From Corynebacterium gallinarum (GTDB lineage: Bacteria; Actinomycetota; Actinomycetes; Mycobacteriales; Mycobacteriaceae), in assembly GCF_014837045.1 (NCBI RefSeq), contig NZ_JACSPR010000004.1, positions 62,001-126,000 on the forward strand: a stretch of 64,000 nucleotides of DNA, given 5' to 3'. Of the stretch, positions 1-64,000 are shown in pieces. The notes below the pieces were generated by a model. The model was given only the letters and a program-made list of their open reading frames with translations, had not been told where the DNA came from and made no database searches. Position numbers and translations under genes: made by a program. How positions within the stretch are numbered: position 1 is the first letter of the stretch; each line of letters starts with the position of its first letter.

Positions 1-854
1 ATGCCATCTCCTCGGTGTATGCGCTCCTGGCCCTGACGGGTCTGGTCATGGCGATCAAGGAGGCGGTGTCCCCCGCCCGGCAGCTCTGGCTGCTCGCGCT
101 TGCGGTGGTGGTCGCCGTGGCCGGTGCGGTGCTGTTCCAGCGTCGACAGGCATCACAGCCGGAACCCCTCCTGGATTTCTCCCTCTTCCGCAACCGCCTG
201 TTCACCGGAGGCGTGATCGCGGCGGGCATGTCCATGTTCGTGGTCGCCGGTCTGGAGATGACCACCACGCAGCGTTTCCAGCTCTCCGCTGGTTTCACCC
301 CGCTGCAGGCCGGTCTGCTGATGACCGCGCTGGCTGCGGCGAGTATCCCGATGTCCGTCATCGGTGGCGCCAACCTGCACCGATGGGGTTTTCTACCCCT
401 GATCAGCGGCGGTTTCATCAGTGCAACGGTCGGCATTGCCCTGATCATCTGGTCGCTGGATGTCAGTCTGATCCCCCTGATCGTGGGTCTGGTCCTCGTC
501 GGTCTCGGCAGTGGCGCGACCATCTCCGTCGCGTCCACGGCCATCATCGGGTCCGCGCCGGTCCGCAAGGCCGGAATGGCCGCCTCCATCGAGGAGGTGT
601 CCTACGAGTTCGGCACCCTGTGCTCCGTGGCGATCCTCGGCAGCCTCTTCCCCGCGTTCTACGCCCTCTCCGCACCGGCCGAGGTGGCGGACAGTTTCGC
701 AACCGGCGTGGATCACGCGGTGCTCGGCGAGGCCGCCCGCGCCGCACTGGACTCGGCCTATGTCAACGTCCTGTTCATCGCCCTCGGCGTGGCCCTGGTG
801 ACCACCTTCATCACCGCGTGGTGTTTCCGCGGCAACCCGAAGCGCCCCGGGTGA
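1..854 (+). CDS. MFS transporter, DHA2/EmrB-type, C-terminal part (5' truncated by window)
   Basis: The reading frame is open across the left edge (in frame from base 3), so only the C-terminal part, about 280 residues, is visible. It holds repeated hydrophobic segments of about 20 residues. The element FRNRLFTGG followed by a helix and the segment GFTPLQAGLLM are typical of the second half of 14-helix proton-coupled drug exporters (DHA2 family). It would act in the inner membrane as an efflux pump; the substrate cannot be told. It ends 75 bases before the next transporter, which may have its own promoter. The family call is firm, the specific role is not. Confidence 0.8.
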   Translation, partial: AISSVYALLALTGLVMAIKEAVSPARQLWLLALAVVVAVAGAVLFQRRQASQPEPLLDFSLFRNRLFTGGVIAAGMSMFVVAGLEMTTTQRFQLSAGFTPLQAGLLMTALAAASIPMSVIGGANLHRWGFLPLISGGFISATVGIALIIWSLDVSLIPLIVGLVLVGLGSGATISVASTAIIGSAPVRKAGMAASIEEVSYEFGTLCSVAILGSLFPAFYALSAPAEVADSFATGVDHAVLGEAARAALDSAYVNVLFIALGVALVTTFITAWCFRGNPKRPG

Positions 855-929
855 TGCTTGTCGACGAAAAACCCGGTGGCCGATTCTGTCCCCGAGACAG
901 GAGTTACCCGCTGACTTAGAGTCGTGGGC

Positions 930-2279
930 ATGACTGTTGCCGAACATCCCCCGAGGACAACCAAGGCCCCCGTGATCTCCTGGGCCTTCTGGGACTGGGG
1001 CTCCGCCGCCTTCAATGCGGTCCTGGTGACGTTTATCTTCTCGGTCTATCTCACCGATTCGGTGGGATCCACCCTCCCCTCGGGTAATGCCACCTCGCTG
1101 TATTCCATGGCGGTGGCACTGGCCGGCGTGGTGGTGGCGGTGGTCGCGCCGGTGATGGGCCGACGTTCCGATATCAGGGGCACCCGCCGGGCCTCCCTGC
1201 GCATCTGGACGCTGGTCACGGTCCTCCTGATGTTCAGCCTCTTTGCCGTGAAGAACACCGACCCGGTGTATTTCTGGATCGGTGTGGCGATCATGGCGGT
1301 GGCCAATGTGACCTTCGAATTCGCCGAGGTCCAGTATTACGCGCAGCTCTCCCAGGTCTCGACGGCGAAAACCGTGGGCCGGATCTCCGGATTCGGATGG
1401 TCCATGGGATATTTCGGCGGGATCTTCCTCCTCCTGATCTGTTATTTCGGTTTCGTTGCAGGTGAGGGCGACACCCGTGGTTTCCTCAACATCCCGACGA
1501 AGGAGGGACTGAACATTCGCCTGGTGGCCGTGTTCGCCGCCGTGTGGTTCCTGGTCTCCGCGCTACCCGCACTGTTCCGGATCCCGGAGATCACCCCGCA
1601 GTCCACGGAGGCCAGCCAACCCCGGGGCATCGTGGCCGCCTACGCCGACCTGTTCCAGCAGATCGGGCAACTGTGGCGGAGCAACCGCAACGCGGTGTTC
1701 TTCCTCATCGCCTCGGCGGTGTTCCGCGACGGCCTGGCCGGGGTGTTCACCTTCGGTGCCATCCTGGCGGTCACCGTCTATGGGCTCTCGGCGGGTGATG
1801 TGTTGTTATTCGGTGTCGCGGCCAATGTGATCTCCGCGTTCGGCGCCCTGCTCGGGGGCTTTCTCGACGACCGGATCGGCCCCAAACCCATCATCATCGT
1901 CTCCCTGCTGATCATGGTGGTGGACGTGGCGATCCTCTACTTCGTGGATGGGCCACAGAACTTCTGGATCTTCGGTCTGATCCTGTGTGCGTTTGTGGGG
2001 CCGGCACAATCGGCGTCGAGAAGCTTTTTGACCCGGTTGTCCCCCGACAACCAGGAGGGCCAGCTCTTCGGCCTCTACGCGACCACCGGGCGCGCCGTGA
2101 GCTGGATGGCCCCGACGCTGTTCGGACTGTTCGTGGCCATCACCGGTGAGGACCGCGCCGGGATCTGGGGCATCGGCCTGTTGCTGCTGGTGGGGGCAGG
2201 ATTGCTGACGATGGTTAAAGCGCCGGGAACCACTGCTTCACTGCAGCCTGGATCGCTGGCAGATTCACCGAGAGAGTGA
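930..2279 (+). CDS. MFS transporter of the UMF1/Atg22-like family
   Basis: A protein of 449 residues with about 12 hydrophobic segments. The N-terminal pattern [14 protein letters not shown] with a following YLTDSVG is the signature of UMF1 (Atg22-like) permeases, whose bacterial substrates are mostly unknown. An in-frame GTG lies six bases upstream (924). I prefer the ATG at 930 because the conserved N-terminus follows it directly. The 3' end runs 65 bases into the oppositely oriented GH16-like gene, so the last 21 codons are antisense to that gene's C-terminal membrane anchor. Confidence 0.75.
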
Positions 2280-4320
2280 CAAGCAGCGAAGACAGTGACA
2301 TCACCAGGGCGATCAGGCTGATGATCTCCGCGCGGGAGGAACCGGTCTCGGGCTGAGGCTCTGGTTCCGGCTCGGACTCAACCGGCCACGGATTACCCAC
2401 TGACCCCGGTTCAATATCCACCGCAACGTGGTCGATCTGGAATCGATGTTCAGGGAAATCAGCGGATTCATCCACCGGGGCGATCCAACTGTCCACCCCG
2501 GAACGCTCCACCATGGTGTTGAGGATCAGGTGCCATGGCTGTTCCAGTACTGCCCGGTACTCCTCCTCCGGAAGTTTGAACTGTGATGGGCGCAGAGGCG
2601 CTGCCTGCGGGGTGACCTTATTGCCGAACACATCCCGGCCTGAGGAATCCACCGGCTGACCATCAATGGTGAACACGACCTGGCCGTCGAATACCTCAAC
2701 ACCCCAGTCGTGCCACTCGCCGAACATGCTCTCCGTCATCTCCATCTGACGCAGCTTCATCTCCGGGCTGGATCCCGCGCAGCCGATGTGCACAGCAGAA
2801 TACTGGGTGGTCACCCGGGAGCTGTAGAACTCCGTGAGATCCAACTCCCCGTAGGGGCGACCCGGCTCTTCATTGGAGCAGAACTGGGTATCGTTCTGCA
2901 TCCAGATGGCGGGGCGGAGACCGTCGACAAGCTCATCGGCGACCGCACGGGCGCGCACGGTGAGACGGAAGTTGCCGGCCGGGATCTCGGGCAGGTGGAC
3001 GCGCGCCGAACTGTACCGGGTGACCTCATCAGCGGCACAGGGCGCGACGCTGGCATTATCCGGTGAGGCGAGTTCCTCCGCACTGTCCAGGCAGTGCCTG
3101 CGGGTGACAATATCCATGCGGCCGTCGACGAACTCGACTGCTTCCGGACGCTGCTCCATGTCCGGATTCTTCCAGGATTCCTTCATGTCGAAGTACTTCC
3201 ACTCCGGTGCGCGGCCGGTGGAGAAATCCTCACTCGATGCCTCGTGGCGTTCCAGCGTCGGGGTGCGCCCCAGGTAATCGAGGGTGTGACCGGTCAGGGG
3301 TGCATTGGCATCCGGCAACGGGCGGTCCGGCATGTCAAAGGGCTGCCCCTCAACCGCGATGCGGTCGATGACCATGGAACGGACCGGGAAATCCTCCTGG
3401 GAGGAACGCGGCTTGGCCCACGCCGCGCTTTCGACCTTCTGGTTGAGCGTCAGCGTCCACCCACGGTCCATGATGGTGTCATAGGTATCCACATCCAGGC
3501 CGAAATCCTCGACGGCGGCATGCCCCAGGGTGACATCCTGCCGCCAGGACTGACGGTTGATGGGCTGGTCATCGATGAAATACTCCACGCCATTCTTGGT
3601 GGTGTTGACCGACCAGGTGTGCTCCACCCCGTCGAGCGACTCATCCATCCGCAACTCACGCGGCGCACGGTTGGTGCCGTTGACCGAGTCCGGATCACAC
3701 CCGAGATGGGTGTTGGACGGGGACCACGGGGCACGGAGATCGTAGGAGAAGTGCTCGATCAGATCGAGTTCGCCGTAGAGGCCATTGTTATTGGCATTTG
3801 AACAGGCTGATTCACCGTTCTGCATCCAGATGGCGCTGCGGACACCCTCCACTCCCCCGGTGTTCAGCGTGGCGGTCACCGACAGCGTAAAATCACCACG
3901 GGCGATCTTCGGGGTGACGATGCGCGCACTGGTGAACTTCTCAACCTGACCCGGCGCGCAGGGTTCAACCTGGGCGTTATCGTCATTGAGTAGGCCGCGG
4001 TTGGCTGGCTTGCTGATATCAACATCCTCATCGAGGCAGTGCCTGCGGGTGGTGATGGTCAGCTTGCCGTCCTCGATGCTCAGAGCATCCTGCGTGTAGA
4101 GCACCGTATCGCTGCCGTAATCCGGTTGGCGGAAGATGTTCCACCCCTGCAGCGCCTCCGGGGAATCGAAGTCCTCCACCCAGGCATAGGGGCTGGCGAG
4201 ATCGGGCACCGGGGTGCCCTGAGCTGTAGCTGGTTGGGACATGGCGACAGTTCCGGCCGCCAAAGCAATGGACAGGGCTGTAGCCACCGCGGTGAGGGAC
4301 CTGGGCAGTGAGACGCTCAA
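2215..4320 (-). CDS. Secreted, membrane-anchored protein with two GH16-like domains
   Basis: A protein of 701 residues. Residues 1-34 are a signal peptide ending in a PATAQ-type cleavage site. Two concanavalin-like domains follow, about 45-325 and 365-640. Each carries the GH16 catalytic pattern ExDxxE (E184-D186-E189, and E492-D494-E497) just after a conserved IWMQN segment and a short Cys-containing loop. An acidic, proline-rich linker leads to a hydrophobic helix near 665-690, so the enzyme is probably held at the cell surface. GH16 enzymes cut or transfer beta-glucans and galactans; the substrate here is unknown. Both repeats keep the catalytic acids, so both may be active. The gene stands alone and converges on the upstream transporter. 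Confidence 0.8.
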
Positions 4321-4414
4321 GAGTTCTGGCCTCCAAGGATTGAGAAAGAAGTTATCTTTTCATTCAACCAAGGGGGTGAGCGGAATTACTAATTCAGAGG
4401 CGGTGATTATGGGA

Positions 4415-4445
4415 GGGGGCCCTGTTCCATCGAGCGGGGGCCCCC
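4415..4445. other. GC-rich hairpin between GH16-like gene and HNH gene
   Basis: GGGGGCCC (4415-4422) and GGGCCCCC (4438-4445) are perfect complements separated by 15 bases, so an 8-bp stem can form. No T tract follows on either strand, so a simple terminator is unlikely. It lies in the 195-base divergent intergenic region between the GH16-like gene and the HNH gene and could affect either leader. No function is proven. Confidence 0.4.
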
Positions 4446-4515
4446 GTGTCCACCCCGGCATCTAAGGTGGGATTAGAACATGTGAACTAATCAATTTCAC
4501 CTCGGGGGTGACACC

Positions 4516-5775
4516 ATGTTTGACCAGTCAGCAGATCAGATCGAAGAATCAGGGGCCGATGGGCCCGTCAACCAGCTTTATTATTACTCCGTCAACAATG
4601 TCGAGAGTCCCATGGCCGTGGCCGGCACTTCAATGCGGCGGGCCTGGCACCTGTACTGGGAGGAGCTCATACCGGAGGAAGACGCCGATCTGGAACTCGC
4701 GGTGGCTTCGCTGTCGATCGCCACCGGGGAAAGCCGTGGCAGAGTCCAATCACTGATCATGGCGTTCTACCAGCTCGCAGACCTTCCCCGCCTCCACATG
4801 ATCCAGCACCAGTTCTTCCACCTGGATCTGAACCGGCTGCTCGCGATCTCCACCGCGCTCGCCGGTCTGAACCCCGACCACCTGGCCACGGTGGATGAAC
4901 ACCTCACCGAATACCTCACGCCGTGTGCTCCCAATCAGATGCTCCCCTCCACCGGGGCGATCAAGCGGAAGATCGCGGCCATCAGAGACATGGTCGATGA
5001 TCCCCGGGCCACCGGCAGCAGATTGCGGAAGAACTTCAACGTCTCCGTCGGCACCGACGGGACCGCGGAAGTCCACGCGGAGGTCTCCCCCATGGATGCC
5101 CAGATGATTCAGGATGCGGTGACACAACACGCAGCCAACACCGGCAAGACAGAATCCGAGGCCCTGGTGGACCTGATCCGGGAACATATCAATCTCGATG
5201 TCACAGTGAACCTCTACACCGCGAGGGACCTCGCCGATGCCCCTGTGTGGTCAAGCAGCGTCGGTTGGCTGGATGCCTGCTCGGGAGTGGAATGGGTTGG
5301 TCTCGCCACCCGACTCCGGGATATGGATGAGGCGATGGGCAAACACGCCTCCGGCCACGACCCAACCCCGGACATCGCTGCGGCACTGACCGGACGGGAT
5401 GGCACCTGCGGTTTCCCGGGCTGCAACGTCAGGGCAGAGCATTGCGACTGCGACCACCGCGTCAACCACGCTGACGGTGGTGCAACATGCCGACACAACT
5501 GCAAGCGGCTGTGCAGGCACCATCACAACCCCAAGACCAACGGCCGGATCGTTTACCTCATGGATCCGGTCAGCGGAATCACAGTGTGGGTGCTGGAGGA
5601 CGGATCCTGGGCGGTGGATGTTCCGGAAGGGCCACTGACCCCGGCGAGCGCCAGGTGGGCGCAGACCGTCTCCCAGTACCGCACCGCGCACCGTAAGCGC
5701 TGGGCGGCTGAGGCTAGAGCTGAGGCCAGGGCGGAAGCAACCGCTGAGCCCCAGCCGGACGAGCCACCGTTCTAG
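4516..5775 (+). CDS. DUF222 / 13E12-repeat family protein with C-terminal HNH nuclease domain
   Basis: A protein of 419 residues. The first two thirds match the alpha-helical DUF222 region found in mycobacterial 13E12 repeat proteins. The C-terminal region about 290-345 is an HNH nuclease fold: a CGFPGC zinc knuckle, then CDCDHRVNHADGG, then LCRHHHNPKTNG. Such proteins occur in multiple copies in many actinobacteria and are suspected mobile or nuclease elements, but their function is unsettled. The tail is rich in Glu and Ala. The stop overlaps the ddh stop by four bases tail to tail. The ATG at 4516 lies just after a GGGGGTGACACC stretch. Confidence 0.85.
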   Translation: MFDQSADQIEESGADGPVNQLYYYSVNNVESPMAVAGTSMRRAWHLYWEELIPEEDADLELAVASLSIATGESRGRVQSLIMAFYQLADLPRLHMIQHQFFHLDLNRLLAISTALAGLNPDHLATVDEHLTEYLTPCAPNQMLPSTGAIKRKIAAIRDMVDDPRATGSRLRKNFNVSVGTDGTAEVHAEVSPMDAQMIQDAVTQHAANTGKTESEALVDLIREHINLDVTVNLYTARDLADAPVWSSSVGWLDACSGVEWVGLATRLRDMDEAMGKHASGHDPTPDIAAALTGRDGTCGFPGCNVRAEHCDCDHRVNHADGGATCRHNCKRLCRHHHNPKTNGRIVYLMDPVSGITVWVLEDGSWAVDVPEGPLTPASARWAQTVSQYRTAHRKRWAAEARAEARAEATAEPQPDEPPF

Positions 5776-6734
5776 ACGTCGCGGGCGATCAGATCGTCGA
5801 GTGGCGTCGGGGACAGGAGGTAGGGAGCGACCTCGAGAACAGTGAACGCACCGGTCTGACCGGCCTCTTTCAGACGGTAGGCGGCACGGCCGAATGCGAT
5901 CTGGGAGGAGGCGGTGAAGTCGGGGTTGCGGTCCAGCTTCAGGGTGTACTCCACGGTGTGGTGGAAACCGCCGGTGTCACCGGTGGTGATCACGTGACCG
6001 CCGTGGGGCATTCCGGTGTGCTCGGAATCGAAGGTGGCCTCATCGATGAAGTTGACCTCCACCTCATAACCGACGAAGTAGTCGGCCATGGTGCGGATCT
6101 CATTCTCGATGCGCTCATGCTCGGACTCCGGGGCCACCACGAAACACTGACGCTTGTGGGTCTGCTTACCGGTCAGTCCCCCGGCCTCACCCCGGCGTGC
6201 CTTTTCCAGGGCCTCCTCGGAGGGAAGGGTGTACTGGACGGCCTTCTGAACGCCGTCGATGCGTCGCAAGGCATCGGAGTGGCCCTGGGACAGACCCGGT
6301 CCCCAGAAGGTGTGCTGCTGGCGATCGGCGAGCAGGGCGGCACCGTACACGCGGTTGATGGAGAACATGCCCGGATCCCAGCCGGTGGCGACGACAGCGA
6401 CGTTGCCGGCGGCACGGGCGGCCTCATCCATCACCTGGCGGTGGCGCGGAATGTCCCGGTGGTTGTCGTAGGTGTCCACGGTGCAGGCGAACGCCGCGAA
6501 CCCCGGGGCCTGCTCCGGGATGTCGGTGGCGGAACCCATGCAGAGGAAGAGGAGATCAACATCATCGGTGTGCTTCTCCACCTCGGCGACGTTGAACACA
6601 GGGGTGTCGGTGTCCAGGGTGTCACGCCGGGAGAAGATGCCCACCAGCTCCATGTCCGGTTGCTGAGTGATGAGCTTCTCGACGCTCTTCCCAAGATTTC
6701 CATAACCAACGATTGCTGCGCGGATCTTCGTCAT
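5772..6734 (-). CDS. ddh: meso-diaminopimelate D-dehydrogenase
   Basis: A protein of 320 residues, the usual size for Ddh (EC 1.4.1.16). It makes meso-diaminopimelate from tetrahydrodipicolinate, ammonia and NADPH in one step, feeding lysine and peptidoglycan synthesis. The N-terminal Rossmann motif GYGNLGKS follows MTKIRAAIV, and the sequence closely resembles C. glutamicum Ddh throughout (for example FSRRDTLDTDTPVF and WDPGMFS). This one-step route is uncommon in bacteria and is diagnostic for corynebacteria. The gene is monocistronic, tail to tail with the HNH gene and head to head with the esterase gene. Confidence 0.95.
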   Translation of the reverse strand: MTKIRAAIVGYGNLGKSVEKLITQQPDMELVGIFSRRDTLDTDTPVFNVAEVEKHTDDVDLLFLCMGSATDIPEQAPGFAAFACTVDTYDNHRDIPRHRQVMDEAARAAGNVAVVATGWDPGMFSINRVYGAALLADRQQHTFWGPGLSQGHSDALRRIDGVQKAVQYTLPSEEALEKARRGEAGGLTGKQTHKRQCFVVAPESEHERIENEIRTMADYFVGYEVEVNFIDEATFDSEHTGMPHGGHVITTGDTGGFHHTVEYTLKLDRNPDFTASSQIAFGRAAYRLKEAGQTGAFTVLEVAPYLLSPTPLDDLIARDV

Positions 6735-6800
6735 TTCCTATCCTCCAGGATGATGGTGGCAAGTTTCTCCACCGAGCATACTGCCGTGCATACTGGTGTC

Positions 6801-7610
6801 ATGATCAGGGGATCTTTGGAACACCAGGGCCACGAACGCACCTTCACCATCATTGAGCCGGAACAACCCTCCGGTGTCCTCCTGGTGTTCTTCCATGGAT
6901 CGCAGCAATCCGGAACCGTCACCAGGAAGTTCACCAACTTCACCTTCGATGAACTGACGGACCGGGGATGCGTGGTGGTCTACCCCGACGGGGTTGAGCA
7001 GCATTTCAACGATGCCCGCATCGGCCTGGATGAAAAGACCCGGCACATGGACATCGATGATGTCGGTTTCTTCATCAAACTGGTGGAATACATGCACCGG
7101 CACCACGACATCACCCGGGTATTCGTCGCTGGCTACTCCAACGGCGGACAGATGGTCATGCGTCTCATGCACGAGGTGCCGAAGATGTTGTCAGGTGCGG
7201 CCACCGTGGCGGCGAACATGCCGGTCCCGGACAACACGCTTCCGGAGGTGCTCCTCCACAAGCCGCATCCCGTGCCCTATCTGGCCATGGCTGGCACGGC
7301 GGACCCCTTCTCGCCCTACTCCGGCGGGGATGCGGGCATCGGTGCCAGCCACCGACGTGGCCACGGCATGTCCGCCCATGACTCGGCAGCGTATTTCGCC
7401 GGGCGCAATGGACTGACGGAATCGACGAAGAACCGGCGCGCGGCGAACATCGTCATCGACCGGTGGGACGGTGACGCGCCCGTGGAGCTGTGGACGCTCA
7501 TCGGCGTGGGCCATCTGGTGCCGAGCAACAAGAACTACCCGGATTTCCTTGGGCCCTCCACCGATGAGCTGGTCGCCGCGGAGGTCATCGCCGATTTCTT
7601 CGGCCTTTAA
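6801..7610 (+). CDS. LpqC/feruloyl-esterase-like alpha/beta hydrolase
   Basis: A cytoplasmic-looking protein of 269 residues with an alpha/beta hydrolase core. It has LVFFHGSQQSG (oxyanion region), YPDG, and the nucleophile elbow G-Y-S-N-G-G, as in the polyhydroxybutyrate depolymerase/feruloyl esterase group (COG3509). A likely acid is in the AGTADPFSPYSGG region and the catalytic His in GVGHLVPS. No signal peptide is seen, unlike secreted LpqC. The frame is open far upstream across ddh, but that is antisense. I chose the ATG at 6801, which lies 6 bases after a CATACT box, although the ATG at 6750 is possible. The 3' end overlaps the HAD gene by four bases. Confidence 0.75.
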   Translation: MIRGSLEHQGHERTFTIIEPEQPSGVLLVFFHGSQQSGTVTRKFTNFTFDELTDRGCVVVYPDGVEQHFNDARIGLDEKTRHMDIDDVGFFIKLVEYMHRHHDITRVFVAGYSNGGQMVMRLMHEVPKMLSGAATVAANMPVPDNTLPEVLLHKPHPVPYLAMAGTADPFSPYSGGDAGIGASHRRGHGMSAHDSAAYFAGRNGLTESTKNRRAANIVIDRWDGDAPVELWTLIGVGHLVPSNKNYPDFLGPSTDELVAAEVIADFFGL

Positions 7611-8452
7611 AGCCTGACCTGGTCCTTTTCAATCAGGCCCAGTTCGATGAAGGCCTTGGCCAGTCCGTCATTATCGGCGCTCTCGGTGACCAGGTCGGCC
7701 GCCTCGGTGAGCGCCACCGACGCCCTGCCCACGGCCACACCGCGGGCACTGGCCTCGAAGAGGGAGAGGTCGCGGGCACTATCACCGAAGGCGATGGTGT
7801 CCTCGCGGCGTGCGTTGAGGAATTTCAGGAGACGGTTGACCGCCTCGTGCTTGGACACACCGCCGACGCCCACGGATCCGAACAGTGCGTCCTCACCGAA
7901 GTTGCCCCAGGTGGAGTGCTCCAGGTCGGGGAAATGACTGCGGGTGTCCTCAAAATCATCGTAGGTGTTGAGGATATAACTGATCTTGTTCACGTCATCC
8001 CGGTAGAGATTCTCGTTCCAGATCATGTTCGGGTAGAAGTCGCGGGTGGTCATCTCATCGATGCCCTTCTCCTCCGCCATCCGGCGCAGCAGCGCGTCAC
8101 CCTCTTCCTCAAAGTTGGGGCTGGCGTAGAGGCCATTGTTGGATTCGAGGTAGAACTCGCACCCGCGTTGTTTGAGCCAGTCCACCACCTGACGGTTCTC
8201 CTCACCGGACAGACCCCGGTGGTACACCACCTGCTGATGGCTCTCCACATAGGCACCCTGGGCCCCGATCAGGCCATCAACGCCGATATTCCACAGCTCC
8301 TGGGTGACCTCAGCGATGCTTCGGCCCGTGCTCAGATAAACCTTGTGCCCATTGGCGCGGGCTGCACGGAGCGCCTCGACCGCTGAATGGGGCAGCCGGT
8401 TGGTGTAGTCGATCAACGTTCCGCCGATGTCGACAAAAAGTATGTTTCCCAT
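7607..8452 (-). CDS. HAD-superfamily (Cof/IIB-like) hydrolase with altered motif I
   Basis: A protein of 281 residues. The N-terminus MGNILFVDIGGTLIDY is a HAD motif I in which the second aspartate of DxDxT is replaced by Gly. Motif II is in LSTGRS, and motif III/IV is in IAFGDSARDLSLFEASARGVAVG. The central cap is of the C2 (IIB) type. Family members are phosphatases of sugar phosphates or cofactors. Loss of the acid/base Asp may reduce phosphatase activity, so the substrate is uncertain. The start at 8452 is set by homology; longer in-frame starts up to 8509 add a tail with no recognisable motif. Confidence 0.75.
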   Translation of the reverse strand: MGNILFVDIGGTLIDYTNRLPHSAVEALRAARANGHKVYLSTGRSIAEVTQELWNIGVDGLIGAQGAYVESHQQVVYHRGLSGEENRQVVDWLKQRGCEFYLESNNGLYASPNFEEEGDALLRRMAEEKGIDEMTTRDFYPNMIWNENLYRDDVNKISYILNTYDDFEDTRSHFPDLEHSTWGNFGEDALFGSVGVGGVSKHEAVNRLLKFLNARREDTIAFGDSARDLSLFEASARGVAVGRASVALTEAADLVTESADNDGLAKAFIELGLIEKDQVRL

Positions 8453-8637
8453 GCCACAATCGTACGCTTTTCGACGCTCCATCGTGCAGGGACCACCTCT
8501 CAGGGCCAATCTTCCTAGTCAGAGGGCAAAAGTTACAAAATGACACTCATATGTTCGCAAACTGTTACATCCTGGGGAGGGAATCACAGACAAACGGACC
8601 TACAATCGGGCCTATCACCGAACAAAGGAGAAAGATC

Positions 8638-8721
8638 ATGCGTGGAAGTGGACTTATCTGGACCATCGTAGGAATCCTGGCCATCATCGCACTGGCCATC
8701 TGGATTTTCTCGGCAATGTAA
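8638..8721 (+). CDS. 27-residue single-helix membrane peptide
   Basis: ATG at 8638 is preceded by a good Shine-Dalgarno (AAAGGAG, 8625-8631). The frame encodes 27 residues: a short polar start MRGSG, then a continuous hydrophobic helix ending WIFSAM, then TAA. A strong intrinsic terminator follows 21 bases after the stop, so this is a complete monocistronic unit. It looks like a small integral-membrane peptide, but I do not recognise a characterised family. Gene reality is supported by the RBS, composition and terminator rather than by homology. Confidence 0.7.
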   Translation: MRGSGLIWTIVGILAIIALAIWIFSAM

Positions 8722-8742
8722 TTCGGATTACTGCTCGACCCG

Positions 8743-8781
8743 GAGAGCGTGACGCACCGTCGTCACGCTCTTCGTTTTTTC
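8743..8781 (+). terminator. Intrinsic terminator after the 27-residue peptide gene
   Basis: GAGCGTGACG (8745-8754) and CGTCACGCTC (8761-8770) form a perfect 10-bp stem with a 6-base loop, followed by TTCGTTTTTT. Confidence 0.9.
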
Positions 8782-8864
8782 TATGCCAGCATAGGATCCC
8801 TCACAGAGTGAGTTAGACCACTACTATCTACGGGAACATGCCCCCTTAGTTGTTAGGAACTTCC

Positions 8865-10142
8865 ATGTCCCCGCTCCTGGCGATTGAAAAGCCCCACCTG
8901 CCCAGACCGACCCTCCGGGAGATTCTCCGCGACGCCGGCCCCCAGGAGATCGGCAATGGGCTGGTGGCCCTGATCTTCTCCGCATCGGGTCCCATCGCGG
9001 TGATCCTCGCTGCTGCGGCGTCCGGGAATCTCACCCCGGATGAAACCTCCTCGTGGATCCTCGGTGCCTTCCTAGGCAACGGTCTGCTGACGCTGTTTCT
9101 CACTTACCTCTACCGCAGCCCCCAGGCCTATTTCTGGACCATCCCGGGAACCGTCCTAGCTGGCGACGCCCTGACCCACCTGAGTTTCGGGGAGGTGGTG
9201 GGTGCCTATCTCGCCACGGCGGTGCTGGTGTTCCTGCTCGGCTGGACGGGGCTGATCGGCAAGATCATGGCGGTGCTTCCGCCCACCATCGTCATGGCGA
9301 TGGTCGCCGGCATCTTCCTGCGCTTCGGCCTGGATCTCATCACCGCTGCCACCGGCGACCCCCTCATCGCCCTGCCCATGATCATTCTGTTCGTGGTGCT
9401 GAGCATGATGCCGAAGATCGCCGCGGTGGCACCGCCCGTGGCCATGGCTGCTGTGGGGGGAACCGTGGTGGCGATCCTCTCGGGTGCACTCGGGTCCGGC
9501 ATCCTGGACAACGGTGTCATCGCCACACCGGCATTCACCACTCCGGAGTTCTCCTTCGCCGCCATGACCGAACTTGTCATTCCCCTGGCCATCACCGTGG
9601 TCATCGTCCAGAACGGTCAGGGAATCGCGGTGCTCAGTGCCGCCGGCCATAAACCCGCCGTGAATCTGGCGGCCGCAGCCAGCGGCCTGGTGTCCATCCC
9701 GATGGCCCTGATCGGCAATGTGACCTCATGCCTGACCGGTCCGACCAACGCCCTGATCGTGTCCGGCCCCAACAAGGAGCGCCACTATGCAGCGGCGATG
9801 GTCACCGCACTCGGGGCGGTCGGCGTGGGTCTGGTCTCCCCGGCCTTTGTTGGTTTCATGCTGGCCATGCCGGCTTCCTTCGTGGCCACCCTCGCGGGTA
9901 TCGCCATGTTCACCCCGTTGAAGAATGCGTTCGTGGCGGGATTCTCCGGCGCGTTCTCCACCGGGGCGTTGGTGTGTTTTCTGGTGACTGTGTCCGAGAT
10001 TTCCCTGTTGGGTATCTCCGCCCCGTTCTGGGGCATTGTCTTCGGTTGCCTGCTGGCCTGGCTGCTTGATCCCAAGCCCGGCAAGGCCAAGTCCACCACC
10101 CAGCAGCCGACGGGGAAGCTGGTGCCCTCGGAGAAAAAGTAA
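8865..10142 (+). CDS. benE: BenE-family benzoate/proton symporter
   Basis: A 425-residue integral membrane protein with about 12 hydrophobic segments, of the length and pattern of BenE (PF03594). Family landmarks are the early GNGLVALIFSASGPIAVIL, the central ILGAFLGNGLLT and the ALPPTIVMAMVAGIFLRFG-type helix. BenE proteins import benzoate with protons. No benzoate catabolic genes are nearby, so the true substrate may be another aromatic acid or a different compound. ATG at 8865 has AGGA about 10 bases upstream; an upstream in-frame TTG (8850) is less likely. Confidence 0.8.
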   Translation: MSPLLAIEKPHLPRPTLREILRDAGPQEIGNGLVALIFSASGPIAVILAAAASGNLTPDETSSWILGAFLGNGLLTLFLTYLYRSPQAYFWTIPGTVLAGDALTHLSFGEVVGAYLATAVLVFLLGWTGLIGKIMAVLPPTIVMAMVAGIFLRFGLDLITAATGDPLIALPMIILFVVLSMMPKIAAVAPPVAMAAVGGTVVAILSGALGSGILDNGVIATPAFTTPEFSFAAMTELVIPLAITVVIVQNGQGIAVLSAAGHKPAVNLAAAASGLVSIPMALIGNVTSCLTGPTNALIVSGPNKERHYAAAMVTALGAVGVGLVSPAFVGFMLAMPASFVATLAGIAMFTPLKNAFVAGFSGAFSTGALVCFLVTVSEISLLGISAPFWGIVFGCLLAWLLDPKPGKAKSTTQQPTGKLVPSEKK

Positions 10143-10176
10143 CCTCCCTCTCTTTACAGGGGGCCTGGTACCTCAC

Positions 10177-10197
10177 TACTATGTAATGCATAGTAGC
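10177..10197. promoter_or_regulatory. Palindromic operator, probably PadR autoregulatory site
   Basis: CTACTATG (10177-10184), spacer TAATG, CATAGTAG (10190-10197): a perfect 8-bp inverted repeat 26 bases before the PadR start. It contains a TACTAT sequence that could be the -10 box. PadR repressors commonly autoregulate through such sites, so this is the likely operator of the padR-DUF5808 pair (inference). Confidence 0.65.
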
Positions 10198-10222
10198 TTG
10201 CAAAACAATCGAGAAGGTGCCC

Positions 10223-10549
10223 ATGTCTGAATCCCAGATGCGCAAAGGTGTCCTGGAGCTGATGGTGCTGGCCATTCTGGACCGCACACCGTCCTATGGC
10301 GGAGCCCTGCTGGAGACCCTCACCGACACAGGGGGAACGGACATCTCCTCCGGAACCCTGTACCCGCTGTTATCCAGATTGCGCCGCAGCGGTGTCCTGG
10401 AGACCCGCTGGGAGGAATCACCGGTCGGTCCGCCGCGCAAGATCTATCACCTGACGGAGCACGGTCAGCAACGCCTGACAGCACTCCGCCACGACTGGGC
10501 CACCCTGGTCGCCACCGTCACCGACATCCTGGAAGAGGACAAGCCATGA
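10223..10549 (+). CDS. PadR-family transcriptional regulator
   Basis: A protein of 108 residues, typical of PadR subfamily 2 (one winged helix plus one C-terminal helix). The segments RKGVLELMVLAILDRTPSYGG and SSGTLYPLLSRLRRSGVLETRWEES are the PadR wing region. ATG at 10223 has a GAGAAGG ribosome site at the right distance; an in-frame GTG at 10217 overlaps that site. The stop overlaps the next start (ATGA), so the two genes are translationally coupled. A perfect inverted repeat lies just upstream. It is a local repressor of its own operon by analogy with the family. Confidence 0.9.
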   Translation: MSESQMRKGVLELMVLAILDRTPSYGGALLETLTDTGGTDISSGTLYPLLSRLRRSGVLETRWEESPVGPPRKIYHLTEHGQQRLTALRHDWATLVATVTDILEEDKP

Positions 10550-11142
10550 AGATCTTCAACACCACCAATCCCCGTCTCCGTAATTTCGAACCGGAAAACC
10601 CGAAACTGTGGGTTCCCCGCACCATCGGCCTGGGATGGGATCTCAACATCGGGGCCGTGGCGGTCAAATTGGGGCTCATCCGACCGGATGATTCCCTGCC
10701 GGATCTGGAGGAGCACATCCCCCGCGAGGTGACCACCACGCTGCGCATCGCCCCCATCCTCGGCGCGGCAGCCGTAGCCGCGGCGGGCATCCAGCTCGCC
10801 CGCACCCATGACCGCCTCCCCTCCAACTGGGGCCTGACCATGAAACCCACCCGCTGGTCGAACGCCCCGGCGGCAGTGGCCCCTCCCGTGCTCATCTCCG
10901 TCGGTTCCGCCGTTTGGGCGACCGCCACCCCGCGTGTCGACGTAACCCTGGCCGCCCAGGCACTGGGTCTGCAGACCATGTCACTGCTACTCCTGGCCGC
11001 AGCCGCCCGACCGTCCTCACGCATGCTCCCAGCCGCGGGTCTGGTCACACTCCCCGCCGTGGCCACCGGGATTCTCACCGCCACGGTACGCAGCGCCCTG
11101 AACAACCTGGACACCAAACTCAAGGCGGAGAAGGACTCCTAA
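10546..11142 (+). CDS. Membrane protein with DUF5808-like N-terminus, PadR partner
   Basis: A protein of 198 residues. The first 50 (PKLWVPRTIGLGWDLNIGAV) fit the DUF5808 pattern of a soluble motif joined to membrane proteins. After it come about four hydrophobic segments: near 67-85, 105-122, 128-150 and 160-180. It is coupled to padR by a four-base overlap. PadR-controlled small membrane proteins often take part in envelope stress or efflux control, but no direct function is known. It ends just before a bidirectional terminator. Confidence 0.65.
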   Translation: MKIFNTTNPRLRNFEPENPKLWVPRTIGLGWDLNIGAVAVKLGLIRPDDSLPDLEEHIPREVTTTLRIAPILGAAAVAAAGIQLARTHDRLPSNWGLTMKPTRWSNAPAAVAPPVLISVGSAVWATATPRVDVTLAAQALGLQTMSLLLLAAAARPSSRMLPAAGLVTLPAVATGILTATVRSALNNLDTKLKAEKDS

Positions 11143-11160
11143 CACACCCAGTAAAAACGA

Positions 11161-11186
11161 AAAAGCGCCGGATAACCGGCGCTTTT
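11161..11186. terminator. Bidirectional intrinsic terminator
   Basis: AAAAGCGCCGG (11161-11171), loop ATAA, CCGGCGCTTTT (11176-11186): an 11-bp perfect stem with A/T tails on both sides. It serves the convergent padR-DUF5808 operon and the small membrane protein gene. Confidence 0.9.
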
Positions 11187-11203
11187 CTGCTGTCAGGAAC
11201 GAT

Positions 11204-11551
11204 TTACCAGAATACAGCCAGTGCGACGTTGATCAGTGCGAGACCACCAACGGCGTGGGCCAGCCCCTTGGACACCGGCTCATTGCGGGCGACCTTACGA
11301 CGACCGATGATGGCGGCCACCAGCACGGCGATGAGAATGATCAGCTTGATGCCGATCTTCACATTGTTGACATCACCGTCATTCATCTCCAGCCAACCCA
11401 CCAGCAGAATGCCGGTGACCAGCTGAACCCAGGCACCGATGTGCTGCCACTGCAACACGGTGGGATTCTTGAACGTTGCCAACCAACCGCCGACCAGCGC
11501 GGCCGTGCCCAGAATGTGGAAGAAGATCAGAAGGGAGTGAAGGATATCCAT
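11204..11551 (-). CDS. Small four-helix membrane protein
   Basis: About 115 residues starting MDILHSLLIFFHILGTAALVGG, with four hydrophobic segments, a charged loop (EMNDGDVNNVK) and a final hydrophobic helix ending AVFW. Histidines in helices 1 and 2 (FFHILG, QHIGAW) could bind metal or heme, but there is no firm family. A TAGTGT box ends 7 bases before the ATG at 11551, supporting a leaderless start there rather than the ATG two codons upstream. It is monocistronic, between a terminator and tRNA-Thr. Confidence 0.65.
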   Translation of the reverse strand: MDILHSLLIFFHILGTAALVGGWLATFKNPTVLQWQHIGAWVQLVTGILLVGWLEMNDGDVNNVKIGIKLIILIAVLVAAIIGRRKVARNEPVSKGLAHAVGGLALINVALAVFW

Positions 11552-11599
11552 GGGCATGACACTAACAGGAGAATTCCGGTTCCACCCAGTTGGAAAATG

Positions 11600-11672
11600 A
11601 GCTGGAGACGAGACTTGAACTCGCAACCTACGCATTACAAGTGCGTTGCGCTACCAATTGCGCCACTCCAGC
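11600..11672 (-). tRNA. tRNA-Thr (anticodon UGU)
   Basis: On the minus strand GCTGGAG (5' at 11672) pairs with CTCCAGC (11607-11601) as the acceptor stem. The anticodon arm is ACGCA-CTTGTAA-TGCGT, giving anticodon TGU read 5'-UGU-3', and the T-arm loop is GTTCAAG. CCA is not encoded. It reads ACA threonine codons and lies head to head with the threonine exporter gene. Confidence 0.93.
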
Positions 11673-11806
11673 ACCGCATCTGTCATGACCCCTGACGGGG
11701 TTTACGTCAAATACAACAACGTATCGTAGCGCACACGTCGCCGGTGGTGGGAATCGACCCCCGACCGCAGCTAAGGTGGCGGTAATCAACCGTAAAATCA
11801 ATCTGA

Positions 11807-13297
11807 TTGGACCAGCTCGTGCAGGAATTTCTTCAGCGACTGGTGAGCTTCGCCACGCTCAGGGGACGCATCTCCACCGTGGATGCAGCCAAGGCAGCAC
11901 CCCCGCCTTCACCCCTTGCCCCCATCGACCTCACCGACCACTCCCAGGTGGCCGGTGTGATGGATCTGGCCGCCCGGATCGGGGATATCCTCCTGTCCTC
12001 CGGAACGTCCAACAGTGACACCAAGGTCCAGATCCATGCCGTGACCGCCGCGTACGGCCTGTACTACTGCCATGTGGATATCACGCTCAACACCATCACC
12101 ATCTTCACCACCATTGGTGCGGAGCGTAAAACCCCGGTCAGTATCTTCCGTGTGGTCCGGAAGCTGGATACCAACTTCTCCAAGCTGTCCGAGGTCGACC
12201 GCCTCATCCGCTCCATCCAGGCCGGTGCCACGCCACCCGAGGTGGCGGAGAAGATCCTCGATGACATTGAGCAGTCCCCCGCCTCCTATGGCTTTGCCAC
12301 CTCGCTCTTCGGCTGGTCGCTGCTTGGTGGTGCTGTCGCCATCCTGCTGGGTGGCGGCTGGTTGGTGGCGCTCGTGGCGTTTCTCACCGCCGGCATCATC
12401 ATCGGGGTGTCCTCGCTGCTGGGTAGGGCTGGCCTGCCCACGTTCTTCCAGAACGTCACGGGCGGGTTCATCGCCACCATGCCGGCTGCCGTCGCCTACC
12501 AGCTCGCCCTCAACTACGGGCTGGAGATCAAACCCTCCCAGATCATCGCCTCCGGCATCATCGTGCTGCTCGCGGGACTGACGCTGGTCCAGTCACTGCA
12601 GGATGGCATCACCGGGGCTCCGGTGACCGCCAGCGCGAGGTTCTTCGAGACCCTGCTGTTCACCGGTGGCATCGTCGGCGGTGTGGGTATCGGCATCCAG
12701 CTCGCCGGGGCCATCGGGGTGATGCTGCCTCCCCTCGAGACAGCCACCGCCCCCAATTCCGCGTCCATCGCGGCGCGGATCCTCGCCGGTGGCGTCGCGG
12801 CGGCGGGATTCACCGTGGCCTGTTACGCAGAGTGGTCCTCGGTGTTCATCGCCGGTGTGACCGCACTGGTGGGTTCCGCATTCTTCTATTTCATGCTGTC
12901 CATCGGGACCGGTGGCGTGGTCGCTGCCGCCGCGGCCGCCACGGCCGTCGGTTTCGCCGGTGGTCTCCTGGCGCGTCGTTACCTCATCCCACCGCTCATC
13001 GTCTCCATCGCCGGCATCACCCCGATGCTGCCCGGCCTGTCGATCTACCGGGGCATGTACGCCTCGCTGAACGATCAGACCCTCATCGGCTTCACCAACA
13101 TCGCGGTGGCGCTGGCTACCGCCTCCGCGCTTGCAGCGGGTGTGGTCTTCGGTGAGTGGTTCGCCCGCAGGCTGCGCCGCCCGCCGAAGATCAACCCCTA
13201 CCGGGCACTGATCAAGGCCACGAAGTTCTCCTTCCAGGATTCGCGCGATACGGAAAACAGCCGTCGGGCATCGCGGAACAAAGCACCACGTCGGTAA
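11807..13297 (+). CDS. thrE: Threonine/serine exporter ThrE
   Basis: About 496 residues, strongly resembling C. glutamicum ThrE (489 residues), the proton-driven threonine/serine exporter. A soluble N-terminal domain of about 160 residues (SFATLRGRISTVDAAKAAPPP and LSSGTSNSDTK region) precedes about ten transmembrane helices with GITGAPVTASARFFET and GITPMLPGLSIYRG. The tail is basic. The exact start is uncertain: TTG at 11807 lies 8 bases after TAAAAT, while homology suggests the protein begins at VSFATLRG (GTG 11843). It exports excess threonine; the tRNA-Thr gene is divergent to it. Confidence 0.93.
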   Translation: MDQLVQEFLQRLVSFATLRGRISTVDAAKAAPPPSPLAPIDLTDHSQVAGVMDLAARIGDILLSSGTSNSDTKVQIHAVTAAYGLYYCHVDITLNTITIFTTIGAERKTPVSIFRVVRKLDTNFSKLSEVDRLIRSIQAGATPPEVAEKILDDIEQSPASYGFATSLFGWSLLGGAVAILLGGGWLVALVAFLTAGIIIGVSSLLGRAGLPTFFQNVTGGFIATMPAAVAYQLALNYGLEIKPSQIIASGIIVLLAGLTLVQSLQDGITGAPVTASARFFETLLFTGGIVGGVGIGIQLAGAIGVMLPPLETATAPNSASIAARILAGGVAAAGFTVACYAEWSSVFIAGVTALVGSAFFYFMLSIGTGGVVAAAAAATAVGFAGGLLARRYLIPPLIVSIAGITPMLPGLSIYRGMYASLNDQTLIGFTNIAVALATASALAAGVVFGEWFARRLRRPPKINPYRALIKATKFSFQDSRDTENSRRASRNKAPRR

Positions 13298-13357
13298 ACA
13301 GTGCGGGAATGGAGTAGACTTGATGGCTGATCGCTTTAGAAAACTCCAGGAGGATCC

Positions 13358-13693
13358 TTGCCGGCCAAGATCACTGACACCCGCCCCACCCCAGAAACCC
13401 TTCACGCTGTTGAAGAGGAGACCGCTGCAGGTGCGCGCAGGATTGTCGCCACATATTCCAAGGACTTCTTCGACGGCGTGACCCTCATGTGCATGCTCGG
13501 TGTTGAACCGTCCGGTCTGCGCTACACCAAGGTCGCCTCGGAGCACGAGGAGACGCAGCCCAAGAAGGCCACCAAGCGCACCCGCAAGGCCACCAAGAAG
13601 GCTCCCGCGAAGAAGACCACCGCCAAGAAGACCACGGCTAAAAAGACAACCGCCAAGAAGGCCCCCGCGAAAAAGACCACCAAGAAGGCCTAG
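13358..13693 (+). CDS. Small protein with lysine-rich KKTTA-type repeat tail
   Basis: A protein of 111 residues. TTG at 13358 follows an excellent ribosome site (AGGAGG, 13348-13353). Residues 1-65 form a compact acidic-to-neutral domain with CMLGVEPSGLRY. Residues 68-111 are almost all Lys, Thr and Ala, with repeated AKKTT and APAKK units like the tails of HupB and histone-H1-like proteins. The tail suggests nucleic-acid or polyanion binding, but this is an inference. It lies just upstream of otsA with 27 bases between. The N-terminal domain is not one I recognise. Confidence 0.75.
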   Translation: MPAKITDTRPTPETLHAVEEETAAGARRIVATYSKDFFDGVTLMCMLGVEPSGLRYTKVASEHEETQPKKATKRTRKATKKAPAKKTTAKKTTAKKTTAKKAPAKKTTKKA

Positions 13694-13720
13694 CGCGTTC
13701 TGCGCCTAAACTTGGGTCTC

Positions 13721-15169
13721 ATGGAAGAACTCAACAGTTTCGTTGTCGTTGCCAACCGCCTCCCGGTGGACATGACCGCCCACCCCGATGGCACCTACAG
13801 CATCACCCCCAGCCCCGGTGGGTTGGTTACTGGATTATCCCCGGTACTGGAACAACACCGAGGCTGCTGGGTCGGCTGGCCCGGAACGGTCGATGCCGCA
13901 CCCGATCCCTTCCGCACAGACAGTGGGATTCTCCTCCACCCCGTACGGCTCACCGCGAGTGATTTCGAGGGGTTCTATGAGGGGTTCTCCAACGCCACCC
14001 TGTGGCCGCTGTTCCACGACCTCATCGTGCCCCCCGTCTATGACGTCGACTGGTGGCACGCCTTCCGCGAGGTCAACCTGAAGTTCGCCGAGGCCGTCAA
14101 CCAGGTTGCCGCGGAAAACGCCACCGTCTGGGTGCAGGACTACCAGCTGCTGCTGGTACCGGGCATCCTGCGCCAGATGCGACCCGACCTGCGCATCGGT
14201 TTCTTCCTGCACATCCCCTTCCCCAACCCGGAACTGTTCCGGCAGCTGCCCTGGCGGGAGGAGATCGTCCGGGGCATGCTGGGCGCCGATCTCATCGGTT
14301 TCCACCTCCCCCAGAACGCCGACAACTTCCTCAGCCTCACCCGGCAGGTCGCCGGCACCGCCGGTTCACACACCGGCCAGCCTGATGAGCTCGAGGTGGA
14401 GGGTGAAGCGGCCATCCGTGAGGTCAACGCCCACGTGATCACCGCGGATGGCAGGAAGGTCGGGGTCGGGGCTTTTCCCATCTCCATTGATACCGGGGCG
14501 GTGGAACAGGCGTCGCAAAGCGACGTGGAGGCGCTGCGCGCCGACCTGGGCTCGCCGGAGATCGTCTTCCTCGGCGTCGACCGCCTTGATTACACCAAGG
14601 GCATCCTGCAGCGACTGCTGGCCTTCGAGGAGCTGCTCGAATCCGGTGGTCTTGACCCGGCGACCACTGTGTTTCTCCAGGTGGCCACCCCCTCCCGTGA
14701 ACGCATCGAGCACTACCGCGTGTCCCGGTCGCAGGTCGAGGAGGCCGTGGGTCGCATCAATGGCCGTTTCGGACGCATGGGGCATCCCGTGGTGCACTAC
14801 CTCCACAGGTCACTGCCCAAGGATGACCTGCAGATCCTCTACACCGCGGCTGATGTCATGCTGGTCACCCCGTTCAAGGACGGCATGAACCTGGTGGCCA
14901 AGGAATTCGTGGCCGCCCACCGCTCCGGGACCGGCGCGCTCGTGCTCAGTGAATTCGCCGGTGCCGCCGACGAACTGACCGAGGCCTATCTCTGCAACCC
15001 CTTCGATCTGGAATCCATCAAACGCCAGATGCTCGCGGCGGTCCAGGACCTGCGCAACAACCCGGACTATGCGGCCGAACGCATGCGGGCCAACAGTGAA
15101 CAGGTGCTGTCCCACGATGTCAACGTGTGGGCGAACAGCTTCCTGACCTGCCTGGAGGACTTCAAGTGA
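13721..15169 (+). CDS. otsA: Trehalose-6-phosphate synthase OtsA
   Basis: A protein of 482 residues of glycosyltransferase family 20 (EC 2.4.1.15), which makes trehalose-6-phosphate from UDP-glucose and glucose-6-phosphate. Motifs are [45 protein letters not shown] and [20 protein letters not shown] box ends 8 bases before the ATG at 13721, so a leaderless transcript is likely and the upstream GTG start (13712) less so. Together with otsB it forms the OtsAB pathway for trehalose, used in osmoprotection and mycolate carrier supply. Confidence 0.96.
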
Positions 15170-15636
15170 GAAAGCTCTGGGCACTGTTGTTGGTGCTCCC
15201 GCTCACCGCATGCTCCGGTGACGTCATCCGCATGACCGATTCCACCTGGATGGTCACCAATATCTACACCAGCCGCGATGAACCCAATGTGGTCAGTGAT
15301 CTCGTGGTCACCCAGCCCACCCTGGATTTCGGGCGGTCCTCGCTCTCCGGGCACACGGGTTGCGTGCCCTTCCAGGGGCTGGCGGAATTCTCGCGCGACG
15401 GGGAACCCAGCACCGCCGAGGAGGCCGATTACCTCACCTTCACCGAGCTGGAGTTCGATGAACTCACGGACCGGTGCCAGGGACAGGAACGCCTGGTGCA
15501 CCACAGGCTGGTGGAGCTGCTGCCCGGATCCTTCGAGATCAACCGGACCAGCGACACGGAAATCCTGCTGACCAGTGATGTTGATGAGCTGGACAGGCCG
15601 TCGATACGCCTGGTCTCGTGGGTGATGACCGAGTAG
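15166..15636 (+). CDS. Small lipoprotein between otsA and otsB
   Basis: A protein of 156 residues. The GTG start overlaps the otsA stop (GTGA). The N-terminus [16 protein letters not shown] is a lipoprotein signal with lipobox LTAC (Cys16). The mature part has SGHTGCVPFQG, resembling META/HslJ-like folds, but this is only a suggestion. Conservation of its place between otsA and otsB would be worth checking. It is probably anchored on the outer face of the cytoplasmic membrane. Confidence 0.75.
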   Translation: MRKLWALLLVLPLTACSGDVIRMTDSTWMVTNIYTSRDEPNVVSDLVVTQPTLDFGRSSLSGHTGCVPFQGLAEFSRDGEPSTAEEADYLTFTELEFDELTDRCQGQERLVHHRLVELLPGSFEINRTSDTEILLTSDVDELDRPSIRLVSWVMTE

Positions 15637-15661
15637 CGCCCCTTCCGTACACTCGGGATGT

Positions 15662-16438
15662 ATGAACCACATCCCCACCATCCAGGACATCGCCCAGACC
15701 CGCAGCCTGCTCGTCGTCTCCGATTTCGACGGCACCATCGCGGGTTTCAGCAAGGACCCGTACCAGGTTCCCATCAACCAGAAATCCCTGAAGGCCATCA
15801 AGGACATGTCCCGCCTGGCAGATACCCGCGTGGTGATCCTCTCCGGCCGTCACCTCGAGGGCCTGGCACAGGTTCTGGACCTGGGTGCCTATGACATCAC
15901 CACCGTCGGGTCCCACGGTTCCGAGGATTCCTCCCGGCCCCGCAGTCTCACCCCGGAGGACCGCGAGGAACTCGACCGCATCCACACCGAACTCGAGCGC
16001 GTCATCGACGGCATCGAGGGCGCCTATGTGGAGGTCAAGCCCTTCCACCGGGTGCTGCACTACATCCGGGTATCCGATCCCGATGCCATCGCCGGGATCC
16101 AGGCACGCGCGTCGGACGTGGACACCCGTGATCTCAAGGTCACCAAGGGCAAGAACATCATCGAATACTCCGTCAGCCGGGCCACCAAGGGTTCCTGGCT
16201 GCGCGAACACATCAGCCGCACCGAGCCCACCGGCGTGATCTTCATCGGCGACGACACCACCGATGAGCACGGTTTCGAGGTGCTTGCCGACGTCCCGACC
16301 GCCCTGACCGTCAAGGTCGGCGAGGGGGAGACCGCGGCCAAGACCCGCATCGACAGCATCGACGATGTCGGGATCATGCTGGAGGAACTGGCCTATGAAC
16401 GCCAGCAGCATGTGGAGGCCAAGGCACTGGGGCTCTAG
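15662..16438 (+). CDS. otsB: Trehalose-6-phosphate phosphatase OtsB
   Basis: A protein of 258 residues of the HAD superfamily (EC 3.1.3.12). Motif I DFDGTIAGF, motif II in ILSGRH, and motif IV in FIGDDTTDEHGFE are all intact. It removes phosphate from trehalose-6-phosphate made by OtsA. A TACACT box lies 8 bases before the ATG. The stop overlaps the convergent ipsA gene by four bases. Confidence 0.96.
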   Translation: MNHIPTIQDIAQTRSLLVVSDFDGTIAGFSKDPYQVPINQKSLKAIKDMSRLADTRVVILSGRHLEGLAQVLDLGAYDITTVGSHGSEDSSRPRSLTPEDREELDRIHTELERVIDGIEGAYVEVKPFHRVLHYIRVSDPDAIAGIQARASDVDTRDLKVTKGKNIIEYSVSRATKGSWLREHISRTEPTGVIFIGDDTTDEHGFEVLADVPTALTVKVGEGETAAKTRIDSIDDVGIMLEELAYERQQHVEAKALGL

Positions 16439-17514
16439 AGTGCCCTGACGGTGCCGCCCGGGGCGAACGTCGTGTCCAGGAGGACACGGCGGGCATCGCC
16501 GCCCTCAATCATGCTGAAGAGTAGTTTGCCGGCCTCCATCCCCTTCTGCCTATTCGGCTGGATGACGGTGGTGAGATTGCGTGCCAACGCCAGCTGGGTG
16601 CCGTCGAAACCGGTGACCGACAGGTCCTCGGGAACGGATTTCCCGATCGACGCCAGATACTCCAGCACACCGAACGCCAGGGAGTCGGTGGTGCACAGCA
16701 CCGCCGTGAGATCGGGGTGCGCCTCCAGGAGGGCCTTCGCCGTCGCCACGTTGTGGGGGCGGTCATTAAGCCAGCACTCCATGATGGGGACATCAGCCGG
16801 GTTGATCCCGGCCTCACGGAAGATATCCAGCGCACCCCTCACCCGGGACTGCTGCACGTGGTGGTGGGCGTTGTCCAGGCGCTCACGGGTCACCCGGCCG
16901 TCATTGCGCTCGCGGTCGAGGCGGATGGACAGGATCCCGATGTTGCGGTGCCCGGCAGCCACCAGCGCGCGGGCCGCCGGGGCGATCGCCGCCCGGTCCT
17001 CGATGCCCACGAACGGCAGATCCTCCTCATCCGCGGGCTGGTCACAGATCACCACGGGCAGCCCGCGCTGGCGGACCGCCTGCAGGTGCGGATCCCCCTT
17101 GGCCACGGAGTAGATGACAAAACCGTCCACCACCGACTGGCTCACCAGCTGCTGCGCGGAGGTGAGATCCACCGAGGATTCCGGGTTGGCCGGAACCAGG
17201 GTGAGCATGGTGTTGCCATAGGCCGCCTCCGCCATACCGGCGAGGAAATCCACCGATGCCATATCCTCGAAGGCATAGGAGAGGTGATCGGTGAGCAGAA
17301 CACCGATGCTGCCCGCGTGCCGGGTGCGCAATGATCTCGCCATGGGGTCCGGGCCGGGGTACCCCATCTTCTCCGCGGTGTCGAGGATGCGTTGCCGCAG
17401 TTCCGCCGACAACTGCTCCGGCCGGTTGTAGGCGTTTGAAACGGTGGTTCGGGAGACACCCAACTTCGCCGCGAGTGATGCGAGGGTGCCGGTCTGCTGA
17501 GGTCGCCGTGCCAT
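16435..17514 (-). CDS. ipsA: LacI-family regulator, IpsA-like
   Basis: A protein of 359 residues. The N-terminal helix-turn-helix TLASLAAKLGVSRTTVSNAYNRPEQLS is followed by a LacI/GalR periplasmic-binding-like effector domain. Its position between otsB and a zinc ABC transporter matches C. glutamicum IpsA (cg2910), the regulator of inositol-derived lipid synthesis that responds to myo-inositol (established knowledge). The symbol rests on gene order and similarity. It is divergent from the znu operon, sharing 76 bases of promoter region. Confidence 0.85.
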   Translation of the reverse strand: MARRPQQTGTLASLAAKLGVSRTTVSNAYNRPEQLSAELRQRILDTAEKMGYPGPDPMARSLRTRHAGSIGVLLTDHLSYAFEDMASVDFLAGMAEAAYGNTMLTLVPANPESSVDLTSAQQLVSQSVVDGFVIYSVAKGDPHLQAVRQRGLPVVICDQPADEEDLPFVGIEDRAAIAPAARALVAAGHRNIGILSIRLDRERNDGRVTRERLDNAHHHVQQSRVRGALDIFREAGINPADVPIMECWLNDRPHNVATAKALLEAHPDLTAVLCTTDSLAFGVLEYLASIGKSVPEDLSVTGFDGTQLALARNLTTVIQPNRQKGMEAGKLLFSMIEGGDARRVLLDTTFAPGGTVRAL

Positions 17515-17554
17515 AGTTCCCTAAACCTACCTTCATTTTCAATAGATTTTCATG

Positions 17555-17583
17555 TTGACAATCGTTTCCAATAAGATTTTACT
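17555..17583 (+). promoter_or_regulatory. Promoter of the zinc ABC operon with possible Zur site
   Basis: TTGACA (17555-17560), 17-base spacer, TTTACT (17578-17583), then 7 bases to the ATG at 17591, so the transcript is probably leaderless. The stretch TTGACAATCGTTTCCAA (17555-17571) is an imperfect inverted repeat overlapping the -35 box. It could be a Zur site by analogy with the C. glutamicum homologue, which is in the Zur regulon (inference). Confidence 0.6.
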
Positions 17584-17590
17584 GGGTGTC

Positions 17591-18430
17591 ATGAAGAAAC
17601 TCGGACTCCTCGCTCTCGTGTTACCCCTGACCGCCTGCGCAGCGCCCGCGGAATCAGCCTCCGACGGTCTCACCATCGTCGCCTCCACCCAGGTCTGGGC
17701 GGATGTGGCTGAGGCGGTCGTCGAGGACGTCGATATCCATGCCATCGTGCAGGGGGATGTGGATCCGCACTCCTTCGAACCCTCCGCCGCGGATATGGCC
17801 CGGGTGGAAGCCGCCGACATCATCCTCGTCGGCGGGGGTGGATATGACTCCTGGCTCTACGATTCCCTGGAGGATGATGACCGCATCATTGCCGCCATGG
17901 ATCTGGAGCCGCATGATCACTCCGATCACGATTCCGACAATGAGCACATCTGGTACTCCCCGGAGGCCGTGACCCACTTCGCGGAGGACCTGGCGGAGAA
18001 GGTCACGGAGACCTCCCCCGATACCCGGGTTTCCCCCGATGCGGTGGCCACCCAGATGGCTGACCTGGCCACACGCATCGCCGATCTGCCCGCGGCCCGC
18101 GTCGCTCAGACTGAGCCCATCGCCGACCACCTGCTGGCCCACTCCGCCATGGTCGAATCCACCCCGGCCGGGTACCGTGCCACCACCCTGAGTGAGGGCG
18201 AACCGACGGCAGCGGATGTCGCCGCGTTCCATGAGGCGATTCGAAACGGGGAGATCGACATCCTCATCCACAACCCGCAGTCGGCGGCTTCCGTGTCCAC
18301 CGGGATCCGGGAACTCGCAGAACAGGAAGGTATTCCGGTGGTTGAGATCGCGGAAACCCCGGAACCCGGCACCAATTTCCTCGAGGCGTTCAAAAAGGCA
18401 GTCGCGGATCTCGAGCAGGTTGGTCAGTAG
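17591..18430 (+). CDS. znuA: Zinc/manganese ABC transporter substrate-binding lipoprotein
   Basis: A protein of 279 residues. MKKLGLLALVLPLTAC is a lipoprotein signal with Cys at position 16. Cluster-9 metal-binding features follow: DPHSFEPSAADM carries the first His ligand, a His/Asp-rich loop (HDHSDHDSDNEHIWY) the second. The loop is shorter than in classical ZnuA. It binds zinc (or manganese) outside the membrane and hands it to the permease. It is the first gene of a three-gene operon, with 10 bases to the ATPase. Confidence 0.88.
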   Translation: MKKLGLLALVLPLTACAAPAESASDGLTIVASTQVWADVAEAVVEDVDIHAIVQGDVDPHSFEPSAADMARVEAADIILVGGGGYDSWLYDSLEDDDRIIAAMDLEPHDHSDHDSDNEHIWYSPEAVTHFAEDLAEKVTETSPDTRVSPDAVATQMADLATRIADLPAARVAQTEPIADHLLAHSAMVESTPAGYRATTLSEGEPTAADVAAFHEAIRNGEIDILIHNPQSAASVSTGIRELAEQEGIPVVEIAETPEPGTNFLEAFKKAVADLEQVGQ

Positions 18431-18440
18431 AATCGACGCA

Positions 18441-19130
18441 ATGTTAGTCAACTTCACCGACGCGGCGGTGGATCCCCTCTGGAAGGACCTCAATCTTGAG
18501 CTCCGCAGGGGGGAATTCATCGCTGTTCTGGGTCCCAACGGTGTGGGAAAATCCACCTTTCTGGGCACCATCCTGGGCACCCGCAAACTGACCTCGGGCA
18601 CCGTCTCGGTCGGCGCCCGGCTGGGATACATCCCCCAGCAGCAGATGTTCCCCGACCTGCCGCTGCGGGCACGCGACCTGGTTTCCCTCGCCGCCGAGCA
18701 CCGGGTGTTCCGACGCGGACACCGGGCTGAGGTCGACGCCCTGCTGGAACGCGTCGGCGCCACCGGCCTGGCCGACCGCAGGGTGGGCAAATTGTCCGGC
18801 GGGCAGCAACAGCTGATCCGGCAGGCACAGGCACTGGCGATGAAACCGCAGGTGCTGCTTGCCGACGAACCCCTGCTCTCCCTCGACCCCGGCGTGCAGC
18901 AGCGCACCGTGAGGCTGTTCGGGGAACTCAAGGCCGAGGGTGTCGCCCAGATCGTGATCACCCACGACATCAACCCCTTCCTCGGGCTGATCGACCGCAT
19001 CCTCTACCTGGCACCCCACGGCCACACCCTGGGGCGGATGAATGAGGTCATGCAGTCCGACCGCCTGTCCGAACTCTACGATGCCCAGGTGACGGTCGCG
19101 CACATCAACGACCGGATCGTGGTGGTGTAG
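18441..19130 (+). CDS. znuC: Zinc/manganese ABC transporter ATPase
   Basis: A protein of 229 residues. The Walker A motif is GPNGVGKST, the Q-loop is in IPQQQ, the signature is LSGGQQQ, and Walker B is VLLADEP followed by LLSLD. The H-loop is in VITHD. It energises the ZnuB permease. The start is at ATG 18441; longer in-frame upstream codons overlap znuA and are not credible. The TAG stop abuts the permease ATG. Confidence 0.92.
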   Translation: MLVNFTDAAVDPLWKDLNLELRRGEFIAVLGPNGVGKSTFLGTILGTRKLTSGTVSVGARLGYIPQQQMFPDLPLRARDLVSLAAEHRVFRRGHRAEVDALLERVGATGLADRRVGKLSGGQQQLIRQAQALAMKPQVLLADEPLLSLDPGVQQRTVRLFGELKAEGVAQIVITHDINPFLGLIDRILYLAPHGHTLGRMNEVMQSDRLSELYDAQVTVAHINDRIVVV

Positions 19131-20015
19131 ATGGGCACCTGGCTGGCAGATACCCAGTACCTGCTCTCCGTGGATTTCGTGCAGCACGCCCTGATCGCCG
19201 CGGCTGTGCTCGGCGTGCTCTCCGGGGTGATGGCCCCCCTGATCGTGATGCGTCAGATGTCATTCTCCGTGCACGCCACCGCCGAACTAGCCCTCATGGG
19301 CGGCGCTGCCGCGCTGCTCTTCGGATTCAACGTCGGGGGCGGGGCGATCATCGGATCCGTGCTCACCGCGATCCTGTTGGCGGTGCTGGGCATGAAACAA
19401 CAGGATGCCGCGGTGGGCGTGGTGATGAGCTTCGGTCTCGGCCTGGCCGTGCTGTTCATCCACCTCTACCCGGGGCGCAGCTCCACGGCGTTCTCCCTGC
19501 TGACGGGTCAGATCGTGGGCGTGTCCTCCGCCTCCCTATGGATCCTGGTGGCGGTGACGGTCATTGTGGTGGGGGCGGTGGCCATCTTCTGGCGCCCGCT
19601 GCTGTTCGCATCGGTGGATCCCGTGCTGGCGCGGGCCTCGGGGCTGAACGTGCGGATGATTGCCATCGGCTTCGCCGTGCTCATGGGCCTGGCCACCTCC
19701 CAGTCCGTTCAGATCGTGGGCGCGCTGCTGGTGATGTCACTGCTCATCGTGCCCGGCGCGGCCGCCGTGCAGGTGACATCCAACCCGATCACCGCGGTGA
19801 TCCTGTCGCTGATCTTCGCCGAGGTGGCGGCGGTGGGTGGTCTGCTGCTCTCCCTGGCGCCGGGGCTGCCGGTGAGCGTGTTCGTGACCACCATTTCCTT
19901 CGTCATCTACCTGGTGTGCAGGCTGATCGGGTGGTGGCGCGGGCGCGGTGCGCAGCGCGACGAGGATGCTTATCGACGCCGCCTGCTCCACGCCTCCATC
20001 GAGCCGTCTATTTAG
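19131..20015 (+). CDS. znuB: Zinc/manganese ABC transporter permease
   Basis: A protein of 294 residues with eight or so hydrophobic helices, of the ABC-3 (ZnuB/MntB) permease type. Landmarks are [24 protein letters not shown] and the later [13 protein letters not shown]. The ATG follows immediately after the ATPase stop, so the genes are tightly coupled. The C-terminus overlaps the convergent rlmB gene by eight bases. Confidence 0.92.
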
Positions 20016-20949
20016 CCAGACGTCGCTGACGGGCGAACTCCGACAGCACCACACCTGCGGCCACCGAGGCGTTGAGGGATTCCACCCACGACTCGGTGGG
20101 GATGGACATGATGGTGTCGCAGTTCTCGCGGACCAGACGTGAGATGCCCTTGCCCTCGGAACCGACCACGATGACCACATTGTCGGTGCCGTCGTAGGTG
20201 TCCAGGGTGTGATCCCCACCGGCGTCCAGACCGACGACCTGGTAGCCGTTCTTCTGGAACTCCTTGATGGTGCGGGTCATGTTGGTTTCCTTGGCCACCG
20301 GGACACGCGCCGCGGTGCCCGCGGAGGTGCGCCATGCCACGGCGGTCACCGATGCGGAACGACGCTCCGGGATGATCACACCGTTGCCACCAAAGGCACC
20401 CACGGAGCGGATGACCGCGCCGAGGTTACGGGGATCGGTGATGTTGTCCAGGATGACGAACATGCCGGGCTTCGGGGACTGTGCTGCGTCGGCAAGCAGG
20501 TCGTGGATGTCCGCGTACTCGAACGGCGGGATGGCCAGGCCGATGCCCTGGTGCATGCTGTTGCCGGTCATGCGATCGAGCTCCAGCTTGTTCACCTCGA
20601 GCACGGGCATGGAGCGGTCAGCTGCGAGACGCACCGATTCGCTCAGGCGCTCATCGTTGGTGGCGCCTTCCGCAACATACAGTGCGGTTGCCGGGACCCT
20701 GGCGTGCAGGCACTCCAGGACCGGGTTGCGACCCACCACCAGTTCAGTCTGTTCCCGCTGGTGACGACCCTTCTCCCGACGCTGTCGCTCCAGCTTGCGC
20801 TGGTGGGCCGCGTGGTAGACGCGGTCCTCTGCCTTGGGGGTCGGACCCTTGCCTCTCAGGCCACGTCGAATCTGGCCGCCACTACCCTTCTGGGCGCCCT
20901 TCTTGTTTGTCTTGCGCACACCGCCGTGGCGGCCGTCATTTCCTGCCAT
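20008..20949 (-). CDS. rlmB: SpoU-family rRNA/tRNA 2'-O-methyltransferase, RlmB-like
   Basis: A protein of 313 residues. An extended, very basic N-terminus of about 80 residues (Gly, Lys and Arg rich) is followed by the substrate-binding domain ([11 protein letters not shown]). The SPOUT methyltransferase core follows: motif 1 [14 protein letters not shown], motif 2 [10 protein letters not shown], motif 3 [12 protein letters not shown]. It methylates a ribose in 23S rRNA (G2251 in E. coli RlmB). The basic tail is usual in actinobacterial homologues. It lies 34 bases downstream of cysS and is probably co-transcribed. Confidence 0.9.
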
Positions 20950-20983
20950 GGTGAATAAATTCCCTTCCTAGAAGTCTCACACT

Positions 20984-22363
20984 CTACTGCAGTTTCCAGG
21001 ACACGCCATCAGCGGTGTCCACCACTTCAATACCCGCGGCCGCCAGACGGTCACGTACCTCGTCTGCTACCGCCCAGTCCTTCTCTGCCCGCGCCGTGGC
21101 GCGTCGTTCCAGTTCCGCATGGACCAGCACCTCCAGGGCGTCATGGGCCGCGGAGTCATCGGTCTGGGTGCCCCACTCCACCGGATCAAACCCGAGCACG
21201 CCGGTCATGGCCCGGACGGAACCGGCCAGCTCGCGTGCCTTGTCCACGTCACCGGTCGCCAGAGCACTGTTGCCCTCGCGCACCGCGTTGTGGATCTCCG
21301 CCAGAGCTTTCGGCACTGCCAGATCCTCATCCATGGCAGCGTCGAAACCAGCGGTCCGCTCGCCCACCTCCACCTCACCGACGCGGTCCACAAACGCCTC
21401 GATGCGACGATAACCGGCGGCGGCCTCCGTCAGTGCGCCCTCGGAGTACTCGAGGACACTGCGGTAATGCGCGGAACCGAGGTAGTAGCGCAACTCGACG
21501 GGGCGGACCTTCTCCAGCATGTTGGGGACGGAGAGAACATTGCCCAGGGACTTCGACATCTTCTCCCCCGCCATGGTCACCCAGTGGTTGTGCATCCAGT
21601 ACCGGGCGAAACCATCACCGGCGGCATGGGCCTGGGCGATCTCATTTTCATGGTGGGGGAACTGCAGGTCCAGGCCACCGCAGTGGATGTCAAACTCCGC
21701 ACCCAGGTAGTAGGTGGCCATGGCGGAGCACTCCAGGTGCCAACCGGGACGTCCCTCACCCCACGGGGTGGGCCAGGACGGCTCCCCCGGCTTGGCGGCC
21801 TTCCAGAGCGCGAAGTCCTGGGGACCACGCTTACCGAAGTTGTCGGTCTCCCCCTGCTCCATGTCCTCCACCCGGTTGCCGGAGAGGGAACCATAATCGG
21901 AGCCCTCCGCAGCGACCCAGGCCGCGACATCGAAGTAGACGGAGCCATTGACCTCGTAGGCGAAACCATTGTCGATGAGGCGCTGCATGTACTCCACCAT
22001 CTGGGTGACATGGCCGGTGGCGCGGGGTTCCACACTCGGCGGCAGCACACCCAGGGTGTTGTAAGCCCAGGTGAACTCGCGCTCATAGGTGGACACCCAC
22101 TCCCACCACGGGCGACCATGTTCAACCGCCTTGGTGAGGATCTTGTCATCGATGTCGGTGACATTCCGGACGAAGGCCACATCCAGCCCCTTGGCCAGCA
22201 GCCAACGACGCAGGATATCAAAGGCCACCCCGGAGCGGACATGGCCGATGTGCGGCTGCGCCTGCGGGGTGGCACCACACAGGTACACGGAGGCATGTCC
22301 CGGCTTCAACGGGGTGAATTCTCGGAGCGTACGGGTACCGGTGTCAAAGATGCGTAGAGTCAC
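20984..22363 (-). CDS. cysS: Cysteinyl-tRNA synthetase
   Basis: A protein of 459 residues, the normal size. It charges tRNA-Cys. The HIGH motif is in PQAQPHIGH, and the KMSKS motif is EKMSKSLGN. Zinc ligands are in CGATP and WHLECSAM. I place the start at GTG 22363: on the minus strand a TAAACT box ends 7 bases before it. The longer in-frame version reaching 22483 overlaps nagB and adds an unrelated N-terminus. Confidence 0.95.
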
Positions 22364-22388
22364 GCCACTCAGTTTAGCCCGCCGCCAT

Positions 22389-23153
22389 CTAGCGCAGGCG
22401 GATCCGCTCCATGGTGCGGTAGTAATCGGCGTGCTCCAGCCTGGATGCCGCAGCCTCATCCACCACGAGGGTGACATTTGCATGCAGCTGCAGGACGGAA
22501 CCCGGGCACAGGGCGGTCAGGGGCCCCTCCACGATGCGGTGGATGGCGTCGGCCTTGGCCTCGCCGGTGGCCACCATGATGATGTTCTCCGCGCGGGTGA
22601 TGGTGCCCAGACCCTGGGTCATGGCGTGGGTGGGCACGTCCTCGAGGCAGTCATTGAAGAAGCGCGCATTGTCCTTGATGGTCTGCGGGTGCAGTGCCTG
22701 GACCTTGGTAGGGCCCTGCAGCGCGGAGGTCGGCTCGTTGAAACCGATGTGGCCGTTCACGCCCACACCCAGCAGCTGGATCGCCACACCGGTGTCGATG
22801 ATCTTCTGTTCATAGAGGGCAGCCGCGTGGTACGGGTCCGGATCGGTGCTGTCCGGGCTGTGGACGTTCGCGTCCACGAAATCGACATGGGCGGTGAACT
22901 CATCGCGGATGGTGCGGAAGTAGCTGTTCTTATCATCACGGGCCAGACCCACGTACTCATCCAGGAGGAACGCCTGGATGGTCTTGAAGGTCAGTTCCCC
23001 CGACTCATACATGCGGATCAGTTCCCGGTAGGTGGTCAGCGGGGAGGATCCAGTGGCCAGACCGATGGTGCGCCCCTGCTTGATGAAGGGGGCCATGACC
23101 GCAGCAGCTTCCTTGCCGACCTCCTGGGCATCCGCCCGAATGATGATGTCCAT
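22389..23153 (-). CDS. nagB: Glucosamine-6-phosphate deaminase
   Basis: A protein of 254 residues (EC 3.5.99.6). It converts glucosamine-6-phosphate to fructose-6-phosphate and ammonia. Signatures are [18 protein letters not shown] and [11 protein letters not shown] with the catalytic Asp and His. ATG at 23153 follows AAGGAT. No nagA or sugar transporter is adjacent. A palindrome lies 25 bases upstream, and the GntR gene ahead of it (124 bases) is the obvious candidate regulator. Confidence 0.95.
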
Positions 23154-23177
23154 GTTCGAAATCCTTTTAAGTCTCGG

Positions 23178-23196
23178 GTGGATTCGCTTGATCCAC
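23178..23196. promoter_or_regulatory. Palindrome upstream of nagB, candidate GntR operator
   Basis: GTGGAT (23178-23183), 7-base spacer, ATCCAC (23191-23196): a perfect 6-bp inverted repeat between the GntR gene and nagB, positioned to block transcription or elongation into nagB. Function is inferred. Confidence 0.5.
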
Positions 23197-23276
23197 AACC
23201 CGCCTAATTCTGCCACCTGGGTGCCAAACCACAATATTTCAGCGGGCATCCGGGGTTGAACGGTGATCTGCGTGAA

Positions 23277-23999
23277 CTAGTCCGTGCCCAGTTTCTGCGC
23301 CAACAACCTGCGGAAAGGTGCGTAGTGGTTCTTCACCGCGTCGTGGTACCTGTCCGGGTCCGCGGCGTTCAACGCCTCCACAATCTCCTGGTGTGCGTCG
23401 ATGGTCTGGTGGATATCGGCCGGCATCGGCAGGCTCAGCAGCGGCTGGGATTCCGCCTGGATACGCCAGAACGCGTCGTTGAGCTCACGGATCAGGGGGT
23501 TGCCCACCTTGGACGCCAGCGTCAGGTGGAAGGAACGGTCCTCGGCTGCGAAGGATTCCCCCTTCTCACTGTGCTCACGCATGCGGTCCACGAACCCGAG
23601 CAGGTCATTGCGCAACTGCCCGTCGAAGGTGCGCAGCAGCTCCGTGCCCAGGGCCAGGTCGAGGATCTCCCGGGTCTCCACCACATGGAGCAGGTTCTTC
23701 AGGGAGGTGTCAGTGTTCAGGATGGTCCGGAAGACCATGCCGTTGATCAGGGGTTCCAGGGACATATCGGACACGAAGGTGCCGTAACCATGACGCACCT
23801 CGACGATGTCCAGGGTGACCAGGGACCTGATGGCCTCCCGGATCGCCGACCGGGAGCATCCGATCACCGCGCACAGCACGGTTTCCGACGGCAGCATATC
23901 GCCCCGCCGGAGTCCCTGCTCCCGGATGTAGCGTTTGATACCCGCCACCGCCTCCTGGGTGGTGGATCTGGAACGCGATGGCCTGCGCGCTATGGTCAT
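23277..23999 (-). CDS. GntR/FadR-type transcriptional regulator
   Basis: A protein of 240 residues. The winged helix covers about 15-85 (LPSETVLCAVIGCSRSAIREAIRSL), and the rest is an FCD effector domain with histidine and aspartate positions in SFHLTLASK and DAHQEIVEAL. Such regulators respond to sugar acids or amino sugars. The position directly upstream of nagB suggests control of amino-sugar use, as with NanR in C. glutamicum (inference from role, not proven orthology). The ATG at 23999 has an AGAAGGG ribosome site; an earlier in-frame start (24023) is less likely. Confidence 0.85.
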   Translation of the reverse strand: MTIARRPSRSRSTTQEAVAGIKRYIREQGLRRGDMLPSETVLCAVIGCSRSAIREAIRSLVTLDIVEVRHGYGTFVSDMSLEPLINGMVFRTILNTDTSLKNLLHVVETREILDLALGTELLRTFDGQLRNDLLGFVDRMREHSEKGESFAAEDRSFHLTLASKVGNPLIRELNDAFWRIQAESQPLLSLPMPADIHQTIDAHQEIVEALNAADPDRYHDAVKNHYAPFRRLLAQKLGTD

Positions 24000-24094
24000 G
24001 GCACTGCCCTTCTGTAATCCCACTGGTTGTTATTCAAGTTAGGCCGTGGGACGCAGGAAAACACTGTGAACACCGAAACGGGGGTGAGGGGACC

Positions 24095-24577
24095 CTACCC
24101 GGTCCACACCACCGCGGTGGCCAGCGCGGCCCGGCCCTCACCGCGGCCGGTGAACCCCATGTGGTCGGTGGTGGTGGCGGACAGGGAGCACGGAGCACCG
24201 AGAATGTCGGAGATCACCTGCTGTGCCTCCTCCCTGCGCGGACCGAACTTCGGGGTCTGCCCCACCAGCTGCGCGGCCACATTGCCGATGATGAAACCGC
24301 GGGAGGTGAGAAGCTCCCGGACCTCGATGAGCAGCTGTGTTCCGGAGACACCGTCATATTCGGGACGTCCCACCCCGACGAAGGACCCGAGATCCCCGAG
24401 CCCGGAGGCGGACAGCAACGCATCCACAATCGCGTGGGCGACCACGTCACCGTCGGAATGCCCCTCGCAGCCGTCGACGCCGTCGAAAAGCAGACAGGCG
24501 ATCCAGCAGGGCTTACCCACCTCGATCTGGTGGGCATCGGAGGCGATTCCCACGCGCGGGATGATCTGTTCAGTCAC
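24095..24577 (-). CDS. ispF: 2-C-methyl-D-erythritol 2,4-cyclodiphosphate synthase
   Basis: A protein of 160 residues, usual for IspF (EC 4.6.1.12), the fifth enzyme of the MEP isoprenoid pathway. The metal ligands are in SDAHQ and the conserved [17 protein letters not shown]; the C-terminal [14 protein letters not shown] also fits. The GTG start at 24577 overlaps the ispD stop by eight bases, so translation is coupled. It is the last gene of carD-ispD-ispF. Confidence 0.94.
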
Positions 24578-25316
24578 CTGGCACCTCAAATATCGTCGGT
24601 TCTGCCTCATCGGTGATCCGCTGGGCAAGCATCATGTCAATCGGGGTGGTCACCTTGAACGCCATCGGATCGCCCTGCACGCAGGTGACCTCCACCCCGT
24701 ACCACTCCATCAGGCTGGCATCATCGGTGGGGATGAAACCCGGATCCGGGGTGGAGAAGAACTTCTCATTCGCGGCGCGCAACCGGGAGAGGAGGAAACC
24801 CTGTGGGGTCTGCACCGCGCGGAGTTCCGCCCGGTTGGGGGTGTCCACGACTATCGGTCCGTCGACACGCTTGATCGTATCGGCGACCGGCACCACCGGG
24901 ATCACCGCGGGCGCACCATCGGCAACCATCCGCGCGACCCGCGCGATCATCCCGGGCGGGGTCAGGGCGCGGGCACTGTCGTGGATGAGCACGATCGCAT
25001 CATCATGGTCGATGGCCTGCAGACCCGCCCACACGGAATCAGCACGTTCGCCGCCGCCGTGGACCAGGCGGACGCGGATCCCCTCGGGATCATTGAGCAG
25101 GCCGCGCTTCTCCAGCAGTTCCCGGGCGTAGTCTTCCATATCGGGACTGACCAGGATGATGACCTCATCCACCACCTCGGAGGTGAGCATCGCCCGGAGG
25201 GAGCGTTCCACCAGGGACCTGCCCCGCAGCGTCACAAACGCCTTGGGGATCGGGCCACCCAAGCGGGTGCCACGGCCGGCCGCCGCAAGGAGGGCGACCA
25301 CGGGGAGCCTGGACAT
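24570..25316 (-). CDS. ispD: 2-C-methyl-D-erythritol 4-phosphate cytidylyltransferase
   Basis: A protein of 248 residues (EC 2.7.7.60), the third MEP-pathway enzyme. The nucleotide-binding signature [19 protein letters not shown] is at the N-terminus, and [11 protein letters not shown] and [11 protein letters not shown] follow. It starts six bases after the carD stop and overlaps ispF at the 3' end, so the three genes are one operon, the usual actinobacterial order. Confidence 0.95.
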
Positions 25317-25322
25317 CAGGTT

Positions 25323-25919
25323 CTAGTCTTCGTCGTCGAAGCTCAGATCGTCGAGATCCACATCGGAATCATCGAAGTCATCGAAGGCGTCCTTCTTGTC
25401 CGCATCATCACCGAGCAGATCAGCACGGTGGCGGGCGATGGTCTCATCGACCTCGGCGAGGAAGGTATCAGCCTTCTCCTCATCCACCGTCTCCGCGAGC
25501 GCGAGCTCACCGACGAGCACCTGACGGGCCTTGGCCAGCATGCGCTTCTCACCGGCGGACAGGCCACGGTCCTGATCACGGCGCCACAGGTCACGCACGA
25601 CCTCGGCCACCTTGTTCACGTCACCGGAGGCCAGACGCTCCTGGTTCGCCTTGTAGCGGCGTGACCAGTTGCCGGCCTCCTCCACGTCGGTTTCCCGCAG
25701 CACGGCGAAGACCTTCTGCAGGCCCTCCTCACCGACCACGTCGCGCACACCGACGAGCTCGGCATTCTTGGCCGGGACGCGGACAACGAGATCGGACTGG
25801 TTGATCTTGAGAACCAGATAGTCCATCGTCTCACCGTTCAGCTCACGCTGTTCCAGGGCTGTGATCATCGCAGCACCGTGATGCGGATAGACGACGGTAT
25901 CGCCGACCTTGAAATCCAT
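25323..25919 (-). CDS. carD: CarD-family RNA polymerase-binding regulator
   Basis: A protein of 198 residues. The RNA-polymerase interaction domain ([19 protein letters not shown]) is followed by a helical DNA-binding part, and an Asp/Glu-rich tail of about 35 residues is longer than in mycobacterial CarD (about 162). CarD stabilises open complexes at rRNA and many other promoters. The ATG at 25919 follows AGGAG; an upstream GTG at 25925 lies too close to that site. Confidence 0.94.
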
Positions 25920-26225
25920 TCCCACTCCTCTTCATGGCACTACGCCATGTCATCGCCCCGGCCGCCTCTTCAGGCGCCAGAGCACAGACCTTAACCACAC
26001 AGATTCTAGCATGAACAGCCAAAACAGGGCACGGATGGGCAGGCGGACTCCGATCCGGCACTAATTCCCACCCCATCGCACATGCCCCTTTAGTTTGCCC
26101 CCGTTTACACCCTCGGTTAAACCAACCAACTGTGTGAACCAGATGAAACGGACTAGGGTTGTCTGCAGCATATCCAGTTTTTCTGGATGGTTCCTGGAAT
26201 ATAGACCCAAGTGGAGGACGAATCC
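25920..26225. promoter_or_regulatory. Divergent intergenic region, carD / lipoprotein
   Basis: This 306-base gap holds promoters for both genes. On the minus strand a TAGAAT -10 box (26008-26003) fits carD, with a leader of about 80 bases. On the plus strand TAGGGT (26153-26158) could be the -10 of the lipoprotein gene, and GGAGG (26212-26216) is its ribosome site. I see no RNA gene or repeat. Confidence 0.5.
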
Positions 26226-26795
26226 GTGAAGTCCCTGAATTCAGCTGCCCGTCGCGGCGCGATCATGACTGTTGCCGCACTGTCGGCGCTTGCGCTTGCT
26301 TCCTGCAGTGCAGGACAGGTCACTCAGACCTCGACCCAGGAAGCCGCTGTTGACGGCGCCAACGCCGACTCGGAGAACGGCGAGGTCGCAGTCCGCGACG
26401 TCACCATCCACGTCACCGAGGAGGGCGAGGCCGGACTGAAGTTCACCGCCATCAACCAGGACACCAGCCACACCACCCACACCCTCGAGAGCGTCAGCAT
26501 TGACGGCACCGAGGTTGAGATGGATGACCCGTCTCCGCTTGAGCGTGACTGCGTCCTCGTCGCTGACCTGCAGGAGGAGCTGGACAAGCTCGTCGAGCCG
26601 GAGGCCGGTTGCACCGAGCACGTCGCCACCTCTGTCGAGAACCCGGGCTTCGCCTACGGCGGTAACCTGCCTGTGGAGTTCGTCTTCGACACCGGCACCA
26701 TCACCGTTGACGCCACCATCTCCGCACCACTGCTGGAGTCCGGCACCTTCAACCGTGAACAGGGTGAAGGCGGCGCACACGAGAGTTCCCACTAG
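26226..26795 (+). CDS. Secreted lipoprotein of unknown function
   Basis: A protein of 189 residues. The signal is [26 protein letters not shown] with lipobox LASC. The mature part is acidic, with beta-rich spacing ([29 protein letters not shown]) and two further cysteines (RDCVLVAD and AGCTEH) that could form a disulfide. I do not recognise the family; the fold may be copper-chaperone-like (DUF461 type), but no metal motif is present. GTG at 26226 has a good GGAGG site. A strong terminator follows. Confidence 0.8.
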
Positions 26796-26813
26796 AACCA
26801 CACCTTCTCCACA

Positions 26814-26845
26814 CCCAGGCCCCCGGGCCTGGGTTTTGTGTTTTT
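26814..26845 (+). terminator. Intrinsic terminator after lipoprotein gene
   Basis: CCCAGGCCC (26814-26822), loop CC, GGGCCTGGG (26825-26833), then TTTTGTGTTTTT. Confidence 0.92.
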
Positions 26846-26885
26846 CGAACATGTTTTTGTCCGGGCCACCGTTTAGGATGTGGCC

Positions 26886-28280
26886 ATGGTTAAAAAGGCA
26901 CGCAGTGTGCATGAATGTTCCGAATGCGGTTACTCCAGCCCCAAGTGGCTGGGCCGCTGCCCCGAATGTGGTTCCTGGGGTTCCATGGAGGAACGCACCG
27001 TCGGTGCCGCCACGGGTGCCGCGAAGGCGGCCGTCTCGGGGGCTGCACCCACCGGCCTGACGCCCACCTCCCCTGCTGTGCCGATCGGCAAGATCGTCGC
27101 CTCCACCGCCACCAGCATCTCCACCGGCATCGGCGAGCTCGACCGTGTGCTGGGCAGCGGCATCGTCCCCGGTTCGGTGGTGCTCATGGCCGGTGAGCCC
27201 GGTGTGGGTAAGTCCACGCTCCTGCTCGAGGTGGCCAGCCGGTGGTCGTCGATGAAGGAGGGTGACAGCACCCGCACCGCGCTCTATGTCACCGCCGAGG
27301 AGTCCGCGGGGCAGGTGCGTCTGCGTGCGGAACGCACCAATGCGCTCAAGGACACCCTGTACCTGGCGGCGGAATCGAATCTGGATGTGGTATTCGGCCA
27401 TGTCAACCAGCTCAAACCCAGCCTCCTCATCGTCGACTCGGTTCAGACCATGCACGCCGCCGGTGTGGAGGGCGTGGCCGGTGGTGTCGCCCAGTCGCGT
27501 GCCGTCACGGCGGCCCTGACCACCCTGGCCAAGACCTCCGGGGTGCCGATCCTGCTCGTGGGTCATGTGACCAAGGACGGCAATGTGGCCGGCCCCCGCG
27601 TGCTGGAACACCTGGTGGATGTGGTGCTCAACTTCGAGGGTGACAGGCATTCGTCGTTACGCATGCTCCGTGGCATCAAGAACCGCTTCGGCGCCACGGA
27701 TGAGGTGGGCTGTTTCGAGCAGCAGTCCGATGGCATCAAGGAGGTCCCGGACCCGTCCGGCCTGTTCCTCTCCCACCGCGGTTCCACCCCCGATGGCACG
27801 GCCGTGACGGTCGCCATGGACGGTGTGCGCCCCCTGCTGGCCGAGGTGCAGAGCCTGCTTGTCGACGCCCCCTCCAAGAACCCCCGACGCGTGGTCACGG
27901 GGCTCGACGCCAACCGGGTTCCGATGGTGCTGGCGGTGCTCTCCGCGCGCGCCGGGCGCGCCACCCAGGGCAAGGACGCGTATGTGGCCACCGTCGGTGG
28001 CATGAAGGTGGGTGAACCCGCCACCGATCTCGCGGTGGCGCTGGCGACCGCCTCCGCACTGGCCAAGAAACCACTCCCGGACAAGACAGTGGTCCTCGGT
28101 GAAGTTGGTCTGGCCGGTGAGATCAGACGGGTGCCCAACGTGGAACGCCGCCTGGCGGAGGCTGAACGGCTGGGATATGAAAAAGCTGTCGTACCTGCGG
28201 GTTCCGGGGTGAAGAAGACCGGCCTGCAGGTTATGGAGGCATCAACGCTGGTCGATGCCCTAGCAGCTGTAAAGTTGTGA
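26886..28280 (+). CDS. radA: DNA repair protein RadA
   Basis: A protein of 464 residues. It has a four-cysteine zinc finger (HECSECGYSS, then RCPECGSW), a RecA-like ATPase with Walker A GEPGVGKST, the diagnostic KNRFG motif, and a Lon-like C-terminal domain. It promotes branch migration in recombinational repair. TAGGAT ends 6 bases before the ATG at 26886, so a leaderless start is likely there; the in-frame GTG at 26880 is inside that spacer. The next gene is disA, 3 bases away, an arrangement conserved across Gram-positive bacteria. Confidence 0.96.
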   Translation: MVKKARSVHECSECGYSSPKWLGRCPECGSWGSMEERTVGAATGAAKAAVSGAAPTGLTPTSPAVPIGKIVASTATSISTGIGELDRVLGSGIVPGSVVLMAGEPGVGKSTLLLEVASRWSSMKEGDSTRTALYVTAEESAGQVRLRAERTNALKDTLYLAAESNLDVVFGHVNQLKPSLLIVDSVQTMHAAGVEGVAGGVAQSRAVTAALTTLAKTSGVPILLVGHVTKDGNVAGPRVLEHLVDVVLNFEGDRHSSLRMLRGIKNRFGATDEVGCFEQQSDGIKEVPDPSGLFLSHRGSTPDGTAVTVAMDGVRPLLAEVQSLLVDAPSKNPRRVVTGLDANRVPMVLAVLSARAGRATQGKDAYVATVGGMKVGEPATDLAVALATASALAKKPLPDKTVVLGEVGLAGEIRRVPNVERRLAEAERLGYEKAVVPAGSGVKKTGLQVMEASTLVDALAAVKL

Positions 28281-28283
28281 TTC

Positions 28284-29354
28284 ATGAGCACCACCACCGA
28301 TATCCTCCCGGATGTCCACACCATGCGTGACACCCTGCAGCGTCTCGCACCCGGCACCCCACTGCGCGACGGCCTGGACCGCATCGTCCGTGGCCACACC
28401 GGCGCCCTCATCGTCCTCGGCGATGAGGAGAATGTCACCTCCATCTGCGACGGCGGCTTCGAATTCGACGTCACCTTCGCCGCCACCCGCCTGCGCGAAC
28501 TGTGCAAGATGGACGGTGCCGTGGTCCTGTCCTCGGACGGCGAACGCATCAAACGCGCCAATGTGCAGCTGATCCCCTCGCCGTCCTGGCCCACCCAGGA
28601 ATCAGGCACCCGCCACCGGTCTGCGGAACGCACCGCCCTGCAGACCGGTGTGCCGGTGATCGCCGTGTCCGAATCCCAGAACACCATCACCCTCTACGTC
28701 GAGGGCATGTCGCACATCCTGGAGGAACCCTCCACCCTGCTCAACCGGGCGAATCAGGCGCTGGGCACCATGGAGCGCTACCGTGACCGCCTTGATCAGG
28801 TCAATACCCGGCTCCACATGGCGGAGCTGCACAACTACGCCACGGTGATCGATGTGGTCTCCGTGATCCAGCGTGAAGAGATGCTTCGACGTGTCGGCGA
28901 GACCATCGACACGAATGTGCTCGAACTTGGCCGGGAGGCCAAACAGATCAAGATCCAGCTCACCGAACTGCGTGGCGACAACGACCGCGAACGCGGCTAC
29001 ATCATCGCCGACTACCTGGTCACCGACGGCATCCCCGCCGATGAGGCGATCACCGAGGCGCTGGAGGCTGTCTCCGGTCTGGACGACAAATCCCTGATGA
29101 AGCCCTCCAACATCGCCCGCATCCTGGGTCTTCCCCCCACGGAGGAGGCACTCGATGAACCGGTGATACCCCGCGGCTACCGCACCCTCAACCGGGTGCC
29201 CCGCGTGCAGAAATTCCTCATGGATAAACTCGTGGGCGAATTCGGGAACCTGCATGCACTGACCAGCGCCTCCGTGGAGGAGATCAGTGCTGTCGACGGC
29301 GTCGGATCGCTGTGGGCCCGCCACATCACCGATGGGCTGGCCCGGCTGACCTAA
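28284..29354 (+). CDS. disA: DNA integrity scanning protein / c-di-AMP synthase DisA
   Basis: A protein of 356 residues. The N-terminal diadenylate cyclase domain carries the conserved DGA (KMDGAVV) and RHRSA motifs. A helical spine follows, then a helix-hairpin-helix DNA-binding domain at the C-terminus (ISAVDGVGSLWARHI). It makes c-di-AMP from ATP and slides on DNA until it meets branched structures. It is co-transcribed with radA. The stop overlaps the convergent gene by four bases. Confidence 0.96.
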   Translation: MSTTTDILPDVHTMRDTLQRLAPGTPLRDGLDRIVRGHTGALIVLGDEENVTSICDGGFEFDVTFAATRLRELCKMDGAVVLSSDGERIKRANVQLIPSPSWPTQESGTRHRSAERTALQTGVPVIAVSESQNTITLYVEGMSHILEEPSTLLNRANQALGTMERYRDRLDQVNTRLHMAELHNYATVIDVVSVIQREEMLRRVGETIDTNVLELGREAKQIKIQLTELRGDNDRERGYIIADYLVTDGIPADEAITEALEAVSGLDDKSLMKPSNIARILGLPPTEEALDEPVIPRGYRTLNRVPRVQKFLMDKLVGEFGNLHALTSASVEEISAVDGVGSLWARHITDGLARLT

Positions 29355-30061
29355 CCCAGGTTGAAGGTCAGTGCCTGGGAGGGGTTGTCCCCGATGACGG
29401 TGTGCAGGAAGTAGGCACCCGCGGGCACCGGCTGACGGTCGGAGCACCGCTCCGGCGCGGAGGTGGTGCGTGACCAGATGGCCTGGAAATAACGCTGCTC
29501 CCCTGCGGGGAAGACACGGGTTCCGGTTTCCACCGCCGGGTTGCAATCCACATCCGCCCAGACACGGGCGTTGGTGGCCAGGTCATAGACCTCGAAGCGC
29601 AGGACCTCATCATCCAGGTCGACCTCACAGTCGGCGGCGGTGGGGTTCTCCACCGTCATATACAGCTGTGGTTCCTCACCGGCGGCGAAGTTCGGTTTGT
29701 TACTGCCGGCGGTGATGACCAGATCCGACAGTTCGCAGGAGTCCTTCGGCGCACCGGTCGGCTCCGCGGATTCCTCCGTGGTGCCCTCAGCTGCCGACAC
29801 CGAGGAACCGGCGGCATCCTCCGGGCTGGAGGAGGCTGCGGTTCCGGTGGTCTCCGTCGTGGTCTCCGGGGTGATGTCCACGGAGTTGTCCAGCGTGGTG
29901 GTGGCCGCGGCGGTGTCGGTGTCTGTCTCCTCGGAGGATTCCCCACCGAGGGAGGTCAGACCCCAGATGGCCAGGGCGATCACGACCAGCAGAATGACAA
30001 GCGCAGCGATACGACGGCGCCTGTAGATGACTTCGTTGTGTCTCGGAGTTCCCACAGGCAT
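29351..30061 (-). CDS. Single-span membrane protein with Thr/Ser/Glu-rich linker and extracytoplasmic domain
   Basis: A protein of 236 residues. The basic N-terminus (YRRRR) precedes one hydrophobic helix (about 19-38), followed by a low-complexity linker (about 40-105) rich in Thr, Ser, Glu and Ala. The C-terminal beta-rich domain has four cysteines (CELSDL, CEVDLDD, DCNP, RCSD), probably two disulfides. The topology is inside-to-outside, with a surface domain. I do not recognise it. It is conserved-looking and lies tail to tail with disA. Confidence 0.7.
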   Translation of the reverse strand: MPVGTPRHNEVIYRRRRIAALVILLVVIALAIWGLTSLGGESSEETDTDTAAATTTLDNSVDITPETTTETTGTAASSSPEDAAGSSVSAAEGTTEESAEPTGAPKDSCELSDLVITAGSNKPNFAAGEEPQLYMTVENPTAADCEVDLDDEVLRFEVYDLATNARVWADVDCNPAVETGTRVFPAGEQRYFQAIWSRTTSAPERCSDRQPVPAGAYFLHTVIGDNPSQALTFNLG

Positions 30062-30130
30062 CAGCTTATTCCTTGGTCACCCTGGGAGGAGGCACCAACA
30101 CGTGAACGGGTTAGTTTTCACCCCCTCCTG

Positions 30131-30754
30131 TTAATCCACGTTGCGGGTAATCACAGGCTCGGTGAGGCCATCGGACAGGCGGTAGCGCAGGCCCACGATG
30201 CCGACCTTGCCGTCCTCAACCCTCTCGGCGATTTCAGGGGCACGGGTGAGGATCTGGTCCACGGTCGCCTTCACATGGTGGCACTCGAATTCCTTGATGC
30301 TTTCCAATCCCAGGCCACGGGCCTCCAGGATGGAGGGGGCGACCTTCTCGATCATGACACGCTGGTACCCACCCGGGATGTCCCCACCGTCGAGGGCGGC
30401 GGCGGTGGCGGCGACGGCACCGCAGGACTCATGGCCCATGACCACAACGAGCGGAACCTCAAGAGCCTCGATGGCGTATTCAATGGAGGCGAACACCGCC
30501 TGGTCGAGGATCTCACCTGCGGTACGGACCACGAAGAGATCACCCAGTCCGACGTCGAAGATGATCTCCACCGGGACGCGGGAATCGGAGCAGGACAGGA
30601 TGACTGCGGAAGGACGCTGGCCTTCCCGGAGTGCCTGACGACGCGGGGCGTCCTGGTTGGGGTGGTCGCCCTGGTGGTCGATGAATCGCTGGTTACCGGC
30701 CCGCAGCGCCTCCCAGACGGCGGCAGGGGTACGTTCTACATTTCGCAATGGCAT
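30131..30754 (-). CDS. Beta-class carbonic anhydrase
   Basis: A protein of 207 residues (EC 4.2.1.1). Zinc ligands are Cys in SCSDSRVP and His/Cys in GHESCGAV, with the Asp-Arg pair intact. It hydrates CO2 to bicarbonate, needed by anaplerotic and biotin carboxylases at ambient CO2. The start at 30754 (MPLRNVE) is chosen because longer versions run across the mutY gene. It shares 67 bases of promoter region with the divergent mutY. Confidence 0.94.
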   Translation of the reverse strand: MPLRNVERTPAAVWEALRAGNQRFIDHQGDHPNQDAPRRQALREGQRPSAVILSCSDSRVPVEIIFDVGLGDLFVVRTAGEILDQAVFASIEYAIEALEVPLVVVMGHESCGAVAATAAALDGGDIPGGYQRVMIEKVAPSILEARGLGLESIKEFECHHVKATVDQILTRAPEIAERVEDGKVGIVGLRYRLSDGLTEPVITRNVD

Positions 30755-30821
30755 GAGTTCTATTCTTCCATCATGAATGTTTGGGATGCGAACCGACCCA
30801 TGCATTAGAATTTCCGGGGAC

Positions 30822-31703
30822 ATGTCACATAACACTCTCCAGTCCTCCATCCTCCAGTGGTTCCGCCTCAACGCCCGCGACCTGGCGTGGCGCGATCCCG
30901 ACACCTCTGCCTGGGGAATCCTGCTCTCCGAGGTGATGAGCCAACAGACTCCGGTGGCCCGCGTCGAACCGATCTGGCTGAAGTGGATGGCCACCTGGCC
31001 CACCCCGCAGGCGTTTGCGGAGGCCTCCCCCGATGAGGTGCTGCGCGCCTGGGGAAAGCTGGGGTATCCGCGTCGGGCCCTGCGGTTGCTGGAGTGTGCG
31101 AGGGTGATCGTCGACAAGCATGGTGGCCGGGTACCGGACACCGTCGACGAACTGCTCGCCCTGCCCTGCATCGGCGACTACACCGCGCGCGCCGTGGCCG
31201 CGTTCGCGTTCGGGCGAAACGTACCGGTCGTGGACACCAACGTGCGCCGCGTGTACCGACGCGCCGTCGAGGGCCGCTTCCTGCAGGGAACCGCCTCCAA
31301 AAAGGAGCTTGTCGACGTCGCCGCCATTCTCCCCGCTGCCTCCGGCCCCGAATTCTCCGCCGGGATCATGGAACTGGGCGCACTGATCTGCACCGCCACG
31401 TCACCGAAATGTGCTTCGTGCCCACTGTTGGAACTGTGCGAATGGCAACGCCTGGGATGCCCCGCCCCCTCCGAGGAGGAACTCGCCTCCGCGAAGAAAC
31501 GCGTGCAGAAATTCGCCGGCACCGACCGGCAGGTCCGCGGCCTGATCATGGATGTGCTGCGCGGGGCGGACGCACCCGTGGCGAAATCAGCCATCGACGT
31601 GGTCTGGCCCGACGAGGCACAACGCTCCCGGGCACTGTTCTCCCTGTTATCCGATGGCCTGGCCGAGCAGGATGCCGACGGGAACTTCCACCTGCCTCGT
31701 TAA
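30822..31703 (+). CDS. mutY: A/G-specific adenine DNA glycosylase MutY
   Basis: A protein of 293 residues. It removes adenine mispaired with 8-oxoguanine. The catalytic Glu is in SEVMSQQT, the helix-hairpin-helix is LPCIGDYTARAVAAFAFG with catalytic Asp in VVDTNVRRV, and four cysteines (C-TATSPK-C-AS-C-PLLEL-C) hold the 4Fe-4S cluster. It lacks the long C-terminal NUDIX-like domain of E. coli MutY (350 residues), as is usual in actinobacteria. The TAA stop is inside the TTAA edge of a palindromic repeat. Confidence 0.95.
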   Translation: MSHNTLQSSILQWFRLNARDLAWRDPDTSAWGILLSEVMSQQTPVARVEPIWLKWMATWPTPQAFAEASPDEVLRAWGKLGYPRRALRLLECARVIVDKHGGRVPDTVDELLALPCIGDYTARAVAAFAFGRNVPVVDTNVRRVYRRAVEGRFLQGTASKKELVDVAAILPAASGPEFSAGIMELGALICTATSPKCASCPLLELCEWQRLGCPAPSEEELASAKKRVQKFAGTDRQVRGLIMDVLRGADAPVAKSAIDVVWPDEAQRSRALFSLLSDGLAEQDADGNFHLPR

Positions 31704-31784
31704 CCCCGAGATCCTGTTTCCAGAGACCGCAATACTTAACCCAGAGATCACTGGTGGTTTCTGGAGACAGGATCTCTGGGTTAA
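31700..31784 (-). repeat. 85-bp TTAA-bounded palindromic repeat, copy 1
   Basis: The ends are TTAACCCCGAGATCC...GGATCTCTGGGTTAA, a near-perfect inverted repeat of about 25 bases per arm. A third half-site TTAACCCAGAGATC lies inside at 31736-31749. It sits between the convergent mutY and butA genes, and its first TTAA contains the mutY stop codon. Orientation is called minus, relative to copies 3 and 4. Confidence 0.9.
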
Positions 31785-31795
31785 GGTTCGGCGGT

Positions 31796-32572
31796 CTAGT
31801 TGTAGAGCATGCCACCGTCGACGAGAATGACCTGGCCGGTGACGTAGTCGGAGTTCCCGGACGCCAGGAAGGAGACGACACCTGCGACATCCTCCGGGAC
31901 GGAGGGCCTGCCCAGGGCGATGGTGGAGGAGTATTCCTCGAAATTCTGACCGATGGGCTTGCCGTTGATCTTGGACAGCTCCTCATCGATCTGCTTCCAC
32001 ATGCCGGTGCCCACGATGCCCGGGGCATAGGCGTTGACGGTGTGGCCCTTGGGTGCCAGCTCCTGTGCCGCGGCCTGGGTGAGACCACGGACCGCGAACT
32101 TGGTGGTGGCGTAGGCGCTGAGAATCGGGAACCCCTGGATCGCCGCGATGGAGGCAGCGTTGATGATCTTGCCCTTCACACCGAGTTCGTCGAATTTCTT
32201 CGCCGCCACCTGGATGCCGAAGAACACCGAGAACACATTGATGGAGTAGATCTGCTTGAGGTCCTCCTCGGTAATCTCCATCAGCTGCTTGATCTGTGCG
32301 ATGCCGGCGTTGTTGACCAGGACATCGAACCCACCCAGTTTCTCGGCGACTTCATCAACAGCTGCCTCGAAATTGGCCTTATCGGAAACATCGAGTGCGA
32401 CGAAGTGGGCTTTCTGGCCAGCGGCTTCGATGTTCTTGAGAACCTCTGCCGCGGTCTCCTCCTGGTGGGGGAGGTCTGCGATGGCAACATCAAGGCCATC
32501 ATTGGCGAGTTTTTCTGCGATTGCACGGCCGATGCCCTGGGCACCTCCGGTGACAAGTGCTACTTTGCTCAT
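31796..32572 (-). CDS. butA: Short-chain dehydrogenase, acetoin reductase / L-2,3-butanediol dehydrogenase type
   Basis: A protein of 258 residues. It is a classical SDR: cofactor motif TGGAQGIG, NNAG, and catalytic Ser (NAAS) with YATTK. It resembles C. glutamicum ButA, which reduces acetoin to 2,3-butanediol with NADH, and sits just upstream of clpC as in that species. Ribosome site AAAGGATC. Closely related SDRs act on other small ketones, so the substrate is likely but not proven. Confidence 0.85.
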   Translation of the reverse strand: MSKVALVTGGAQGIGRAIAEKLANDGLDVAIADLPHQEETAAEVLKNIEAAGQKAHFVALDVSDKANFEAAVDEVAEKLGGFDVLVNNAGIAQIKQLMEITEEDLKQIYSINVFSVFFGIQVAAKKFDELGVKGKIINAASIAAIQGFPILSAYATTKFAVRGLTQAAAQELAPKGHTVNAYAPGIVGTGMWKQIDEELSKINGKPIGQNFEEYSSTIALGRPSVPEDVAGVVSFLASGNSDYVTGQVILVDGGMLYN

Positions 32573-32706
32573 GATCTTGATCCTTTCCTCGTGAATTGGC
32601 CCAGAGGCCGGAAGGGACAAGACCCGCTGGCCTCTCTTGGGGGCCCACGTTAGGTGAGTGCGTCAGATCGTGCAGAAAGCATCCTGTGAGCAAACTCCAG
32701 GCACAA

Positions 32707-32735
32707 CAAAACCCCGCATCGTCGATGCGGGGTTT
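32707..32735 (-). terminator. Intrinsic terminator for clpC
   Basis: AAAACCCCGCATC, 3-base loop, GATGCGGGGTTT: a 10-bp GC-rich stem with A and T tails. It lies 15 bases after the clpC stop and could also work in the other direction. Confidence 0.9.
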
Positions 32736-32749
32736 CGTCGTGAAGCGCT

Positions 32750-35533
32750 CTACTGGTCGCGCTGTGGTGCAGCACCACCCGGCTGGTCATCGGTGCCGTA
32801 GTAGTCACCGGTGACGCGCTCGGATTCCGTGGGGTTGGAGGAGGCATCCTCATCCAGCTCGCGGAGGGTGTCCGTGTCGATGTCATCGAGGGAGCCGGTC
32901 TCCGGGACATCGCCGTCGGCTGCGGAGTCGACATCCTGGATGGCCTCGGCGGCCTCAACGGAGATCTCGGAGAACTTGCCGTCCGGCAGTGGCTTCGGGC
33001 GCGGGGTGAAGGTGAAGGTGGCGCCGTCGGTGTTCTTCGACTCGCCATCCCAGCCGTCGACGTCAACGGTGACGATCTCGCCGGCACCGATCTCGCCGAA
33101 GAGGATCTTCTCCGACATCGCGTCCTCGATCTCACGCTGGATGGTACGACGCAGTGGTCGTGCACCCAGTACCGGATCGAAACCGCGGGAGGCCAGCAGA
33201 GCCTTGGCCTTGTCGGTGAGCTCGATGCCCATATCCTTGTCCGCCAGGGCACGGGAGACACGGCCGATGAGCAGCTCGACCATCTGGACGATCTGGTCGC
33301 GGGTCAGCTGGTGGAAGACCACGATCTCGTCGATACGGTTGAGGAACTCGGGGCGGAAGTGCTTCTTCAGCTCGTCGTTGACCTTGTTCTTCATCCGGTC
33401 GTACTGGGCGTCGGAATCGGTTTCGTTGCTTCCGCTGAAGCCCAGGCCGACAGCCTTGGAGATGTCCTGGGTGCCCAGGTTCGAGGTGAAGATCAGCACG
33501 GTGTTCTTGAAGTCCACCACACGACCCTGGCCGTCGGTGAGACGACCATCCTCGAGCACCTGCAGGAGGGTGTTGTAGATCTCCTTGTGGGCCTTCTCGA
33601 TCTCGTCGAAAAGCACCACGGAGAACGGCTTGCGGCGGACCTTCTCGGTGAGCTGGCCGCCCTCCTCGTAGCCGACGTATCCGGGAGGTGCACCGAAGAG
33701 ACGGGAGGCGGTGAAGCGGTCGTGGAACTCGCCCATGTCGATCTGGATGAGGGAATCATCGTCACCGAACAGGAACTGGGCCAGCGCCTTGGACAGCTCG
33801 GTCTTACCCACACCGGACGGACCGGCGAAGATGAAGGAACCGGACGGACGCTTCGGGTCCTTCAGGCCTGCACGGGTACGGCGGATCGCGCGGGAGACAG
33901 CCTTGACGGCCTCGTCCTGCCCGATAATGCGCTTGTGCAGCTCCTCCTCCATGTTGAGCAGGCGGGAGGACTCCGCCTCGGTCAGCTTGAATACCGGGAT
34001 GCCGGTCCAGTTAGCCAGAATCTCAGCGATCTGCTCCTCACCGACCTCGGCGATCTCCTCGAGATCACCCGCACGCCACTGCTTCTCCTTCTCGGCGCGC
34101 TCCTCCCCCAGCTTGCGCTCCTTGTCGCGCAGTCCGGCGGCCTTCTCAAAGTCCTGGGCGTCGATGGCCGCCTCCTTCTCACGGCGGACATCGGCGATAC
34201 GCTCGTCGACCTCACGCAGCGATTCAGGGGCGGTCATGCGCTTGATGCGCATGCGGGCGCCGGCCTCATCGATGAGGTCCACGGCCTTGTCCGGCAGGAA
34301 ACGGTCGTTGATGTAGCGGTCCGACAGCTGGGCTGCGGCCACCAGGGCACCATCGGTGATGGACACACGGTGGTGGGCCTCGTAGCGGTCACGCAGACCC
34401 TTGAGGATCTCAATGGACAGCTCAACAGAGGGCTCCGGCACCTGCACCGGCTGGAAACGACGCTCCAGGGCGGCGTCCTTCTCGATGTGCTTGCGGTACT
34501 CATCCAGGGTGGTGGCACCGATGGTCTGCAGCTCACCACGCGCCAGCTTCGGCTTCAGCAGGGAGGCTGCATCGATGGCACCTTCAGCAGCACCTGCACC
34601 GACGAGGGTGTGGATCTCATCGATGAACAGAATGATGTCGCCGCGCTGGTTGATCTCCTTGAGCACCTTCTTCAGGCGCTCCTCGAAGTCACCGCGGTAA
34701 CGGGAACCGGCAACCAGGGAACCCAGGTCCAGTGAGTAGACCTGCTTGTCCTTCAGGGTCTCCGGGACCTTGCCGTTGACAATGTCCAGGGCCAGGCCCT
34801 CGACCACGGCGGTCTTACCCACACCGGGCTCACCGATGAGCACCGGGTTGTTCTTGGTACGACGCGAGAGCACCTGCATGATGCGCTCGATCTCCTTGTC
34901 ACGACCCACCACCGGATCCAGCTTGCCGTCTTTGGCAGCCTGGGTCAGGTTACGGCCGAACTGGTCGAGGACCAGCGAGTTGGAACGCTCACCGGCACCG
35001 CCGCCCGTGGCGCGGCCACCGGGGGCGGAACCGGCGCCGACAGCGTCGCCACCCTGTCCACCCTGCGGGCTATCCGGGGATCCACCCTGGCCACCTTCGT
35101 AGCCGGAGAGAAGCTGAATAACCTGCTGGCGCACGCGCGGCAGATCAGCGCCGAGCTTGACCAGCACCTGGGCTGCCACGCCCTCACCCTCGCGGATGAG
35201 GCCGAGAAGCAGGAACTCGGTGCCGATGTATTTGTGGCCCATCTGGAGACCCTCACGCAGTGAGAGCTCCAGGACCTTCTTGGCACGCGGGGTAAAGGGG
35301 ATGTGACCGGTGGTCGGCTTGGAGCCGTGACCGATGATCTCCTCGACCTCCTGGCGAACAGCATCGAGAGAAATGCCCATGGATTCCAGGGCCTTCGCTG
35401 CTACACCCTCACCCTCATGGATGAGACCAAGAAGGATGTGTTCGGTGCCGATGTAATTGTGGTTGAGCATGCGCGCCTCTTCCTGCGCGAGCACAATCAC
35501 GCGGCGTGCACGATCGGTAAACCTCTCGAACAT
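32750..35533 (-). CDS. clpC: ATP-dependent Clp protease ATPase subunit ClpC
   Basis: A 927-residue Hsp100 protein. Two Clp_N repeats (about 1-145) precede a first AAA+ domain with Walker [10 protein letters not shown], a middle UVR/coiled-coil region ([14 protein letters not shown]), and a second AAA+ domain with GPSGVGKTE and Walker B in VVLFDEIE. The acidic tail is longer than in M. tuberculosis ClpC1 (848). It unfolds substrates and feeds them to ClpP. Two palindromes lie upstream; one resembles a ClgR site (clpC is a ClgR target in C. glutamicum). Confidence 0.96.
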
Positions 35534-35592
35534 GTTCTCCCCTTACCTATTTCCTCTAATTTTAACTTTCACCCACTCTAACGCGGGGACCG

Positions 35593-35615
35593 GACAAAAC
35601 TTCCCCTGTTTTGTC
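35593..35615. promoter_or_regulatory. Inverted repeat in clpC/guaB1 divergent promoter region
   Basis: GACAAAAC (35593-35600), 7-base spacer, GTTTTGTC (35608-35615): a perfect 8-bp palindrome. It lies 60 bases before clpC and about 195 bases before guaB1. It may be an operator or an RNA hairpin in the clpC leader. Confidence 0.55.
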
Positions 35616-35622
35616 GGCGCAG

Positions 35623-35639
35623 GCCCGCGGCAAGCGGGC
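35623..35639. promoter_or_regulatory. ClgR-like CGC-N5-GCG palindrome upstream of clpC
   Basis: GCCCGC (35623-35628), GGCAA, GCGGGC (35634-35639). The core CGC-N5-GCG fits the ClgR activator site that controls clpC and clpP in corynebacteria and mycobacteria (family knowledge). The match to the full consensus is partial. Confidence 0.5.
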
Positions 35640-35784
35640 AGAACGGTTGTATTGGCAGGTCAGGGGGTGTTTTCTGAGGGGTTTCCGCCCTGTACGCCTG
35701 TAGCGAACAACGTCGGGCACGGGGATTCTGGCGGGCGTCGACAAGCAAAAACGGCGGGAGCATGTATCCTAGCGGGCGTTCTGA

Positions 35785-38675
<2,891 letters not shown>

Positions 38676-38861
38676 AGAGGGAGCTGAAGACCTTTCGAGG
38701 GGGGCACTCCACCGGGTTGGATACCTGATGGAGTAAATACCCAGTGGGTGAAAGAGGTGAAAAAACTTCTCAATCCTGTCACAATTGGCGCTCATCCACC
38801 AACCCGCGATTGTACGGGCAGATCACCTGGGATTCTTCCCGATCGCCGACACCGGTATTTA

Positions 38862-38890
38862 AGCATAATTAGAAAGTCTGGTATTATGCT
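38862..38890. promoter_or_regulatory. Operator-like inverted repeat with 21-base centre spacing
   Basis: AGCATAAT (38862-38869) and ATTATGCT (38883-38890) are perfect 8-bp complements whose centres are 21 bases apart, two DNA turns. The right arm overlaps a TATTAT -10-like box. This fits a dimeric repressor (MarR or TetR type) controlling the MFS-CBS exporter. The repressor is not encoded next door. Confidence 0.6.
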
Positions 38891-38956
38891 AGGCTTCGTG
38901 GCCTCCTGGCCACGACGGTGATCAATGACACGACACGTAGGGGTATCTGCAGGACC

Positions 38957-39003
38957 TCCTGACACGGCACGGTTGATCAGCCGATTAACGCCAAATGTCA
39001 GGA
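38957..39003 (+). promoter_or_regulatory. Leader hairpin that can hide the ribosome site of the MFS-CBS gene
   Basis: TCCTGACA (38957-38964) is perfectly complementary to TGTCAGGA (38996-39003), whose AGGA is the Shine-Dalgarno for ATG 39010. Four more pairs, CGGC (38965-38968) with GCCG (38980-38983), can stack inside. Such sequestration is how several drug-resistance genes are held off until a ribosome stalls in a leader. This is inferred from sequence only. Confidence 0.45.
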
Positions 39004-39009
39004 AAATCT

Positions 39010-40938
39010 ATGCCCCCATCTCAAACTGCCCCTGTCCACTCACCGGCACGTGCCGCCTGGATGATTGCAGTTGCGGCCGCCGCAGCATTCCTCGCCACCT
39101 TCAATGAGACATTCCTCAACGTGGCCTTCACACCGATCATGGATGACTTCGGGGTGGATGTGAACACCGTCCAGTGGCTGACCACTGGTTATCTGCTGGT
39201 TGCGGCGGTATTCGTACCAGTTTCCAATGTGCTCTACCACCGGTTCCCCACGCGACCTTTGTTTGTTGCCGTCGTTGCGATCATGGTGATCGGTTCTGTG
39301 GTTGGTGCTCTTGCCCCGAGCTTCACTGTGCTCCTGATCGCACGCCTGCTCCAAGCCATCGGCACGGGCCTTCTCACCCCGATCGGCATGAACATCACCT
39401 TGGCTGTTTCTCCCCGTGAGAAGCTGGGAATGAACATGGGCATCATGGCCGCCATGACCACGCTTGGGCCCTCACTGGCCATCGTTCTGTCCGGTGCTCT
39501 GCTGACCATCGCACCGTGGACCACCCTGATGTGGGTCTTCAGTGGACTGACCGTTGTGGTGTTACTGTCCGGTGCCCTCATTCTGTGTAATGTCGCCGCC
39601 CTGGGCCACCCGGTGTTGGATATCCCATCCTTCCTGCTCGTGGCCGTGGGCCTGGTCGGCATCCTCTACGGTGTCTCCGCCGCCTTCGGTGGCGCTGCGC
39701 TCTACGCTGGTATCTCCGCTGTGGTTGGTCTGGTGGCCATGTGGATGTTCGTCATCCGCCAGCGCCGCATCGAGCACCCACTGATCGACATGCGTCCGTT
39801 CTCCAACGCACCCTTCGTCATCGGTGTGCTGATGACCATGCTGGGCCTGGTCTTTGTCTTCGCCATGAATGTCATCATCCCGCTGTTCCTACAGTCAGCA
39901 CGCGAGATGTCTCCACTGGGTGCTTCACTGACCCTGGCACCGGGAATTCTCCTCACCGTGGTGGCGGGGCCACTGGCCGGCCGCCTCTTCGACCGCCACG
40001 GTGGCCGCTGGTCGATCCCGCTGGGTTTCCTGCTCATGGCGGTCTTTGTCACGATGGTCGGAGTTGCTGCGGGTTATTCCTCCATCCTGCTCTTCGGTGT
40101 GCTCTACGTCCCGGCGGTGCTGGCCACAGCACTGGTCATCGGACCGTCACAGACCTTCGCACTCTCCCAGCTCGACCGTGAGACCAGCCCCCACGGTGTC
40201 ACGGTGGTCTCCACCAGTTTCCAGATCGCAGGCTGTGTGGGTACTTCCCTGGCTGCCGGTATCTACGGTTCCCTGACCGCTTCCAATATCCGCGCTGGCA
40301 ACAGTGAAGCTGATTCCCTGCTCACCGGTTTCCGTGGTGCTGTTGCACTGGTTGTGATCACCTCCATCATCGGGATCATCCTGGCATTCCTCGCGTACCG
40401 CTCCAAGCGCCCGGTTGAGGCTGCTCAGCACCCGGAGAACACCGTCGAATCCATCATGAAGACCGATGTGTACACCCTGTCCGCTGAACAGACCGTGCTC
40501 AGCGCCCTGCAGACCTTCACCGAGCGCGGCATCTCCGGAGCACCAATCGTCCACCCGGATGGCTCCCTGGCGGGTTTCCTCTCCGATGGCGATGTCATGC
40601 GCTACCTTTCTGCAACGCATCCATCCTCCACGTCGATCTACTCCTACGCGATCGGTGCCGATGATGACCTCGCACAGGCGATGTCCGACCTAGCGAGTCT
40701 GAATGTCATGAGGTTGGCCACCCGCGACGTGCTCACCATCGACGCCAGTTCCTCCATCGCTGATGCCGTTGCCGCTCTCTCTGATGCAAACATCAAGAAG
40801 GTGCCGGTGGTACGCGGTGAGAACGGCCCCGTCGTGGGCATCATGAGCCGCTCCGCCATCAACCGTTTGGCTATCGGCAGTTACCTCAGCTCCCGGGACG
40901 AGCTGCTGCATCCCGTGGGTTCAGGATCTCATTCATAG
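39010..40938 (+). CDS. DHA2-type MFS exporter fused to a C-terminal CBS-domain pair
   Basis: A protein of 642 residues. Residues to about 470 form a 14-helix MFS exporter with TFNETFLNVAFTPIMDDF, QAIGTGLLTPIGM and TLGPSLAIVLSG. Residues about 480-635 are soluble and carry two CBS modules: IMKTDVYTLSAEQTVLSALQTF...GISGAPIV...GFLSDGDVMRYL, and TRDVLTIDASSSIADAV...KKVPVV...GIMSRSAINRL. CBS pairs bind adenine nucleotides, so transport may be gated by cell energy or c-di-AMP state (inference). ATG at 39010 has an AGGAAA site; ATG 38995 lies upstream in frame. Confidence 0.88.
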   Translation: MPPSQTAPVHSPARAAWMIAVAAAAAFLATFNETFLNVAFTPIMDDFGVDVNTVQWLTTGYLLVAAVFVPVSNVLYHRFPTRPLFVAVVAIMVIGSVVGALAPSFTVLLIARLLQAIGTGLLTPIGMNITLAVSPREKLGMNMGIMAAMTTLGPSLAIVLSGALLTIAPWTTLMWVFSGLTVVVLLSGALILCNVAALGHPVLDIPSFLLVAVGLVGILYGVSAAFGGAALYAGISAVVGLVAMWMFVIRQRRIEHPLIDMRPFSNAPFVIGVLMTMLGLVFVFAMNVIIPLFLQSAREMSPLGASLTLAPGILLTVVAGPLAGRLFDRHGGRWSIPLGFLLMAVFVTMVGVAAGYSSILLFGVLYVPAVLATALVIGPSQTFALSQLDRETSPHGVTVVSTSFQIAGCVGTSLAAGIYGSLTASNIRAGNSEADSLLTGFRGAVALVVITSIIGIILAFLAYRSKRPVEAAQHPENTVESIMKTDVYTLSAEQTVLSALQTFTERGISGAPIVHPDGSLAGFLSDGDVMRYLSATHPSSTSIYSYAIGADDDLAQAMSDLASLNVMRLATRDVLTIDASSSIADAVAALSDANIKKVPVVRGENGPVVGIMSRSAINRLAIGSYLSSRDELLHPVGSGSHS

Positions 40939-40969
40939 CCCGCTAGAGATCATAGGAACATAGATTTCT

Positions 40970-41000
40970 CGGCCTGCACTTTGCCGGTGCAGGCCGTTTT
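40970..41000 (+). terminator. Intrinsic terminator after the MFS-CBS gene
   Basis: CGGCCTGCAC (40970-40979), 7-base loop, GTGCAGGCCG (40987-40996), then TTTTCTATTT. Confidence 0.92.
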
Positions 41001-41068
41001 CTATTTAACAGTCAGCCTTGCTGTGCATGACTACATCTCACCTGCCCCGACTTCAGCAGCTAGTCTAA

Positions 41069-42841
41069 ATGCCTATGTCAATGATCAGTGAACTTGACCT
41101 CGGAGTACTCCTACAAAAGGGTTTCGCCACTGCGGTGGAACTCCGGCTCACCCGAACCTGGGAGTCTGGTGAAGAACAGTTCTTTTTCACTTTCAGTTAT
41201 ATTCCTGCTGTATTCCCGGATGCTGAAGGCCTGCAGCTGGAACGCCAGGGCATGAAACTACGCATGCATCATGATGGTGTTGAGGTTCTGCGCCGCACCC
41301 GGGAAGGTATCTGGCATTTTCCCGAAGGTTCCGATCTCCCCTTCCACCACGCAGGCACCGAGGTTCAAATCCTGGAACCACTGCGTTTCCTCGTTGAGCC
41401 CTACCGCAGGTGGTCTGATTATTACCCACTTGCACGGCTGGATGTCACACAGGCGGTGACATCCACCGTCGCCGGACGTTATGTGTGGAAGATCCCGGTT
41501 CACACTCGGAATGAAGACGGATTGACCAGTCTCGATATCGATGCAGAAACAGGCGTGGTGCTGGCAGCGGAGAGTACAAAGGAAAGAATTGAAGCTGCCA
41601 TAGTTTCCTACCCGGAATCCATCCCTGACCCCACCTGGACAGGAGAACTGGCGCAGGTTCCGGATACTCCTGTTTCTATCACTCCTCTTGAAGAGGGCAA
41701 CCACATCAGGATCCATGCGGAACGCCATGACAAACGGCATTTTCACAATGCGCAGGCCGGCGATATGATGCGTCTCCCCCTGATATTCCAGGTGGATTCT
41801 GATGCACCCGCTCACCGCAGCATCACCCGGCGTGGTCAGGTCTTGAATAACAATAAAGAACCCCGGGATGGCCAGTGGGAGGCACATTTCATCGGTGATG
41901 GCTGGCATGCCGACCTCCGCTCCCCCACCCCATTGATCGGCGAGGTGGAGATCAGCGGAGTCCTGACACCTGCTCCCAATGAGGACGGTCCTGCAGTCAA
42001 CTTTGAGGTTGTGCGCATCCACGACGCTGAAGAGCTGCTTATCGACGCCCTCCCCTGCTCACCCACCGCCCCGATCCAACCCCGCGCATTCCACCCCTTC
42101 AACTGCGCCCACGATGACACCCACCTCTGGATGTCCGACCACCAGCTGCCGATTGTGCGCTACTGGTCAGTGGAGACAGGGGAATACTGCGGTGAGGTGG
42201 CAGTCCCTGCGGCTATCCAACCATATGGGACCTCCATCTTTCTCTCCCGCAACGGGGACGGTGACGTGGTGGCAACCTGGCAGGAGCAAGACTGGTTGGT
42301 CAAAGACCGGTCCCCCTTTGTGTATCCACCCCCGGAACCATCTCCTGCTCCATCTGCTCCGGGGTTGCCGGACGGTTGGGTTCTGGGCCGTGTGCTCACG
42401 GATGGACTTTTCACCGCCTACCCTCACCCACCGCTCAAGGGTGCCTTCACACTCCATATCGGGATGGAAGATAAACTTCAGCCCCTGGACATCGATAAGC
42501 GGGCGGTCTCGGGTGGCTTTATCTTTAACGGGCAGGTCATGATTGTCACCGGAAAAACCGAATATCATCTGGATAATAATCTTCACCTGCAGGAGACCAT
42601 TGAGATCACAGACCGGGCCCGCTATGACATCTTTGGCGATATTCTCCTTCGCCGCACCGGTACCCAGGGACAGTTCTTCCTCCGTTCCACCGGTGAGGAA
42701 CTCTGTTCCACCACATGGCATCAGCCGCACCTTCTCACGGTGAGCCGTGAACACATCATGGTGCTGGACAACTTCGAGGACCTTGCCACCTGGACCCCGC
42801 AGGACGGTTGGCGGACGGTGGAGTTGGAGGGGCGTCGATAA
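41069..42841 (+). CDS. Large protein of unknown family, first of three related genes
   Basis: A protein of 590 residues with no signal peptide or membrane helix, so probably cytoplasmic. About 1-120 match the N-terminal part of the third gene through an HxDGVxxLRR motif (H67) followed by xxGxWxF. About 205-310 match, more distantly, the second domain of its two neighbours (TRRG, then DGWHADL and EVEISGVL). The rest is beta-rich with repeated Trp and Gly-Asp turns, like a propeller or sandwich. I recognise no known family. Three ATGs are possible (41069, 41075, 41081). The next gene starts 10 bases after the stop. Confidence 0.7.
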   Translation: MPMSMISELDLGVLLQKGFATAVELRLTRTWESGEEQFFFTFSYIPAVFPDAEGLQLERQGMKLRMHHDGVEVLRRTREGIWHFPEGSDLPFHHAGTEVQILEPLRFLVEPYRRWSDYYPLARLDVTQAVTSTVAGRYVWKIPVHTRNEDGLTSLDIDAETGVVLAAESTKERIEAAIVSYPESIPDPTWTGELAQVPDTPVSITPLEEGNHIRIHAERHDKRHFHNAQAGDMMRLPLIFQVDSDAPAHRSITRRGQVLNNNKEPRDGQWEAHFIGDGWHADLRSPTPLIGEVEISGVLTPAPNEDGPAVNFEVVRIHDAEELLIDALPCSPTAPIQPRAFHPFNCAHDDTHLWMSDHQLPIVRYWSVETGEYCGEVAVPAAIQPYGTSIFLSRNGDGDVVATWQEQDWLVKDRSPFVYPPPEPSPAPSAPGLPDGWVLGRVLTDGLFTAYPHPPLKGAFTLHIGMEDKLQPLDIDKRAVSGGFIFNGQVMIVTGKTEYHLDNNLHLQETIEITDRARYDIFGDILLRRTGTQGQFFLRSTGEELCSTTWHQPHLLTVSREHIMVLDNFEDLATWTPQDGWRTVELEGRR

Positions 42842-42851
42842 GCTCAAAGCC

Positions 42852-44009
42852 ATGACCCTCCGCAAGCTACGCGTCCTGTGCACCTTCCATGGAATGGAAG
42901 GGTGGATCCCCGACTGGAAACCCGGTGACCACCTGCACCTGTTTTTGTCATTCAACCTCGAACCACCTCCGCTTGAGGGGTTACGGACCACCCGCCGGGG
43001 TTTCCTCGAACGGGGAGATCTGGTTGAGGGAGGTCGGACCTACGGCTTCCATGCAGATGGGTGGAATGCGGAGCTCTACACGCCCATTCCCCTGCCCCGG
43101 GAGGTGGAACTGAGTGGCTATTTCACCCACAGTCTCCATTCCAGTTTCGACATCCCCACCTACGTCGTGGTTACCGCCGTGCACCGGCATGAGGCCGGCA
43201 CCATCATCGATGTCACACTCGACGGTGCCACCCCACGCCCGCTGCCGGTGCCGGCTGACGGTCAGGTGCTTTGCGACGACCAGACCCTCTGGATCCTTGA
43301 CGCTACGCTCCACTCCCTGCGCGGATTCTCCATATCCACCGGAGAACTGATTACGCAGCTTTCTGTTCCCACCTGGGATCCTCTCATCCGTCTAGGCCCT
43401 AATCTGATCAGTGACAGGTCCAACTGCTGGCGATTACCTGATCTTGCACCGGTGGTGATTGCTGATCCAGAGGCACCGGAGGGATGGGAAATTATGCGGG
43501 ATTTCGGGAACGGACTGTACTCGCTCATTAAGACTATCGAGGCGAGCACAGGGGACTATTCTTCCACCTCCCTCCTGCAGGTGGATCCACCCAGGTTCCT
43601 GGACTTTGATCTCAGTGGGTATGAAGTTACTGCCGCCTATCACTTCGGGAATAAGATTCATATCTTCACCTGGAAACACCATCTGGTCCTGACAGAAGAT
43701 TTCAGGGTGCTGGAGGTTGAGACCAAGGAAGATCTGCCGGGGATGTACACCCCGATCGCTCGCGCCACAGGACTTGAGTCCGGCACAGTATTCGGCCCCT
43801 ACGTTGTCTTCGCGGAGCATGACGGTCTGGTATTTCATGATCAGGTGACCACCGAGAAGATCACTGAGCTACCCCGACCGGACAAGGGATGGCTGGAAGT
43901 TGCACATGCATCGGCAGAACGCATCGTGGTCGCCCTGCGCAGGAATACAGTTCACGCCATCGCAGTGTGGGAAACCGGGCAATGGAACACTATAAGGTTG
44001 GCCAGATGA
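42852..44009 (+). CDS. Unknown protein, short paralogue lacking the N-terminal domain
   Basis: A protein of 385 residues. It begins directly with the shared second domain: RKLRVLCT, IPDWKPGD, PPLEGL, TTRRG, EVELSGYFTH, TYVVVTAVHRH and TIIDVTLDGA, all present in the same order in the third gene. The rest (LWILDATLHSLRGFSISTGEL and VPTWDP) also aligns with that gene. It has no HxDGVxxLRR domain. No membrane segment or enzyme motif is visible. The stop overlaps the start of the next gene (ATGA), so the two are coupled. The family is unknown to me. Confidence 0.7.
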   Translation: MTLRKLRVLCTFHGMEGWIPDWKPGDHLHLFLSFNLEPPPLEGLRTTRRGFLERGDLVEGGRTYGFHADGWNAELYTPIPLPREVELSGYFTHSLHSSFDIPTYVVVTAVHRHEAGTIIDVTLDGATPRPLPVPADGQVLCDDQTLWILDATLHSLRGFSISTGELITQLSVPTWDPLIRLGPNLISDRSNCWRLPDLAPVVIADPEAPEGWEIMRDFGNGLYSLIKTIEASTGDYSSTSLLQVDPPRFLDFDLSGYEVTAAYHFGNKIHIFTWKHHLVLTEDFRVLEVETKEDLPGMYTPIARATGLESGTVFGPYVVFAEHDGLVFHDQVTTEKITELPRPDKGWLEVAHASAERIVVALRRNTVHAIAVWETGQWNTIRLAR

Positions 44010-45769
44010 CTCCTGTTGAACTTCTTGACCTGCTCAAATCAGCTCAATCAGTCCCCACCCGGATGGTGTTGGACAGAACGGTGAAAAAACCTCCTGAATA
44101 CCGCGGGTGGGCGATTGGCGGACATGCGTTCTTCTTCTCTGATCCTGCGGGGCTGACTATTACCCGCAATGGCCGAGAACTGCATGTTCATCGTGATGGC
44201 GTGGATCTGTTGCGAAGAGCCGCAGGCAGGGTATGGCAGTTCGATGGCCCCGTCCCGGTGGAATACCGTGATGATGACATCGGTGTGCCGGGTCTGCTCG
44301 GGGGTTTTCTGGGATTTGTTGATTCCCTCTCCGAGCTGAGTGGTTTTGATGCGGCACAGGTGCGGGAGGGCTCCATTGCGGGGCGTGATGTCCTGATCGT
44401 GCCGCTCGACGAAGTGATTTTGAGCCTCGATGCCGAGCACGGTGTGATCCTCGGGGTGGAAAATGACATGGAATCCGTCTTCGCCACCTCCGTGGATTTC
44501 CTGAATTTTTGGGATTCACCCGTATGGGGCGGGCCGGTCACCGAACCTGAACGGGAGCCTGAGCCGGCAGGAATTCCGCCGATAACGCTGCCACCTGCAC
44601 CGACAAGGGAACGTGACCTGCGTGTTCTCTGCACGCAGGAGGCGATGGAAGGTGAGATCCCCGATTGGAAGCCAGGCGACACGGTGCGCCTGGAATTGTC
44701 ATTTACTATCGGTTCTCCACCGTTGGAGGGTTTGCAGAGCACCCGGCGCGGACGACTCATCCCGGAGAAGCTCCTGCATCGTGGACGGACCTACACTTTT
44801 CTCGCCCACGGTTGGGCGGCACGGGTGTTCACCAGGACTCCCCTGCCAGAGGACGTGAAGCTGAGCGGTTACTTCATTCACTGCACCTATACCGGATTCG
44901 AAACTAATACCTACGTGGTGATCACCGCGGTATACCGGCATGGATCAGACACCATCATTGATGCCACCCTAGACGGAGCGGTTCTACCTCCGATTCAGCC
45001 GGTGACCGATGGCTCCTGTATATCCGATGGGGAAATTCTCTGGATCACTTCTTCCGAGTTGCCGCTGGTCCGTGGTTTCTCCTTAAGCGATGGAAAGCTG
45101 CTCCATGAACTGACGATCCCCACCTGGGACCATATCTATCTGGAAAAACCCGACAAGGTGACTGCAGGGGAAAAGCACTGGCAGTTACCGGGGTTGGAAA
45201 AGGTGGAAGCACCTGAACGAAAAGAGCCTCCTCCTGGTTGGGAACAGCCCCAGAAACACACCGAGAATCTCTACAGCCTGTGGGCCGAACTGGGTCCTGA
45301 TTTGCAGGGCGGAACCTGTCAGGCGCTGATGACCCTCGATCCCTTCCAGCTGGTATCCCTGGACCTCGATGGCTTCACTATCAGCAATGCCTACCGCTTC
45401 GGCGATCGGATCTACGCTGAAACCATGCACCACGTGATCGTGCTCAGCCTGGCGTTGGAGGTTGAGCAGATCTACACCAACCATGGCTTCTTCACACCTC
45501 ACCCCGATGCACCCCAGATGGGTACGCCGGCGGGTGAGCTCATCTGCTTCGAGGATGCTGAGATTTTTTCATTTCATGATCCGCTGACCACAAATCAGCT
45601 CGTTGATTTTGTGATTCCTGATGGTTTCATCCCCCATGTCGTGGTGGGTGAACCCGATAGAATTGTGATCTCCCTGGAGAACAAAACCTCCCGCTTGCAC
45701 AAGACTGCCTGGGTATGGGAATCAGATTCCGGGTGGAGAGAATGCAGGTTAGTCAGGCCGCTTTCCTGA
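44006..45769 (+). CDS. Unknown protein, third member, with both shared domains
   Basis: A protein of 587 residues. The N-terminal domain (1-150) holds H62-x-D-G-V-x-x-L-R-R and GRVWQF as in the first gene. A Pro/Glu linker near 175-195 leads to the second domain (LRVLCTQEAMEG, IPDWKPGD, PPLEGL, STRRG, DVKLSGYFIH, TYVVITAV), close to that of the middle gene. The C-terminal half is beta-rich and contains SLDLDGFTISNAYRFGDRIY and FEDAEIFSFHD. The protein is soluble and has no known catalytic motif. It meets the AbiEi-like gene tail to tail with 17 bases of overlap. Confidence 0.7.
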   Translation: MTPVELLDLLKSAQSVPTRMVLDRTVKKPPEYRGWAIGGHAFFFSDPAGLTITRNGRELHVHRDGVDLLRRAAGRVWQFDGPVPVEYRDDDIGVPGLLGGFLGFVDSLSELSGFDAAQVREGSIAGRDVLIVPLDEVILSLDAEHGVILGVENDMESVFATSVDFLNFWDSPVWGGPVTEPEREPEPAGIPPITLPPAPTRERDLRVLCTQEAMEGEIPDWKPGDTVRLELSFTIGSPPLEGLQSTRRGRLIPEKLLHRGRTYTFLAHGWAARVFTRTPLPEDVKLSGYFIHCTYTGFETNTYVVITAVYRHGSDTIIDATLDGAVLPPIQPVTDGSCISDGEILWITSSELPLVRGFSLSDGKLLHELTIPTWDHIYLEKPDKVTAGEKHWQLPGLEKVEAPERKEPPPGWEQPQKHTENLYSLWAELGPDLQGGTCQALMTLDPFQLVSLDLDGFTISNAYRFGDRIYAETMHHVIVLSLALEVEQIYTNHGFFTPHPDAPQMGTPAGELICFEDAEIFSFHDPLTTNQLVDFVIPDGFIPHVVVGEPDRIVISLENKTSRLHKTAWVWESDSGWRECRLVRPLS

Positions 45770-46721
45770 AATGGGTTGGCGGGCCAGAGGCCAGGACGTC
45801 TGTGAGTAATCGGAGAAGTTCTGGTTCCTGCCCATTCAATTGCTTTGGTTCAATACGCAGAACCACATATCCGTGGTTGGTGAAGAATTTCTCCCGGTCC
45901 CGCTCTGCTATGAGTGCGGATTCCAATTCCTTGGGGCTTCCGGCGTTATATTTTGAGCGCCCGTCGACCTCCACGATAATCCATCCGTTGATCAGGAAAT
46001 CCACCAGATAGAACCGTCCGTTTACATCTCGATTGAAGCGCACCTGCGGTTGGATGGAGGTGATTCCCGGCAGGTCGGCCTCTTGGAGAATGAGCCGGGC
46101 GCGGGTTTCCTGGGCGCTGTCGGAGTTGGGTACCGAACGGCCAATGGCCTGGCGGAGCACCCGCATGCCACGGTAACGTCGATAGCCCTCAAGGCGTCTG
46201 TACAGTTCTGCCCGGGTGAGCTCCGGATACCTGCGGCGGGCCGAATCGATCACCACCACCGCCGCATGCAGTCCGTCATAATGCGCCACATCCAGCAACA
46301 ACCTCATCAATGAGGCCACACGGATCCCGTGGTATTCCCGTATGTCCGTTGGATCCAGACGGCCGTAGCGGTAGATCACCCCTTCAGGCCAGGTCCTGGG
46401 GGAACTCGGGGTGCCGCAATTGGGCAGGTAACAGGCCACATGTTTTTCTACCTCCAGCGTGTCCAGCTCCCACAGCCTGGCGGCAGCCTGTCCCCCGATA
46501 ACCGCCTTGTCCATTGTCATTCCCACCGCGAAAGCTTTTGCGGCGGCCTTGTCCCAGGGGGTGAGATCTAGGTAGGCGGCGGAATTCATGGCGACCTCGG
46601 CGGTCAGCTTGCGCAGTGTGCCATCGCGTAGATGAGCGTTGAGCACATGGTCACTTTGTTTCAGTCTGGTCAGGTTGATCAGATTGAATTCCTGTCCCCA
46701 ATTCTTCATACAGCTAATCAT
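45753..46721 (-). CDS. AbiEi/DUF559-like protein with PD-(D/E)XK-type core
   Basis: A protein of 322 residues. The N-terminal half resembles AbiEi-antitoxin-like proteins of actinobacteria (AVIGGQAAARLWELD, then IREYHGIRVASLMRLLLDVA). The C-terminal part (about 225-300) is a DUF559-like nuclease fold: YLVDFLI, then IIVEVDGR with the D/E-x-D pattern, then ERDREKFFTNHGYVVLRI. Such proteins are common, often alone, and may be nucleases or antitoxins. No AbiEii toxin is adjacent. A second possible ATG is at 46709. A palindromic repeat lies 119 bases upstream. Confidence 0.75.
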   Translation of the reverse strand: MISCMKNWGQEFNLINLTRLKQSDHVLNAHLRDGTLRKLTAEVAMNSAAYLDLTPWDKAAAKAFAVGMTMDKAVIGGQAAARLWELDTLEVEKHVACYLPNCGTPSSPRTWPEGVIYRYGRLDPTDIREYHGIRVASLMRLLLDVAHYDGLHAAVVVIDSARRRYPELTRAELYRRLEGYRRYRGMRVLRQAIGRSVPNSDSAQETRARLILQEADLPGITSIQPQVRFNRDVNGRFYLVDFLINGWIIVEVDGRSKYNAGSPKELESALIAERDREKFFTNHGYVVLRIEPKQLNGQEPELLRLLTDVLASGPPTHFRKAA

Positions 46722-46839
46722 CAGTGGACGGGGCTGAAATCCTCAAGTATCTGGTCTGGGAGCAGCGGAGAACCTGTGGATAACCAGAATCTATCCACAG
46801 ACTCAGATGGTCTCGGGTTGCGGATCAGGGGCACAGCCA

Positions 46840-46923
46840 TTAACCCAGAAATCCTAACCCAGAAAGGACAGAAGTTAACCCAGAGATCACTACTGCTTTC
46901 TGGAAACAGGATCTCTGGGTTAA
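46840..46923 (-). repeat. 84-bp TTAA-bounded palindromic repeat, copy 2
   Basis: The ends are TTAACCCAGAAATCC...GGATCTCTGGGTTAA. The left arm is the most diverged of the four copies (it contains an extra AACCCAGAA). The internal half-site TTAACCCAGAGATC begins at 46875. It lies between the lysS 3' end and the 5' side of the AbiEi-like gene, in the same orientation as copy 1. Confidence 0.85.
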
Positions 46924-46950
46924 TGGGGAAAGGGATGGGGGCGGGGAAAT

Positions 46951-48519
46951 TTAGTGCTGTTCGGGCTTGACCAGGGGGAACAGCACGGTCTCGCGGATGC
47001 CCAGGCCGGTCAGGGCCATGAGGAGGCGGTCGATGCCCATGCCGTTGCCGGAGGTTGGGGGCATGCCCTGTTCCATGGCGGCGAGGAAGTCCTCATCCAG
47101 CACCATGGCCTCGTCGTCGCCACCTGCGGCCAGGCGGGCCTGATCCTCGAAGCGTTCGCGCTGGATCACGGGGTCAATCAGCTCGGAGTAACCGGTGGCC
47201 AGCTCAAAGCCGCGGACATACAGGTCCCACTTCTCGGTGACACCGGGCTTGTCCCGGTGCTGGCGGGTCAGGGGGCTGGTTTCCACGGGGAAGTCCTTGA
47301 CGAAGATCGGGCCGTGCAGCTGGTCCTCGCACAGCAGCTCCCAGATTTCCTCGACCAGTTTGCCGTGGCCCCAACCACCCTTCTCGGGCACGGCCAAGCC
47401 GATGACGGCAGCGATCTCCCGCAGCTCAGCTACCGAACTGTCCACTGTGACCTCGGGCTGACCGGGGAATTTACGCTGCAGCGCTTCATTCAGGGAGGGG
47501 TACATCTCGATGGTCTTCCACTCGCCGCCGAGGTCGTAGGTGGTGCCGTCGACAAGCGTCACCTCGGTGGTGCCGAAGACCTCCTGAGCCACGAACTGCA
47601 CAAGGCCCTGGATCAGGCGGGCGCCGGTCTCGTAGGTGCCCCAGGCCTGGTAGGTCTCCAGCATGGCGAATTCGGGTGAGTGGGTGGAATCGGCACCCTC
47701 GTTGCGGAAGTTGCGGTTGACCTCGAAGACGCGCTCCATGCCACCGACCACGCAGCGCTTGAGGAACAGCTCCGGCGCGATACGCAGGTAGAGGTCCAGG
47801 TCGAAGGCGTTGGAGTGGGTCACGAAGGGACGTGCTGCGGCACCGCCGTGGAGGGTCTGCAGCATCGGGGTCTCCACCTCGAGGAAGTCCTCGCCCTCCA
47901 GGTACTTGCGCAGGGCACGCATGACCTTGATGCGGGTCAGGGCATTGGTGCGGGCCTGCTCGCGCATGATCAGGTCGGTGTAGCGGTGGCGGACGCGGGT
48001 GTCCTCGCTCATGTCCGCGAATGCGACCGGCAGGGGGCGCAGAGACTTGGAGGCCATGTGCCAGGAGTCGGCCATGACGGAGAGTTCGCCACGCTTGGAG
48101 GCGATGACCCGGCCGCGCACGGAGACGATGTCACCGAGGTCGACATCAGCCTTCCATCCGGCCAGGGCCTCCTCGCCCACGGCGGCCAGGGACAGCATCG
48201 CCTGGACGGTGGTGCCGTTGCCCTCCTGGATGGCGGCGAAGCAGAGCTTGCCGGTGTTGCGGATGAACATGACGCGGCCGGCGATGGCCACCACATCATC
48301 GGTTTCATCACCCGCGGCGAGGTAGGTCACGCCCTCGGCGTCACCCTCCCCCACCACGTACTTCTCACGCAGGTCAGAAATCGAGATGGTGCGGTCGACC
48401 TCGACAGGGTAGGCGTGTTTTCCACTGTCCAGGATGCGCTGGCGCTTCTCGCGACGAATGCGCAGCTGCTCAGGCAAATCGGCGGAATTGTTCTTGGAAG
48501 TGGAATTCGAGTCAGTCAC
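46951..48519 (-). CDS. lysS: Lysyl-tRNA synthetase, class II
   Basis: A protein of 522 residues. The OB-fold anticodon domain (about 60-170) is followed by a class II catalytic core: motif 2 in [18 protein letters not shown], motif 3 in [15 protein letters not shown]. It charges tRNA-Lys. The start is at GTG 48519 because TAACGT ends 8 bases before it, pointing to a leaderless transcript; the longer version to 48558 is unlikely. Confidence 0.95.
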
Positions 48520-48569
48520 GGATACCAACGTTAGTCGATACCCCGGGCTCGGGAGCAATCACTCTGCAA

Positions 48570-49364
48570 TCACTCGATATTCTTGAAACCGATTCCCAGC
48601 GGGAGGCCTACGTTGTCGATGAGGAGGACGTCGCCAAGCGTCACGGCGATAAACAGGCGCGCGTCGCCGACCTCGGGCGCTGGCCCCATGTCCAGGCCGC
48701 GGAGCTCCAGGTGGTCGGGGGTGACACCGGCCGCCTCGAGCACCCCGCGGGTGGTCTCCAGCACGGTCGCGGCGCCGTGTTCGGCGGAGTGCGCGCCGGC
48801 GGTCAGGGCGGCGCCGATGGCCGTGGCGCGCTCACGGTCCGTGGCGGCGATGCGGGTGTTGCGCAGGGAGATCGCCAGGCCGTCGGGCATGCGTACGGTG
48901 GGCACGCTGTGCAGTTTCACCGGCAGGTGCAGATCGCGGATCGCGCGCTGCACGGCCACCAGCTGCGCATAATCCTTCTCACCGAGTACGACATCGCTCG
49001 CGGCCGTCGCACCGACCAGGCCGAGCACGCGCGTGACCGCGTCCCCGACGTCCATGCTTATCGACGCATCAACCCTGGTGCGAATTCCACCCGGCCACAT
49101 CATCTCATCGGTGTAGGGGAAGAGGGCATCGATGCGTTCCTCACGGATACGCTCGTGATCCTCCGCAGGCCCGGCGTAGGCCACCACAACCACCGCACCC
49201 GGGATGCGCTTGGCCGCGCGGATCAGCGCGATGTGACCCGCGTGCAGCCCCGTGCCCAGGGGCACCAACACCACCGGTTTTCCGGTCCGGCGCAGGGCGC
49301 GACCGAACATCCCGATGTGGTCCACACTGTCAAAAACCCGACCCTGGCCGTGTTCGAAACTCAC
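48570..49364 (-). CDS. panC: Pantoate-beta-alanine ligase-like protein, divergent
   Basis: A protein of 264 residues. It has the PanC plan: an HxGH motif in LHAGHIALI, LGEKDYAQL, and VPTVRMPDGLAISLRN. The usual SSRN (a KMSKS-like loop) is SLRN here, and the methionine in the P-T-M-G-A-L-H motif is absent. It condenses pantoate and beta-alanine if active. GTG at 49364 overlaps the upstream stop and has GGAGG. In mycobacteria panC occupies the same place next to lysS; panD and coaX are missing here. It may be a paralogue with a changed role. Confidence 0.8.
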   Translation of the reverse strand: MSFEHGQGRVFDSVDHIGMFGRALRRTGKPVVLVPLGTGLHAGHIALIRAAKRIPGAVVVVAYAGPAEDHERIREERIDALFPYTDEMMWPGGIRTRVDASISMDVGDAVTRVLGLVGATAASDVVLGEKDYAQLVAVQRAIRDLHLPVKLHSVPTVRMPDGLAISLRNTRIAATDRERATAIGAALTAGAHSAEHGAATVLETTRGVLEAAGVTPDHLELRGLDMGPAPEVGDARLFIAVTLGDVLLIDNVGLPLGIGFKNIE

Positions 49365-50062
49365 CGGTCCTCCTTCTGGATTGCCCACAATTCAATATCC
49401 TGCGCCCGCGAGATCTCCGCCTGCCGACGCGCCAGATCCCGGAACAGTCGTTGCCTGCCGGGATCCGCCACGGATTCATACTGACGTATCAGACTATCCA
49501 GCCGGGGCACGGGGACAAATCTGCCGGTGGCGGCCTCGACGATGTCGGTGGAGGTTTCAATGTCACCGAGGAAGGTGTCCAGGAACCGCACGGCGTCCTG
49601 GGTGAGGGTGCGCACATACCCCATGTAGGTCACGGCGGCGGCGAGTTCGACCCGCTGCGCATCATCAACCTCGATGACCGATCCGCCCAACTCCCCCACC
49701 AACAGGCCCACGATGGTCTCACCCAGTTCATCGGTGGAGGCGGCCACCCAGCGGTCCTCGCCCAGCGGGTAGGCGCACATGACGATCGCCCCCTCCGTCT
49801 CCAGGGGATCCATGATCTGGATGCCGTGCATGAGGGAGGTGTGCAGGAACATCTGCCCGCGCCGGGCGTAGGTGGCGAGCTGGACGATGATGTCAGCCAG
49901 GCTGTCATCGGCCACCGCGATGACCACCAGTTCATAATCCCGGATGTCCGCGGCGGCGGTGACGGCATGGACGGTGTGGTCGGCGGCGGATAACTCCCGG
50001 GTCAGATCCACCAGGTTCTCACCGTCGGCCAGCACCCCCACCCTCAGGCGTGGTGCGCGCAC
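49361..50062 (-). CDS. Rossmann-fold/DUF2520-like protein upstream of panC
   Basis: A protein of 233 residues. The N-terminal part (LRVGVLADGENLVDL, then YELVVIAVADDSLADII) is a degenerate Rossmann domain, and the C-terminal part is helical like DUF2520/6-phosphogluconate dehydrogenase folds (AVTYMGYVRTLTQDAV). The orthologous slot in M. tuberculosis is Rv3603c next to panC. The usual GxGxxG loop is altered (GVLADGEN), so cofactor binding is uncertain. It is coupled to panC by a four-base overlap and to the gene upstream by one base. Confidence 0.75.
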   Translation of the reverse strand: MRAPRLRVGVLADGENLVDLTRELSAADHTVHAVTAAADIRDYELVVIAVADDSLADIIVQLATYARRGQMFLHTSLMHGIQIMDPLETEGAIVMCAYPLGEDRWVAASTDELGETIVGLLVGELGGSVIEVDDAQRVELAAAVTYMGYVRTLTQDAVRFLDTFLGDIETSTDIVEAATGRFVPVPRLDSLIRQYESVADPGRQRLFRDLARRQAEISRAQDIELWAIQKEDR

Positions 50063-50814
50063 TACTTCTTGTCCTTCTTCTTCGCGGCGGCGAGCAGCTC
50101 TGCGACGGAGACCCCTCCGCTGCGCTCATCACGGCGACGGCGCCCACCTCCGGCATCAGGCGATGCATGTCGGGAACGGCGGGGCTGCTCCTCTTCCTCG
50201 GGCTGCTCCACCTGGACATCGACCACTTCGGGTTCCTCCGGTGCGGTCCACTCAGGGGTGGGTACGGTATCAACCTGGTCTGGGGCAACCTGCTCCGGCG
50301 TTTGCTCCTCCCGCTTCTGGCGGTTCTGCTCGGATTCCAGCTCGATGATCCTGCGGGCCTCAGCCTGGACCACCGCAGGCTCGTAGACCCATTCCCGGCC
50401 GGAGAGTTCGGACAGCTGCACGCGCATCTCCTCGAGCTGCTGACGGATCTCCTTCAGCGTCTCATTGTCCTTCACGCGCAGTTCGTTCTGGTGTTGTTTC
50501 TCCAGGCGGAATTTCTCGGCCTGCTGCTCCGCCTGTTTCCGCTCCATTTCGGCGCGGTGGATGGCCTCCGTGGACTCCAGTTCCTTCTGTGCCTGCTCCA
50601 CCTGTTTGCGGTCTTGGAAGAGGAGGAAGAAGGCGAGGACGGCGGACCAGAGCGCGGCAAGCAGGGCGATCTTCTGGGCCCCGTCACTGTCGGTGAGGAG
50701 CATGATCACGCTGGCCACCAGTGCCAGGCCTATCAGGACAATGAGGAGAACTTGTCCACGGTCGACAGGGGAAGCGCCGGGCTCCGGCCTGCTGCTCGAC
50801 GATTCGTGACTCAT
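50062..50814 (-). CDS. DUF6779-type membrane protein with long coiled coil
   Basis: A protein of 250 residues. Two hydrophobic helices (about 22-40 and 48-66) are followed by a Glu/Lys/Gln-rich coiled coil (about 70-125) and an acidic, proline-rich region ending with a basic tail (AAAKKKDKK). The order matches the actinobacterial gene between DUF3180 and DUF2520 (Rv3604c position). A TAGATT box ends 7 bases before ATG 50814, suggesting a leaderless start. It may scaffold envelope proteins; the role is unknown. Confidence 0.75.
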   Translation of the reverse strand: MSHESSSSRPEPGASPVDRGQVLLIVLIGLALVASVIMLLTDSDGAQKIALLAALWSAVLAFFLLFQDRKQVEQAQKELESTEAIHRAEMERKQAEQQAEKFRLEKQHQNELRVKDNETLKEIRQQLEEMRVQLSELSGREWVYEPAVVQAEARRIIELESEQNRQKREEQTPEQVAPDQVDTVPTPEWTAPEEPEVVDVQVEQPEEEEQPRRSRHASPDAGGGRRRRDERSGGVSVAELLAAAKKKDKK

Positions 50815-50824
50815 GGATTCCAAT

Positions 50825-51292
50825 CTAGCTGATCGATTCCCCGGATTGGGGAGGTGGGACCTCGCAGCTGCGTTCGAGGTACAGTCCCGCGGCAGCCAGG
50901 GCGATGCCACCCAGGGCAGAGGCCAGTGCCCCGGGGAGGTCCTCGGAGGCGGCGACCAGGTCACCGACCCGGGGGATCACATGGCTGGAAATGCCCACGT
51001 AGATGCCACCCACGATGGCACCGGTCCAGGCTCCTGCCCGGCCCACCAGCATGAGCTGCGCGATGGTCATGGGGTTCATCTGGCTGCGGTCCTGGCCGAT
51101 CAACCCGTCCTCCATCCGGCCGCGGACCTTGATGCCGGCGAACACACACATCACCGCCATCACCCACAGGCTGATGGAGATGGCCACCGGGATGGTGCTC
51201 ATCGAACCGTAGAAACGCCACGTGAGAATCGCGGAGACGGCGGCGATGAAACCACCGACCGCGATCAGCATTGCCGTGGACGTCCGCTGCAT
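50825..51292 (-). CDS. DUF3180 family membrane protein
   Basis: A protein of 155 residues with four hydrophobic helices (near 7-25, 37-55, 80-100 and 115-135), as in the DUF3180 family that follows folK in many actinobacteria. Function is unknown. The gene begins three bases after the folK stop, so it belongs to the folate operon transcript. It ends with an acidic PPPQSGESIS tail. Confidence 0.85.
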   Translation of the reverse strand: MQRTSTAMLIAVGGFIAAVSAILTWRFYGSMSTIPVAISISLWVMAVMCVFAGIKVRGRMEDGLIGQDRSQMNPMTIAQLMLVGRAGAWTGAIVGGIYVGISSHVIPRVGDLVAASEDLPGALASALGGIALAAAGLYLERSCEVPPPQSGESIS

Positions 51293-51295
51293 GGG

Positions 51296-51784
51296 TTAGA
51301 ACTCCCTGACCTTGGTCACGCCCTCAATATCCGTGGGGTCGAGGTTCTCCACCAGGGCCGCCACGGTGGTGCCGTGGAGGACGGCATCGGGTTCGATCTC
51401 CAGCCACGGGATGAGCACGAAGGCACGCTGCCAGGCCCACGGGTGCGGCAGGGTCAGCACGGGATCCTCGGACAGCAGCTCCTGCGCACCGTTGCGGATC
51501 TGGACGATATCCACATCCAGGGTCCGTGGGCCCCATTTGCGGGTGCGTACCCGTTCGGCGTCGTTCTCCAGTTTCTGGCAACGGCGCAGCAGCTCGATGG
51601 GGATGCCGTCGACATCGACCACCAGCACCGCGTTGAGGAATTCATCCTGGTCCTCCACACCCCACGGCGGGGTGGCGTAGATGGAGGACACGGCGACCAG
51701 GTCGTCTCTGAACTCATCGATGACACCCTGCAGCAGGGCATACCGGTCATCCATGTTGGAACCGATGGAGAGTACCGCACGCAT
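51296..51784 (-). CDS. folK: HPPK, 6-hydroxymethyl-dihydropterin pyrophosphokinase
   Basis: A protein of 162 residues (EC 2.7.6.3). The family signature RKWGPRTLDVDIVQI and the LPHPWAWQRAFVLIPWLEI segment are present, and the N-terminal SIGSNMDDR binds substrate. It transfers pyrophosphate from ATP to the pterin ahead of FolP. It directly follows folB with no gap. Confidence 0.95.
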   Translation of the reverse strand: MRAVLSIGSNMDDRYALLQGVIDEFRDDLVAVSSIYATPPWGVEDQDEFLNAVLVVDVDGIPIELLRRCQKLENDAERVRTRKWGPRTLDVDIVQIRNGAQELLSEDPVLTLPHPWAWQRAFVLIPWLEIEPDAVLHGTTVAALVENLDPTDIEGVTKVREF

Positions 51785-52171
51785 CTAACCAGTGCTCCTT
51801 CCGTGAGCCTTGCGGGAACGACGGGCCACCACCGCCACATCAGCAAAGGTACGCGGAATCGGGGCCTTGGGCTTGTGGATGGTCACCTCGACGGCATGCA
51901 GCGCACCGAAGGTGTCCATGATCTTCTCGGACGCCTCGGTGGCCACGGTTTCAATGAGGTCCCGTGATGGGCCCTCCACGATCTCCGCCACCAGCAGCGC
52001 CAGTGCGCCGTAGTCGACGGTGTCGGAGAGGTCATCGCTGGCGCCGGCGGCCGCGAAGTCCATCCAGCAGGTCACGTCCACGATGAACGGCTGGCCCTGT
52101 TCCTTCTCAAAAACGAAGACCCCGTGGTGGCCGAAACATTCCAGGCCGGTGAGTTCAATGCGGTCAGCCAC
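51785..52171 (-). CDS. folB: Dihydroneopterin aldolase
   Basis: A protein of about 128 residues (EC 4.1.2.25). The start region [18 protein letters not shown] is conserved, with the catalytic lysine in HKPKAPI. I chose GTG 52171; a GTG at 52180 is also possible. Both overlap the end of folP, so translation is coupled. It cleaves dihydroneopterin to hydroxymethyl-dihydropterin. Confidence 0.94.
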
Positions 52172-53018
52172 GGTAGTCACCCGCGCTGCGCCAGTGGGCG
52201 GCCACATCGACGGCATCGCGGGACACCGGCACATTGTGCACCCGTACGCCCCAGGCGCCCATGTGTGCGGAGATGGCGGTCACCGCGGCGGTGGCTGGAT
52301 CGGCGTCGACAGGCGTCACCTCCAGGCCGCGTTCGCGGCGCACCCCGGCGAGGAAACGCTTGCGGGAGGCGCCGACCAGGACGGGGAACTCCCCGCCGAT
52401 GAATTCGGGCAGGGCGTTGAGCAGTGACCAATTGTCCTCACGCGACTTGGCGAATCCCAGGCCCGGATCCAGAACGATCTGATCCTTGGCCACACCGGCA
52501 GCCAGAGCGCGGGTGACCAGGTCATCGAGGGTCTCGTGGACATCGGTGACCACATTGCCCCCGTGATCCGCTCGTCCCGCGGCATCCCCGAACTGCACGG
52601 TCTTCCAGTGCATGAGACATACCGGGATTGCGGCGTCGGCCATGACGGAGAACATGGCCGGATCAGCCAGACCACCGGAGACATCATTGATCATGGACAC
52701 CCCCGCCTCCGCAGCGGCAGCCGCCACCGAGGCACGCATGGTGTCCACCGAGGTGTGGATGCCCTCCTCACGCAGCGCCTCGATGACCGGCACCACGCGG
52801 TTGCGCTCATCCTCGGCGTCCACGCGGACGGCACCCGGGCGGGTGGATTCACCACCGATGTCGATGATGTCCGCCCCCTCGGCCACCAGACGGCGGGCGT
52901 GTTCAATGGCGCGGTCGGTTTCGATATAGCGTCCGCCATCCGAGAAGGAATCCTCGGTGACATTGACGATGCCCATCACCAGACAACGACCCGGCACAGT
53001 AAGGTCTGCCACGTTCAT
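52164..53018 (-). CDS. folP: Dihydropteroate synthase
   Basis: A protein of 284 residues (EC 2.5.1.15), the sulfonamide target. Signatures are [26 protein letters not shown] and INDVSGG, with DPGLGFAKS later. ATG at 53018 directly abuts the folE stop. It joins p-aminobenzoate to the pterin pyrophosphate. Confidence 0.95.
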
Positions 53019-53612
53019 CTAGTTGCCCCGGATCAGCGCGAAGACCTCGGCGCGGGACGCCGTGCTGGTCTTGAACCCACCACGCACCGCGGAGGTCGTG
53101 GTCACCGCCCCCGGCTTCCGGATGCCACGCATGGCCATGCACAGGTGTTCTGCCTCGATGACCACGGCGACGGACTGGGCACCGAGCTTGTCGACGAGCG
53201 CATCCGCGATCTGCGAGGTCAACCGCTCCTGCACCTGCGGCCGCTTCGCATATATATCAGCCAGGCGGGCCAGCTTGGACAGGCCGGTGACCTGACCGGA
53301 CTCACCGGGGATATAACCGATGTGCGCCACCCCGTAGAACGGCACCAGGTGGTGCTCACAGGTGGAGTAGATGGGGATCTCGCGCACCAGCACCAGCTCC
53401 TGGTGATCCTCGGAGAAGGTCTTGTTCAACACCGCGGTCGGGTCCTCGTGCAGACCGGCGAAGATCTCCCGGTAGGCACGCGCCACGCGCGCCGGGGTGT
53501 CCAGCAGGCCCTCACGCTCCGGGTCCTCACCCACCGCGATGAGCAGTTCCCGCACCGCAGCCTCGGCACGTTCCTGGTCGAATTCACGCACTGCCGCAAG
53601 CTTGTCAGCCAC
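53019..53612 (-). CDS. folE: GTP cyclohydrolase I
   Basis: A protein of about 197 residues (EC 3.5.4.16), the first step of folate synthesis. Zinc ligands are in [10 protein letters not shown] and [25 protein letters not shown] is also typical. GTG at 53612 is preceded by AAGGAG at a good distance. The upstream ATG (53627) sits inside that site and is less likely. It overlaps ftsH by eight bases. Confidence 0.95.
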
Positions 53613-56043
53613 GCTTGTCTCCTTCATTTTCGGTCCCCGGATCCACCTCGGTCGCCTCGTCCATCATGCCGGGACGTTCCTCAACCTTGTCCTCCGGACG
53701 GTCATGGTCGGGACGTTCGTGGTCGGGGAGGCGGAAACCGATGATCTGGGTGGGGGCATCCCCAGGGCCTGTGCCCTTTCGGGAAACATTACCGGGGGCG
53801 TGTTCCCCACCCGTCGACTGGTCCATGAGTTCTTTGTCACCGAAACCATAGGCCTTCATGCCGGGGTGTTCCGCCTTCTGGCTGGGAGCGCTGGTGCCCG
53901 CATACGGGTTGGGACGTTTCGCCCCTGATCCTGGGATGGTCCAGTCGGCGGGAGGCGGGGTGCCGTAATCCGGGGTGGGGGCCTTCCCAGTGGACAGCCC
54001 CACGGGCACGCTGACGCCCTGAGGGGCACCCTTCTGTTCCTCGAGCTCCTTGCGGCGCCGTTCACGCGCGGCCTTGGAGGCCTCCACGATGGAGAACCGC
54101 TTCGGCGGTTCCTCACCACGTTCGATGGCCACCTCCACCGGGGTCTTCACCGGCTCGCGGTCCTCCTGGCGGGGGAAGCGGGCGTTCTCGTCGGGGAACA
54201 CCTCGTCGATGCTGCGTGGCTCGATGTCGCTGAACAGCACCTCCAGGTCGGGGCGGCGCAGGGTCTCCTTCTCCAGGAGTTTCTCCGCCAGTCGGTCCAG
54301 GTGATCGCGGTATTCGCGCAGGATCTGATAGGACGCCTCATGTGCCTTGTCCAGCAGGTAGGTGACCTCGGTGTCGATGAGTGCCGCGACCTCCTGGGAG
54401 TGGGTCAGCGTGCCACCGCCACCACGGCCGGAGAAGGGATCGCCCTGCTCCTCGCCGTATTTGACCATGCCCACGGCAGGGCTCATGCCGTATTCGGTGA
54501 CCATCGCACGCGCGATCTTGGTGGCCTGCTCGATGTCGGCGGAGGCGCCGGTGGTGGGGGCACCGAAGACGAGTTCCTCGGCTGCGCGCCCACCCATGGC
54601 GAACACGAGTCGGGCGAAGAGTTCATTGCGGTTGTACATGCCCTTGTCGTCCTCCTGGACGGTCATGGCATGACCACCGGTGCGACCACGGGCCAGGATG
54701 GTCACCTTGTACACCCGCTCGATGTCGGACAGGGCCCACGCGGACAGGGTGTGCCCGCCCTCGTGGTAGGCGGTGACCTTCTTCTCCTGCTCGGAGATGA
54801 TCTTGGAGGAACGTCGTGGTCCGCCGATCACGCGGTCGGTGGCCTCCTCCAGGGCGTCGGCGGTGATGGCGTTTCCGCCGATGCGGGCGGTGAGCAGCGC
54901 GGCCTCATTGAGCACGTTGCCCAGGTCGGCGCCGGACATGCCGGCGGTGCGCTTGGCCAGGGCCTTGAGGTTGGCGTCGGGGGCAAAGGGCTTGCCCTTG
55001 GCGTGGATCTCCAGGATCTGTTCGCGGCCCCGGAGGTCGGGGGCGGTCACGGGGATCTGGCGGTCGAAACGGCCCGGGCGCAGCAGGGCGGGATCCAGCA
55101 CATCGGGGCGGTTGGTGGCGGCCATGAGGATGACGCTGCCGCGGTCACCGAAGCCGTCCATCTCCACCAGCAGCTGGTTCAGGGTCTGTTCACGCTCGTC
55201 GTGGCCACCGCCCATTCCGGAGCCACGGGCACGACCCACGGCGTCGATCTCATCGATGAAGATGATGCAGGGGCTGTTCTCCTTGGCCTGTTTGAACAGG
55301 TCACGCACACGGGAGGCACCGACACCGACGAACATCTCCACGAAGTCGGAACCCGAGATGGAGTAGAACGGCACCCCAGCCTCACCGGCGACGGCTCGGG
55401 CCAGCAGGGTCTTGCCGGTACCGGGAGGGCCATACAGCAGCACACCGCGGGGAATCTTGGCACCCAGGTCCTGGTAGCGGGTCGGGTCCTCCAGGAAGTC
55501 CTTGATCTCATGGAGTTCATCGACAGCCTCATCGGCGCCGGCCACATCGGCGAAGGTGTTGGTCGGGGTGTCCTTGGTCAGCTGCTTGGCCTTGGAGGAA
55601 CCCATGCCGAACATGCCACCGCCCTGCGCACGGGACAGGAAGAACATGAGCAGACCGAACACGATCACCATCGGCAGGATGAAGCTCAACATGGAGACCA
55701 GGAAGTTATCCTGGGTCACGTTGGTGGTGTAGGACTCCGCGTCGGAGGCCTCCACCTTGTCGAAGATCAGCGGTGCGGTGCGCGCGGGGAACTGGGTGAT
55801 GATCTCCTCAACGCCCTCGCGTTCCTCCACATCGATCGGTTCACGCAGGGTGAGGCGGAGGCGCTGCTCGCGGTCGTCGATCTGCGCCTCGGACACGTTG
55901 TTGGCATCCAGCTGCTCCATGGCCACGGAGGTGTCCACGTCCTGGAAGTTCCTGGTGTCGCTGGTGAACAACGAGAACAGGAACAGGGTGATGAGTACCA
56001 CGGCCGCGATGCCGCCGTACTGGAGGAATTTCTTGTTCTTCAT
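53605..56043 (-). CDS. ftsH: Membrane-bound ATP-dependent zinc metalloprotease FtsH
   Basis: A protein of 812 residues, longer than the usual 650-ish because of a C-terminal extension of about 170 residues rich in Pro, Gly and charged residues. Two transmembrane helices (about 10-27 and 116-134) flank a small external domain. The AAA+ module has [17 protein letters not shown] and the SRH RPGRFDR, and the zinc site is HEGGH. It degrades misfolded membrane and regulatory proteins. The ATG at 56043 gives MKNKKFL; an upstream TTG is unlikely. Confidence 0.95.
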
Positions 56044-56153
56044 GCGCAATGGCCGGTCCGGCGGTGGCTGGAACGGGCCCGGGCCTTTCTCGGGTCTGTG
56101 GTTAAAACTCTCTGCAGCTCAATCAACGTTCAGCGGAGACGATTCGTTCCCAC

Positions 56154-56756
56154 CTAGTCGGAGTAGACGCGTGGCTCGAGGGTGCCCACATAGGGCAGGT
56201 CGCGGTAACGCTCGGTGAAGTCGAGGCCATAACCCACGACGAATTCATTCGGGATGTCGAAACCGATGTCGTACATGTCGATGTTCGCGGTCAGGCGCTC
56301 CGGCTTGCGCAGCAGGGTGATCACGTTGAGGGACTTCGGGTTGCGGTTTTTCAGGTTGCGCATCAGCCAGGAGAGGGTGAGGCCGGAGTCGATGATGTCC
56401 TCGACGATGAGCACGTCCCGGCCCTCGATGTCCTTGTCCAGGTCCTTGAGGATGCGCACCACACCGGAGGATGAGGTGGAGTTGCCGTAGGAGGACACGG
56501 CCATGAACTCGGCTTGGGAGGGGATGGTCAGTTCGCGGGAGAAGTCCGACAGGAAGTAGAACGCGCCCTTGAGCACGCACACCAGGATCAGGTCCTCCTC
56601 GGAGTCGCGGTAGTCCTCGGACACCCGCGCGGCCATCTCCCGGATACGTTCCTTCAGCTTGTTCTCGCTGATCAGGACCGACTCGATGTCATCTCCGTAG
56701 GGGTTGGTGGGGACGTTGAAGTCCTTTTCGCCTGCCATCTCGACATTGTTGACCAT
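56154..56756 (-). CDS. hpt: Hypoxanthine phosphoribosyltransferase
   Basis: A protein of about 200 residues (EC 2.4.2.8). The PRPP motif is [14 protein letters not shown], with a flexible loop in [11 protein letters not shown] and the C-terminal [20 protein letters not shown]. It salvages hypoxanthine and guanine. Further in-frame Met codons lie upstream (56792) and downstream (MAGEKD), so the exact start is uncertain. It is 32 bases after tilS, in the common tilS-hpt-ftsH order. Confidence 0.94.
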
Positions 56757-56788
56757 ATGTAGCGTGCACCTTCTTTGTTCGAGTGTTC

Positions 56789-57730
56789 TCAACCGGTGAT
56801 CTCAAGCTTGCCACTTACACGCACCACTTCCAACCTCCCGTGCGCACCGCCGCCCACCGCCACGCCCCCCTGACCGTGCCAGTGGGTGAGCAGACGGTCG
56901 ACCGCCGCGATCTTTTTCGAGGTGACCCGCACCCCATGTCCGCGGAGGAAATCGGCGAGCATGAGGCGTCGCAACGCATGCGGTTCGGCCGCGAGCCGCA
57001 CCGGGAACCCGTCGGCCCACTCCCCCCGACGCTTGTCGACGAAAAACTCCAACGCCTCGCCCTCCATCGCCGCCCGAGTCGCCGCCAACGCCAGGCCCGG
57101 GACCGGATCCCCGGCGTGGACCTCCGCCAGCAGCGGCAGGACCTGCTCCCGGATGGCCACGCGCCGGAACGCATGATCGCGGTTCTGGGGGTCCTGCCAC
57201 GGGGTCAGGCCCAGCTCGGCGCAGGCCCCGTGGGTGTCGGCTCGCCGGACGCCCAGGAGGGGGCGGATGATGGTGAGGTCGGGGCGTCGAGAAGCGGTTT
57301 TCATCCCGGCCGGGTTCCCCCGCAGGCCTGCCAGCAGGAAGGTCTCCGCCTGGTCATCCATGGTGTGACCGGTCCAGATCGTGTCGGTGAGCTGGGCGAA
57401 CTCGGCGTAGCGGGCCTCGCGGGCCTGCGCCTCCATGCTGCCCGGCGGCACGGTGATGCTGCGGATGAGGGCCTTAGCACCCATGTGTTCGGCCTGGGCG
57501 GCGGCGCGTTCTGAGACCTCGGCCGAGCCCTCCTGGAGGTTGTGGTTGATGCAGATCGCGGTGACGTCTGCTCCCTCCGCGCGGGCCGCGGCGACCAGCG
57601 CCAGGGAATCCGCTCCGCCGGAGAGCCCGATGTGTATGTGGTCGGTGAGATGCGGGCGGACGGCCACGCGCAGGGTGAGGAAATGCGGGCAGACCCTGGG
57701 CAGGGGCAGCGTGCCGATGCTCGCCGGCAC
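56789..57730 (-). CDS. tilS: tRNA(Ile)-lysidine synthase
   Basis: A protein of 313 residues (EC 6.3.4.19). The PP-loop ATPase motif is [10 protein letters not shown], with INHNLQ and [12 protein letters not shown] of the TilS family. It converts the C34 of tRNA-Ile(CAU) to lysidine so that AUA is read. The GTG start directly follows the dacB stop. It lacks the long C-terminal domains of E. coli TilS, as usual in actinobacteria. Confidence 0.94.
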
Positions 57731-58996
57731 CTAGAACTCCCGCAGGACGGAGGCCATCTCATCCATCGCGGCGCGGGCCTGCAGAATATCGGAACCGTTG
57801 GACACAAACGCGAAGGTGTACACCCGGTCCGAGGTCACCGTGCCCGCCAGCGCGGAGGTCGCGGTGAGGGTGCCGGTCTTCGCGCGGACCCAACCAGCGC
57901 CGCTGAGATCGTCATAGCGGTCGACCAGGGTGCCGTTGCCCCCGGCGATTGGCAGGGTGTTCAGCAGCGGACGCAGGGTCTCATCCGTGGCGGCGGCATG
58001 GAGGATGTCATCGAGCAGACTCGGGGTGATGAGGTTGTCAAAGCTGAGGCCTGAATTGTCCACGATGCTCACACCTGTGAGGTCGAAATCGTGCTCCTTG
58101 AGGATGTCCATGGTCAGCTGTGCGGAGCTGCCGGTGTCGGTGGGTGCGCCACGGTGCTGGGCGGTTTCCCGGCCGATGGCCTCCGCCATAACATTGTCGG
58201 ATTCCTCCATCATCCGGCGCAGGCGCTGCTCCAGATTCTCGGATTCGGTGGTGGCAAGCACCAGGGCGTCGGCGGGGGCTGTGCCCTTTCCGGTGTCGGT
58301 GGCCCCGATGCGCTCTGCCAGGGCCTTCGCCACATCCAGCGCCGGGGTGTGGGTGCGCGGCAGATCACCGTGGCTGCCGCCGATGCGCCCGCCCTCGATC
58401 ATGACGGGTTCCAGCGGGGCGATATAGCCGGCGTCGATGTCAATGGGATCCCAGCCCGGCGCGAAGGTCTCCTCACTCCAGATGGAGGTGTCCACCAGAA
58501 CCGTATCGATGTCCTGCCCGGTGAGCTGAGCAGCGAGGTCATCGAGCTGATCGGTGCTTAGGGTGACATCGCCTGCGGCCCTGATCACGGCTGTTCCGGG
58601 GGTTTGTCCAACCACGACATCAGTATGGATGGTGTCATCCCATCCCAGTTCATACAGCGCCGCCGCGGCAGTGAGGATCTTGGTTGCCGACGCCGGACGC
58701 ACCGGGGTATCCGGATTCTGCGACCAGATGACCTCACCCGTGGCGGTATCCCGGACCTGGCCGACGAACCTGCCCAGGCGGGGATCCGCGGCGGCCTGCG
58801 TCAACTGCTGGTTCAGTGCCGTGAAATCCGCCTCCGCGGTCGCCACCACCGGCTGGAAGATCTCCTCCGGTGCCGCCACCTCAAAAGCCGGCGGGTGGTT
58901 CAGGCTGTTGAGCTGCGCATTGATCCCGACCCCCGCCACGCCCACGACCACGGCCAACGCACCGACAGCCGATGCGATCCACACGCCGTTTTTCAC
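57731..58996 (-). CDS. dacB: D-alanyl-D-alanine carboxypeptidase, DacB (peptidase S13)
   Basis: A protein of 421 residues. One N-terminal signal/anchor helix (about 4-26) is followed by a penicillin-binding protein class C fold. The catalytic motifs are SATK (PASATKI), SDN (ESDNVMAEAIG) and KTG (RAKTGTL). It trims the terminal D-Ala of peptidoglycan outside the membrane. It heads the dacB-tilS-hpt group and is divergent from ppa. Confidence 0.93.
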   Translation of the reverse strand: MKNGVWIASAVGALAVVVGVAGVGINAQLNSLNHPPAFEVAAPEEIFQPVVATAEADFTALNQQLTQAAADPRLGRFVGQVRDTATGEVIWSQNPDTPVRPASATKILTAAAALYELGWDDTIHTDVVVGQTPGTAVIRAAGDVTLSTDQLDDLAAQLTGQDIDTVLVDTSIWSEETFAPGWDPIDIDAGYIAPLEPVMIEGGRIGGSHGDLPRTHTPALDVAKALAERIGATDTGKGTAPADALVLATTESENLEQRLRRMMEESDNVMAEAIGRETAQHRGAPTDTGSSAQLTMDILKEHDFDLTGVSIVDNSGLSFDNLITPSLLDDILHAAATDETLRPLLNTLPIAGGNGTLVDRYDDLSGAGWVRAKTGTLTATSALAGTVTSDRVYTFAFVSNGSDILQARAAMDEMASVLREF

Positions 58997-59120
58997 CCGT
59001 ACTCCTCACCATGATTGTTTCCCCACACCTTATATCGCGTGCCAAGTCTGCCGGAATCCCCCGACACGCTAGAATCACCATCTGACTGGTATCAACGACC
59101 GAGAAGATTAAGGACATCCC

Positions 59121-59597
59121 ATGAGCGTCGAAGTAACCGTTGAGATCCCCAAGGGTTCCCGCAACAAGTACGAAATCGATCACGAGACCGGCAAGGTCTA
59201 CCTCGACCGCTACCTGTTCACCCCGATGGCCTACCCACTGGACTACGGTTTCATCGACCACACCCTGGGCGAGGACGGCGACCCCATGGACGCCCTGGTC
59301 ATCCTGCCGGAATCCGTATTCCCGAACGTGATCGTGAAGTCCCGTGTCATCGGCGTGTTCAAGATGACCGACGAGGCCGGCGGCGATGACAAACTCCTCG
59401 CAGTCCTCGACGACGCACGCTACGACCACATCCAGGACATCTCCGATGTCTCCGACTTCCTCAAGGATGAGATCGAGCACTTCTTCGTCCACTACAAGGA
59501 CCTGGAGAAGGGCAAGCACGTCGAGGCAGCAGGCTGGGGCGACAAGGCCGAGGCTGAGCAGATCCTCGCCGACTCCATCGAGCGCTTCAAGGCATAA
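59121..59597 (+). CDS. ppa: Inorganic pyrophosphatase
   Basis: A protein of 158 residues, class I Mg-dependent (EC 3.6.1.1). Conserved residues are in [32 protein letters not shown] and the [12 protein letters not shown] segment. It hydrolyses pyrophosphate from biosynthesis. AAGGAC precedes the ATG, and a TAGAAT box lies at 59070-59075. It is monocistronic, followed by a hairpin. Confidence 0.96.
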
Positions 59598-59611
59598 AGG
59601 GTTCCTCCTTC

Positions 59612-59645
59612 CACCCGCGTTCCTTTCGGGGCGCGGGTGTTGTCA
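59612..59645 (+). terminator. Probable terminator after ppa
   Basis: CACCCGCG (59612-59619), 12-base loop, CGCGGGTG (59632-59639), then TTGTCATT. The stem is strong but the T tract is weak. Confidence 0.65.
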
Positions 59646-59660
59646 TTCCCGGCCCCATGC

Positions 59661-59745
59661 TTAACCCCGAGATCCTGTCTCCAGAAAGCACCAGTGATCT
59701 CTGGGTTAACCATCGTGGTTTCTGGGGACAGGATCTCTGGGTTAA
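59661..59745 (+). repeat. 85-bp TTAA-bounded palindromic repeat, copy 3
   Basis: The ends are TTAACCCCGAGATCC...GGATCTCTGGGTTAA, with an internal half-site GATCTCTGGGTTAA ending at 59709, so the inner arm points the opposite way from copies 1 and 2. It lies between the convergent ppa and spermidine-synthase-like genes, 64 bases after the ppa stop. Confidence 0.9.
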
Positions 59746-59761
59746 GTGGAGGAGAGCCTGG

Positions 59762-61321
59762 TTACTCCCCGGCCTGGCGGTAGCCGCGCCGCAGGTCCTC
59801 CACCACGCGGGGATGGTCCAGGGTGGAGGGCTCTAACTCCCGGGGTTGGTTGTCGGCACCGAACACGCCCGCCGCCGCCAGGACCTCCTCGGTGAGAAAG
59901 CGCAGCGGTGGTGCGTCGTCACGCAAGACCAGCTCCGTCCCCACCGGCCCGCACAGCTGGAACCCCCAGTCTCCGAAGGTGGGCACATGCACGTGGTACG
60001 GGATCACTGCCCCGCATCCGGCGGCGGACAGGGTGGAACCGATCCGCCAGAACACATCCGGGGTGGTGTACGCGCTGGAGGATTGCACCACCATGCGCCC
60101 GCCCTCGTTCAGTCGTGCCAGGGCGAGGGTGTAGAACTCCTGGGAGTACAGCCTGGCCATGGTGTCGTTGTTGGGGTCGGGGAGGTCCACGAAGATGGCG
60201 TCGTAACGCTGTCCCTCATCGCCGCCGGCGCGCAGCCAGGTGAAGGCATCGTCGGTGATGACCGTGACCCGTGGGTCCTGCATGGCGCCACCGTTATCGG
60301 ACAGCAGGATGGTGTTGGCCACCTCGATCACCTCGGGGTCCAGTTCCACCTGGGTGATCCGCATGTCGGGGAAGCGCAGCAGTTCCCGGGCCGCCAGGCC
60401 GTCGCCACCACCGATGATCAGGGCTGAGCGCGCGGAATCCGACAGGCCGGGGTACACCAGGGATTCGGTGTAGCGGTGTTCATCGCGGGTGGAGTACTGC
60501 AGCCCGCCGTTGAGGTAGAGGCGTCGGTCGGCACCGCGCTGGGTGACCACGATGTCCTGGTAGTCGGACTGGTGGGCGTAGATCACCGGGTCCGTATAGA
60601 GCTGCTGGCGGGCGGTGGCGACGATGCCGTCGGAACGCACCAGCACCGTGCCCAGCACCGCGATGGCCACCAGCAGGGCCACCACCGCGCTGATGAACTG
60701 GGGGCGCGGCAGCAGGTGTCGCAGCAGCACACAGCCCACGAACAGGGCGGCCAGCAGGTTGATCATGCCGGCGGCCGCCGCGCCCCGCATCATGCCCAGC
60801 CACGGCAGGAGGATGAACGGCCAGGCCAGTCCGCCGAGCAGGGCACCGAGGTAGTCGGCGGCGTTGAGGGTGGCCACGAGTGAGCCGGTGGTGCGGGCGT
60901 CGGCAAGCCGGCCGCGCTGGATCATGGTCATCAGCAGCGGTAGTTCCGCACCGACCAGGATGCCGATCAGCGCCGTGGCCAGCACCAGCATCCACAGGTT
61001 CTGGCCGACCACCGCGAAGGTCATGTACAGCGCCAGCGCGGACAGGCCACCGATCAGTCCCAGCAGGGTCTCCACCGCCAGGAAGGTCTGCGCCGGCCAC
61101 CGCAGGAACGGTTTGACCAGGATCGCGCCCACGCCGAGGGCAGCCACGTAACCTGCGACGATCAGGGAGGTTTCAACAATGCCGCCGCCGTTCAGGCTCG
61201 CGGACAGTGACACCAGCGCCAGCTCATACACCAGTCCCGAGGCCGCGCAGATCGCGACGGAAACCAGCAGCAGCCAGCGCCAGACCCGGGTTAATTCAAC
61301 GGGTTGTTCTAGACCAGACAT
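59762..61321 (-). CDS. Membrane spermidine synthase-like (polyamine aminopropyltransferase) protein
   Basis: A protein of 519 residues. The N-terminal half has about seven hydrophobic helices (to about residue 230). The C-terminal half is a spermidine-synthase fold: SAM-binding IIGGGDGLAARELLRF, then VELDPEVIEVA, and the catalytic Asp region in IFVDLPDPNND. It transfers an aminopropyl group from decarboxylated SAM to an amine, or acts on another substrate, as in actinobacterial membrane homologues. It is the last gene of the DUF4178-DUF350 operon and overlaps the DUF350 gene by 13 bases. Confidence 0.88.
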   Translation of the reverse strand: MSGLEQPVELTRVWRWLLLVSVAICAASGLVYELALVSLSASLNGGGIVETSLIVAGYVAALGVGAILVKPFLRWPAQTFLAVETLLGLIGGLSALALYMTFAVVGQNLWMLVLATALIGILVGAELPLLMTMIQRGRLADARTTGSLVATLNAADYLGALLGGLAWPFILLPWLGMMRGAAAAGMINLLAALFVGCVLLRHLLPRPQFISAVVALLVAIAVLGTVLVRSDGIVATARQQLYTDPVIYAHQSDYQDIVVTQRGADRRLYLNGGLQYSTRDEHRYTESLVYPGLSDSARSALIIGGGDGLAARELLRFPDMRITQVELDPEVIEVANTILLSDNGGAMQDPRVTVITDDAFTWLRAGGDEGQRYDAIFVDLPDPNNDTMARLYSQEFYTLALARLNEGGRMVVQSSSAYTTPDVFWRIGSTLSAAGCGAVIPYHVHVPTFGDWGFQLCGPVGTELVLRDDAPPLRFLTEEVLAAAGVFGADNQPRELEPSTLDHPRVVEDLRRGYRQAGE

Positions 61322-61734
61322 GCAGCGTTGACGGCTCCCACCACCACGAGAATCACGGCAGCCACCACTGCGCCGGAGCGCAGTTTCGGATCCTCCACCA
61401 GGTCACGGAACCTGCCCGGGATGAACACCTCCAACAGGGCCATGACGATCACCTGGATCACCAGGCCGAGGGCACCGAACACCGCGGTCTCGATCAGTCC
61501 CTGCGTCAGGTTGTCCGACGAGGTCAGCACCGCGGTGACCACAATGATGCCGATGGACACCTGCTGCGCCACGGTGATCACCGCGGCATTGGGCAGGTGG
61601 TGCACGAAGACGAGCTCATGCAGCTTGCCCGGGGTGATCAGGTCGAGGATGACGAACCCGACCACCAGGATCACGGCGGCGAGAACAAAGTAGGCGAGGG
61701 TGCCCGCGACACCGTTGATCAGGTACTCACTCAT
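61309..61734 (-). CDS. DUF350 family membrane protein
   Basis: A protein of 141 residues with four hydrophobic helices (near 5-30, 45-65, 70-95 and 110-135), typical of DUF350 (YjfL-like). Family members are tied by gene context to envelope stress and polyamine or ATP-grasp modules. ATG at 61734 has AGGAG 8 bases upstream. It lies 18 bases after the DUF4247 gene. Confidence 0.85.
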   Translation of the reverse strand: MSEYLINGVAGTLAYFVLAAVILVVGFVILDLITPGKLHELVFVHHLPNAAVITVAQQVSIGIIVVTAVLTSSDNLTQGLIETAVFGALGLVIQVIVMALLEVFIPGRFRDLVEDPKLRSGAVVAAVILVVVGAVNAACLV

Positions 61735-61751
61735 GGTTTCCACTCCTGTTG

Positions 61752-62153
61752 TTATTTCACGCCGCCGCCGGATCCGGATGATCCGCCGCTGGAATTACTG
61801 GGGGCTGAGGGGACGAATCCGGGGCCGAGCCAGATGAAGGCGCCACTGTTGACGCGGTCGAGTCCCTCCACGGTGATCCGGCAGTCGGGGGTGCCCTCGC
61901 CGGAGATGATCACCAGTTTCTTCGGGTACCGCAGGTAGGTGTCGCCGGTGGCCGGGTCGGTGGCGCGTTCGCTGGGGCGTTCCATCGCCACGATGCGGTC
62001 GGCCACACCGGTCTCGCCGGCACAGCTGCCGTTCGACCAGCTCTGCGCGATGCGGTTTTCCACCGGCGGTTTGCTCACCAGTGCCATGATCAGGCACAGC
62101 ACCGCGAGGAACAGGAGGATGATGCCCAGTGTCCTGGCTGTTTTAGCGCTCAT
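61752..62153 (-). CDS. DUF4247 family membrane-anchored protein
   Basis: A protein of 133 residues. One N-terminal helix (about 8-28) is followed by an external domain with two cysteines (GSCAGETG and DCRIT), probably a disulfide, and a Ser/Gly tail. This matches the DUF4247 family that travels with DUF350 and spermidine synthase. ATG at 62153 overlaps the preceding stop by four bases. Confidence 0.8.
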   Translation of the reverse strand: MSAKTARTLGIILLFLAVLCLIMALVSKPPVENRIAQSWSNGSCAGETGVADRIVAMERPSERATDPATGDTYLRYPKKLVIISGEGTPDCRITVEGLDRVNSGAFIWLGPGFVPSAPSNSSGGSSGSGGGVK

Positions 62154-62635
62154 GGGTGGTACTGACTCCTTGTGCTGACAATGGTGTTCTCCCCCGGGTA
62201 CAGGTGGTGTGTCCACCAGTGCCATACCCCGTCCACGCATGCTCCGCGCAGCGCGGTCAGATGATACTCGCCCTCCCCGGGGAAGCTGGCGATCAACCCG
62301 CCACCGTCCGCGATGTCGGCGGCTTCGGCAGCGAATTCGGCGGGGCTCAGAGTCCGGGTGCGGGTCTCCAGGCGGTACCCCTGCTTATCGACGGCCCCCG
62401 GCAGCGGCCACTCACCCCCCTCACGGGCGTTGCACGAGATCTCCTCCCGGAAGTGCCCGGAGGGCGCTTCCACGGTGACCACATGCGAACCCCCGATCAC
62501 CACCAGGTGCAGTGAGGAGTGGGTGGCCGGGTCGTCGATAAGCATCTCGGCGAGGATCTCCGGCATGGGTGCGTTCCAGCGCACACCGAGGTCAGCGGCG
62601 CGGATATCTGCGGGGGCGCAGGCCAGGTGCAACAT
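62150..62635 (-). CDS. DUF2617 family protein
   Basis: A protein of 161 residues, soluble. It has the DUF2617 pattern: IGGSHVVTV, a YRLETRTRTLSPAEF segment, then LIASFPGEGEYHLTALRG and a final WHWWTHHLYP motif. It is encoded between DUF4178 and DUF4247, a conserved actinobacterial order. Biochemical role unknown. It overlaps both neighbours by one to four bases. Confidence 0.8.
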   Translation of the reverse strand: MLHLACAPADIRAADLGVRWNAPMPEILAEMLIDDPATHSSLHLVVIGGSHVVTVEAPSGHFREEISCNAREGGEWPLPGAVDKQGYRLETRTRTLSPAEFAAEAADIADGGGLIASFPGEGEYHLTALRGACVDGVWHWWTHHLYPGENTIVSTRSQYHP

Positions 62636-63240
62636 CAGTTTCGCGGCGCCGGGTAGACAGTCAGTTCACCGGGCAGCACTGTCCAGCCCAGGGAGGCCTC
62701 CAGGGAACCGTCCTCGCCGAAGCGCTCGAAGCCCAGCAGCCGCTTGCCGCCGGCCTCGGCCATGTCCCAGTATTCGAAGCGGCCACTCTCCGGCAGTCCG
62801 GTGGTGCCCTCGGAGTAGAACTGACCCACGCCACTTTCCACCTTGCGGTAGCGCACACCCTCGACGGTGACCTCATTCGCCGGCTGCGCATCCAGGTCCG
62901 GGCGCGAGATCCACCAGCTGAGGTTGAGCTGGCCCTCGTCATAGTCCACGCTCAGGTACTCGCCACCCTTGCCGCCTTCCAGCAGGTACTCATACCAGGT
63001 GTAGGCGCCCTGGCGCATGGTCACGCCACCGCGGCACACATAGTCCACGCCCCCGTAACCGACGATCGCGCCGGGTCCGAGGATGTCAGGGCCGAAATCA
63101 GCCGAACCGTCACTGAACTTGAGGGGATCCTCCCGCGGACGTGGTGGCTGCTCGGCGTTCTTCTTCTTGGCCGAGACAATAAAGAAGACAACAGCGATGA
63201 CGGCGAGGATGATCGCCAGGACGAGCCAGGTGGTGTTCAT
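62635..63240 (-). CDS. DUF4178 family protein, head of the polyamine/DUF350 operon
   Basis: A protein of 201 residues. One N-terminal helix (about 5-23), a Lys/Pro-rich linker, then a beta-rich DUF4178 domain (LGPGAIVGYGGVDYVCRG, then WYEYLLEGGKGGEYLSVDYDEG and FEYWDMAEAGGKRLLGFERFGEDG). It probably faces the cytoplasm or the outside as a membrane-tethered module. It is the first gene of the five-gene operon; its promoter would lie between 63241 and 63344. Confidence 0.82.
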   Translation of the reverse strand: MNTTWLVLAIILAVIAVVFFIVSAKKKNAEQPPRPREDPLKFSDGSADFGPDILGPGAIVGYGGVDYVCRGGVTMRQGAYTWYEYLLEGGKGGEYLSVDYDEGQLNLSWWISRPDLDAQPANEVTVEGVRYRKVESGVGQFYSEGTTGLPESGRFEYWDMAEAGGKRLLGFERFGEDGSLEASLGWTVLPGELTVYPAPRN

Positions 63241-63343
63241 GGACGGTCTGCTCCCGGGGGTTTGGAAGGGTTGATGAGCAAAGGTTACACGTTTCGTCCC
63301 CGAAATATCAGGGGGCTTCCACCCGGAAACAGCCCGCAGATCC

Positions 63344-63428
63344 TTAACCCCGAGATCCTGTCTCCAGAGAGCACCAGTGATCTCAGGGTTAAGCACAGCG
63401 GTTTCTGGCAACAGGATCTCGGGGTTAA
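63344..63428 (+). repeat. 85-bp TTAA-bounded palindromic repeat, copy 4
   Basis: The ends are TTAACCCCGAGATCC...GGATCTCGGGGTTAA with an internal half-site GATCTCAGGGTTAA ending at 63392. It lies in the 272-base divergent region between the DUF4178 and rhodanese genes, in the same orientation as copy 3. Confidence 0.9.
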
Positions 63429-63512
63429 GGCGTTGGGGAATGTGGCCACCGGCGCACCGCGGCAATTACTCTGGAACGCACCCCTGAAATCACCACACCA
63501 AGGAGCAACACC

Positions 63513-63806
63513 ATGAAGGAAGTCAACGTCAACGAGGTTCCGGCGGATGCGCAGCTGATCGATGTCCGTGAGGCCGATGAATTCGCCGAGGTGCGCGCGG
63601 ACAACGCCGTGAACATTCCGATGAGCGAGTTCACCTCCCGGGTGGGTGAGCTGGACCTGGATCGGGACATCTACCTGATCTGCAAGCTGGGTGGTCGTTC
63701 TGCTCAGGTCGGGGAATACCTCGAGCAGCGTGGCATCGAGACGATCAACGTCGCAGGTGGCACCGAGGGCTGGGTGGCTGCCGGCCTGCCACACAGCACC
63801 AACTAG
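63513..63806 (+). CDS. Single-domain rhodanese-like sulfurtransferase
   Basis: A protein of 97 residues, one rhodanese domain. The catalytic Cys is in ICKLGGRSAQV, and LIDVREADEFAEVRADNAVNIP is the N-terminal signature. It transfers sulfane sulfur, or acts in thiol chemistry. The ribosome site AAGGAG lies 8 bases before the ATG. It is monocistronic, with a hairpin after it. Confidence 0.92.
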   Translation: MKEVNVNEVPADAQLIDVREADEFAEVRADNAVNIPMSEFTSRVGELDLDRDIYLICKLGGRSAQVGEYLEQRGIETINVAGGTEGWVAAGLPHSTN

Positions 63807-63821
63807 CACCCACCGGCCTAC

Positions 63822-63851
63822 ACCGCAGTACACGCCACCGTGTGCTGCGGT
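63822..63851 (+). terminator. Probable terminator after the rhodanese gene
   Basis: ACCGCAGTACAC (63822-63833), 6-base loop, GTGTGCTGCGGT (63840-63851): a 12-bp stem with one G-U pair, followed by only TTG, so it is a weak terminator or a regulatory hairpin. Confidence 0.6.
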
Positions 63852-63932
63852 TTGTCATGCCCGCACACCCCGGAAATGGTGGGTAGCACCCCATGATTAG
63901 ACCGATCCATGGTTTCCCATTATCGTGGTGTC

Positions 63933-64000
63933 ATGCCTTCCCACCCGGATATCCCCAGAGCGCTCCTCGAATCACCCAGCTATCAGCTGGAGAGGCTACG
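63933..64000 (+). CDS. Start of a gene, truncated at right edge (possible MarR-type regulator)
   Basis: ATG at 63933 opens a frame MPSHPDIPRALLESPSYQLERLR that runs off the window. A TATCGT box ends 6 bases before it, consistent with a leaderless start. The SPSYQLERLR element is common at the N-terminus of MarR-family regulators, but only 22 codons are visible, so the family is a guess. Confidence 0.45.
   Translation, partial: MPSHPDIPRALLESPSYQLERL

Follow-up and report, generated by a model that had tools for sequence, protein, structure and literature searches.

Organization of the Locus

The locus lies within a window of 64,000 nucleotides from Corynebacterium gallinarum, by which we mean the whole stretch of DNA that was analyzed, and consists of five genes on the minus strand, transcribed in the order DUF4178, DUF2617, DUF4247, DUF350, and a membrane spermidine-synthase fusion (Table 1). 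All five gene products passed the curated Pfam cut-offs, and the five-gene operon described in the first-pass annotation was borne out by the open reading frames together with the Pfam and NCBIfam matches. For the chosen starts, the junctions in transcription order are an overlap of 1 base, an overlap of 4 bases, a gap of 17 bases, and an overlap of 13 bases, which matches the earlier sizes to within one base; DUF350 could also start at a GTG lying 9 bases further upstream, and the open reading frames of DUF4178 and DUF4247 can likewise be extended upstream. Judged by eye, DUF4178 carries one N-terminal membrane segment and DUF4247 one N-terminal membrane or secretion segment.

Table 1. Genes of the operon with their positions in the window and the supporting matches.
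Feature	Position	Strand	Evidence
DUF4178 gene, first in operon	62635..63240	-	PF13785, 123 bits, E 1.1e-35; ORF and start
DUF2617 gene	62150..62635	-	PF10936, 167 bits, E 5.3e-49
DUF4247 gene	61752..62153	-	PF14042, 53 bits, E 5.1e-14
DUF350 gene, small membrane protein	61309..61734	-	PF03994, 79 bits, E 5e-22
Membrane spermidine-synthase fusion (aminopropyltransferase)	59762..61321	-	PF01564, 101 bits; NCBIfam NF002956/PRK03612, 605 bits

The five-gene set is not a product of chance, because DUF2617 lies upstream, on the same strand and within 2 kb, of 75 of the 78 over-cut-off fusion genes in a class sample of 296 genomes. A two-gene form consisting of DUF2617 and the fusion, without DUF350, DUF4247, and DUF4178, is common in Streptomyces. 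DUF350 was considered as the core of the system, but this was rejected: the fusion and DUF2617 persist without a DUF350 match in the two-gene loci and in G023 (L104).

The operon type has already been published: Ravi et al. (2024, PMC11237479) report a DUF4247/DUF2617 variant of polyamine-linked operons in a PSP context. With this variant our locus shares DUF350, DUF4178, DUF4247, DUF2617, and a spermidine-synthase-like protein with an N-terminal membrane domain. The link to envelope stress drawn earlier from context in other bacteria agrees with that paper; the view that the actinobacterial forms are undescribed is not supported, as the variant is named there, albeit without a reaction in the passages concerned. 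For DUF2617, the same passages go no further than a predicted beta-sandwich enzyme, and they count an AdoMet decarboxylase among the products of such operons. Unlike in that statement, no SpeD is found near DUF2617 here, and we propose DUF2617 as that enzyme. This proposed identity appears to be the new part; a limited literature search did not find DUF2617 in print as an AdoMet decarboxylase.

The Membrane Aminopropyltransferase

A polyamine may be attached to an envelope component, as the first-pass annotation suggested; the enzyme family of the fusion transfers aminopropyl groups. The match to NF002956 (605 bits at a cut-off of 472) extends over residues 8–516 and is full-length, and the catalytic domain occupies approximately residues 240–460, of which PF01564 covers 281–454, with solved aminopropyltransferases matching residues 240–483. 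The aminopropyltransferase motifs Q, D-E, GGGDG, and D-x-x-D were all found in the window protein, and the donor-site motifs are identical between fusions next to DUF2617 and fusions next to SpeD, while the motifs are changed in the two-gene fusions of Streptomyces. An operon built around a membrane aminopropyltransferase with kept donor-site motifs is supported, and the loss of SAM-binding or catalytic residues, named earlier as a refuting result, was not seen in these motifs.

The product of the reaction is probably not spermidine. At residues ~445–455 (F-G-D-W-G-F), the motifs of the fusion are unlike those of E. coli SpeE, and a 2019 study by Li et al. reportedly did not find spermidine synthase activity for such fusions. 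Both points speak against plain spermidine production, whether for the cell or its envelope, as the role of the operon. That reading would be compatible with DUF2617 as the decarboxylase, but we regard it as unlikely, even though in NCBIfam the fusion is called a polyamine aminopropyltransferase and the mycobacterial gene is termed spermidine synthase in the relevant part of PMC11841054.

Distribution of DUF2617 and SpeD

The first-pass annotation had suggested looking for decarboxylated-SAM synthesis genes in the genome. No SpeD was found there in a profile search with PF02675, the same profile having matched 8 of 14 control genomes, and pursuing this absence led to DUF2617. Across the genus, the profile search found SpeD in 0 of 101 genomes; the fusion is present in 18 of them and is adjoined by DUF2617 in every case. 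This near-constant pairing extends to the class sample (n = 296), with the fusion over its cut-off in 73 genomes, DUF2617 in 71, and both in 70. The three fusion genomes without DUF2617 (G131, G207, and G178) have an operon that is otherwise the same, and each of them encodes a SpeD that retains the Ser, His, and Cys; the replacement pattern corresponds to few independent losses, as G131 and G207 belong to the same genus. Three more genomes of the phylum, from beyond the class sample, hold the fusion and DUF2617 but no SpeD. When pooled, 76 sampled actinobacterial genomes carry the fusion. DUF2617 occurs in 73 of them, always without a canonical SpeD, whereas the remaining three each have a canonical SpeD.

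Among the 14 control genomes, the fusion profile matched 10 (one over the cut-off), eight of which have SpeD and the other two DUF2617. In Novosphingobium and Alteromonas, DUF4178, DUF350, the fusion, and speD stand in a single gene row, and plasmid loci with the transferase from other phyla (n = 15) have SpeD in their flanks in 12 cases and DUF2617 in none. Conversely, SpeD was found in the flanks of 0 of 80 named DUF2617 loci. Single loci depart from the pairing: two from Tritonibacter have the fusion but lack both SpeD and DUF2617 within 8 kb, L159 has DUF2617 with no fusion in its flanks, and G334 has DUF2617 plus a fusion fragment only, which stays below the cut-off. DUF2617 was found neither in plasmids nor, in one scan with the window protein as query, in viral contigs. 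The class 2 AdoMet decarboxylase profile PF01536 gave no match in 33 genomes, a result that is uninformative as the controls were also blank. PF01048 gave two matches in the C. gallinarum genome, one of which resembles AMP nucleosidase by eye, the other being at most a candidate for acting on methylthioadenosine.

In five genomes with DUF2617 a SpeD relative does occur, always away from the operon and lacking either the Cys or the His. The presence of such odd relatives in the same genomes would suit a DUF2617 that, despite an AdoMetDC fold with a pyruvoyl group, acts on ornithine, arginine, or lysine as a decarboxylase and thereby makes the acceptor instead of the donor. SpeD homologues are described to have become ornithine or arginine decarboxylases several times, Actinomycetota included (PMC10407285, in the part on these homologues). 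We nevertheless consider this quite unlikely: DUF2617 alternates with canonical SpeD, the maker of the donor, and a fusion with kept donor-site motifs would be left without one.

Sequence of DUF2617

In an alignment of 134 rows, the candidate pyruvoyl residue Ser50 and His144 are invariant, and Cys68 is present in 131 and missing in 3. In AdoMetDC, Cys82 is the proton donor. For the human enzyme, Ser68, Ser229, and His243 are given in PMC3975893 and Phe7 and Phe223 in PMC5377238, each in the section concerned. By their motif positions, Cys68, Phe118, Thr127, and His144 may take the corresponding roles in DUF2617, the equivalence of His144 and Cys68 to the processing His and the proton-donor Cys being drawn only from motif and hhalign comparison.

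As in class 1 SpeD (PF02675), there are an S-H pair, a [DE]-x3-C motif, F and P followed by T, and H-x-[YW]-P or H-T-[YW]-P, and the genomic partner is the same. In contrast to SpeD, these motifs are divided between the two halves of a single chain, and the residue before the candidate pyruvoyl Ser is Ala or Gly instead of Glu. Profile similarity to SpeD is weak and located in the C-terminal half (hhalign, p 0.0005); the whole-profile score was reached by 0 of 200 column shuffles, with low hhalign probabilities of 6 to 32%, and the N-terminal half alone was not significant (p 0.34). The two halves gave no alignment signal with each other, so an internal duplication is suggested by the motif layout only. 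Searches at E up to 10 matched neither PF02675 nor PF01536 in any of 37 DUF2617 proteins, PF10936 being the sole Pfam family in more than one of them, and the DUF2617 profile found one irrelevant match among the PDB sequences (E 0.83).

Predicted Fold of DUF2617

Two AlphaFold models of DUF2617 proteins, 33% identical to each other and one of them the window protein, were compared with known structures. For both, the best match in VIA-align was an AdoMet decarboxylase proenzyme, with Z 8.2 over 126 residues and Z 7.7 over 129 residues, approximately 3 Z units above the next entries (Z 5.1 and 4.9); by VIA-align's own caution, best Z values of 7 to 8 are typical for models without true relatives. 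When aligned with the processed human chains, the first aligned pairs were 51–69 and 43–69, which puts the invariant Ser of the predicted fold at the pyruvoyl Ser68. With Foldseek alone, neither model had a match at E ≤ 0.001: AdoMetDC was not among the best 50 for the window protein, and for the second model T. maritima SpeD (1vr7) took rank 38 (E 0.34, probability 0.51).

In class 2 AdoMetDC, the pyruvoyl Ser is located in the first lobe and the second lobe has none, as set out in the part of PMC10407285 on this class. The DUF2617 models resemble the eukaryotic class 2 enzyme (PF01536) in being best matched by it and in having the Ser in the first lobe only; they differ from it in length (~160 versus 334 residues), in the lack of a match to its Pfam family, and in an identity of only 12 to 13% over the 126 to 129 aligned residues.

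With Z values of around 8 that are unexceptional, a Foldseek result below significance, a weak sequence signal, and no Pfam link, the resemblance could be coincidental, in which case DUF2617 would be an unrelated beta-sandwich enzyme, as termed in the corresponding passage of PMC11237479, and the exclusion of SpeD a lineage effect. We find this improbable, since AdoMetDC had been proposed from genome context ahead of any fold search and then ranked first for each of the two models, with the invariant Ser aligned where it was expected.

We give equally little credence to a fusion that uses AdoMet itself, for aminocarboxypropyl or methyl transfer, with DUF2617 as a non-catalytic AdoMet-binding or regulatory partner of AdoMetDC-like fold. 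It was our first idea and would account for a genome with no recognized source of decarboxylated AdoMet (dcAdoMet); the changed motifs of the Streptomyces two-gene fusions fit it as well, and inactive AdoMetDC relatives do exist, the T. brucei AdoMetDC/prozyme entries 5tvf and 5tvm being among the fold matches of the DUF2617 models. However, a regulatory fold would not need the candidate pyruvoyl Ser, candidate processing His, and Cys that DUF2617 conserves so strictly, the donor-site motifs are common to SpeD-adjacent and DUF2617-adjacent fusions, and the idea was downgraded after the alternation of DUF2617 with SpeD and the AdoMetDC-like model had emerged.

Proposed Function and Implications

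We consider it likely that the operon leads to an aminopropylated product and that the fusion is fed by DUF2617 acting as a divergent pyruvoyl AdoMet decarboxylase with two lobes, as predicted here. The DUF2617 proenzyme would cleave itself before Ser50, which would turn into the pyruvoyl group, and would then decarboxylate AdoMet to dcAdoMet. This donor would be handed to the fusion, which would move the aminopropyl group to an acceptor, probably at the membrane, with release of methylthioadenosine, and DUF350, DUF4247, and DUF4178 may serve as accessory envelope parts.

Such fusions of an MFS-type membrane domain with a spermidine synthase domain are reported by Li et al. 2019 to adjoin an AdoMet decarboxylase (SpeD or class 2) and DUF350. 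The locus is like those fusions in the type of transferase and the DUF350 partner and would differ in that the decarboxylase is DUF2617. With somewhat more reserve, we lean towards the following joint reading. DUF2617 would be a minimal AdoMet decarboxylase and the third class of this enzyme, with two SpeD-like lobes in a chain of ~160 residues and the class 2 layout, in which the first lobe bears the pyruvoyl Ser and the second is degenerate. It would supply the dcAdoMet that lacks a recognized source in actinobacteria and, judging from Haloferax volcanii, in some haloarchaea, and it would have replaced SpeD in the membrane aminopropyltransferase operon.

At present, the polyamine annotation of many actinobacteria is inconsistent, in that they carry a "spermidine synthase" without a recognized donor-making enzyme. 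If our proposal is true, DUF2617 would account for the fusion-bearing actinobacteria that have no recognized donor gene, and chemistry would be assigned to a family of so far uncharacterized function. The search for the aminopropylated product of the operon would be narrowed, and the existence of a two-lobed AdoMet decarboxylase in prokaryotes would be relevant to the origin of the eukaryotic class 2 enzyme.

Operon layout and surroundings

The first-pass annotation had described a five-gene operon with a possible role in polyamine modification of the envelope. The gene set was confirmed: all five genes lie on the minus strand, transcribed as DUF4178, DUF2617, DUF4247, DUF350 and the membrane spermidine-synthase fusion. 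Adjacent genes overlap by 1, 4 or 13 bases, apart from one junction with a gap of 17 bases. All five window proteins exceeded the curated Pfam cut-off in the profile search, and the last gene matched NF002956/PRK03612 over its full length (605 bits, cut-off 472). The DUF4178 reading frame extends upstream to a TTG, running through a palindromic repeat, and the ATG is the likelier start. This intergenic repeat of approximately 87 bases (arms of 27 to 32 bases, 91 to 93% complementarity) borders the operon on either side and is also present elsewhere; 7 half-sites were observed in the window against 0.03 expected.

Features of the operon region and the palindromic repeat (window coordinates)
Feature	Position	Remark
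DUF4178, frame from TTG	62635-63465	ATG at 63240, TTG at 63465
DUF2617 (PF10936)	62635-62150	
Fusion	61321-59762	
S13 peptidase and inorganic pyrophosphatase		one flank of operon
Rhodanese-like protein		other flank of operon
Palindromic repeat	31699-31785	intergenic
Palindromic repeat	46907-46924	intergenic
Palindromic repeat	59660-59746	intergenic
Palindromic repeat	63342-63430	intergenic

Alternation of DUF2617 and SpeD

Enzymes of the fusion's class take the aminopropyl group off decarboxylated AdoMet. The genes for synthesis of this donor, which the first-pass annotation had proposed to look for, did not turn up in the form of the canonical decarboxylase SpeD (PF02675), which is absent from the window's genome; 8 of the 14 control genomes were positive. 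The same profile found SpeD in none of 101 genomes of the genus. A near full-length fusion occurs in 18 of these, with weak matches alone in 2 more, and DUF2617 adjoins it in all 18. Within the class sample (n = 296), 73 genomes carry the fusion over cut-off, 71 carry DUF2617 and 70 both, and a SpeD match of any sort was found in 12 only.

In 75 of the 78 matches over cut-off from the 73 class genomes, the fusion shares its strand with DUF2617 and lies downstream of it (spacing 150 to 1996 bases). The remaining three (G131, G207 and G178) stand in operons of the order DUF4178-DUF4247-DUF350-fusion without DUF2617, and each of these genomes has, at another place, a SpeD with Ser, His and Cys all present (L057-L059). 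Downstream of the fusion in the G178 operon (L069, approximately 5583-6848), a frame resembles, by eye, an ion channel that carries a regulatory domain. A SpeD relative occurs in five DUF2617 genomes, on a separate contig or more than 1.4 Mb off. Three of these, Streptomyces-like, are missing the catalytic Cys (L060-L062), and in two Ser replaces the processing His (L063, L064). Judged by these residues, the five relatives are non-canonical, and they may act on a different substrate.

The phylum sample (n = 291, overlapping in part with the class sample) adds three genomes from outside the class with fusion and DUF2617 but no SpeD (G507, G544, G650). Among the 76 fusion genomes of both samples, 73 thus have DUF2617 without canonical SpeD and 3 have canonical SpeD without DUF2617; as G131 and G207 belong to the same genus, the latter represent two lineages. 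In one exception, G334, DUF2617 adjoins a fusion fragment below cut-off. The fusion model matched 10 of the 14 control genomes, over cut-off in 1; 8 of the 10 have SpeD and the other 2, Corynebacterium glutamicum and Haloferax volcanii, have DUF2617. The Haloferax match is spermidine-synthase-like, and this genome was SpeD-negative.

On Novosphingobium and Alteromonas plasmids, an annotated speD stands in one gene row with DUF4178, DUF350 and the fusion. Among 15 plasmid records matching the fusion (two Microvirga matches cover the catalytic half only, one Rhodovulum match is a fragment), SpeD was found inside the 8-kb flanks of 12, on the opposite strand in three Burkholderia records, and DUF2617 in none; two Tritonibacter records and the Rhodovulum record have neither. 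The fusion lies downstream of DUF2617 in 79 of the best 80 of 581 named DUF2617 loci, ranked by similarity to a Nocardiopsis sequence; no SpeD was found in the flanks of these 80, and one (L159) lacks a fusion there. In 51 of the same 80, mostly Streptomyces, DUF2617 and fusion alone were detected, and G023 has the order DUF4178-DUF2617-fusion. By these counts, DUF2617 is the near-constant partner of the fusion.

Candidate catalytic residues of DUF2617

In an alignment of 134 rows (133 distinct sequences, the window sequence being entered twice), Ser50, His51, Glu64, Pro119, Thr127, Trp140, His144, Tyr146 and Pro147 are invariant, with Phe118 in 133 and Cys68 in 131 rows. Thr replaces the Cys in two sequences of the window's genus (L010, L011). 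In L075 (G228) it is Tyr and the neighbouring fusion gene is broken into two frames, as if both were decaying jointly. In its first half, DUF2617 has GASH followed by E-x3-C where SpeD has SESH and D-x3-C; in its second half, FPG, T and H-x-Y-P face F-x-P-x-G, T and H-T-[YW]-P of SpeD. In hhalign comparisons with SpeD, p was 0.0005 for the second half and 0.0025 for the whole (0.0065 with shallower profiles), and none of 200 column shuffles reached the score of 23.1 (top shuffle 21.9). The first half was not significant (p 0.34), its best alignment pairing GASH with SESH, and the two halves of DUF2617 gave no alignment with each other.

According to PMC3975893, Ser68 of human AdoMetDC becomes the pyruvoyl group, activation requires Ser229 and its second step His243, and for the T. 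maritima enzyme Ser55 or Glu62 is possibly sufficient. DUF2617 differs in having no such Glu, and its invariant Thr stands at the Ser229-like position.

Predicted fold

The AlphaFold model of the window DUF2617, built with 44 sequences, was confident (pLDDT 91.3, pTM 0.86); that of a Nocardiopsis DUF2617 with 33% identity had a pLDDT of 93.0. When 1000 Foldseek candidates for the window model were re-aligned with VIA-align, the top two entries were 1jl0 and 1msv, both proenzymes of human AdoMetDC (Z 8.2, 126 residues, 3.2 Å; next entry 5.1). The top match of the Nocardiopsis model was 1msv (Z 7.7, 129 residues, 3.6 Å; next 4.9), with more AdoMetDC chains from human, potato and trypanosome at Z 3.8 to 4.5. 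By the tool's own guidance, models lacking a clear match typically reach a top Z of 7 to 8. Foldseek alone gave no match at E ≤ 0.001 for either model. Processed human chains start after pyruvoyl residue 68, and the first aligned pairs were 51/69 (window) and 43/69 (Nocardiopsis), which places the invariant Ser (window 50, Nocardiopsis 42) at the Ser68 position. Since DUF2617 gives no profile match to either Pfam AdoMet decarboxylase family, the proposed kinship is limited to the predicted fold and the pyruvoyl-site serine.

The transferase and the probable function of the operon

Fusions adjoining DUF2617 and those adjoining SpeD share the motifs LQ, DE..Y.E, GGGDG, [VE][DE]LD, D-x-P-D and F-G-[DE]-W-G. 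The earlier ones are common to solved aminopropyltransferases; the last is unlike the E. coli SpeE sequence, a difference consistent with another acceptor. The Streptomyces two-gene forms examined (L074, L082, L083, L084) have Arg at the donor-site Gln and His at the Gln of the V-Q motif. D-x-P-D is gone in L084 (G189), so the reaction there may be altered or decayed.

In a 2019 study, such fusions were reportedly associated with AdoMet decarboxylase without spermidine production. A 2024 comparison of PSP systems describes operons combining fusion, DUF350 and DUF4178, with a variant in which DUF4247 and DUF2617 stand where others have a chaperone-PspA pair (PMC11237479). The operon type is therefore already known; no publication tying DUF2617 to AdoMet decarboxylase activity was found in the literature searched. 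The best explanation, which we consider fairly probable, is that DUF2617 is a two-lobed AdoMet decarboxylase of a new kind and feeds the fusion, and that the acceptor in the operon's aminopropylation is not putrescine.
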